A stretch of DNA of 32,366 bases, taken from positions 1 to 32,366 of the IMG/VR virus record IMGVR_UViG_3300013127_000846; one strand, written 5' to 3'. A program made the translations under genes and the position numbers. Origin of the DNA: a virus. A model generated the notes under the pieces. The model was not told the DNA's origin. It did not search any database and was given only the letters and a program-made list of their open reading frames with translations. This document shows, piece after piece, positions 1-32,366 of the stretch. The number at the start of each line of letters is the position of its first letter. The first letter of the stretch is position 1.

Positions 1-121
1 TGGAGGAGGTGGGTATCAATTTGTTGGAGATATATCAGAAGTAATGATATATAATAGAGTTTTAACATCATCAGAAATACTTCAAAATTACAACGCTACT
101 AAAACAAGATTCGGATTATAA
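1..121 (+). CDS. C-terminal end of a LamG/concanavalin-like phage surface protein (partial)
   Basis: The reading frame enters from the left edge and stops at TAA 119-121. The visible 39 residues contain GDISEVMIYNRVLTSSEI followed by QNYNATKTRFGL. This is the typical last strand and C-terminus of LamG/laminin-G-like jelly-roll domains found at the ends of phage tail fibres and Bacteroidota adhesins, where the pattern is I.E...YNR.LS..EI..NYNATK.R. Such domains bind glycans or other host surface ligands. The N-terminal part lies outside the window, so total length and any attachment domain are unknown. The frame stays open for a further 53 codons after the stop (listed separately). Recognition rests on the short C-terminal pattern only. 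Confidence 0.7.
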   Translation, partial: GGGGYQFVGDISEVMIYNRVLTSSEILQNYNATKTRFGL

Positions 122-283
122 AAATTCAATTTCAACCCTAACTCAACAGCAGCCCAGTTAGTATTAATACAATCGGCCTCTACTAACTTTATTACAGGAC
201 AAACAGTCTATATAACCGTAGGTGTAACACCAACACCAAATGGTACTGTAACTCAGACACCCACAGAAACAATTACAATTTAA
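122..283 (+). other. Open in-frame extension behind the LamG stop codon (readthrough product or remnant)
   Basis: Directly after TAA 119-121 the same frame continues open to TAA 281-283. The translated stretch looks like protein: it includes TGQTVYITVGVTPTPNGT and ends in QTPTETITI, the same Thr/Pro-rich composition as the next gene. There is no ATG in this frame, so it cannot easily be an independent gene. It may be a C-terminal module made by occasional readthrough, or a module cut off by a stop mutation or by module exchange. The LamG protein ends naturally at its usual C-terminus, which favours a remnant. Confidence 0.4.
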
Positions 284-325
284 AAAAAATAAAGGAAACA
301 AAAGCAAAATTGTTTAGTTTCTCAG

Positions 326-333
326 TATTTATA
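326..333 (+). promoter_or_regulatory. Phage promoter-like octamer TATTTATA
   Basis: TATTTATA lies 14 bases before the start of the Thr/Pro-rich protein gene and is followed by an A-rich leader. The same octamer recurs before many other units in this window, in the orientation of the gene it precedes. Confidence 0.55.
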
Positions 334-347
334 TAAAAAAAGAAAAA

Positions 348-1400
348 ATGGCTTGTAGTAAATATATTTTAACGAACACAGGTTCCACAATCGTAACATT
401 CAATTATAGAAGATGTGATGATGGCATGTGGTCATACCAAGTAGAATTGGAACCAAATCAAGTGAAAAACATTTGGTTAATTGAAGACACTTATTCAAGT
501 GCAAATGTAACAATTGTTGTTGATGATGAAGGAGCGTTTCCTCCAGCAGAAGCAACTCCTACACCTACTCCAACACCAACTAATACACCAACTAATACAG
601 TCACACCAAGTGTTACTCCAACGAATACTACAACTCCAACAAATACTCCATCTGTGACGGTAACTCCAACTAATACATCAACACCGACTCCATCTGTAAC
701 TGCAGGAGAAACACCAACTCCAACTCAAACACCAACAGGTACACCAGAAGCTACTCCAACACAGACACCAACAGGTACACCAGAAGCTACTCCAACACAG
801 ACACCAACAGGTACACAAGCATCTACTCCAACTCCAACAACAACTAACACACCTACACCAGTTAGATTCCTGTTCTCAATTGGTTCAGGTTCAACTGCAA
901 ACGAGGCATGTGATTCAGGAGTGGTTGGTACGATTTACGGTGATGCACCTTTATTTGATAACTGTATTCAGTTCTATCCTGGAAGTTTTGGACCTTCTAC
1001 AATGTTGGCAGGTTTTTACGCATCTTCAAGTATTGTTACTGAAATTGACTCAGACGGATTACAAGTAGGAGCATTTGCCGCATGTTCTGTGGTACCAACC
1101 CCGACACCAACAACTACTTTAACACCATCACCAACCGCAACTTTTGGTTATTACACATATAGTTTAGGTTCAGGTGCAACGGCAAACGACGCTTGTGTTG
1201 ATTTCGGAAGTTCACCACAAACAGTATATGGTTCAGTATCGGGTGGTATCGGACCGAACATTGGAGAGACACTTTATCAAACACCAGGTAATCCACCAAC
1301 TAATCCAGTTGCCGATGGTTACTACTCAAACGGAACTGCTTGGTTCTTAGTATCGGGTGGTTCGGGTGAGATTACATCAAGTGACCCTAACGGATGTTAA
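348..1400 (+). CDS. Thr/Pro-rich surface protein with two Cys-containing repeat domains
   Basis: This 350-residue protein has three kinds of region. Residues 1-65 are a compact N-terminal domain starting MACSKYILTNTG. Residues about 66-170 are a Thr/Pro/Ser linker of TPTPT and TNTPT units, resembling a mucin-like stalk. The C-terminal half has two related domains, about 172-250 and 265-350, separated by another short TPTP linker. The domains share S.GSG.TAN.AC near the start, a Y/F-rich middle (ADGYYSNG.AWF in the second) and a closing Cys. No export signal is evident, which fits a virion protein. A TATTTATA element precedes it and a strong terminator follows, so it is probably a single-gene unit. 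It may be a fibre, decoration or adhesin protein, and its many Thr residues are possible glycan acceptors for enzymes encoded just downstream. I do not recognise a named family. Confidence 0.8.
   Translation: MACSKYILTNTGSTIVTFNYRRCDDGMWSYQVELEPNQVKNIWLIEDTYSSANVTIVVDDEGAFPPAEATPTPTPTPTNTPTNTVTPSVTPTNTTTPTNTPSVTVTPTNTSTPTPSVTAGETPTPTQTPTGTPEATPTQTPTGTPEATPTQTPTGTQASTPTPTTTNTPTPVRFLFSIGSGSTANEACDSGVVGTIYGDAPLFDNCIQFYPGSFGPSTMLAGFYASSSIVTEIDSDGLQVGAFAACSVVPTPTPTTTLTPSPTATFGYYTYSLGSGATANDACVDFGSSPQTVYGSVSGGIGPNIGETLYQTPGNPPTNPVADGYYSNGTAWFLVSGGSGEITSSDPNGC
731..816 (+). repeat. 36-bp tandem repeat in the Thr/Pro linker, about 2.4 copies
   Basis: A 36-base unit at 731-766 is repeated identically at 767-802, and a third copy starts at 803 and diverges near 815. 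Each unit encodes 12 residues (TPTGTPEATPTQ in one phase). Exact identity, including third codon positions, points to recent duplication and probable length variation of the stalk between relatives. Confidence 0.9.
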
Positions 1401-1426
1401 TATTTAAAAATTAAAATAAATTAAAA

Positions 1427-1452
1427 CCCTCTACTTTCGTGGAGGGTTTTTT
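1427..1452 (+). terminator. Rho-independent terminator after the Thr/Pro-rich protein gene
   Basis: CCCTCTAC and GTGGAGGG form an 8-bp stem (one G-T pair) closed by a TTTC loop at 1427-1446 and followed by TTTTTT at 1447-1452. It separates the surface-protein unit from the glycosyltransferase genes. Confidence 0.9.
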
Positions 1453-1477
1453 ATTTTTAATACAAAATACATTTTTA

Positions 1478-2743
1478 ATGAAAATATTCGTACAAATTGC
1501 ATCTTACAGGGACCCACAACTTGTCCCCACAATTGAAAACATGATAGAAAATGCCAAGAAACCTAAAAATTTGGTTATTGGTGTTGCAAGACAGTATAGT
1601 GAATCTGATGGTTTCGATAATTTAGACAAGTATAGAGACGATAAAAGATTTAGAATCTTGGATATTCCGTACCAAGAAGCTAGAGGAGTTTGTTGGGCAA
1701 GACATCTGGTTCAACAACTTTATAGTGGAGAAACTTATACATTACAAATTGATTCTCATATGAGATTCGTTAAAGATTGGGATGATATCTTAATCAAAAT
1801 GATAAAGGGTCTACAGAAGGATGGGTATAAGAAGCCTCTACTTACGGGTTATGTACCCTCCTTTGACCCTGAAAATGAACCAGCAGGAAGAGCTCAAGAT
1901 GCTTGGAGAATGGTCTTTGATAGATTTATTCCTGAAGGTGCTGTGTTCTTCTTACCTGAAACAATACCAGGCTGGAGAGAGATGAGTAAACCAGTCACTG
2001 CAAGATTTTATTCAGCTCACTTCTGTTTTACATTAGGTGAATTCGCAAAAGAAGTTCAACACAATCCTGAATATTATTTCCACGGTGAAGAAATTTCAAT
2101 CGCAGCAAGAGCATATACTTGGGGATATGATTTATTTCACCCACACATTCCTGTTGTCTATCACGAATATACACGTAAAGGTAGAACAAAGCAGTGGGAT
2201 GACGATAAGACATGGGGAGAAAAAAACAAAGTATCACACCTTACTAACAGAAAACTTTTTGGTATGGACGGTGAAACGCAAGAAGGTCATGACGGACCAT
2301 TTGGTTTCGGAACTGTAAGAAGTTTAAAAGACTACGAAAAATATTCAGGTCTGTTATTTGAAAAAAGAGCGGTACAGAAATATACATTAGATAAAAAGTA
2401 TCCACCTAACCCATATAACTACGAGACAGAAGAAGAATGGAAAAATGATTTTGCAAAAGTTTTTAAACATTGTATCGATATTGGATACTCCCAAGTGCCT
2501 GAAAAAGATTATGACTTTTGGGTTGTAGCATTCCACGGACCAAATGATGATACAATCTACAGAAAGGATTCAGATAAAAATGAAATTGCGGGATATATGA
2601 GAGACCCTGATAAGTATTGTAAGATTTGGAGAGAATTCCAAACAGATGTTACTCCAACTTATTGGGTTGTTTGGCCACACTCAGAATCAAAGGGTTGGTG
2701 TGATAGAATCACAGGTCAACTAAATCATAATCACGTAAGTTAA
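1478..2743 (+). CDS. GT60-like N-acetylglucosaminyltransferase
   Basis: The product is 421 residues. An in-frame ATG at 1439 lies inside the upstream terminator, so the start is placed at 1478 (MKIFVQIASYRDPQLVPTI), which matches the usual N-terminus of the GlcNAc family (PF11397 type, CAZy GT60). Diagnostic features are IASYRDP near the start, GVCWARHL around residue 75, the metal-binding region LQIDSHMRF with D92-S-H94, and HGEEISIAARAYTWGYD further on. Known members transfer GlcNAc from UDP-GlcNAc to hydroxyproline or Thr of proteins; bacterial and phage members are uncharacterised. It is the first gene of an overlapping series, directly adjoining the next gene with no gap. Family assignment is firm; the acceptor is unknown. 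Confidence 0.85.
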   Translation: MKIFVQIASYRDPQLVPTIENMIENAKKPKNLVIGVARQYSESDGFDNLDKYRDDKRFRILDIPYQEARGVCWARHLVQQLYSGETYTLQIDSHMRFVKDWDDILIKMIKGLQKDGYKKPLLTGYVPSFDPENEPAGRAQDAWRMVFDRFIPEGAVFFLPETIPGWREMSKPVTARFYSAHFCFTLGEFAKEVQHNPEYYFHGEEISIAARAYTWGYDLFHPHIPVVYHEYTRKGRTKQWDDDKTWGEKNKVSHLTNRKLFGMDGETQEGHDGPFGFGTVRSLKDYEKYSGLLFEKRAVQKYTLDKKYPPNPYNYETEEEWKNDFAKVFKHCIDIGYSQVPEKDYDFWVVAFHGPNDDTIYRKDSDKNEIAGYMRDPDKYCKIWREFQTDVTPTYWVVWPHSESKGWCDRITGQLNHNHVS

Positions 2744-3376
2744 ATGATTAATTTAAAAGAATCTTTACCTGAGTTTAATATAAATTGCTCAGGGATTATC
2801 CACGTAGGTGGACACAAAGCTCAAGAATATCAAGAATATAAAGAAGCGGGATTGGCTCACCAAGTTTGGATTGAGGCCAATCCTCAATTTTTTTATGAAA
2901 TCATAAATGTAATAAAAGAGGATGAGAATTGCGTTGCTCTAAACTATGCTGTTTTTGACGAAGAAAAAGAAATCAATTTTGGACTGGCTAACAACGGAGC
3001 GTCATCATCAATTCTCCCTCTGAAAGAACATTTGAAATACTATCCAAACATTAGATATGATGGATATCGTCAAATGACCACAAAAAGATTAGATAAAATT
3101 ATTGAAGAAAACTCAATTGATTTATCCAAACATGATGGACTGGTTATGGATGTGCAGGGTGTTGAACTCAGGGTTCTGAAATCTTTAGGTTCACTTTTGA
3201 ATAACTTTAAATTTGTTCAATCTGAAGTTAATCTTGAAGAACTATATGAGGGTTGTTGTTTGATTGATGAACTAGATGAATATCTTAAAGGTTATGGTTT
3301 TGAAAGAAAAATAACCAAACTATGGGACGATGGTGCTGTAGGATGGGGAGATGCATTATATATTAAAAATGACTAA
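2744..3376 (+). CDS. FkbM-family SAM-dependent methyltransferase
   Basis: A 210-residue protein with the Rossmann pattern of FkbM methyltransferases (PF05050 type). GIIHVGGHKAQEYQEY at 17-32 is the SAM-binding loop region, IEANPQ at 43-48 holds the acidic ribose-binding residue, and LVMDVQGVELRVLKSLG at 133-149 is the highly typical FkbM signature. These enzymes usually O-methylate sugars or polyketides. Its ATG follows the preceding stop codon with no gap and its end overlaps the next start by eight bases (ATGACTAA), so it is translated as part of the sugar cassette. The likely role is methylation of a glycan built by the neighbouring transferases (inference). Confidence 0.85.
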   Translation: MINLKESLPEFNINCSGIIHVGGHKAQEYQEYKEAGLAHQVWIEANPQFFYEIINVIKEDENCVALNYAVFDEEKEINFGLANNGASSSILPLKEHLKYYPNIRYDGYRQMTTKRLDKIIEENSIDLSKHDGLVMDVQGVELRVLKSLGSLLNNFKFVQSEVNLEELYEGCCLIDELDEYLKGYGFERKITKLWDDGAVGWGDALYIKND

Positions 3377-4118
3377 TTTCTGTATATTATATTGGGATAT
3401 GGGATGTGAAACAAGAAGACAAAATGCTATTGTTTCATGGAAAGAACTTGTTAAGATGACCAAATATCTTAGAGATAAAGGTCTCAGGTTCAATGCATAT
3501 ATGTTTGAGTTTGGTAATAACTTTATTTTTAACGATTCAATCAAAATCACCGACCCACTCGAGTTTTATGAAAAAGCAAAGAAAAACAATTTGGCAATTA
3601 ACCACCCTGTTAATGATAATTGTGATTTCATTGCAATTATGGATTCTGATTTGTTTTTTAGTGAAGAACAATATGATATGGTTTACGACCATATCTTAGA
3701 ATTAGAAAATTCTAAGAACAAAATTTTCTTTACATATAATCTTATGGATATTCATGAAAATGAAAGAAAGGGAGTTTTAGATTTAGAAAAAATAGAATTG
3801 AATATAGAAAAGTTAGAAGAACTCAAACCAAAATATTCTTGGAGACATAGTTGGGGCGCTGGAGTTCTTGGTGGTATATTCATTGTCCCACGAAAAGAAA
3901 TCAGAGAAATGGGAGGATTTAATGAAAACTTTTTGACTTGGGGAGCTGAAGATGATGAGGCACACACAAGAATAAAAGGTTATGCAGAATGGCGTCCAAA
4001 AATGAATCAAGGTCCATATCATCTATGGCATCCTAAAAACGAAAAAGATGATAAGTATTTTATTCCTGTATATTCAGATGAATACTTCAAAGTAAACAAA
4101 GTAGAAAAACCAAGATGA
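3369..4118 (+). CDS. GT-A fold glycosyltransferase, galactosyltransferase (GT7 C-terminal)-like
   Basis: The product is 249 residues when started at the ATG at 3369, whose first codons overlap the previous stop. A longer start at 3351 would only add residues coded inside the upstream gene. The nucleotide-sugar site is DFIAIMDSDLFF with the DSD triad at 92-94. The C-terminal part GAGVLGGIFIVPRKEI...GGFNENF.TWGAEDDEA is the galactosyltransferase-type acceptor and catalytic region, corresponding to the W-G-x-E-D-D motif. Metal-dependent retaining or inverting chemistry cannot be told from sequence. Start and stop overlaps on both sides show co-translation with its neighbours. Donor and acceptor are unknown. 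Confidence 0.8.
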   Translation: MTNFCILYWDMGCETRRQNAIVSWKELVKMTKYLRDKGLRFNAYMFEFGNNFIFNDSIKITDPLEFYEKAKKNNLAINHPVNDNCDFIAIMDSDLFFSEEQYDMVYDHILELENSKNKIFFTYNLMDIHENERKGVLDLEKIELNIEKLEELKPKYSWRHSWGAGVLGGIFIVPRKEIREMGGFNENFLTWGAEDDEAHTRIKGYAEWRPKMNQGPYHLWHPKNEKDDKYFIPVYSDEYFKVNKVEKPR

Positions 4119-4861
4119 ATCAAAAACCAGTAACATTTGTTAGTTTTTGTGTAGACATAGATAGAGGTCTACTACCATTATCTAACACAATTCATAGACC
4201 TTTTGAACTATATAAAGTAGGGATGTATGAAAACATCGGAACAAATGTTCCTTTAGTTTTATACTCATCTGTAAATGATTTAAGAGTTCCTGCACACAGA
4301 AACGATTCAAATTTCAAGCATTATATATTAGAAAAAGATTTTTTAGAAATAGAATTTCCAAACTTCGATTTATATAGACAACATTATCCAACAACAAAAA
4401 GAGATGAGATTGCTAGTTCATTGTTTTATTATACCCCACTTGTGGTATTGAAAATGAAAAAAATGATGGAGGTTATTGAAGAAAACCCTTTTGATAGTGA
4501 TATGTTTTTTTGGATGGATTGTTTTTTCTTGAGAGGTATATTAGAACCTGATTTTTTATACAAAGAAGACGTGTATCTTAAAATGTATGAGAATGTTAAA
4601 TCTAAATTAGGAGATAAATTTGTACTTCTAGATTACGGGCCAAGACCTTTCGGTTTTTTTTGGGGAGGTAATAAAGAATCACTTAAAAAAATATATGAGC
4701 ATTATTTCAAAATATTTTTTGAGTCTTTACCAACCAAATTATTGACTGAGGAGTTAATATTCAAAATTATTAAAGAAAGGTATCCCGACATTGTGCATGT
4801 TATCCATGTAGAACACCCAGGTACATACAAATTAACTTGCCAAGATTTTTTAATAAAATGA
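4115..4861 (+). CDS. HtrL/YibB-like putative glycosyltransferase
   Basis: A 248-residue protein whose ATG overlaps the previous TGA (ATGA). The order of elements resembles HtrL/YibB (WlaTC) enzymes: an opening strand TFVSFCVDIDRGLLP with a conserved DIxR, a long middle with SSLFYYTPLVVLKMKKM, then DSDMFFWMDCFFLRG at 128-141 in the place of the W-I-D-x-G motif. PFGFFWGG follows where the family has a G-G-x-F-G-G segment. The match is weaker than in the two later HtrL-like genes here, and the final Gly-Gly pattern is less complete. Known relatives act in lipooligosaccharide or capsule synthesis. Substrate is not deducible. Confidence 0.6.
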   Translation: MNQKPVTFVSFCVDIDRGLLPLSNTIHRPFELYKVGMYENIGTNVPLVLYSSVNDLRVPAHRNDSNFKHYILEKDFLEIEFPNFDLYRQHYPTTKRDEIASSLFYYTPLVVLKMKKMMEVIEENPFDSDMFFWMDCFFLRGILEPDFLYKEDVYLKMYENVKSKLGDKFVLLDYGPRPFGFFWGGNKESLKKIYEHYFKIFFESLPTKLLTEELIFKIIKERYPDIVHVIHVEHPGTYKLTCQDFLIK

Positions 4862-5631
4862 TAGTTTATACAGATTTCAACAAAGCAAGATTTGGTAACC
4901 AATTATTTTTTGTTTCTGCAACCATAGGCACTGCACTAAAAAATGGCACCAATTACGGTTTTACTAGTCAAATGGGTCACGGTGGAATCAACTATCAACA
5001 AATATTTAAAAATAAATTACCTATAACTAATTTTATTCCGCAGAACAAACACTATCAGAATGGTTTTGGTTATGAGGAAATCCTAACACAAGACGCGGAA
5101 CTTATTGGTTATTTTCAATCTGAAAAATTTTTCAAGCACTGTGAAAGTTCAATAAGAAATCAATTTGAATTTGAACAGGATTATATTGATAATTGTTTAA
5201 CTCAATATCCAACTATCAAGGATTCCTTGACGGTTCATATTAGAAGAGGAGATTATGTTGGACAACCTAATCACCATCCAGTAGTACCTATATCATATTA
5301 TAAAAAAATATTAGAACAAATTTTTGATAACTATAACAAAATCTACGTATTCAGTGATGATGTAGAATGGCTAAAAGAAAATTTTGTTGGGGATAAATTT
5401 GTTTTCCCCCAATTTGATTCCAACGATGATTTAAATTGTTTTGTTCTAATGTCTTTGGCTAAAGATAATGTAATTGGTAATTCAACATACAGTTGGTGGG
5501 CGGCTTGGTTAAATAAAAACCCAAACAAAAAAGTGTTTACTCCACACTATAAACAATGGTTTGGTCCTTCGTATTCTAATTTAGATACGAAAGATTTAAT
5601 ACCTGAAACTTGGATACAAATAGAATATTAA
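4858..5631 (+). CDS. GT11 alpha-1,2-fucosyltransferase
   Basis: The product is 257 residues from the ATG at 4858, which forms an ATGA overlap with the previous stop; the longer frame beginning at 4837 reads upstream coding sequence and is not needed. The N-terminus ARFGNQLFF matches the G-N-Q-x-F entry motif. HIRRGDYVG from residue 127 is the GDP-fucose-binding motif shared by GT11 and GT37. GNSTYSWWAAWL at 207-218 is the second conserved motif of GT11. Such enzymes transfer fucose from GDP-fucose to galactose or similar sugars. The phage carries no GDP-fucose synthesis genes here, so the donor would come from the host. Family assignment is strong. Confidence 0.9.
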   Translation: MIVYTDFNKARFGNQLFFVSATIGTALKNGTNYGFTSQMGHGGINYQQIFKNKLPITNFIPQNKHYQNGFGYEEILTQDAELIGYFQSEKFFKHCESSIRNQFEFEQDYIDNCLTQYPTIKDSLTVHIRRGDYVGQPNHHPVVPISYYKKILEQIFDNYNKIYVFSDDVEWLKENFVGDKFVFPQFDSNDDLNCFVLMSLAKDNVIGNSTYSWWAAWLNKNPNKKVFTPHYKQWFGPSYSNLDTKDLIPETWIQIEY

Positions 5632-6269
5632 TGGTTCACAAGATTGTTTCTTTTTATCACAAACATCTTAACTATGAGATTGTAGAACTTCAAAAAAAAG
5701 TATTTGAAAAACTCGAAATTGAGTTGATTCAATATGAGTTTGAAGGTACTCATGGTGCCGCAATTAAAAAATTTTTAGATAATTCGGACTGGGATTTAAT
5801 TACACTATTTGATGTAGATTGCATTCCAACAGATAAAAAAGTTTTCGATACCATAAAAGAATTGGTAGATGATAACACCATGTATGGTAATGCACAAGTA
5901 TCAAATGCATACCCTTACGCGGCGCCAAGTTTTATATCCTTTACAAAAAATTTATATAAGACATCTCCCCACCAAAATTTTGAGGGGATGTATTATCCTA
6001 ACGAACATGGAATGCATGTTGAGGCAGATTGTGGTGAGGTTTTTGTGAAAGAAAATTTAAGAATTGGTAGAAAGCAAATTTTAAGTTATCCAATCAGTGT
6101 TGTGGACAAGAAATGGAGTTACGGTGGTAATAATGAATATCAATCGTTTGATTATGGAAACGGGACTTTATTTGATAACAAAACTTTTCATTGTTTTCAA
6201 ATTAGACTTCCCGAAGCACAATCTATTTTTATTAATTATGTAAAAGAACTTTTAGATGAAAAAAACTAA
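5631..6269 (+). CDS. Small GT-A type glycosyltransferase with DVD motif
   Basis: The product is 212 residues from ATG 5631, which shares one base with the previous TAA (TAATG). An upstream in-frame ATG at 5610 lies within the fucosyltransferase gene. DLITLFDVDCIPTD places a DVD metal-binding triad at 61-63 after a hydrophobic strand, as in GT-A enzymes. HVEADCGEVF in the middle resembles the acidic acceptor region. It is shorter than standard GT2 enzymes and lacks an obvious N-terminal nucleotide-binding strand, so it may be a minimal or specialised transferase. Context in the cassette supports a role in glycan building. No specific family is claimed. Confidence 0.65.
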   Translation: MVHKIVSFYHKHLNYEIVELQKKVFEKLEIELIQYEFEGTHGAAIKKFLDNSDWDLITLFDVDCIPTDKKVFDTIKELVDDNTMYGNAQVSNAYPYAAPSFISFTKNLYKTSPHQNFEGMYYPNEHGMHVEADCGEVFVKENLRIGRKQILSYPISVVDKKWSYGGNNEYQSFDYGNGTLFDNKTFHCFQIRLPEAQSIFINYVKELLDEKN

Positions 6270-7140
6270 ATTCATAACTTGTATATATACCGATTTATAT
6301 GGTTCTGAACTTGGTGGTAGACCAGGAAGATATAACCACTATAGATGGAGTTTAATATCACTTCTCAAGATGACTGATGCCGACTTTGTTTGTTATACAT
6401 CAGAGTCCGAATTACCATCATTGGAGGATTTTTTCTATAACCAAAATAATATATCAAAAGAACAGCTTAAGTTTTCTGTATATGATATTTGGAATTCAAA
6501 ATATAAAGATTTAATTAATTCACGAAAAGATATAGAGTTCACAAAAAAAGGGGATAGGTGTATTGAGATTCAATATTCTAAATTTGCGTGGTGGTACAAC
6601 GAAGACGGTTCTTATGAAAATTACTATTGGATAGATGCTGGTCTTTCTCACTGTGGTTTAATTCCTGTAAAATATTTAGACCAAATAAACTACATGAGAG
6701 GATTTTATGAAAGTCCATTATTCAACAATGAGTTTTTAAAAAATTTGATTGAATTTACAGGAGATAAGTTTTTTTTAATAGCAAAAGAAAACGAGAGAAA
6801 CTTTTGGTCACAGACAGTTTCACCAAAATGGTATACAAATTATGATAGGTCAATCCATATCATTGGGGGACTATTTGGTGGTAAGAAAGAAAAATGGCAA
6901 CATATTGTTGATTTATTTGAATCCTATATGAAAAACATTCTCACTGAGGATGTTGGACTTCCTCATGAGGAATTGATTATGAGTTTGATGCACGTAAATC
7001 ATAACGAATTGTTTGAGAGAAAACATTTTGATATTTGGTGGTGTCCCGACAATGCCCCTCAAGGAACTACACCTGAATTGTTTGAGCAGAATAAAAGTTT
7101 TTATAAAATATTAGAAGAACTAAATAACATTTATGAGTAA
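6256..7140 (+). CDS. HtrL/YibB-like glycosyltransferase
   Basis: A 294-residue protein overlapping the previous gene by 14 bases. It begins KFITCIYTDLYGSELGGRPGR, the TxIYtDLxG entry typical of the HtrL/YibB group. IQYSKFAWW at 105-113 and YYWIDAGLSHCG at 123-134 give the conserved Lys helix and the W-I-D-A-G motif. IIGGLFGGKKEKW around 201-213 is the Gly-rich segment, followed by GLPHEELIMSLM with the conserved E-E. This is a good full-length match. Characterised relatives include WlaTC/WlaTB-type enzymes in lipooligosaccharide loci, though biochemical proof is sparse. Sugar donor and acceptor are unknown. Confidence 0.75.
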   Translation: MKKTKFITCIYTDLYGSELGGRPGRYNHYRWSLISLLKMTDADFVCYTSESELPSLEDFFYNQNNISKEQLKFSVYDIWNSKYKDLINSRKDIEFTKKGDRCIEIQYSKFAWWYNEDGSYENYYWIDAGLSHCGLIPVKYLDQINYMRGFYESPLFNNEFLKNLIEFTGDKFFLIAKENERNFWSQTVSPKWYTNYDRSIHIIGGLFGGKKEKWQHIVDLFESYMKNILTEDVGLPHEELIMSLMHVNHNELFERKHFDIWWCPDNAPQGTTPELFEQNKSFYKILEELNNIYE

Positions 7141-8812
7141 GATTACATTGGTTACTGGTATATGGGACATTGGTAGGTCAGGTCTCACTGATGGTTGGTC
7201 AAGACCATACCAACACTATTTGGATAAGTTTGAGAAGTTATTGGAGGTTGATTGCAACCTTATAATTTATGGGGATAAAGAACTTGAAGAGTTTGTTTAC
7301 TCAAAAAGGGATGTATCCAACACTCAGTTTATTAGAAGGGATTTGTCTTGGTTTATTAATTCAGAGTTTTTTGATATGATACAAAAAATTCGAACAAACC
7401 CTGAATGGTACAATCAGGTTGGATGGTTGAAAGAATCAACTCAGGCTCGACTTGAAAACTATAATCCCTTGGTGATGTCCAAAGTTTACTTACTCCATGA
7501 TGCCAAAATAATGGAAAAATTCAATTCTGAATATCTTTTTTGGATTGATGGTGGACTTACAAATACAGTTCATCCTGGTTATTTTACCCACGATAAGGTT
7601 TTAGAAAAGTTAGACAAATACGTCTCTAAGTTCTCATTCGTATGTTTTCCATACGAAGCAAATACAGAAATACACGGGTTTGAGTATAATAAATTAAATG
7701 AGCTTGCTGGTGCTAAAGTAAATAAAGTGGCCAGAGGAGGTTTTTTCGGTGGACCAAAAGAATCAATATCGGAAATCAATTCAATATATTATGGGTTGAT
7801 GAAATCTACTCTTGCTCAGGGTTTTATGGGAACCGAAGAATCAATCTTTAGCATTATGTCTTATAAACACTCCGACCTAATTAACTATTTTGAAATTGAG
7901 GGTAACGGTTTGTTTGGTAAATTCTTCGAAGATTTGAAAGAAGATAGATTACAAGTAAAAAATGAAAACATTGTAAAACCATCTTATAATTTAGATTCAA
8001 GTAAAGTTGGATTATATGTTATAACCTTCAATAGTCCTAATCAATTCAAAACTTTGATTGATTCAATGTTGGCTTACGATAAGGATTATATCAACAAAAC
8101 AACAAAATTTTTATTAAACAACTCTACAGATAATTCTACATACTCTGAATATCAAAAATTGTGTGATGAATATAATTTTGAACATATAATTCCTGACGAG
8201 GGTAATTTAGGAATTTGTGGTGGAAGACAATTTATTGCAGAGCATTTTGATAAAACCGATTTAGATTTCTATTTGTTTTTTGAAGATGATATGTTCTTCT
8301 ATCCTAATGAAGGAACTACATGTAGGAACGGTTTTAATAGATACGTAGAAAATTTATATGTAAAATCTTTAGAAATTATGCAGAAGGAAAGTTTCGATTT
8401 CCTTAAGATGAATTATTCTGAATTTTATGGTGATAATGGAACTCAGTGGTCTTGGTATAATGTACCACAAAGTGTAAGGTCAGAATTTTGGCCCAACAAG
8501 CCAAGGCTACCTCAAATGGGATTAGACCCGAATGCACCAAAAACAACGTTCAATAAAGTATTATCTCACAAAGGTGTTCCATATGCTTCAGGTGAGGTTT
8601 ATTATTGTAATTGGCCTCAAATTGTTTCAAGACCTGGCAATCAAAAAATGTTTTTAGACGTAACATGGGCACATCCATTTGAGCAGACTTGGATGAGTCA
8701 TATGTATCAATTAGTAAAAAAGAGTGAATTGAATCCTGGTCTATTACTCATGACCCCAACCGAACACGATAGGTTCGAGCATTATGATAGTAAACTTCGT
8801 AAAGAGTCATAA
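7133..8812 (+). CDS. Bifunctional glycosyltransferase: HtrL/YibB domain fused to GT2-type domain
   Basis: A 559-residue protein starting within the last codons of the previous gene (ATGAGTAA). Residues 1-275 are HtrL/YibB-like: LVTGIWDIGRSG at 6-17, PLVMSKVYLL at 112-121, YLFWIDGGL at 134-142 and RGGFFGGPKE at 201-210, then GTEESIFSIM. Residues 292-559 form a second GT-A domain: GLYVITFNSPNQ at 293-304, NNSTDNS at 329-335, NLGICGGRQF at 358-367 and an EDD metal triad at 384-386 in YLFFEDDMFFY. Fusion suggests two successive sugar additions by one polypeptide. It is the last gene of the overlapping cassette. Confidence 0.8.
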   Translation: MSKITLVTGIWDIGRSGLTDGWSRPYQHYLDKFEKLLEVDCNLIIYGDKELEEFVYSKRDVSNTQFIRRDLSWFINSEFFDMIQKIRTNPEWYNQVGWLKESTQARLENYNPLVMSKVYLLHDAKIMEKFNSEYLFWIDGGLTNTVHPGYFTHDKVLEKLDKYVSKFSFVCFPYEANTEIHGFEYNKLNELAGAKVNKVARGGFFGGPKESISEINSIYYGLMKSTLAQGFMGTEESIFSIMSYKHSDLINYFEIEGNGLFGKFFEDLKEDRLQVKNENIVKPSYNLDSSKVGLYVITFNSPNQFKTLIDSMLAYDKDYINKTTKFLLNNSTDNSTYSEYQKLCDEYNFEHIIPDEGNLGICGGRQFIAEHFDKTDLDFYLFFEDDMFFYPNEGTTCRNGFNRYVENLYVKSLEIMQKESFDFLKMNYSEFYGDNGTQWSWYNVPQSVRSEFWPNKPRLPQMGLDPNAPKTTFNKVLSHKGVPYASGEVYYCNWPQIVSRPGNQKMFLDVTWAHPFEQTWMSHMYQLVKKSELNPGLLLMTPTEHDRFEHYDSKLRKES

Positions 8813-8828
8813 CAATATATTTATTGTT
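8811..8828 (+). promoter_or_regulatory. Inverted repeat with promoter-like TATTTATT directly before an ATG
   Basis: AACAATA and TATTGTT form a 7-bp inverted repeat around TATT, ending one base before ATG 8829. It includes TATTTATT at 8818-8825, a one-base variant of the recurring octamer. If the octamer is a -10 box, the transcript would be leaderless. Confidence 0.4.
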
Positions 8829-9206
8829 ATGGAATTTTACATCAAGAAAAACGCCACTCTACCTGTATTAAAAATGCAGGTTGTAAAAGATGGAAGAGCG
8901 GGATATATTCAGTTCATGGATGCGTTGGAAATCTCAACAATCTTTTTTTCAATGGTTGAGGTAGAAACAGGCATCCCAAAAATTGTATCTGCTCCTTGTG
9001 AAATTGTAAATTTGATTTTGGACGCAGGAGCCCCTGCTGAATATTACATTTATTTCAAATTTACTGCTAGAGACACTGATACAGTTGGAAGATACCAGGG
9101 TCAGTTTCTAATCAAAAATGATGAAGGAAATTTAATCTTACCAATCAGAGAAGAACTTTACATCAACGTACAAGACAGTTTTATTTCTGAAACTGCTTGT
9201 TGTTAG
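8829..9206 (+). CDS. Conserved phage beta-rich protein of unknown function
   Basis: The product is 125 residues from ATG 8829; the longer frame from 8784 would start inside the preceding gene, and MEFYIKKNATLPVLKMQVV looks like the natural N-terminus. Alternating hydrophobic residues predict a beta-sandwich, with ATIFFSMVEVETG-like and VGRYQGQFLIKN-like segments that recall receptor-binding or baseplate beta domains (BppU N-terminal type). It ends in a Cys-Cys pair. It stands between the sugar cassette and the polymerase, with its own octamer upstream and a possible terminator at its end. A virion surface role is a guess; no named family is claimed. Confidence 0.7.
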   Translation: MEFYIKKNATLPVLKMQVVKDGRAGYIQFMDALEISTIFFSMVEVETGIPKIVSAPCEIVNLILDAGAPAEYYIYFKFTARDTDTVGRYQGQFLIKNDEGNLILPIREELYINVQDSFISETACC

Positions 9207-9230
9207 TTTGACCAACCACAACTTTTTTTT
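9197..9230 (+). terminator. Possible Rho-independent terminator before the polymerase gene
   Basis: TTGTTGTT at 9197-9204 and AACCACAA at 9214-9221 can pair with one mismatch around a 9-base loop, followed by C and eight T residues (9223-9230). The stem is AT-rich and overlaps the stop codon TAG. Confidence 0.45.
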
Positions 9231-9231
9231 A

Positions 9232-9239
9232 TATTTATA
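9232..9239 (+). promoter_or_regulatory. Promoter-like octamer TATTTATA before the DNA polymerase
   Basis: TATTTATA follows the T-run directly and lies 61 bases before the polymerase ATG. This is the longest octamer-to-start distance in the window because of the structured leader. Confidence 0.5.
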
Positions 9240-9300
9240 GATGAATGAGAAGGTGAACTTCACGATAGTGTGAAAGCCAATAAACCACTCGTCTAAAGAT
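9238..9300 (+). promoter_or_regulatory. Foldable leader of the DNA polymerase gene (candidate translational operator)
   Basis: The leader between the octamer and ATG 9301 holds several pairing options. AGATGA (9238-9243) can pair with TCGTCT near 9289-9294, using one G-T pair. Inside, TTCAC and GTGAA can form a hairpin with loop GATAGT, and GAAG with CTTC is a competing small hairpin. T4 gp43 represses its own translation by binding a leader hairpin, so an equivalent operator is plausible. The pairing is read by eye. Confidence 0.4.
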
Positions 9301-12090
9301 ATGTACAGTTACGATGAAATTGAGTCGTTCCTACTTGGAAACGACCCCGAAGAATTTATAGTTGCAATAGAGTTTGATTACGTTTCAAACTCAATTTTCA
9401 AAATCAAAGAAATTCCTGGTAAAGGAAAAGAAATCCGAAAAGATACTTTTATACCGTTCGCTTGGGTCGGTGACCTAAGAGGTATCAACTTTTATAATGA
9501 TTCCAAAATGGCACAAAAAGAAGCCATGACCAAGTATGGAATTGTTATTGAAAAGTTAGAAACCATGGGTAACGAACGCTTAGAAAATGGTTTGACTTAT
9601 ATGGTTAAATCACTTAAGGGTTATCGTGAGCTCATCCAATTTTTTAGAGATGGTGGTTGTGACCCATGGGGAGAAAAAACAAAAGACAAAATCTTAATCT
9701 TACCACCTGTAGAACAATACCTTGTTTCCAAAGAAAAAAGATTATTCAAAGGTTTTACAGATTACGATGACGTAACTCGTCTTGTATTTGACTTGGAAAC
9801 CGATGCTCTTGACCCCAAAGATGGTCGAATCTTTATGGTTGGAATCAAAACTAACAAAGGTTATCATAGAGTGATTGAGTGTCTTGATGAGTCACAAGAA
9901 AAAGGTGCAATACTTGAGTTCTTTAATGTTATTGACCAACTTAAGCCTTCAATCATAGGTGGTTATAACTCAGCGAACTTTGACTGGCATTGGTTATTTG
10001 AAAGAGGTCAAAGACTCGGTATTGATATGCGTAAAGCAATCAAATCAATGCACCCCCAACATTCCTACACAAGAAAAGAAACTATACTAAAACTTGCAAA
10101 TGAGGTTGAAGATTTCCTTCAAACTTCAATTTGGGGTTATAATGTGATTGATATCATTCATGCTGTTCGTAGAGCTCAAGCAATTAATTCAAACATCAAA
10201 GCAGCTGGTCTTAAGTACATAACAAAGTTTATTAATAAAGAGGCTCCTGACCGTGTCTACATTGAACACACAGACATCGGTAAATTATACCGTGAGAAAG
10301 AAGAGTATTGGTTGAATACACAAAATGGAAAGTACAAGAAAGCTTCTGAGTATCAAGATTTGAATTTAAAATTCCCTGGTGTTTATATCAAAACTACAGG
10401 TGATAATTTAGTTGAAAGATATCTTGACGATGACTTGGAGGAAACTCTCGCTGTTGATAAAGAATTCAATCAAGCGTCGTTCCTTCTAGCGTCAATGATT
10501 CCAACAACTTATGAAAGGGTTTCTACTATGGGAACCGCTACTTTATGGAAGATGTTGATGCTTGCTTGGTCTCACAAACACAAACTAGCAATACCCGCCA
10601 AACAATCAAAGACAGACTTCGTAGGAGGTCTTTCTCGACTACTTAAGGTTGGGTATAGTAAGAATGTACTAAAGCTCGACTTCTCGTCTCTATACCCTTC
10701 TATTCAACTTGTACACGATGTTTTTCCTGATTGTGATGTAACAGGTGCAATGAAAGGAATGCTTAAGTATTTCCGTGATACCCGTATCAGATACAAAGAA
10801 CTTGCAGAAGAGTTTGAAAAGTCGGACCCACAAAAGTCTGCGTCATACGCCAATAAACAATTACCAATTAAGATATTCATTAACTCTATGTTCGGTGCAT
10901 TATCCGCACCTCAGGTTTTCGCTTGGGGGGACATGTATATGGGCGAACAGATAACTTGTACGGGTCGTCAATATCTACGTCAAATGATTAAGTTTTTCAT
11001 GTCTCGCGGTTATACTCCTTTGGTTATGGATACGGACGGTGTAAACTTCTCAAGTCCTGATGGTGTTGATGAACATTATTATGTTGGTAGAGGGTTAAAT
11101 TGGAAAGTAAAGGCGGGTAAAACTTATAGAGGACCAAATGCCGATGTTGCTGAATATAACGATATATTCATGAGAGGAGAAATGGCGCTTGATACAGACG
11201 GTGTTTGGCCTTCATGTATAAATCTTGCCAGAAAAAATTATGCAGTTATGGATGATAAGGGTAAGATAAAATTGACTGGCAATTCTATCAAATCAAAAAA
11301 GTTACCTTTATACATCGAAGAGTTTTTGGACAAAGGGATTAATTTATTACTTAACGGAAAGGGTAAAGAGTTTATTGAATATTACTATGAGTACCTACAA
11401 AAGATATTTGACCAACAAATTGCACTTTCAAAGATAGCCCAAAGAGCTAAGGTTAAATTAACTTTGGATGATTATAAAAAAAGGTTAACACAAAAAACAA
11501 AAGCGGGTAATTCAATGTCTCGTATGGCACATATGGAACTTGCCATCCAAAATGACCTAAGTGTAAATTTGGGAGACGTAATCATGTATGTTAATAACGG
11601 TACAAAAGCGTCGGAAGGTGACGTACAGAAACTCACTGCAAAACAAATCAAGGATACAAACCAATTAAGAAAGTTCGAAAATCCTAATGCTGAGGATATT
11701 GTTGATGGTGTACAAGTTAATTGTTATATGTTGGATTCAAATATTTTAGAAAAAAATCCTAACATGACTGGAGAATATAATGTACCAAGAGCAATTGTTA
11801 CATTCAACAAGAGAATAGAACCATTACTTGTCTGTTTCAAACAAGATGTAAGGGACCAATTACTTGTGAACGACCCAGCAGAAAGAGGAATCTTTACAAC
11901 AGAACAGTGTGAAATGATTAATGGAATGCCGTTTGAAGATGGTGGCCAAGATAAGTTAGAAGAAGATGTACTTCAAATAACAGATGCGGAAGTTGAGTAT
12001 TGGAAAAAAAGAGGGCTCGAACCTGATTATATTTACAACTTAGCTGAAGATAGTTGGAAAAGAAAGTTAGGATTGCTTGAGTCCGTCTGA
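9301..12090 (+). CDS. 43: Family B DNA polymerase, T4 gp43 type, with 3'-5' exonuclease
   Basis: A 929-residue replicative polymerase, close to the 898 of T4 gp43. Proofreading motifs are Exo I FDLETD (D164, E166), Exo II NSANFDWHW (N223-D228) and Exo III YNVID (Y280, D284). Polymerase motifs are A DFSSLYPS at 460-467, B KIFINSMFG at 524-532 and C MDTDGV with D577 and D579. Motif C carries Gly where most family B enzymes have Ser (DTDS). All metal-binding Asp are intact, so the enzyme should be active. It probably extends primers in a phage replisome, although clamp, loader and helicase genes are not in the window. The gene overlaps the convergent minus-strand gene by 24 bases. Confidence 0.95.
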   Translation: MYSYDEIESFLLGNDPEEFIVAIEFDYVSNSIFKIKEIPGKGKEIRKDTFIPFAWVGDLRGINFYNDSKMAQKEAMTKYGIVIEKLETMGNERLENGLTYMVKSLKGYRELIQFFRDGGCDPWGEKTKDKILILPPVEQYLVSKEKRLFKGFTDYDDVTRLVFDLETDALDPKDGRIFMVGIKTNKGYHRVIECLDESQEKGAILEFFNVIDQLKPSIIGGYNSANFDWHWLFERGQRLGIDMRKAIKSMHPQHSYTRKETILKLANEVEDFLQTSIWGYNVIDIIHAVRRAQAINSNIKAAGLKYITKFINKEAPDRVYIEHTDIGKLYREKEEYWLNTQNGKYKKASEYQDLNLKFPGVYIKTTGDNLVERYLDDDLEETLAVDKEFNQASFLLASMIPTTYERVSTMGTATLWKMLMLAWSHKHKLAIPAKQSKTDFVGGLSRLLKVGYSKNVLKLDFSSLYPSIQLVHDVFPDCDVTGAMKGMLKYFRDTRIRYKELAEEFEKSDPQKSASYANKQLPIKIFINSMFGALSAPQVFAWGDMYMGEQITCTGRQYLRQMIKFFMSRGYTPLVMDTDGVNFSSPDGVDEHYYVGRGLNWKVKAGKTYRGPNADVAEYNDIFMRGEMALDTDGVWPSCINLARKNYAVMDDKGKIKLTGNSIKSKKLPLYIEEFLDKGINLLLNGKGKEFIEYYYEYLQKIFDQQIALSKIAQRAKVKLTLDDYKKRLTQKTKAGNSMSRMAHMELAIQNDLSVNLGDVIMYVNNGTKASEGDVQKLTAKQIKDTNQLRKFENPNAEDIVDGVQVNCYMLDSNILEKNPNMTGEYNVPRAIVTFNKRIEPLLVCFKQDVRDQLLVNDPAERGIFTTEQCEMINGMPFEDGGQDKLEEDVLQITDAEVEYWKKRGLEPDYIYNLAEDSWKRKLGLLESV

Positions 12091-12402
12091 TGAAAGGATA
12101 TACCAATTACCACTTACAAATTGGAATTCAGCACATGCAAATTTGTCTAAGACAATTTCATCCCATTCCTCATCAATTCTGCCAAGGTCAGGTCTTACCG
12201 TGACTTTTGTAAGGGATTTCACTACTACGTGGTCAGTTGTTCTTGAATCTAAAACTAAAAAAGAAACAGGAATACCTTTAACAACAATACAGAATTCACC
12301 ATTGGTACGGTAATCCAACTCAGACACAACAGAAAGTTCTGATGCTTGGATTACATGTCCACTGATGATTTTTTTTGATGGTATAGATTTAATAATTGCC
12401 AT
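12067..12402 (-). CDS. Small beta-rich phage protein, unknown function
   Basis: A 111-residue minus-strand protein starting one base after the stop of the gp13-like gene, so the two form one unit. The sequence is rich in alternating beta patterns (EFCIVVKGIPVSFLVLDS, KVTVRPDLGRIDEEWDEI) and ends CAEFQFVSGNWYILSSDGLK. The ending W-Y-I-L-S-S-D-G-L-K is a pattern I associate with short C-terminal domains of phage structural proteins, without a functional name. Its last 24 bases overlap the end of the polymerase gene on the other strand. A virion accessory role is likely from context only. Confidence 0.7.
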   Translation of the reverse strand: MAIIKSIPSKKIISGHVIQASELSVVSELDYRTNGEFCIVVKGIPVSFLVLDSRTTDHVVVKSLTKVTVRPDLGRIDEEWDEIVLDKFACAEFQFVSGNWYILSSDGLKQS

Positions 12403-12403
12403 A

Positions 12404-13531
12404 TCAGATTACATATATTTGACGAGGCATTGCTCTAAACTTCATTTGTTTATTTAGGTTTTCTGCAATCATAGCCTCTCTTTCCATTACCTTTTCAGGT
12501 CTTAATCTTGATAACCAACCATTTTCCCCGACTAGTTCTTCCAACAATTTGCTTTTTTCGTCTTTAGCTTCTGTTAACAAGCTTTGATAATCCATTTGGA
12601 TTTCAGAATCAGGTGTCTTGAGGTTTCCACTATATTTTCCACGAACTCGTGCTAAGGTCTCTTTACAATATGCTGTAAACCATCTTCTCACCCATTGTTG
12701 ACCAGGAACATTCAAATCTTCCCAACTCAAGTTTTCAATAGGAACGTCAGTTGGTAATTTAATTATATCAGGATTGTTTTTCAAACAATCGGCTCTACTA
12801 TCAGGTTCTACGTCATAATACCAATACCAAACCGCTTTACCAACGTATAGGCTGTAATTGCTCCAATTGAATCTTCCACCAGGTGTATTATAAAGATGGA
12901 CTAATTTTTTTCCATCAGGTAATCCTGTGATTCTATATGTTAAGGACCCACCTAATATTCTATTAAGGATGTTGGCTTCTTGCATTCTAATAAGATAATC
13001 AAATCCAGACATCATAAAGTATGAACCCTGATATCCCATCTGTGCGTATCCCGCCTCGTTTGCACCCAATCCGATACCACCGAAACCAAATCCACCAACT
13101 CCACCCAAACCAAATGCGGTCCAAGGTTGGTTGCTGAACCATAACAATTCATTAACTTCTCGACCTGCAGGTATTTCGTAATCTTGTTTGTTTTTTTCTA
13201 AAATGAAATAATCTTTTTTTAATACCCAAGGACCAACAGTTTGTAGTCCAACGATTTTTGAATATGCGTAAGAAAACTGTTGTTCAAAATCCATAGTTCT
13301 TGTTACTAATGCTCTTGCTACGGATTTTTCATTCATATTAAGGTTAACCAAGTTAACCCATTGAGAATCAATCAACCATTGAAGTACATATTCTTCATAG
13401 TCTCCAATAGATAATTCCATTAGGGAATCCATCATCTCGTCTTCAAGTTCGACACTTCTCAGAGGGGCACCCAAGAGATGTTTGATTCTCGTATATATTC
13501 TACTTCTTTCTGGTTCGGGTAGTGCTGCCAT
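12404..13531 (-). CDS. Neck protein, T4 gp13-like
   Basis: A 375-residue protein, longer than T4 gp13 (309). The N-terminus has the gp13-type arrangement: a helix, then LGAPLRSVEL at 20-29, then an acidic helix DEMMDSLMELSIGDYEEYV. DYEIPAGREVNELLWFSN around 117-133 resembles the L-P-x-x-I-x-G-V segment in the cyanophage homologues, and TPGGRFNWSNY is followed by an aromatic helix. A Gly-rich insertion occupies about 139-165. gp13 and gp14 complete the head neck before tail joining. The neighbour across the divergent block is gp14-like, which supports the call. Similarity is remote and by eye, so a portal-adaptor role under another name is possible. Confidence 0.55.
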   Translation of the reverse strand: MAALPEPERSRIYTRIKHLLGAPLRSVELEDEMMDSLMELSIGDYEEYVLQWLIDSQWVNLVNLNMNEKSVARALVTRTMDFEQQFSYAYSKIVGLQTVGPWVLKKDYFILEKNKQDYEIPAGREVNELLWFSNQPWTAFGLGGVGGFGFGGIGLGANEAGYAQMGYQGSYFMMSGFDYLIRMQEANILNRILGGSLTYRITGLPDGKKLVHLYNTPGGRFNWSNYSLYVGKAVWYWYYDVEPDSRADCLKNNPDIIKLPTDVPIENLSWEDLNVPGQQWVRRWFTAYCKETLARVRGKYSGNLKTPDSEIQMDYQSLLTEAKDEKSKLLEELVGENGWLSRLRPEKVMEREAMIAENLNKQMKFRAMPRQIYVI

Positions 13532-13535
13532 ATGT

Positions 13536-13543
13536 TATAAATA
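13536..13543 (-). promoter_or_regulatory. Promoter-like octamer TATTTATA before the gp13-like gene
   Basis: Read on the minus strand, TATTTATA lies within the 18-base gap between the SOD fusion and gp13-like genes, only four bases before the ATG. Transcription from it would give a leaderless or nearly leaderless message. Confidence 0.5.
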
Positions 13544-13549
13544 TTCTAT

Positions 13550-15088
13550 TTATTCTATTTCGTGTAACAACGAATTGATATTAAAAACATATCTATCTTT
13601 ATCACTAACAGGTTCATTTTTGAAAATAAGTATCTTATTTGTTTTTGGATTATTGAATATGAACCAATCAACATTATATGGTTTAACATTTCCTGTATCC
13701 AATAACTCAATCAAATCATCTTTGATGATAATATTAGAAAAAGGTTTTACCTGTGCAGTATATTGAGTACCGTCTAAGTCAATTTTTAAATCAATTCCTT
13801 TGAACGCATCCATCTTAGCTCCGTGTGAACCAATTTTTTCAACTTTAGCTTTGCCTTCAAAATAATCTTCAATTTTTTTATTAGCGTTGTTCTCGGATTT
13901 TTGACCTCTATCCCAAAGTTTTTTCAAAACTTTGATGATGTTAATGAAGTCTTCGTTTTCTTTTGAGAATATTTCATTCTTGAAGTGGTCCAAAGCAACA
14001 ATTAATCTAGCGGTTTCTTTTGGGTTTCTTCTTTCTTGTTTCCAAAATTGGAATTTCTTTTCAGGTTTACCAATTTTATCTATTTGTTTATTTACAGCTT
14101 TGACTAAAAGACAAAAAGCGTTGAAGTTTGTGTTAAGGTTATTCAATATTGACCTTCCCTCAGGAGATTCGATACCATAGAAACCAGACATTTCCATTGT
14201 AGTTCCGTCAACCCAAAACTGTGAAAATTTCTTTCTTAGAACATGAGTAACACCGTCTTGGTATAATTTTTTAATCTTGTTGTTATTAATCAAGTCTCTA
14301 AAAAACACTACTTCTTTAGGGTCACAAAATTGAGGTTCTTTAGATTCCGTTAACAATTTTTGAAGTTGAGCGGTTTCCAAAAGTTTTGTTTCTGTTTTCA
14401 TTTGGTACATTTTTTCAACAAACTCCCAATTAACAACTTTCCAAAAATTAATAATATACTCATCCCTTTTGTTTCTGTATTTCAAATAGTAAGCATGTTC
14501 CCATAAGTCTAAACCAAGTAACGGAAACCCACCACCTTCAATAACATTCATCAGTGGGTTGTCTTGGTTTGGTGTGGACATAATTTTCAGAGTGTTCTTT
14601 GATGTTAGAACCAACCAAACCCAACCTGAACCAAATCGGTCCTTGGCCATTGTTTCAAATTTCTTTTTGAAAGTTGTAAAGGTTCCGTATTGTTTGGTTA
14701 TTTTTTTGTAAAGTTCACCCTCAAGTTTCTTAGGATTTGGGGTCAACATGTTCCAAAAAAGTGCGTGGTTGAACGCTCCCCCAGCATTGTTCCTTATAGT
14801 TTGGTCGTAACGACTTATATTCTTAATTATTTTTTCTAAGTCTAAGTCTCCGTGTTTTTTCTTGGCTAAGGCTGCGTTTAATTTATCCACATAACCTTTG
14901 TAATGTTTGTTGTAATGAAAATTCATCGTTTCTGCATCGATGAAAGATTTGAGGGCTGAATAAGAATAAGGTAATTTTTCTATTCCAATTTTTTTCATTT
15001 CGTTAATCAACACCTCTTTCTCTTCTTGAATGTGGTTTTCGAGTATTTGTTTTTCGAGTTGTTGAATTTTTTCTTCAATTTTCTTCAT
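13550..15088 (-). CDS. Mn/Fe superoxide dismutase fused to a C-terminal PD-(D/E)XK-like region
   Basis: A 512-residue protein. After a charged helix (1-33), residues 38-228 are a full Mn/Fe superoxide dismutase: LPYSYSALKSFI, metal ligands H58 (NFHYNKHY), H108 (GAFNHALFW), D194 and H198 (GLDLWEHAYYLKYRNKR), and second-shell Y66 and Q175 (TPNQDNPL). NAGG at 101-104 and NQD favour the manganese or cambialistic type. Free SODs are about 200 residues, so roughly 280 are added. Residues 230-410 are mostly helical and unrecognised. Residues 400-512 contain FKGIDLKIDLDG then YTAQVKPF, with D433 and Q446-x-K448 spaced as in Mrr-type PD-(D/E)XK nucleases. The SOD call is secure; the nuclease fold is an inference. 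No signal peptide, so it acts in the cytoplasm or in the virion. Confidence 0.9.
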   Translation of the reverse strand: MKKIEEKIQQLEKQILENHIQEEKEVLINEMKKIGIEKLPYSYSALKSFIDAETMNFHYNKHYKGYVDKLNAALAKKKHGDLDLEKIIKNISRYDQTIRNNAGGAFNHALFWNMLTPNPKKLEGELYKKITKQYGTFTTFKKKFETMAKDRFGSGWVWLVLTSKNTLKIMSTPNQDNPLMNVIEGGGFPLLGLDLWEHAYYLKYRNKRDEYIINFWKVVNWEFVEKMYQMKTETKLLETAQLQKLLTESKEPQFCDPKEVVFFRDLINNNKIKKLYQDGVTHVLRKKFSQFWVDGTTMEMSGFYGIESPEGRSILNNLNTNFNAFCLLVKAVNKQIDKIGKPEKKFQFWKQERRNPKETARLIVALDHFKNEIFSKENEDFINIIKVLKKLWDRGQKSENNANKKIEDYFEGKAKVEKIGSHGAKMDAFKGIDLKIDLDGTQYTAQVKPFSNIIIKDDLIELLDTGNVKPYNVDWFIFNNPKTNKILIFKNEPVSDKDRYVFNINSLLHEIE

Positions 15089-15109
15089 GTATTGGAGTTA
15101 TTTGTTTTA

Positions 15110-15117
15110 TATAAATA
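15110..15117 (-). promoter_or_regulatory. Promoter-like octamer TATTTATA before the SOD fusion gene
   Basis: On the minus strand TTATTTATATAAAA lies 21 bases before the ATG at 15088. The following leader is A-rich without a clear Shine-Dalgarno site. Confidence 0.55.
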
Positions 15118-15140
15118 ACTCGTTGTAGTTTTAATTCCTT

Positions 15141-15356
15141 TCAATTTTGGATTTTTTCATAGATATCACTATTTGTTGGAAGGGCTAATGTTTTGTGATG
15201 ATATATAATTTTACCGTCATCTGAGAATCCAGTGATTGTTATTGTTTCACCATAAGACACATTGGTTAATAATTTGTTTCTCAATTTTTCAGAAACGATT
15301 TTAATCGTATCACCGACTTTCAATTCTATGTTATTGTGATTGGTGACTCTATCCAT
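15141..15356 (-). CDS. Small protein of unknown function, SH3-like composition
   Basis: A 71-residue protein starting eight bases after the SNF2 gene stop, probably in the same transcript. LKVGDTIKIVSEKL followed by YGETITITGFSDDGKIIYHH suggests a small five-stranded barrel such as an SH3-like or KOW-like fold. There are no catalytic motifs, Cys residues or membrane segments. It could be a nucleic-acid or protein-binding partner of the helicase, judged only by position. I do not recognise the family. Confidence 0.65.
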   Translation of the reverse strand: MDRVTNHNNIELKVGDTIKIVSEKLRNKLLTNVSYGETITITGFSDDGKIIYHHKTLALPTNSDIYEKIQN

Positions 15357-15364
15357 CGATTTAA

Positions 15365-17125
15365 TTAAGGTCTCAATTCATTGATTTTTTTGAGGATTTC
15401 TTCTGCAACATCTCCACCCCCAAGGTTATCTCCCATAACAGTTGCAATTACTTGTTTTTTGTTGTTAAGGATATCATAAATAACCCCTTCGATTGTATTT
15501 TCAAAAATTGGATAATATACTAATACGTTGTTCTTTTGACCAAATCTATATGCTCTATCTTCTGCTTGTGAGTGGTCTGACGGTAAAAATGAAAGGTCAT
15601 TCATTATAACCGCTTCTGCGGCTGTAAGGGTTAGACCAACACCCGCTGCTTTTATGTTACCTACAAAAACTTTTATCTTTTCGTTTTCTTGGAATTGGTC
15701 AACACTAAATTGTCTATCTTGTTTAGTCATAGACCCATCGACCTTGACTGCGGATTTACCAAAATGTTCAACAATTTGATTTAGAGAATCTGTGAAATTA
15801 CAAAATATGATAACCTTCTTATCTTGTTCTAAAATATTCTCAGCAAGTTCAATTGTTTGAGATATTTTTTCATTGGCTATGACTTGTCTAACTTTTGTGA
15901 GTTTAGTAAACTGAACGGTTAGTGATTTCGATTCGTCAGGATTTTTATCATACCAATTATAATATTCACCCATTAATTCTTCATAGTCTTTGGACTTGAG
16001 TCTAAGATATACAGGGGTAATTATTTTATCAGGTAAGTCTAAAACGTCTTCTTTTAATCTTCTCGTTATAGTATTTGAAGTTCTTTCTCTAAGTTCCTCC
16101 AAATTAGAAGAACCCATGACGTTCCAAACTTTTCTTGCACCTACTTTGAATTGGTATCCACTACAATATCTAATAACATAGGCCATCCAATTTTTTGCTA
16201 CGGGAGAATCAACAAGACTTAGTAGATTATAATAGTCTATTGGACGAGAGGTCATTGGAGTACCAGTCAGAAGCCAAAGTCTATCAACTTTTTTAACAAT
16301 ATCGTTGATTAGTTTTGTTCTTTGGGCTTGAGCATTTTTGATATAGTGTGCTTCATCAACGACCACCAAATCAAAATTGGAAGCCAAAATTTGAGAATCA
16401 TCTTTCTTTTTAGAGTCATGGAAATTTTTTAATATGTCGTAGTTTATTATTACAAAATCGTGTTCAGTACTAAAGTGTTTTCCTTCAGCAATATATATTG
16501 TTTTGTCTGAGTAGTTTTCAATCTCTCTTTTCCAATTTATCTTAAGAGTTGCGGGACAAATGATTAGAACTTTTTTTGTACCTGATTCAAGAGCTGCGAT
16601 AATAGTGGATGTGGTTTTACCTAAACCCATATCATCAGCCAAGATGTATTTTTTATTTTCTACAAGTTTTTGTATTGCTTCTTTTTGATGGGCTAGCGGT
16701 GGTCTCTTAGAATACTTGTCGTAATTAATTACAACGTCTTTTACAGTGTTGTCTTTTATAATCGAAGCTTTGGGTAACCAAAAATCATGGAGTTGTTCAG
16801 TTTCCCAAACTCTCCCCCAAATGTGATATGCTTTGTCTTTCTCCGCTAAAAGTTTTTCAACCCAAACTCTCTGTGGTACTTGGGTGTATAATTTGTCGTC
16901 AGCTAATTTTTGTGCAAAATAAGCGTCAAGAATTACCCATTTTTTTGCAACCTTTGGTTGTTTGTCGTGGTTATTTATTATGTACTCTGATTGACTTCTT
17001 GTAGGATAAAATTTTTTATTGATTTGGGACTTACGTTTTAGTTCCAATATGTAGTTGTTAGCACCCTCATAATTTTCAAGAAGTGAAATAGCTTTTGACT
17101 CTAATGATATTTCTGTTGAACTCAT
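15365..17125 (-). CDS. SNF2-family DNA helicase/translocase
   Basis: A 586-residue protein with a complete superfamily 2 motor of the SNF2/SMARCAL1 branch. Motifs are the Q-type LAHQKEAI at 144-151, Walker A DDMGLGKT at 164-171, DEAH at 257-260, LTGTP at 286-290, GVGLTLTAAEAVIM near 495-508 and QAEDRAYRFGQ at 520-530. Residues 1-140 form a variable N-terminal domain ending in a W-rich stretch (HIWGRVWETEQLHDFW). Such ATPases move on double-stranded or branched DNA, and annealing helicases restart forks. In this phage it could replace the recombination and fork-reversal role of T4 UvsW. Its ATG overlaps the SET gene stop, so the two are co-translated. Confidence 0.9.
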   Translation of the reverse strand: MSSTEISLESKAISLLENYEGANNYILELKRKSQINKKFYPTRSQSEYIINNHDKQPKVAKKWVILDAYFAQKLADDKLYTQVPQRVWVEKLLAEKDKAYHIWGRVWETEQLHDFWLPKASIIKDNTVKDVVINYDKYSKRPPLAHQKEAIQKLVENKKYILADDMGLGKTTSTIIAALESGTKKVLIICPATLKINWKREIENYSDKTIYIAEGKHFSTEHDFVIINYDILKNFHDSKKKDDSQILASNFDLVVVDEAHYIKNAQAQRTKLINDIVKKVDRLWLLTGTPMTSRPIDYYNLLSLVDSPVAKNWMAYVIRYCSGYQFKVGARKVWNVMGSSNLEELRERTSNTITRRLKEDVLDLPDKIITPVYLRLKSKDYEELMGEYYNWYDKNPDESKSLTVQFTKLTKVRQVIANEKISQTIELAENILEQDKKVIIFCNFTDSLNQIVEHFGKSAVKVDGSMTKQDRQFSVDQFQENEKIKVFVGNIKAAGVGLTLTAAEAVIMNDLSFLPSDHSQAEDRAYRFGQKNNVLVYYPIFENTIEGVIYDILNNKKQVIATVMGDNLGGGDVAEEILKKINELRP

Positions 17126-17517
17126 TTTACATTAACATGTGTTCTTCCATCCGCCCAATAACTTTCATCACCATAACTGATGAAAATCTCTTCCCCTTTT
17201 TTGATTGGTTTTGTTGAAAAGAAAATAAATGTTTTGTTCTCAACATCGTTTGTCCAACTTGCGTTTGGAGTGTTTGAATGGTTATATAATGAACCGTAAC
17301 CTAAAGCAATTACAAAGTTTTCCCAACTTTCGCTTCTTGGCCATTCGAAAGCGTAATCTATAAGGGTATAGTTTATCTCTCCCCTTTTGGCTGGTAGAAA
17401 TAATATAGGACAAATCTCAATTACTTCGTCTTTATCAATATCTTGTAATGCGAATACCCCAAGACCGTGTATGGGACTTTCTTTGAATTCTACCTTGTGT
17501 TTCTTTTTAGTTTCCAT
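17122..17517 (-). CDS. SET-domain protein lysine methyltransferase
   Basis: A 131-residue protein that is almost only a SET domain. SPIHGLGVFALQDIDKDEVI at 14-33 is the SAM-binding entry, LYNHSNTPNASW at 77-88 carries the N-H-S-x-x-P-N pseudoknot motif, and KKGEEIFISYGDESYW at 106-121 has the E-E/I-x-x-x-Y-G segment with the probable catalytic Y115. A cysteine-rich post-SET zinc site is absent, as in short viral and bacterial SET proteins such as chlorovirus vSET (119 residues). It should methylate lysines of a protein; the target is unknown. Its stop overlaps the SNF2 helicase start (four bases), implying joint expression. Confidence 0.9.
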   Translation of the reverse strand: METKKKHKVEFKESPIHGLGVFALQDIDKDEVIEICPILFLPAKRGEINYTLIDYAFEWPRSESWENFVIALGYGSLYNHSNTPNASWTNDVENKTFIFFSTKPIKKGEEIFISYGDESYWADGRTHVNVK

Positions 17518-17524
17518 TTGGAAT

Positions 17525-17555
17525 AAAATATAATTATTAATTAGGTATTTATCAA
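17525..17555 (-). promoter_or_regulatory. Possible Bacteroidota-type host promoter for the SET-SNF2 unit
   Basis: On the minus strand TTG (17555-17553) is followed after 20 bases by TATATTTT (17532-17525), one base off the Bacteroidota -7 consensus TAnnTTTG with its -33 TTG. This unit lacks the TATTTATA octamer, so host polymerase may express it early. Weak sites like this occur by chance in AT-rich DNA. Confidence 0.3.
17546..17553 (+). promoter_or_regulatory. Promoter-like TATTTATC before the gp14-like gene
   Basis: TATTTATC followed by AATAAGAATAAATC lies 22 bases before ATG 17576. The same extended sequence TATTTATCAATAA occurs before the sheath gene at 19371. Confidence 0.55.
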
Positions 17556-17575
17556 TAAGAATAAATCATTTCAGA

Positions 17576-18091
17576 ATGGCAGAGAAATTAGTTCCAATAA
17601 CAAGGCTTGGTAAATTTTTTGGTGGTGAAGATTATGCCTTAGACATAGGTATGGGTGAAGAATGGTTGATTGGTGATATGAATTTCACAGTAATTTTGTA
17701 TAGAATAGACAGATATAAAACAAAAACTGATGATGTCTATGGGGAGGTTCTTGAAGATGGTATTCAATTTATGGCTCCTGTAGAATTAAAAGGATATGTG
17801 CAAGTTATGGCCCCGAGTAATAAATTCTTAGGAAATTCAAGGGTTGAACAACAAGAACCAGGTAACATGAGATTTAGTATATATCAAAAAACTTTGGAAG
17901 ATTTAGGTGTTGATATTTTCATGGGGGACTATTTTGGTTACTATGAAAGTGAGGATAGAGTTAGATATTATGTTGTAAATGACGATGGTTATGTTAAGTC
18001 AGACAATAAACATACTTACGGTGGTTACAAACCTTTTTATAGAACTATTGTCGCCACTTATGTTAGTGAAAATGAATTCAACGGAATATAA
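17576..18091 (+). CDS. Neck protein, T4 gp14-like
   Basis: A 171-residue protein opening the plus-strand tail operon. DDVYGEVLEDGIQFMAPVELKG at about 51-72 matches the D-x-x-Y-G-E region of cyanophage gp14 proteins. It is followed by a beta-rich C-terminal part with GDYFGYY and RVRYYVV, where gp14 relatives have P-x-x-G-D followed by a strand. T4 gp14 is 256 residues, so this one is shorter. It directly precedes a gp15-like gene with one base between stop and the next ATG, matching the T4 order 14-15. The assignment is supported mostly by gene order and weak pattern similarity. Confidence 0.5.
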   Translation: MAEKLVPITRLGKFFGGEDYALDIGMGEEWLIGDMNFTVILYRIDRYKTKTDDVYGEVLEDGIQFMAPVELKGYVQVMAPSNKFLGNSRVEQQEPGNMRFSIYQKTLEDLGVDIFMGDYFGYYESEDRVRYYVVNDDGYVKSDNKHTYGGYKPFYRTIVATYVSENEFNGI

Positions 18092-18092
18092 T

Positions 18093-19133
18093 ATGCCATT
18101 ACCTAAACAAGTAATACCAACACTTCCATTAGTCCCAAAAAAAACTCTTTCAGAAAGAAGAGAACAACTTTTGGAATTTATCAAAAAAGACGGGACTTAT
18201 TTACCGAAGTCTGTTCTTCATGCGGATTTGGATAGAGGAATGTTGGATTTTGTTAAAGGGGATTTACAAGTTGTAACTGCGGGAAAAATTGTTCCTATGA
18301 TTGATATCATTTTGACTACTCAAAACTGGTCTCAATATGTTGAATCTGCAACTTTCGTTAACTTGGATTATAATGTTGAACCACCATTCGTTACAGTGGT
18401 AAGACAACCTGAAGTAAAGTATGGTACAAACCCGTCTTTACAATATACAATTCCGAATAGAAAACAGTTTTATTATGCGTCCGTTCCAACTTGGAGTGGT
18501 AATGAACAAGGTATGGACATTTATACAATACCACAGCCTGTTCCTGTTGATATAAATTATAGTGTGAAGATTGTGTGTAATAGAATGAGAGAACTTAATC
18601 AATTGAACAAAATTGTTTTACAAAAATTTTCATCAAGACAAGCATATACATTTATTAAAGGACAATATGTTCCAATCATAATGAATAATATTTCTGATGA
18701 GTCTCAAATGGCCTTGGAGGCAAGAAAGTATTATGTACAAAGTTATGATTTTACTATGTTAGGTTACTTAATAGACGAAGAGGAGTTTCAAGTAAAGCCC
18801 GCGATTGCTAGAGTTGCTCAGGTTGTCGAAGTTGATACATCTTTGCTAAGAAAGAGAAGAAAGAAATATCCTGAAAACCCATCAGAGTTTTTATCAAATT
18901 TTTTATACGTTTCAGGAATTACTACCTTATCTGAAATAATTGAATTCACGGCAGATATGACTTGGATTGGTTCTGAAAATATCTCTAACTTTGATGTTTT
19001 TATAAATGGAGATTATTTTGGGTCTAACGTTAACAAAATTCAGATAACCACTAACGATTTATTAACAATTACTGTTACTAAAAATGATAACACACAAGAA
19101 GGTGTTATCAAATTCGATAGTAAACTGGTTTAA
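18093..19133 (+). CDS. Tail sheath terminator/stabiliser, T4 gp15-like
   Basis: The product is 346 residues from ATG 18093, directly after the previous stop; the frame is open upstream to 17979 but that part lies within the gp14-like gene. PVPVDINYSVKIVCNRMRELNQLNKIVLQKF matches the gp15 segment where the protein fixes the end of the sheath, and DESQMALEARKYYVQSYDFTMLGYLIDEEEF follows as in marine gp15 relatives. T4 gp15 has 272 residues. The last 70 or so residues (from about 270) form a separate beta domain beginning YVSGITTLSEIIEFTADMTW. Function would be to cap tail tube and sheath before head joining. Position between gp14-like and sheath genes agrees. Confidence 0.65.
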   Translation: MPLPKQVIPTLPLVPKKTLSERREQLLEFIKKDGTYLPKSVLHADLDRGMLDFVKGDLQVVTAGKIVPMIDIILTTQNWSQYVESATFVNLDYNVEPPFVTVVRQPEVKYGTNPSLQYTIPNRKQFYYASVPTWSGNEQGMDIYTIPQPVPVDINYSVKIVCNRMRELNQLNKIVLQKFSSRQAYTFIKGQYVPIIMNNISDESQMALEARKYYVQSYDFTMLGYLIDEEEFQVKPAIARVAQVVEVDTSLLRKRRKKYPENPSEFLSNFLYVSGITTLSEIIEFTADMTWIGSENISNFDVFINGDYFGSNVNKIQITTNDLLTITVTKNDNTQEGVIKFDSKLV

Positions 19134-19291
19134 TTTTCCCCGTACACATCTTTTTTTTCCTTACACTTTTCTTGAATGAGGTTTTCAAGGAACTTGTATA
19201 TTTTTATACCTCTCTTATCACAGTATTTTTTTAACGTCTCGTGAGCCTCAGGGGATATCTTTATATTCTTTATTTCCTTCTTTGTTTTCAT
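19130..19291 (-). CDS. Small ribbon-helix-helix DNA-binding protein
   Basis: A 53-residue protein encoded convergent to the gp15-like gene, overlapping its end by four bases. The sequence EIKNIKISPEAHETLKKY continues CDKRGIKIYKFLENLI then QEKC. This is the ribbon-helix-helix layout: a beta strand (IKNIKIS), helix A (PEAHETLKKYCDKRG) and helix B (KIYKFLENLIQEKC). The N-terminus is Lys-rich, fitting DNA contact. Proteins of this size bind inverted repeats as dimers and often repress their own gene. Two perfect palindromes lie just upstream. It may regulate the sheath gene, whose promoter element is in the same 120-base gap. The call rests on a clear pattern; the target is inferred. Confidence 0.75.
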   Translation of the reverse strand: MKTKKEIKNIKISPEAHETLKKYCDKRGIKIYKFLENLIQEKCKEKKDVYGEN

Positions 19292-19306
19292 AGGTAGAAA
19301 AAAGGC

Positions 19307-19318
19307 AGAATTAATTCT
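19307..19318. promoter_or_regulatory. 12-bp palindrome, candidate operator
   Basis: AGAATTAATTCT is a perfect palindrome 15 bases upstream of the ribbon-helix-helix gene start. It is suitable as a binding site for a dimeric regulator. Confidence 0.35.
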
Positions 19319-19331
19319 CCCTGTTTACAAA

Positions 19332-19341
19332 TAGATATCTA
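19332..19341. promoter_or_regulatory. 10-bp palindrome, candidate operator
   Basis: TAGATATCTA is a perfect palindrome between the small regulator gene and the sheath promoter element, embedded in A/T-rich flanks. On the minus strand TTGAC stands just before it and could be a -35-like element of the regulator gene. Confidence 0.35.
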
Positions 19342-19370
19342 AAAGTCAAGTTTTTTCATTCAGATATGAA

Positions 19371-19378
19371 TATTTATC
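19371..19378 (+). promoter_or_regulatory. Promoter-like TATTTATC before the tail sheath gene
   Basis: TATTTATC in the extended context TATTTATCAATAA lies 32 bases before ATG 19411, leaving a short A/T-rich leader. Confidence 0.55.
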
Positions 19379-19410
19379 AATAAAATAAATCTGCAAAGAA
19401 CAATTTTATA

Positions 19411-22400
19411 ATGGCAACACAAGTAAATCAAAAAGTATATGTATCACCTGGAGTTTATACCTCCGAGACAGATTTGTCCTTCGTGGCTCAGAGTGTCGGT
19501 GTAACTACATTAGGTTTGGTTGGAGAGACTATTAAAGGTCCTGCATTCGAACCAATTTTCATCACAAACTATGATGAGTTCCAAGCCTATTTTGGCGGGA
19601 CTGAACCAACAAAATTTGTGAACACACAAATCCCAAAGTATGAGGCGGCTTACATTGCCAAGTCCTACTTACAACAATCAAACCAATTATTTGTTACAAG
19701 AATTCTTGGACTGTCTGGTTATGACGCGGGTCCTTCTTGGAGTATCAAAGTTATGGCAAACGTTGACCCAACAACTGTTGGATTCAATCCCGCAACACCT
19801 ACCCCATGGTCGGTGAACTTTACTTTCAATTCATCAGCGAACACAATATCTTTTGGTAGTGCGTTCCCTTATGAAATTCAAAGTAACTTAACAGAACAAT
19901 ATAGAATGTTCGACGGAAGTACTTCCGATATTCAAGCAGATATTATAGGATTCATTAACGATATTATTGCTGATAATACTATTTCAGGAAACACAGGAAA
20001 CATTTATGGTACATTGCCTGAGGGTGATTATTACGCTTATTTAGCTCAGTATCCTAATTTAAACAACGTATACGAAACTAATAGTATGAACGTTGCAGGA
20101 AACGACCTTACTGATTCTGATAACGATGCATGGTATTACGCTAATTTTGATAACTATAGTGGAGATAACTATTCAGGTTATTCAATGAATTATGATGTAA
20201 CAGCAATCGCGTCAGGGGCAAGTTCAACTTACACAGGTACTTTATCTGGTAACGTTTACACTTGGTCAGGTACCGCTTTTACAGATTACAACAACATGGT
20301 TGTTGCAACACTTCGTTCAAGAGGTATTTCTCTTTTTGAAAACAGTGCTTCAAGTAATTCACATGGTCCTATATATGAAGTAAATTCAGGTGGGACTGTT
20401 TCAGGTTTGAGTGCTTTAACTATGGTTTGTAGTGGTCAATACTCAGGTGTTACTAAAAACCCTTATGAGACCTTCTTATTATCAGGTATCACTAAAGATA
20501 GCGACACATTCAGTTTCGAAGTTTCTCTATCTGCGGCTTCATCTAAATTCATTACCAAAGTTTTAGGTTTTGATAATTTTGGTAAATCAAGACAAGAGGT
20601 TCCTATTTTCGTTGAAGAGTCATATCCTTCTTCTTTAGCATACGCTTATAACCAAAGCTACATTCGTGGATTGAATTGTGAGTTGATTGGATTACCAGGA
20701 GCAAGAACTGAAAATACAAGTTCAATTGCATACAACCTTGAAAAATACCAATCCCCAATGACTCCTTTCTTGGTTTCAGAATTGAGAGGTAACAAGGTAT
20801 ATAAGTTATTCAGATTTATATCTATTTCTGACGGTGATGATGCTAACGTTGAAGTTAAGGTTTCAATAGCAAACTTGTCTTTCAATAATATGACGTTTGA
20901 TGTCCTTGTTAGAAATTTCTTTGACTCAGATGCTAACCCAATTGTTATTGAGAAGTTTACGAACTGTAACATGGACCCTAATTCTAACAACTTTGTTGCT
21001 AAAAAGATTGGTTCTTCTAACGGTGAATACGCTTTGATTTCAAAATATATAATGGTTGAAATGTCTGATGAAGCACCAATTGATGCTTTACCATGTGGGT
21101 TCTACGGCTACATCCAAAGAGAATATGGTTCAGTTTTAAACCCTTCACCTGTACCTCAGTTCAAAACAAAATATTATTTCCCTGGTGAAACAATTTATAA
21201 CCCTCCTTTTGGTTCTACTTCAGGTGGTGATAACGCTGTTGAATCTGGAGGAGATATTGTAAGAAGAAGTTATTTAGGTTTCTCAACTGTTATTGGTGTT
21301 GATGAATCTTTGTTAACATATAAGGGAAAACAAAACCCACCAAGTTGGATTATATCACCAGTTCCTGTTGATGGAATAAGTTGGAATTACTTGAGTAAAG
21401 GTTTCCACATGGATTCAGGTGCAACGGTTGTTACGATTGCTAACTCATTTCAAACTAGTGGAACACCAGCGTTCGAATGTGGTGTTGCTGATTTCAGATT
21501 TGACCCTGAAACTCAAGAAAACCCATACTACTTTATTTTCTCAAGAAAGTACACAGTATGTTTCGCGGGTGGGTTCGATGGTTGGGATATCTACAGAGAA
21601 TACAGAACAAATGCTGATAGATTCCAACTTGGAGCTTCTGGTTACTTGGCAGGTGCTGCGGCGTCTACAAGATACCCAACAGCAACAGGTGACGGTCTAT
21701 TCAAGAGAATTGTTGTTGAAAATAACACACAAGACTTTGCGAACACTGACTACTACGCTTACCTTCTTGGTATCCTGTCGTTCAGAAATCCTGAAGCTAC
21801 CAACATTAACGTATTTGCAACTTCATCAATAGATTATGTTAATAACTCTAACTTAGTTGAAGAAGCAATTGATATGATTCAGTTCCAAAGAGCTGATTCA
21901 GTATACATTGCTACAACACCTGACTATCAGATGTTTACACCTGATGGAACTAATTCACTTGATATTATCTACCCACAAGAGGCAGTAGATAATTTGGATA
22001 ACACAGGAATTGATTCTAACTACACATCAACTTACTACCCATGGATTCTTGTAAGAGACACTGTGAACAATACACAAATCTACTTACCACCAACAGGTGA
22101 GGTTTGTAGAAACTTGGCTCTTACAGATAACATATCATTCCCATGGTTCGCATCAGCGGGTTACACAAGAGGTCTTGTTAACTCAATCAAAGCGAGAGTG
22201 AAGTTGACTCAAGAAGATAGAGACACTCTTTATCAAGGTAGAATCAACCCAATTGCAACTTTCGCTGACGTAGGAACTGTAATTTGGGGTAACAAAACTC
22301 TACAGGTTGCAGACACAGCACTTAATAGATTGAATGTAAGAAGATTATTACTTCAAGCTCGTAAGTTGATTTCAGCTGTAGCAGTAAGATTGTTGTTCGA

Positions 22401-22635
22401 ACAAAACGACCAAGTGGTAAGACAACAGTTCTTGGATAGTGTTAACCCAATCCTTGATTCAATCAGAAGAGATAGAGGTCTTTACGATTTCCGTGTGACT
22501 GTTTCTTCTTCTCCTGAAGATTTGGATAGAAACACTTTAACAGGAAAGATTTACTTAAAACCAACGAAGGCGTTAGAATTCATAGATATCGAATTCTTCA
22601 TCACACCAACAGGTGCTTCGTTTGAAAATATCTAA
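19411..22635 (+). CDS. 18: Tail sheath protein, T4 gp18-like
   Basis: A 1074-residue contractile sheath subunit. The N-terminus VYVSPGVYTSETDLSFVAQ and GLVGETIKGPAFEPIFIT is the sheath signature for the inner tube-contacting and handshake region. The C-terminal part, from about residue 880 on, holds the conserved sheath domain: PWFASAGYTRGLVNSI, DRDTLYQGRINPIATF, NVRRLLLQARKLISAV, FRVTVSSSP and GKIYLKPTKALEFIDIEFFIT. T4 gp18 has 659 residues; about 400 extra residues lie in the middle and read as beta-rich, Ser/Gly/Asn-rich surface domains. The sheath contracts to drive the tube through the cell envelope. A strong terminator follows at once. High confidence. Confidence 0.95.
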   Translation: MATQVNQKVYVSPGVYTSETDLSFVAQSVGVTTLGLVGETIKGPAFEPIFITNYDEFQAYFGGTEPTKFVNTQIPKYEAAYIAKSYLQQSNQLFVTRILGLSGYDAGPSWSIKVMANVDPTTVGFNPATPTPWSVNFTFNSSANTISFGSAFPYEIQSNLTEQYRMFDGSTSDIQADIIGFINDIIADNTISGNTGNIYGTLPEGDYYAYLAQYPNLNNVYETNSMNVAGNDLTDSDNDAWYYANFDNYSGDNYSGYSMNYDVTAIASGASSTYTGTLSGNVYTWSGTAFTDYNNMVVATLRSRGISLFENSASSNSHGPIYEVNSGGTVSGLSALTMVCSGQYSGVTKNPYETFLLSGITKDSDTFSFEVSLSAASSKFITKVLGFDNFGKSRQEVPIFVEESYPSSLAYAYNQSYIRGLNCELIGLPGARTENTSSIAYNLEKYQSPMTPFLVSELRGNKVYKLFRFISISDGDDANVEVKVSIANLSFNNMTFDVLVRNFFDSDANPIVIEKFTNCNMDPNSNNFVAKKIGSSNGEYALISKYIMVEMSDEAPIDALPCGFYGYIQREYGSVLNPSPVPQFKTKYYFPGETIYNPPFGSTSGGDNAVESGGDIVRRSYLGFSTVIGVDESLLTYKGKQNPPSWIISPVPVDGISWNYLSKGFHMDSGATVVTIANSFQTSGTPAFECGVADFRFDPETQENPYYFIFSRKYTVCFAGGFDGWDIYREYRTNADRFQLGASGYLAGAAASTRYPTATGDGLFKRIVVENNTQDFANTDYYAYLLGILSFRNPEATNINVFATSSIDYVNNSNLVEEAIDMIQFQRADSVYIATTPDYQMFTPDGTNSLDIIYPQEAVDNLDNTGIDSNYTSTYYPWILVRDTVNNTQIYLPPTGEVCRNLALTDNISFPWFASAGYTRGLVNSIKARVKLTQEDRDTLYQGRINPIATFADVGTVIWGNKTLQVADTALNRLNVRRLLLQARKLISAVAVRLLFEQNDQVVRQQFLDSVNPILDSIRRDRGLYDFRVTVSSSPEDLDRNTLTGKIYLKPTKALEFIDIEFFITPTGASFENI

Positions 22636-22642
22636 TAAAAAC

Positions 22643-22668
22643 GGGGGGACAAAATCCCCCCATTTTTT
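22643..22668 (+). terminator. Rho-independent terminator after the sheath gene
   Basis: GGGGGGA and TCCCCCC form a 7-bp stem around CAAAA (22643-22661), followed by A and six T residues. It is the most G+C-rich element nearby. The next gene begins 12 bases further on without a recognisable promoter. Confidence 0.9.
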
Positions 22669-22679
22669 AGCCTTACAGA

Positions 22680-23510
22680 ATGAGAAAAGAAATTTTAGAA
22701 GGGTTCAAAGATGAAAAAACCCCAGACTTAAAATATTACGCATTTGACTGGGATGATAACATTGTGCACATGCCTACTAAAATTATTCTAAAAGATGATA
22801 ATGGTGAAGAGGTTGGAATGTCTACCGAAGACTTCGCAGAATTTAGACATCAAGTAGGTAAGGGTGATTTTGAATATAATGGTCACACTATTGTGGGTTA
22901 CGCAGAAAATCCATTTAGAAACTTTAGAACTGAAGGAGACAAAGAGTTTATTATAGATTCAATGAAAGCAAAGAAAGGACCAGCGTTTGATGATTTCAGA
23001 GAAGCAATTAATAATGGTTCAATATTTGCAATAATCACAGCTCGTGGTCACAACCCCGAAACATTAAAACAAGCAGTGTATAATTACATTACTAATGATT
23101 TCGGAGGGATATCGAAAGAAGAGTTACTTAAGAATCTAAAAAAATACAGGTCTTTTATCGGTGAGGACGAGATGTCGGACAAAGAATTAATAGACACTTA
23201 TTTGGCGATGAACAAATACCACCCCGTTTCTTTTGGAGATGAGAGTGGGGCGACAAATCCTGAAGAAGCTAAGGTTAAGGCGATGAACGATTTTGTGGAT
23301 TACATCAAAGGTATGGCTGCAATACTTAATAAAAAAGCCTTTTTAAAAAATGATTTAGGACACAAATTCACACCTACAAAACCTATGATTGGGTTTTCAG
23401 ATGATGACCCAAAAAACGTAGAAGTAATGAGAAAAGCTTTTAAAGATAAACCAGATAATTTAGTTAAGACTTTTTCTACTGCTGGAGGAATTAAAAAGGA
23501 AGTGCAATAA
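22680..23510 (+). CDS. HAD-superfamily-like phosphatase
   Basis: A 276-residue protein with the HAD motif set. YAFDWDDNIVHMPT puts motif I at D23 and D25, IITARGHNPETL gives the motif II Thr at 120, a Lys-containing helix EEAKVKAMNDFV near 196-207 can supply motif III, and GFSDDDPKNVEVM gives motif IV acids D241-D243. Such enzymes hydrolyse phosphate esters through an aspartyl-phosphate. A cap-like insertion lies between motif I and motif II (30-110) and another helical insertion at 140-220. It sits between sheath and tube genes, an unexpected place for an enzyme. The substrate could be a nucleotide, a nucleic-acid end or a sugar phosphate; nothing here decides. Confidence 0.75.
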   Translation: MRKEILEGFKDEKTPDLKYYAFDWDDNIVHMPTKIILKDDNGEEVGMSTEDFAEFRHQVGKGDFEYNGHTIVGYAENPFRNFRTEGDKEFIIDSMKAKKGPAFDDFREAINNGSIFAIITARGHNPETLKQAVYNYITNDFGGISKEELLKNLKKYRSFIGEDEMSDKELIDTYLAMNKYHPVSFGDESGATNPEEAKVKAMNDFVDYIKGMAAILNKKAFLKNDLGHKFTPTKPMIGFSDDDPKNVEVMRKAFKDKPDNLVKTFSTAGGIKKEVQ

Positions 23511-23561
23511 AGGTACTTTTTTTAAAAATTGAAGTAAAGAGAAAAATTTTATACTTACCTA

Positions 23562-23569
23562 TATTTATA
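23562..23569 (+). promoter_or_regulatory. Promoter-like TATTTATA before the tail tube gene
   Basis: TATTTATA, preceded by CTTACCTA, lies 33 bases before ATG 23603. The same CTTACCTA flank occurs before the octamer at 26972. Confidence 0.6.
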
Positions 23570-23602
23570 TCATATAAACACTGAAAACAAAAATTTAATA
23601 AT

Positions 23603-24091
23603 ATGGCTGATTTACTGATGAAAATGCCGATACCTTACGAACCGAAACGTCAGAATCGATTCATCTTAAGGTTTCCTTCAAGTTTGGGGATTAATGAGTG
23701 GTTTGTAGAGACCGCGGCAAGACCTACTATCAAAATCGCAGCAACTGAAATTCAGTTCTTGAATACATCAACTTTTGTTGCGGGTAGATTCAATTGGGAC
23801 CCAATCTCTGTGAAATTTAGAGACCCAATCGGTCCATCAGCGGCACAAGCTCTAATGGAATGGGTTCGTCTTCACGCTGAATCTGTAACAGGACGTATGG
23901 GATACGCTGCGGGTTATAAAAAAGATATTGACCTTGAGATGCTTGACCCAACGGGAGTTGTGGTAGAAAAGTGGATACTTTATGGAACATTCTTAACTGA
24001 CGTTAACTTTGGTTCATTAAGTTACGCAACTGACGCACTTGCTGATATTACTGCGAGTTTGAGAATGGACAGATGTGTGTTAGTTTACTAA
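23603..24091 (+). CDS. 19: Tail tube protein, T4 gp19-like
   Basis: A 162-residue protein, the same size as T4 gp19 (163). It has the tube subunit pattern: KRQNRFILRFPSSLG near the N-terminus, PTIKIAATEIQFLNTSTFVAG in the middle, WDPISVKFRDPIGPSAAQALMEW, and a C-terminal beta half ending YATDALADITASLRMDRCVL, which matches the T4 gp19-like family (PF06841 type). Subunits stack as hexameric rings to form the DNA channel inside the sheath. Its own octamer precedes it and a terminator follows, as expected for a gene made in high amounts. High confidence from length, pattern and position. Confidence 0.93.
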   Translation: MADLLMKMPIPYEPKRQNRFILRFPSSLGINEWFVETAARPTIKIAATEIQFLNTSTFVAGRFNWDPISVKFRDPIGPSAAQALMEWVRLHAESVTGRMGYAAGYKKDIDLEMLDPTGVVVEKWILYGTFLTDVNFGSLSYATDALADITASLRMDRCVLVY

Positions 24092-24125
24092 TACTCTTTA
24101 TAAAAAATTAATACTTTTTATATTT

Positions 24126-24161
24126 AACCGTAAAGACATAAACTTTACGGTTATTTTTTTT
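24126..24161 (+). terminator. Rho-independent terminator after the tube gene
   Basis: AACCGTAAAG and CTTTACGGTT form a perfect 10-bp stem with loop ACATAAA (24126-24152), followed by A and eight T residues. It ends two bases before ATG 24164 of the next gene. Confidence 0.9.
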
Positions 24162-24163
24162 AT

Positions 24164-24907
24164 ATGGACGAACAATCAAGACAGTATGGTCAACAAAATT
24201 TAACGTTACCACACGACATAGTACAACTTCCTTCTGAAGGATTATTTTACAAAAATAAAAAGAAATCGGTTAAGGTGGGATATCTTACCGCCGCAGATGA
24301 AAACATTCTGATGGGTGGTGGAAACGACCTTACATATAATTTGTTGAGAAACAAGTTGTATGAACCCGACATGAAAATCGATGATATGTTGGAAGGAGAC
24401 GTTGAGGCAATTCTTGTGTTTTTAAGAAATACAGGTTTTGGACCCGAAGTAGATTTGAATTTAACCGACCCACAGACAAGAAAATCTTTTAAGACAACGG
24501 TTGTATTGGACCAATTATCTATTATCAAAGGAATACCCCCTAGTGAAGACGGAACTTTTACAGTAAAACTTCCAAAGTCTGAAACCGTTATTAGGTTAAA
24601 ACCAATGACTTATGGTGAGATTAATGAAATCCAAAAAATGATTGATTCGTATCCTGCAGGAAGAACAGCACCAAGAGTTACATGGAGATTAAATAAAGAA
24701 ATTGTTGAGGTGAACGGAAATACGGACAAAGGTGAAATTGCAAAATTTGTTGAATCAATGCCCATTGGAGATTCAAAATTCATCAGACAATTTATGAATG
24801 AAAATGAACCAAGGCTGGATATGACCAGAGAAGCAATAGCCCCGTCAGGAGAAAAACTAACAGTAAATGTTGGTTTCGGGGTAGAATTTTTTCGTGCTTT
24901 CTTCTGA
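24164..24907 (+). CDS. Baseplate hub protein, T4 gp26-like
   Basis: A 247-residue protein with the pattern of the T4-type baseplate family (PF12322 type, gp26 group): LPSEGLFYKNKKKSVKVGYLTAADENILM near the start, then LLRNKLYEPDMKIDDMLEGDVEAILVFLRNTGFG, matching the family's L-P-s-x-G-x-F-Y and D-x-x-x-L-L-x-x-D...L-R-x-x-x-Y/F-G elements. The C-terminal half (KPMTYGEINEIQKMID onward) is less conserved. gp26 forms part of the central hub assembled with gp51. The next small gene is gp51-like and overlaps it, which reinforces the call. No promoter element lies between the tube terminator and this gene. Confidence 0.7.
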   Translation: MDEQSRQYGQQNLTLPHDIVQLPSEGLFYKNKKKSVKVGYLTAADENILMGGGNDLTYNLLRNKLYEPDMKIDDMLEGDVEAILVFLRNTGFGPEVDLNLTDPQTRKSFKTTVVLDQLSIIKGIPPSEDGTFTVKLPKSETVIRLKPMTYGEINEIQKMIDSYPAGRTAPRVTWRLNKEIVEVNGNTDKGEIAKFVESMPIGDSKFIRQFMNENEPRLDMTREAIAPSGEKLTVNVGFGVEFFRAFF

Positions 24908-25046
24908 ATATAGGAAAGGGCAAATCGATGAATTTTATTATTTGAATAAATTGATGGGTATAAGTTGGGTAGATTTTGAATTAATGCCGCTATTTGTTAG
25001 AAAATATCTTTTAGATAAGTGGCTTGAAGATAACAAGAAGGACTGA
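24894..25046 (+). CDS. Small hub assembly protein, T4 gp51-like (GTG start)
   Basis: A 50-residue frame starting at GTG 24894 and overlapping the gp26-like gene by 14 bases. The protein reads LSSEYRKGQIDEFYYLNK, then LMGISWVDFELMPLFVRKYL, then LDKWLEDNKKD. The section W.DFE.MP...RKYL..KWLE.N is typical of the short gene that follows gp26 in T4-like marine phages, where an aromatic residue, M-P and R-K-Y stay conserved. A TAG in this frame at 24882-24884 excludes earlier starts, and the only ATG lies in the middle of the conserved region, so GTG is the best start. It presumably helps hub assembly. Confidence 0.7.
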   Translation: MLSSEYRKGQIDEFYYLNKLMGISWVDFELMPLFVRKYLLDKWLEDNKKD

Positions 25047-25061
25047 AAAATCAGTCCTTTT
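25038..25061 (+). terminator. Terminator-like hairpin after the gp51-like gene
   Basis: AAGGACTGA and TCAGTCCTT make a 9-bp stem with an AAAA loop (25038-25059), containing the stop codon TGA. The T-tract is short (TTTT at 25058-25061), so termination is probably incomplete. The octamer of the next gene starts two bases later. Confidence 0.7.
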
Positions 25062-25062
25062 G

Positions 25063-25070
25063 TATTTATA
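25063..25070 (+). promoter_or_regulatory. Promoter-like TATTTATA before the tape measure gene
   Basis: TATTTATATAATATTAAG follows the hairpin and lies 15 bases before ATG 25086. Confidence 0.6.
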
Positions 25071-25085
25071 TAATATTAAGTTTAT

Positions 25086-26951
25086 ATGGCACCTGATAAT
25101 GTAAATTTTGGTAATCTTCCTAGTAGTGATGATATAGGTAGTTTTGGTAAGAACCTTGAAAGTATGCTCAAGATTGGTGTTCGTGATTTTGCGGATGCAA
25201 TAACAAGGCTTACAAGTAGTGCTAACGCCATTAACAAAACATTCTTACAAGGAAGACAAAGAGTTGTTGAACTTCAACAAGCGGTAGCGGATGCTGTTCC
25301 TGCTGTGAATAGAGTTGGTGGTTCATTACAAGACGTACAAAATACTATTTCAAAGGTTGCTGAAGCTTCAAGACGAAATGTTGTTGCAAACACTGAAGAT
25401 ATAACAAAACTTGTTGCTGCAACAAAAGTGTTGGGTGAAGATGCAGAAGTTCTCACAAACGCATTTGTTGATGTGGGAATGAGTGTAAGTCAAATAGGAC
25501 CATCTTTAGAAGACTCTATCAAATATGTCCAAAGTATTGGAGGTAATGCTGGTGAAGTTGTTAAGATGATGAGAACCAACATGGACCAACTCAATCGTTA
25601 TCAATTTGAAGGAGGTGTTCAAGGTCTTACAAAAATGGCGGCACAAGCATCTATGTTGAGATTCGACATGAACGAAACTTTCCGTTTAGCGGACAAAGTT
25701 CTGTCTCCTGAAAACGCCATAGAAGTTGCATCAGCATTTCAAAGATTAGGGGTATCTGCAGGAAACTTAGTAGACCCATTCCAATTGATGAATCAATCAA
25801 TCAACGACCCATCAGGACTTCAAGATAGTTTAGCCCAAGTTTCCAAACAATTTACATACTTTGATGAAAAAACAAAAACTTTCAAAATAAATCCACAAGG
25901 GGTAATGATATTGAAAGAGATGGAACTACAAACGGGAGTCAGTGCCAAGGAGTTGAGTAAAATGGGATTGGCCGCAGCAGAACTTGATAAGAGATTATCT
26001 GCCGTGAGTGGTGCAGGACTCAAGCTCGGAAGTGAAGAGGACAAACAATTCTTGGCTAACATTGCCAGGATGGGTGAGGGAGGAGAATATGAGGTTCAAA
26101 TCAAAGATGATAAGGGACAGATGCAGACAAGAAAGTTGTCTGAAATAACCCAACAGGAATTTGATAAGTTAATCAAAGAACAGAAAGAAGGTCCGAAGAC
26201 TTTAGAGGAGTTAGCAAGAAGTCAAATGAATCTAACCCAACTTATGGAAGCGGATGTATCTGCCATAAGAAATAAAATAGTAGGTGGTATTTCCACTGCT
26301 GCACCCGTCCTAAATAACCTCGAAGGTTTTAGAAACATCACAGATGTGATAGGTGGGTTATTATCAGATGCTAAAAAATCTGGTACCACAAAAGGTGTTA
26401 GAGAAGATACAGAAAAGTTCATATACGGTACAGAACAAATGTTCAAAGACCTTAAAGACCCATCCAAGAACGGACTAACAGTTCTCACAACTTACGCAAA
26501 GGATTTCGGTTCAGCCTTAAAAGAAAGGGGTGTGAACATAATGGATAGGTTGAAAGAGGTCACACAAGAAGCCCAAACAAAAATTAAAGGGAATAGCTTG
26601 TCGGAAAGAACTATGCGTGGATTACTTAGTAAAGTACCTGGTTCACCAACAGCAGTAACCCCAACATCAAGTCAGTCAAGAACAGAACAAATTCAACAAG
26701 AAGTCAAATCTGTGGCACAAAGTTACGGAGCCACCTCTTCGACCAAAGTTGATATGGGAGGTAAAATAGTTATAGACGTTAACTTCAACGGAGCCCAAGG
26801 GTTGACTCAAGAACAAATCAATCAAATTACAAAAATACTATCAGACAAGTTGAGCGGAACCGAGTTCCAAAATTATATTATCAACGTTCAAAACGCTTCA
26901 AACCAAAACCCAACTCAAAGACAAGGGGCAAATACTTATGGTGGAGGATAA
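25086..26951 (+). CDS. Tail tape measure protein (gp29-like position)
   Basis: A 621-residue protein, mostly helical with long heptad-like stretches, as in tape measure proteins; T4 gp29 has 590. Residues 45-290 read like the tape measure core (TKLVAATKVLGEDAEVLTNAF, SLEDSIKYVQSIGGNAGEV, MAAQASMLRFDMNETF). Residues 300-400 are charged helices. From about 500 on it becomes Ser/Thr/Gln-rich, with a short beta segment GGKIVIDVNFNG at about 557-568 and a disordered end. No transmembrane segment or lysozyme motif was seen. It follows the gp26/gp51-like genes, the usual place. It should set tail length inside the tube and leave first during injection. Confidence 0.75.
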   Translation: MAPDNVNFGNLPSSDDIGSFGKNLESMLKIGVRDFADAITRLTSSANAINKTFLQGRQRVVELQQAVADAVPAVNRVGGSLQDVQNTISKVAEASRRNVVANTEDITKLVAATKVLGEDAEVLTNAFVDVGMSVSQIGPSLEDSIKYVQSIGGNAGEVVKMMRTNMDQLNRYQFEGGVQGLTKMAAQASMLRFDMNETFRLADKVLSPENAIEVASAFQRLGVSAGNLVDPFQLMNQSINDPSGLQDSLAQVSKQFTYFDEKTKTFKINPQGVMILKEMELQTGVSAKELSKMGLAAAELDKRLSAVSGAGLKLGSEEDKQFLANIARMGEGGEYEVQIKDDKGQMQTRKLSEITQQEFDKLIKEQKEGPKTLEELARSQMNLTQLMEADVSAIRNKIVGGISTAAPVLNNLEGFRNITDVIGGLLSDAKKSGTTKGVREDTEKFIYGTEQMFKDLKDPSKNGLTVLTTYAKDFGSALKERGVNIMDRLKEVTQEAQTKIKGNSLSERTMRGLLSKVPGSPTAVTPTSSQSRTEQIQQEVKSVAQSYGATSSTKVDMGGKIVIDVNFNGAQGLTQEQINQITKILSDKLSGTEFQNYIINVQNASNQNPTQRQGANTYGGG

Positions 26952-26971
26952 CAAAAAAATTATCCCTTACC

Positions 26972-26979
26972 TATTTATA
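26972..26979 (+). promoter_or_regulatory. Promoter-like TATTTATA before the large baseplate gene
   Basis: CTTACCTATTTATATAAAAAG lies 12 bases ahead of ATG 26992 when counted from the end of the octamer. Confidence 0.6.
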
Positions 26980-26991
26980 TAAAAAGATTTG

Positions 26992-29900
26992 ATGGCTAGT
27001 TTATTAGACTTTTCTGCAACAAACGGATTTAGAAAGAAGCTCCTAACAAGGAATTTAACACCGTATGCAAAAGCCCCAAATCGTCCTACATTACCCGTTG
27101 ATACAGAATATGTTCAAACTGATAGTTCTGTTTTGGATAGTCCAGATACATTAATCGACGAACCTAGCTTTGCGAACAAGTTATATCCACTTAACGAGTG
27201 GGGTACAGAGGGAGGATACAAACAAGTCCCTGACCCAACGGGTTTATTAAATACCAAATCCAATAAAGGTGAGTACGGACCAGGACAACAAGATGCAAAA
27301 ATTTTGGACCAATCTCAGATAGCATCAAACAAAGGTTTTGGTGTTCTATCTCCTGCATGGAAACCATTAAATGCATATGCAAACGGCACACAAACTTCTT
27401 TGGATAGTGGTGAATACATCACTCAACCAGACTTTGTTGTTGGTGGAACTATGTTATATAACAACCAACCCTACCCAACAACATTCAACCCTTCATCCTA
27501 CGGACCAGCAGCAATTTTACTTTCAAGAGACCCACAAGGTAGTAACGGTCTTCTCAGTCAAGACTCTTTCATTGCTAAGCTTGGCGCCCAAACATTACGT
27601 AAATCTTTTGAAGAAAGAATTGCTAATCAGATTTACCTAAACACCGCAGCTCGTGCAAACCTTTTTAGTATTGATAGTGGCCTTGACGTTGTAAACCTCA
27701 TTACTGGTAGAGTCCCTTTAATTGAACCAAATTGGACAATCACTGTACCTTCAAACCCAATACTTGCAGCCACAGACTTCGCTTTGAGACTTGCAGGTAG
27801 CATATTACCTGTTTCACCAATCCCTGGTTCATATTGGGATACTTCGATAAATTCAGGACAGCCAACCACAATCCAACAGTTACGAAACGCATTTAGAAGG
27901 AGCACTGTTGGTAACTTTTTTAATAGATTATTAGGAGCCCCTCAGACAGGTTCACAGTTGTTTTTGAATAACACGGGTGGAGGACAAAGGTCTTTGTTAT
28001 TCAAAAATATTAATTTTAACAAATACAAACCAAGTTACGACAGAGGGTTTTTCAATAGAGGTGGAGGTGCTTTAGTTGGAGGAGTGTCCAATAATTCAAA
28101 TTACTATGTTGGTTCAAGAAGTTCAGAACCATCGCAAGTCTTTTCACCTCCAGGCTCATTACCTGTAAATGAATTTGGAGTCGTTCAACAGTCTCCAGTA
28201 TTCGGACCAACTGAGTTGGCGCAATTATATGAGGGACCAAGTAAAGAAGTAAAATTAGGTGCTAACGGACCTACGTACAGTAATGGTGGTGGTATAGAAG
28301 GTGGATTTACGTGGGTATCACCAAAGTACAAGGGTAATGCTGGTAAGAAAGTTGGATTAGGTGGTGAGATTACAAATGAAGATGAAGACTTTAGACCATC
28401 ATCATATAACTCTACGGAATCTACCGAAAGAACATTCAGAGAAGGCTCAATCCTTGACGACACACAAAGAATTATCAACAGCCAACCCCAAGGTGGAAAA
28501 AGATTACAACACGTTGGAAATGCGATTGACCAAGTATCAAAAGTATTCAACGATGGGTATAAAGAAATGACCAAAGGCTCAAGGGTGTATAGATATGTTG
28601 GAGCACCTGGTCAAGAGGTGGGTACTGAATATTGTAGAGTATTTGCAAAAGATATTCCGTATCTACAATACAACGATTTACAAAAAACCGATGGTATCAC
28701 TACACAAGGTAGAAGATTTTCAGACTCTGTTTTAGATAACACATATAATCTAAACATAGTTCCAAACAAACAAGAAGGAGGACAAAGTTCAACAAATTTA
28801 ATTGGAACCGATAATAATGCGTTTGCCAAAAAATATATGTTCTCTTTAGAAAATCTTGCATGGAGAACATCATCATCACCAGGTTATTCCGTGTCTGACC
28901 TACCAATTTGCGAGAGAGGACCCAACGGAGGTAGAGTAATGTGGTTTCCACCATATGGACTTACCTTCAATGAAAATATTTCTTCAAACTGGAACTCAAC
29001 TGATTTCTTGGGAAGACCAGAACCAATCTATACTTACAAATCAACACAAAGAGGGGGTACTCTATCTTGGAAAATTGTAGTTGACCATCCTTCTGTACTT
29101 AACGTAATCGTTAATAAGGTTTTGGCTAACGAAACAAATGCCACAAGAGTTAACAGTATTTTGGATTCATTCTTCGCTGGATGTAGAAAGTATGACCTCT
29201 ATGAATTAGCTAAAAGATATTGGAAAGTAAATCCAAATGATTTGTATCAATTACAAGAGGCGATTACATCGAAGAAACTTTCACGTGAACAAATTGAATG
29301 GTCTAAATCCACAATCCAAACAGGTGTTGATGGCGGACAAGGACAGCCATTAGCTCAATCTACAAGTACAACAGTTAGTCTCAAGGAAAATTATGAACAA
29401 ATAGGATTTTATTTTGCTAATGACTATCCTAAGAAAAATGAAACAGTAACCCCTTACTCTTCACAATATTCTACATATATCGGACAGAAGACTACTTACG
29501 GTAAAGAAAACCCACAAACAACAAACTTTTTTGATAGCGTTGTTACACCAAATTTTGACCAATCAAAAAAACTCATAAATGACTTGGCGGTGAAATTGAG
29601 TGGTACGACAGGTACAATTACAATCACAATCGATGCGAGTTGTTCTGCTCCTGCCACAGAATCTTACAACGTTGAATTATCTAAAAGAAGAATATTATCA
29701 ACAAGAGAATATTTTGAGAAAGACCCGTTATTGAGTAAATTTGTTCAGGATAAGAGACTAATCATTAAAGATGGTGTTGCTAAAGGAGAAGTTGCACAGG
29801 TTAAGAAATTCAACACAAGTACAAATAAGTTTGAACCAAACACAACTGTAAATTGCCAAGGTGGTACAGGTGTTGTTGGTGGAGATACCCAAGTGGGTGC

Positions 29901-32028
29901 GAAAGACGTGTATACCACGAATGCAATGGCGTGTAGAAGGTCTTATATTTCTTCAATAGAAGACAAAACAAGTGAAAATGTACCATCTACTACACCAACA
30001 CCACAATATACTGATGTGTTCCAAGCCAACACTGTAACCACAACTGTAGACACACAAGAGATTACAAGGGAATGGAAACCAAGAGACAACATAACCAAAA
30101 GAGTTTTGAGGTCCCTTTTATCTGAATGTGATTATTTTGAAACAATAAAGCAAGAATCTCCTATGCTTTATGATAACCTGAGAGACAAACTCAAGTTTTT
30201 CCAACCAGGGTTTCACTCAATTACACCTGAAGGATTGAATTCAAGACTCACATTTTTACAACAATGTATGAGACCAGGGGATACGATTCCTACTATTAAA
30301 ACTGTAAATGGAACGGAAACTCTCCAATATAATAATGCAATCAATACCGCATTTGGTGCACCTCCTGTTTTGGTTTTAAGAATTGGTGATTTTTATAACA
30401 CTAAGATTATACCCGATTCTCTATCACTAAATTATGAAGATTTGGATATTAACCCTGAGGGTATAGGTGTTCAACCAATGATTGCAACAGTTTCATTGAA
30501 CTTTAAATTTGTTGGTGGTAGTGGATTGAAGGAGTCTGTAGATAAATTACAAAACGCTCTCACATTCAACTACTATGCTAATACAGAAATATATGATGAT
30601 AGAGCTGATGTGACCGCTCAAGAAGATTTCCTAAAAGTTTTAGATGCTGAGTTTTTAGCTATGGCTAATCCACCAGCACCACCTGCACCAAACCAAGCTG
30701 CAGCTAATAATGGTCAAAATAATAATCAACCTATTGGTACAATTATAAGTAAAGAAATTCTTTCTAGTTTCGAAACGGGAAAAACTTCTTATGAATCCTT
30801 CATGGTTAACTTAGTAAATCAAACTCAAACATATTTTCAGAATGTTGTGAACAAACAAAAAGAGGTTAATTCCCAATATAACAACGCTGTTAGACAACAA
30901 TGGATGGTGGAAAGAAGTTATACAGAAGGTGTAACACCAGTAAAACCAGCAAGCGAAAAATTTGTTTTATTTGGTAAACCAAACAATGTTGAAAAAAGAT
31001 TCAACACCATATTTGCTGAATACGAAAAAAATATTACTCAAGGAACAGACCCATTTATTCAGTTTGTTTCTGAACCAAATAGGGGGTTTACTCCTAGGTT
31101 AGTAGAAACCCTAAAGACAAATTTTGCGAACTTTGTTAAGAACAAAAGAGGAAATTTTCAAAATGCGGTAACAAAGATTATTCAGGATTTTACAACAATT
31201 GAGACACAATATATTCAACAATTATCGAGAGCTAATATTGTAACATTTGAAAGTAAAGCGGGTAACGGAACAGATGGATTCCAAGCAAGTAACGGAAATG
31301 TGACGATTTACAGAACAATTGGTACCCCTGAAGTTGATGCATCATCTTTGCCTAAACCTGATAATACTTGGGCTGAAATGGTACAGGATTATCAAAAAAT
31401 ACAGACAGACGTAAAAGCTTTCAACGACGTTGTTTGGAAACAAAATAACTTCGTTAATACTCAAGATGGTAAGACCTATTCTGGATACTTGGTTTTCGAA
31501 ACTCAGAATGGATTGAGTAAGACTGTGGACACAACAACAATTTTCACTCCATTTTCCAAAAAACGAATTTTTGAAACCAATTTAGAATTTAGAAAACAAT
31601 ATATGATTGTTTCTGATGATGTGTTAAACGATAAAAAATATACAACATTCAAACAAGCGATTACAGGAAACATAATAGGTAATCAGGGAATTATCGGTGA
31701 TGGAAAAACAAATATTGAAGAAGTATTTGATGCTTATTGGATAGGAAATGCCAAACCATTATTTACTGAGGAGAATGATTTGACTAAATCTTTTATAGAA
31801 AACTTAGAAAAAAACGATTTGAAAAATTTCATAAAATACACTCCTTTTCCATCTAAAAAGAGAATTTTGGATTTTACAACTGAAAATGTTGCTGATGATG
31901 ATACCGAAAAAGCACAACAAATAAGTATGGTCAAAAGCTTGGCGGCACAAACAAACAATAATACAAACACAACTACATGGAACGATTCAGTTGGAGGGGC
32001 GTATATTTCAAAAGCAAAACTTAACTAA
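26992..32028 (+). CDS. Very large baseplate/hub structural protein with OmpA-like domain
   Basis: The product is 1678 residues from ATG 26992; a TTG just before it is not needed. Residues 1-600 are Pro/Gly/Asn-rich with little recognisable structure. Residues 647-705 hold RVMWFPPYGLTFNENIS and FLGRPEPIYTYKSTQRGG, a tube-like beta segment seen in large phage baseplate proteins. Residues about 800-935 resemble an OmpA C-terminal domain: FYFANDYP, a strand ITITIDASCSAPATESYN and LSKRR at 896-900, matching the N-x-x-L-S-x-x-R peptidoglycan-binding helix. Residues 1129-1180 (LRIGDFYNTKIIPDSL, INPEGIGVQPMIATVSL) form a second tube-like segment. The rest is helical. It adjoins the gp53-like gene (TAATG). 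A hub or inner-baseplate part contacting the cell wall is likely. Confidence 0.7.
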   Translation: MASLLDFSATNGFRKKLLTRNLTPYAKAPNRPTLPVDTEYVQTDSSVLDSPDTLIDEPSFANKLYPLNEWGTEGGYKQVPDPTGLLNTKSNKGEYGPGQQDAKILDQSQIASNKGFGVLSPAWKPLNAYANGTQTSLDSGEYITQPDFVVGGTMLYNNQPYPTTFNPSSYGPAAILLSRDPQGSNGLLSQDSFIAKLGAQTLRKSFEERIANQIYLNTAARANLFSIDSGLDVVNLITGRVPLIEPNWTITVPSNPILAATDFALRLAGSILPVSPIPGSYWDTSINSGQPTTIQQLRNAFRRSTVGNFFNRLLGAPQTGSQLFLNNTGGGQRSLLFKNINFNKYKPSYDRGFFNRGGGALVGGVSNNSNYYVGSRSSEPSQVFSPPGSLPVNEFGVVQQSPVFGPTELAQLYEGPSKEVKLGANGPTYSNGGGIEGGFTWVSPKYKGNAGKKVGLGGEITNEDEDFRPSSYNSTESTERTFREGSILDDTQRIINSQPQGGKRLQHVGNAIDQVSKVFNDGYKEMTKGSRVYRYVGAPGQEVGTEYCRVFAKDIPYLQYNDLQKTDGITTQGRRFSDSVLDNTYNLNIVPNKQEGGQSSTNLIGTDNNAFAKKYMFSLENLAWRTSSSPGYSVSDLPICERGPNGGRVMWFPPYGLTFNENISSNWNSTDFLGRPEPIYTYKSTQRGGTLSWKIVVDHPSVLNVIVNKVLANETNATRVNSILDSFFAGCRKYDLYELAKRYWKVNPNDLYQLQEAITSKKLSREQIEWSKSTIQTGVDGGQGQPLAQSTSTTVSLKENYEQIGFYFANDYPKKNETVTPYSSQYSTYIGQKTTYGKENPQTTNFFDSVVTPNFDQSKKLINDLAVKLSGTTGTITITIDASCSAPATESYNVELSKRRILSTREYFEKDPLLSKFVQDKRLIIKDGVAKGEVAQVKKFNTSTNKFEPNTTVNCQGGTGVVGGDTQVGAKDVYTTNAMACRRSYISSIEDKTSENVPSTTPTPQYTDVFQANTVTTTVDTQEITREWKPRDNITKRVLRSLLSECDYFETIKQESPMLYDNLRDKLKFFQPGFHSITPEGLNSRLTFLQQCMRPGDTIPTIKTVNGTETLQYNNAINTAFGAPPVLVLRIGDFYNTKIIPDSLSLNYEDLDINPEGIGVQPMIATVSLNFKFVGGSGLKESVDKLQNALTFNYYANTEIYDDRADVTAQEDFLKVLDAEFLAMANPPAPPAPNQAAANNGQNNNQPIGTIISKEILSSFETGKTSYESFMVNLVNQTQTYFQNVVNKQKEVNSQYNNAVRQQWMVERSYTEGVTPVKPASEKFVLFGKPNNVEKRFNTIFAEYEKNITQGTDPFIQFVSEPNRGFTPRLVETLKTNFANFVKNKRGNFQNAVTKIIQDFTTIETQYIQQLSRANIVTFESKAGNGTDGFQASNGNVTIYRTIGTPEVDASSLPKPDNTWAEMVQDYQKIQTDVKAFNDVVWKQNNFVNTQDGKTYSGYLVFETQNGLSKTVDTTTIFTPFSKKRIFETNLEFRKQYMIVSDDVLNDKKYTTFKQAITGNIIGNQGIIGDGKTNIEEVFDAYWIGNAKPLFTEENDLTKSFIENLEKNDLKNFIKYTPFPSKKRILDFTTENVADDDTEKAQQISMVKSLAAQTNNNTNTTTWNDSVGGAYISKAKLN

Positions 32029-32351
32029 TGGCATACCCGTATTGGAATAGATATAGTCAATTTATAATTAATGGTGAACAAACTGTTGTGCCTTATGTTC
32101 AATTGCCTTCAAAACCGACAGATAAAACTTACATTTATAAAGTAGGTAGGAGTAGATTAGACAGAGTATCACAAGAGTATTATAACTCCCCAACTTTTGG
32201 TTGGTTGATACTTCAAGCTAACCCACAGTTTGTGGGTATGGAAAATAATATTTTCGATGGTGCTATTCTAATTGTCCCCTTCCCATTATTACCCTCCTTA
32301 CAGGATTATAAGGCGGCAATAGAAAACCATTTCTTTTATTATGGCAGGTAA
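32028..32351 (+). CDS. Baseplate wedge protein, T4 gp53-like with LysM-like fold
   Basis: A 107-residue protein whose ATG shares one base with the previous stop (TAATG). The core YIYKVGRSRLDRVSQEYYNSP, FGWLILQANPQF and NNIFDGAILIVPFP has the LysM outline: a strand, D-x-x-A/V-x-x-Y helix, W-x-x-I/L-x-x-A-N helix and a final I-x-x-P strand. T4 gp53 (196 residues) carries such a domain and seals adjacent baseplate wedges. This protein is shorter and is nearly only that domain. Position after the hub genes fits. The next gene begins inside its last codons. Confidence 0.75.
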   Translation: MAYPYWNRYSQFIINGEQTVVPYVQLPSKPTDKTYIYKVGRSRLDRVSQEYYNSPTFGWLILQANPQFVGMENNIFDGAILIVPFPLLPSLQDYKAAIENHFFYYGR

Positions 32352-32366
32352 CGTACAGGCGGATAA
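32341..32366 (+). CDS. Start of the next tail/baseplate gene (partial)
   Basis: ATG at 32341 overlaps the gp53-like stop by 11 bases and opens a frame reading MAGNVQAD to the right edge. The start context ATGGCA equals that of most structural genes here. Too short to identify; in T4-type order a gp25 or gp6 homologue would be candidates. Confidence 0.5.

Follow-up and report, generated by a model that had tools for sequence, protein, structure and literature searches.

The window analysed here, a 32,366-nucleotide stretch of viral DNA, contains an open reading frame in which a superoxide dismutase (SOD) appears to run on into a nuclease. This raises the question whether the two are truly one gene, and what a phage would gain from encoding them together. 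Sequence comparisons and structure models support well a true gene fusion between a host-derived, apparently catalytically complete Mn-type SOD and a PD-(D/E)XK-type nuclease of a huge-phage family. In agreement with the original prediction, which knew of no such protein, we found no literature report of the two enzymes joined in one phage protein; the combination is spread over a common lineage of jumbo phages whose SODs resemble those of Bacteroidota. The features of the locus are collected in Table 1.

Table 1. Features of the fusion gene and its immediate neighbours (window coordinates).
Feature	Position	Strand	Evidence
SOD-nuclease fusion ORF, 512 aa	13550..15088	(-)	ORF, Pfam, PDB, homologues
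Leader, residues 1-30, helical, N-terminal; proposed capsid-targeting propeptide ending in I28-N29-E30	14999..15088	(-)	[LI]xE at E30 in 124/124
Mn-type superoxide dismutase domain, residues 31-229, ligands H58, H108, D194, H198	14402..14998	(-)	Pfam, PDB, NCBIfam, invariant ligands
Linker, residues 230-255, poorly conserved, with conserved L236-x-E238 and [LI]-x-E248	14324..14401	(-)	Homologue conservation
Predicted prohead-protease site L-x-E238	14375..14383	(-)	124/124 sequences
Predicted prohead-protease site L-x-E248, directly before the nuclease part	14345..14353	(-)	95% of 124
Helical region, residues 256-378, conserved, motif GRSxLNNLNTN	13955..14323	(-)	AF2 model; hhalign to the L257 protein
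PD-(D/E)XK-type domain (predicted), residues 379-512: E399, D433, Q446-x-K448	13553..13954	(-)	AF2 model, fold matches, invariant residues
Downstream neighbour, neck-like, partial match to head-tail adaptor Ad2	12404..13531	(-)	phrog_211, E 2e-9, residues 277-334 of 375
Upstream neighbour, SNF2-family DNA helicase, invariant neighbour	15365..17125	(-)	Pfam and PHROGs, loci
Late-promoter-like TATTTATA within a 9-bp inverted repeat	15110-15117; repeat 15095..15121	(-)	Located just upstream of the start codon

A scan of IMG/VR retrieved 149 full-length relatives, in many contigs of up to 321 kb, and profile searches with the C-terminal part gave more than 400 relatives. Judged from these sequences, the carriers are a widespread group of very large phages, a common jumbo-phage lineage. 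Conservation is counted throughout over 124 distinct full-length versions extracted from IMG/VR contigs. In every one of them the fusion is a single open frame, which excludes the frame-join error between two genes that the original prediction had named as a possible refutation of the fusion. An internal translation start at M230 was also considered and is unsupported, the methionine being substituted in two of the 124. The value of dN is well below that of dS in the SOD half and the C-terminal half alike, as under purifying selection. The gene occurs once in each of 13 records, with no paralogue in any of these genomes. The DNA gave no nucleotide-level match to named phage records. The UniProt entry A0A6J5L953 (501 aa, uncultured Caudovirales phage; Foldseek E 3.5e-34, 45% identity over 484 columns) is apparently the same fusion, annotated there only as ‘superoxide dismutase’, with the nuclease part unnamed. 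The BFVD entry A0A8D9CCA0 (1113 aa, uncultured marine phage) matches the full-length model over 567 columns with 16% identity (Foldseek E 1.4e-13) and may be a larger relative; this viral fold search used the full-length AF2 model (pTM 0.50), which is weaker than that of the isolated C-terminal part and too poor to place the domains relative to each other.

The SOD half is a complete enzyme domain, as originally described. Pfam Sod_Fe_N and Sod_Fe_C match residues 36-226 (E 1.5e-22 and 2.4e-39), both in full and above the curated cut-off, and the top hits in the PDB are solved MnSODs (E ~1e-60), aligned over residues 38-229. The PDB alignments begin at residue 29 or later, so that residues 1-30 are extra relative to ordinary SODs. 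All four metal ligands are invariant (124/124), as are the first- and second-shell residues H62, Y66, G104, Q175, E197 and Y201. The glycine in the first half and the glutamine of the NQD motif, G104 and Q175, form a second shell of the kind generally read as Mn-type in this family. The domain thus resembles the bacterial Fe/Mn superoxide dismutases (PF00081/PF02777) of MnSOD type in its whole length, its four ligands and its second shell (H62/Y66/Q175/E197/Y201), and differs from them in being encoded by a phage and in being extended by a leader of 30 residues at the N-terminus and by a nuclease part of 283 residues at the other end. It is also the most conserved part of the protein, with a mean column identity of ~91% versus 61-62% in the C-terminal regions, and with about half of its columns invariant versus about 12%. 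Most of the closest cellular SODs retrieved (46-56% identical) belong to Bacteroidota, which suggests a donor in this phylum and probably a host there too.

The 283 residues that follow belong to no recognised family in Pfam, PHROGs, NCBIfam or PADLOC. They have no Pfam nuclease match above the cut-off, and only weak matches to phrog_5018 (unknown function, best E 5.7e-5). A C-terminal profile gave no useful match among PDB sequences, and no cellular relative appeared in 84,980 bacterial and archaeal genomes in a single-sequence search that reaches close relatives only. Nevertheless, the isolated AF2 model of residues 230-512, built from 71 sequences, has a pLDDT of 83.6, and the leading PDB folds for it are I-Ssp6803I (E 3e-3, probability 1.0), the SPARDA DREN nuclease and Hjc resolvases, all of them PD-(D/E)XK enzymes. 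Residues E399, D433, Q446 and K448 are invariant in 124/124 and match the pattern E, D, (D/E/Q)xK. The first helix and the strands of the core fold are present in the model. The helix that usually separates the final core strands of a PD-(D/E)XK fold is hard to make out in it, and no fold match has an E-value better than 3e-3. The E-values being modest, it is the order of the fold, the invariant residues and the consistent top matches together on which the identification as a PD-(D/E)XK-type nuclease rests. DREN is an active D/Q/K variant (D41/Q60/K62; PMC12205087), so the Q-x-K of the fusion is no sign of a dead enzyme. With I-Ssp6803I, DREN and Hjc the domain shares the predicted core fold and the E...D...QxK active site; it differs from them in the extra helical region and in its fusion to SOD. 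The original prediction had recognised D433, Q446 and K448, without E399, as a PD-(D/E)XK-like signature, and the fold search it proposed supports this. Its likening of the domain to Mrr nucleases does not hold, since neither the full protein nor 43 C-terminal members match Mrr in Pfam and the nearest solved folds are the three above. A homing endonuclease of the I-Ssp6803I type was rejected as well, because the gene is single-copy in 13 of 13 records and keeps one fixed syntenic slot.

The two halves are not always found together. Among the matches listed (the best 80 of a distant profile search), 19 loci have the nuclease without SOD in the slot of the fusion, and two, L420 and L444, have SOD and nuclease as separate adjacent genes in the same slot. 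The 735,411-bp phage record LR756501 encodes a stand-alone protein of 290 aa (L257:7770-8642) consisting of the helical region and the nuclease; it matches the fusion with E 9e-6 in tblastn and E 1e-12 over 241 columns in hhalign, and keeps all four active-site residues. This homologue lacks the SOD, the leader and most of the linker with its [LI]xE sites. A viral-contig search with the LR756501 protein alone returned nothing; a search with a mixed alignment succeeded. In a tree of the nucleases, the SOD-less forms branch at two strongly supported positions among the fused ones, so that SOD was probably lost at least twice; the placement of the long branches LR756501 and L420 in this tree is unsure. 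At L396, the leader is kept and SOD is reduced to its first residues (MKKIEIEKL), apparently by a precise internal deletion. L420, a long branch of uncertain position, may preserve the arrangement from before the fusion. The SOD-less and split forms, and the solitary nuclease of LR756501, mark SOD as a module added to a nuclease family of huge phages; the comparisons indicate that the nuclease is the core function and SOD exchangeable cargo. They also weaken the earlier suggestion that a redox state is coupled to DNA cleavage, for which we found no support. Because fused, split and SOD-less versions occupy one genomic position, what a phage gains from SOD and from its delivery with the DNA can be asked directly. 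Another stand-alone nuclease-like protein of the GIDxxx...QVKP type lies beside the DNA polymerase gene of the 634,780-bp phage record LR745206 (L258:7494-8249 (+)); it matches in hhalign with E 2.5e-8 over 51 columns, and its N-terminus, MKKFTEYIKES, has an IxE motif.

Short motifs in the protein suggest how the two halves might be separated. In phage T4 the protease motif has the form (L/I)xE, with which the LIE-9 site agrees. Only four [LI]xE triplets in the whole fusion are conserved in at least 90% of the 124 sequences: one is part of the SOD active-site WEH (E197), and the others end at E30, just before SOD, and at E238 and E248 in the otherwise variable linker. All 12 distinct SOD-less or split homologues have a leader of 9-45 aa ending in [LI]xE before the nuclease. 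The split SOD of L444 keeps the same leader with a LITE site; the more divergent split SOD of L420 is without LITE and has only ILE at residues 14-16. Prohead proteases of the gp21 type cleave short motifs on the C-terminal side of a Glu (PMC9026906, PMC5694885). Since the window contig is a 32-kb fragment, the protease and the capsid protein were looked for in relatives: all six genomes tested contain an S77 (gp21) prohead protease above the cut-off and a gp23-type capsid protein, whose N-terminus has LINE|ASS at the expected processing place in the five that were read. Cuts at E30 and E238/E248 would yield a SOD of ordinary size, and a nuclease released by the cut after E248 would start about where the LR756501 protein starts. 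Since L-x-E is so short a motif, the conserved sites strongly hint at cleavage but do not prove it, and the marked conservation around E30-M31 could instead have a structural reason. A capsid-targeting sequence normally lies at the N-terminus, but two of the three sites in the fusion, the second and the third, lie within the chain. We suggest that [LI]xE at domain borders, in phages encoding gp21, may serve as a simple signature for other packaged enzymes. In the 317-kb relative G001, a leader of the form K/R-LTES-DL-x-R-h-V-x-x-V-[IL]-x-E recurs at the start of about ten proteins that otherwise differ (for example at 183182-184123, 195664-196017, 198880-199284, 210842-211138 and 211783-212295); this leader may be another capsid-targeting sequence.

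The surroundings of the gene point to late expression. In all loci that reach far enough, the order is SNF2-type helicase, fusion, neck-like gene, a small gene and DNA polymerase B. The downstream product had been called a neck protein; the match to phrog_211 agrees, and as it covers only part of the sequence (Table 1) this assignment is plausible rather than certain. The original prediction had also placed the gene behind a phage-type promoter element. In the coding orientation, TATTTATA lies 22-29 nt upstream of the start of the fusion, and it precedes the fusion in 48 of 49 relatives. The 317-kb relative has 80 such sites, 50 of them at most 60 nt upstream of an ORF in the coding orientation and 11 in the opposite orientation; several copies in the first 120 kb of that genome and in the window precede virion genes. 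The element thus appears to be a promoter, and it favours late expression of the kind seen for virion genes, as had been proposed. Arms of at least 7 bp flank TATTTATA in 47 of the 49 relatives, and ~24% of shuffled sequences also have such a repeat. The arms covary between relatives (GAGTTATT/AATAACTC versus GGATTAT/ATAATCC). A SET-domain gene near the fusion (window:17122-17517 (-)) has a 49% identical relative (L257:7302-7739 (-)) that adjoins the stand-alone nuclease of LR756501, and is thus part of a neighbourhood common to both lineages.

We hypothesize that the fusion is a precursor delivered in the virion and cut by a gp21-type protease into SOD and nuclease. We consider this the best explanation and hold it to be about evenly poised between right and wrong; it keeps alive the original idea of a packaged and injected protein. 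Expressed late, from a promoter of the structural-gene kind, the precursor would be directed to the prohead core by its helical leader, in the manner of T4 capsid-targeting sequences. The prohead protease would then cut after E30 and after E238/E248, giving a SOD of about residues 31-238 and a nuclease of about residues 249-512, which would both remain in the head and be injected along with the DNA. There, SOD would remove superoxide early in infection, and the nuclease would cut either host DNA or branched or damaged phage DNA. Fusions to T4 capsid-targeting sequences carry foreign enzymes, including nucleases, into the head and the host cell (PMC9026906). The fusion is like the T4 internal proteins in its leader ending in [LI]xE and in the gp21-type protease of its relatives; it differs in that its leader has ~30 aa and that further internal sites would release two enzymes, and its packaging is a proposal. 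The chlorovirus PBCV-1 packages SOD (A245R) and restriction endonucleases (PMC7019647), a late-made viral SOD and virion-delivered endonucleases; these are separate proteins of a eukaryotic virus, the SOD is of the Cu/Zn type, and for the fusion delivery is our proposal. By analogy, SOD and nuclease could lower superoxide and cleave DNA as infection begins. With a little less confidence, short of an even chance, we generalise this to a jumbo-phage ‘injectable polyprotein’, in which an antioxidant enzyme and a nuclease would be co-packaged, separated by the prohead protease and co-delivered, with SOD as exchangeable cargo between two protease sites.

The main rival, which we consider rather unlikely yet the most serious, is that the protein is neither packaged nor cut and acts in the cell as a bifunctional enzyme with a resolvase or packaging role. 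SOD would protect the cell and the phage DNA late in infection, the nuclease would serve recombination or packaging, being Holliday-junction-resolvase-like or a head-completion enzyme, and the SOD dimer may pair the nuclease domains. Hjc-type resolvases are among the best matches, a resemblance by fold only, and the gene lies between a helicase and a neck-like gene. Neither EndoVII, RuvC nor a TnsA-like (TnsA-N) head-completion nuclease was found in two 317-kb relatives, so a slot for a resolvase or packaging nuclease may be open, and uncharacterised REase-fold proteins of jumbo phages have been proposed as resolvases (PMC7824862). However, this reading leaves unexplained both the [LI]xE sites conserved at domain borders in a variable linker and the [LI]xE-terminated leader of every distinct SOD-less nuclease, and the loss or separation of SOD in some lineages makes a needed dimerising role unlikely. 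That the fusion is instead a structural or head-completion protein, with the SOD fold mainly an assembly module and the nuclease trimming DNA at the neck, we regard as improbable. The invariant position beside the neck-like gene and the late-type promoter would suit such a role, for which T4 gp4, a virion-associated REase-fold DNase needed for packaging, is a precedent (PMC7824862), but the invariant catalytic residues of SOD and the greater conservation of that half (~91% versus 62%) are expected of an enzyme, and orthologues without SOD exist. Finally, a host-stress auxiliary metabolic gene, in which the SOD activity alone counts and a degenerate C-terminal part is carried along as a passenger, would fit the host-like (Bacteroidota) SOD and the stand-alone SODs of Vibrio phage 2.275.O and the PA5oct group, yet is very improbable, because the nuclease active site is invariant, both halves are under purifying selection, and the nuclease is kept where SOD is lost, the reverse of what a passenger would do.

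Other parts of these genomes gave further observations. Upstream of the DNA polymerase, the window contains consecutive sugar-transfer genes (window:1439-8812 (+)), with members resembling GlcNAc transferase, FkbM methyltransferase, galactosyl-/fucosyltransferase and HtrL/YibB. A tail sheath protein of 1074 aa (window:19411-22635 (+)) matches known sheath families over its last ~220 residues only. In the 317-kb relative G001, 23 tRNA genes are densely clustered with a tmRNA gene at C1:120000-139999 (L364).

Follow-up and report, generated by a model that had tools for sequence, protein, structure and literature searches.

The SET-domain gene and the SNF2-type translocase gene that overlap in the window (the whole stretch of viral DNA that was analysed, 32,366 nucleotides, IMG/VR record IMGVR_UViG_3300013127_000846) are likely two independent genes, the SNF2 gene forming part of the phage core and the SET gene being an exchangeable accessory in the slot beside it. 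The position of the SNF2 gene is fixed in this uncultured phage family, and the SET gene is optional. Both are probably real and separate enzymes, and a joint chromatin-like machine is unlikely. What is new is a widespread, exchangeable family of phage SET proteins, with relatives of the window SET in at least 280 IMG/VR stretches.

Table 1. Features around the SET–SNF2 pair in the window
Feature	Position	Strand	Remarks
Superoxide dismutase (SOD), Fe/Mn	13550..15088	-	512 aa, extra C-terminal domain; Sod_Fe_C 2.4e-39, Sod_Fe_N 1.5e-22
71-aa ORF	15141..15356	-	3' of SNF2; local to the window's subclade; no convincing family match
SNF2 gene	15365..17125	-	586 aa, SNF2/SWI2-type superfamily-2 translocase; no family match in the first ~140 aa
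Overlap of SET stop and SNF2 start	17122..17125	-	ATGA, 4 bp; SET first in the transcript
SET gene	17122..17517	-	131 aa, minimal SET-domain protein, predicted vSET-like protein lysine methyltransferase
Slot, intergenic	17518..17575		between the divergent 171-aa ORF (+) and SET (-); SET inserted here
171-aa ORF	17576..18091	+	far side of the slot; in nearly all family loci; no family match

The SET gene encodes a full-length domain, with a Pfam SET match (3.1e-18) over residues 18–116 that covers profile positions 1–105 of 105. The protein carries G18xG20, N79-H-S-N-T-P-N85 and a catalytic-type tyrosine, Y115; we take GxG, NHSxxPN and the catalytic tyrosine to be the motif list for SET-domain protein lysine methyltransferases. 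Across 80 distinct ORFs, N79 and Y115 are kept in all 80 and H80 in 79. The minimal 131-residue SET protein of the original prediction, with its NHSxxPN motif and tyrosine, stands intact. An AlphaFold2 model (mean pLDDT 84.5, C-terminal end poorly predicted) has the SET fold. The best Foldseek match in the PDB is vSET (3kma, E 1.6e-9, 37% identity in the alignment; TM 0.67 by query and 0.83 by target), followed by PFL0690c (4rz0) and Schizosaccharomyces pombe Set7 (5h6z). A phmmer search agrees with this ranking (Set7 9.5e-17, vSET 6e-16). The window SET is thus inferred to be a free-standing vSET-like protein lysine methyltransferase, with activity predicted from the fold and the catalytic residues.

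The likeness to vSET (PBCV-1 A612L; 1n3j, 3kma), the H3K27 methyltransferase of a chlorella virus, extends to size and design. Both are minimal stand-alone SET proteins (119 aa in vSET), and they have in common a YGD..YW end of the domain. The settings differ, as vSET acts in a eukaryotic host with histones, while the window SET lies on a tailed-phage contig, and among 11 related phage records neither an HU gene nor a histone-fold gene was found in any. The next best matches by both sequence and fold, Set7 and the Plasmodium protein PFL0690c, are by their PDB titles eukaryotic histone methyltransferases (PFL0690c a putative one), unlike the phage SET. Among phage records the closest SET match, at 49% identity, is in a 735-kb uncultured phage, and the nearest cellular matches come from Alphaproteobacteria and Bacteroidota. 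One of the top cellular matches (L184) is on a contig that a bacterial genome collection labels as Fluviicola and that looks like a binned phage contig.

The neighbouring gene is a complete predicted SNF2-type translocase whose family assignment is secure. An ATPase lobe (SNF2-rel_dom, 8.7e-29) and a helicase C lobe (Helicase_C, 1.9e-18) are both present, and the sequence reads Walker A (DDMGLGKT), DEAH and LTGTP stretches; Walker A and DEAH are invariant across 38 rows. The best PHROG family is the DNA helicase phrog_62 (2.2e-114, residues 135–569), and the best PDB sequence match is the Sulfolobus Snf2/Rad54 core (1z63, 8.6e-34). The structural model has a mean pLDDT of only 65 and fold matches of low TM (0.26–0.35), and therefore only the motor assignment is used here. 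The SNF2 protein was also considered as a component of anti-phage defence (Zorya, DISARM, Dpd) and rejected in that role; hits to the ZorD, DpdE and DrmD models fall far under the NCBI cut-offs and are explained by the shared motor. Low dN/dS values among eight close phages, with medians of ~0.05 for SET (28 pairs, two with saturated dS) and ~0.02 for SNF2 (21 pairs), suggest that both genes are functional, although the values are rough with dS near saturation. By these codon comparisons, the catalytic residues of SET are under purifying selection and the pair is not a product of chance.

The predicted four-base overlap of SET with a complete SNF2 gene is confirmed in the window. Of 56 distinct junctions that could be measured, 12 have the exact overlap, chiefly in the window's relatives and subclade (62 rows were compared, six of them unmeasurable for want of a usable start motif). 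Nearly all of the measured junctions (52/56) fall between -4 and +5 nt, and the order and closeness of the two genes are kept in 10 close relatives.

It seems probable that the SNF2 protein is a stand-in for the T4 helicase UvsW. The SNF2 gene is single-copy in 9 of 11 records, and the other two are without SNF2. T4 UvsW is a member of phrog_16 (7.1e-124). In five SNF2 records the best phrog_16 match is the SNF2 ORF itself, at ~1e-18 to 1e-21, so that these records lack a strong UvsW-like helicase, whereas two records with only SET have strong phrog_16 matches (6.7e-70 and 1.2e-67). One of these proteins, in the 308-kb record G011, shares 29% identity with T4 UvsW (E 1e-55). SNF2 and the UvsW-type helicase are thus mutually exclusive in these seven records, some of which are close relatives of each other, and this is the pattern on which the probable substitution rests. 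The same job is proposed for the two proteins, but by sequence the window protein is of SNF2 type and not UvsW, matching it at only E 0.002 over 83 residues and having phrog_62 rather than phrog_16 as its best family. The exclusion agrees with passages of a survey of jumbo phages in which Snf2/Swi2 helicases are proposed as replacements of UvsW (PMC7824862); the term "SET domain" does not occur in the main text of that survey.

Presence and absence of the two genes were compared from both sides. The best 80 of 589 SNF2 loci, with some contigs represented by near-copies, comprise 47 with SET immediately upstream and 33 without it. Of the SET-less loci, 29 have neighbouring ORFs that overlap or lie no more than 41 bp apart, and the other four have an opposite-strand ORF in the slot. 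Around the SNF2 of another record, from a different SNF2 clade, SET is upstream in seven and absent in 73 of the best 80 of 598 loci. Taken from the SET side, the best 80 of 280 loci have SNF2 adjoining in 64, ~7 kb away in one and nowhere in the examined stretch in 15, one of which (L079) ends at SET. Sixteen records with an unlinked SET encode the same SNF2 family elsewhere in five cases and not in 11 (mostly fragments). No SNF2-domain match was found in the SET-bearing 735-kb LR756501 and 308-kb G011, and a 295-kb record has both genes more than 200 kb apart. Conversely, SET is found nowhere in 15 records (largest 317 kb) with SNF2 but no adjacent SET; the completeness of the records is not given, and a SET missing from a fragment is not the same as one missing from the virus. 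Co-occurrence in related phages, whose absence would have counted against the original prediction, is therefore real in these counts and not obligate. An obligate pairing of SET and SNF2 acting on a histone-like substrate, as in a eukaryote-like chromatin remodelling module, was not found.

The histories of the two proteins also differ. On a tree of 78 distinct SNF2 proteins, 53 with SET, the SET label changes 10 times, at least eight of them on supported branches; as the tree pools loci retrieved with either protein, SET is over-represented in it. Distances for 55 distinct SET–SNF2 pairs are almost uncorrelated (Mantel rho 0.095), a tiny value that is nevertheless above most permutations (42 of 999 as high). 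Near-identical SNF2 proteins are found with SETs of different clades. For example, contigs L084 and L165 have SNF2 proteins that are 97% identical and SETs that are 41% identical, and for L084 and L087 the figures are 86% for SNF2 and 91% for SET. Three phages (L028, L045 and L073/L108) have tandem SETs before SNF2, and each pair is of different SET clades. The pattern looks like cassette exchange between conserved flanks and not like the co-evolution of partners. Of the original prediction, tight adjacency over much of the family is supported, and the idea that coupling reflects a joint function is weakened by a SET gene that is optional, found unlinked and nearly uncorrelated with its neighbor.

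SET is also found in very different contexts. The SET tree has 18 truly unlinked rows (L001, which is the window in reverse, and L079 are excluded). A second SET clade with moderate support (81/84) was not seen adjoining SNF2. Most of it lies in glycan-type clusters that combine glycosyltransferases, nucleotide-sugar epimerases and hexapeptide transferases with FkbM-type methyltransferases and cytidylyltransferases, close to proteins of structural or secreted type; three members (L017, L058, L094) have other neighbors. These neighbors come from a pooled scan of 66 proteins from 10 loci, with the roles at each locus read from the sequences. The neighbors of unlinked SETs also include virion structural (phrog_8510), lectin-fold and CHU_C/PKD families. 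The presence of CHU_C (type IX secretion) and PKD among them suggests Bacteroidota hosts for some of the phage SETs. Other SETs adjoin PrkA, PHP or exonuclease genes. In L013 and L015 (~4026–6417) the SET frame is just 3' of a PrkA-type serine kinase gene, the PrkA match being tested for L013. Very large secreted-type proteins directly follow SET in L067 (8422–13092) and L066 (810–5480). A scan of bacterial genomes gave 40 SET loci, none with an SNF2 match in the flank examined.

In the preferred explanation, SET and SNF2 would function independently from a common promoter and transcript. SNF2 would be the core helicase/translocase of the phage family, probably serving recombination-dependent replication and fork remodelling. 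SET would be an accessory cassette, gained, lost and exchanged for distantly related SETs at the slot that separates the 171-aa gene from SNF2; in some relatives it sits in glycan-modification clusters instead. The tight junctions would give SET the expression of SNF2 by read-through or coupling and would not indicate a shared mechanism. SET probably acts on a host or virion protein, a different one from one phage–host pair to another, which would explain why SET is optional and swapped. One counterpoint is that SET returns to the same slot in many lineages (64/80), more than would be expected of a random accessory gene. Recombination between the conserved flanks would explain this return, and selection for joint SET–SNF2 expression may be an alternative cause.

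That SET has come back to this slot again and again, with tight junctions in many lineages, is also what would be expected of a single module in which SET methylates proteins bound to DNA, whether of the host nucleoid or of the phage, and SNF2 removes or slides those proteins. In eukaryotes both families act on chromatin. However, either gene is often found alone, the two have not co-diversified, SET is far from SNF2 in the 295-kb record, and the loci of the bacterial scan have SET with no SNF2 match in the flank. A joint machine is quite improbable on this evidence and, given the presence/absence and swapping patterns, was set aside as the leading view. A phage-encoded histone-fold protein or HU is an unlikely substrate, since the 11 related records have neither; host HU is a possible one.

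For SET as an independent enzyme, the choice of substrate lies between host and virion. Methylation of a host factor (a translation, nucleoid or defence protein) for host takeover or counter-defence fits the patchy and swappable distribution of SET, the Bacteroidota SETs among its nearest cellular relatives and the Bacteroidota hosts indicated by the CHU_C neighbors, but SET has no match to defence-system models. This can be put forward tentatively. It is rather unlikely that SET is instead one more surface-modifying enzyme, acting on virion proteins (tail, adhesin, neck). The window slot does border the 171-aa and 384-aa ORFs and the tail sheath, and unlinked SETs are found in glycan clusters next to tail-fibre-like, phrog_8510 structural, lectin-fold and CHU_C/PKD genes, yet structural genes adjoin many phage genes by chance. 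The top lysine columns of SNF2, the 171-aa and 384-aa proteins, the sheath, SOD and Ad2-like proteins were examined for a difference between loci with and without SET, arginine serving as the control. Those of the 384-aa protein are enriched with SET (0.66 versus 0.08), but the enrichment is lost in an independent-pairs test (8 pairs, median p 0.375), and for arginine a difference as large as 0.65 arises in another gene. None of four genes compared by independent pairs is significant among the rows listed, leaving the 384-aa protein as the one weak lead. A broader proposal, still doubtful, is that tailed phages of Bacteroidota keep an exchangeable set of vSET-like enzymes at a fixed slot to methylate host nucleoid or defence proteins or their own adhesins, as a viral lysine-methylation system unrelated to histones.

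A small SET protein is also encoded by Stenotrophomonas phage vB_SmaM_Ps15 (ORF62, 34.6% identity to the window SET), which differs in its length (101 aa), in having no SNF2 beside it and in its long branch in the SET tree. In passages of its report this protein is placed among those of unknown function (PMC9025141). Listings and passages of the open PMC literature hold nothing on phage SET enzymes beyond that annotation. Two reviews of bacterial SET proteins and methyltransferases (PMC3980110, PMC10117894) have no main-text word starting with "phage", a count that does not catch "bacteriophage". If active, the phage SETs would put lysine methylation among the general tools of phages and would offer small histone-free model enzymes. 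They also advise caution in inferring function from translational overlap, as the partner is swapped across relatives while the motor stays.

The slot carries a block, TTGATAAATAC, on the SET strand that is common to all 10 relatives listed, and a promoter search ahead of the SET–SNF2 unit revealed only this shared AT-rich block. On the far side, the divergent 171-aa and then 384-aa ORFs are followed by the gene of a 1074-aa tail sheath. On the near side, the 71-aa ORF had been put forward as a possible third member of the unit. It is present in just eight of 54 SET-adjacent loci and in none of 24 SET-less ones, and it was rejected as a general partner of the pair. A separate element, TATTTATA, occurs seven times in the window, at 326, 9232, 13536 (-), 15110 (-), 23562, 25063 and 26972. 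Shuffled sequences contain a mean of 3.6 copies, nine of 100 reaching seven. In the window all seven copies lie in sense ahead of an ORF, no more than 75 nt from its start (chance ~3e-11 for position alone), and the element looks like a candidate promoter of the phage. As originally noted, the SET–SNF2 unit is without it, none of the seven copies preceding SET, SNF2 or the 71-aa ORF.

The SOD gene, which is preceded by TATTTATA, follows SNF2 as the next conserved gene in most loci of the family. The stretches that presumably hold the usual metal ligands are present. The C-terminal domain of ~280 aa has a nuclease-like GID..AQVK stretch and no match among PDB sequences (best E 0.55). In the 735-kb phage LR756501 a relative of this part is encoded next to SET (L017, 7140–7889, minus strand). 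The window SNF2, sheath and PolB are all less than 60% identical to those of phage records, and no named phage is closely related. The left third of the window contains a glycan cluster with a glycosyltransferase (phrog_24687, 1439–2743) and a methyltransferase (phrog_8156, 2744–3376). This glycan-type cluster (1439–3376 and neighbors) sits beyond the DNA polymerase gene.
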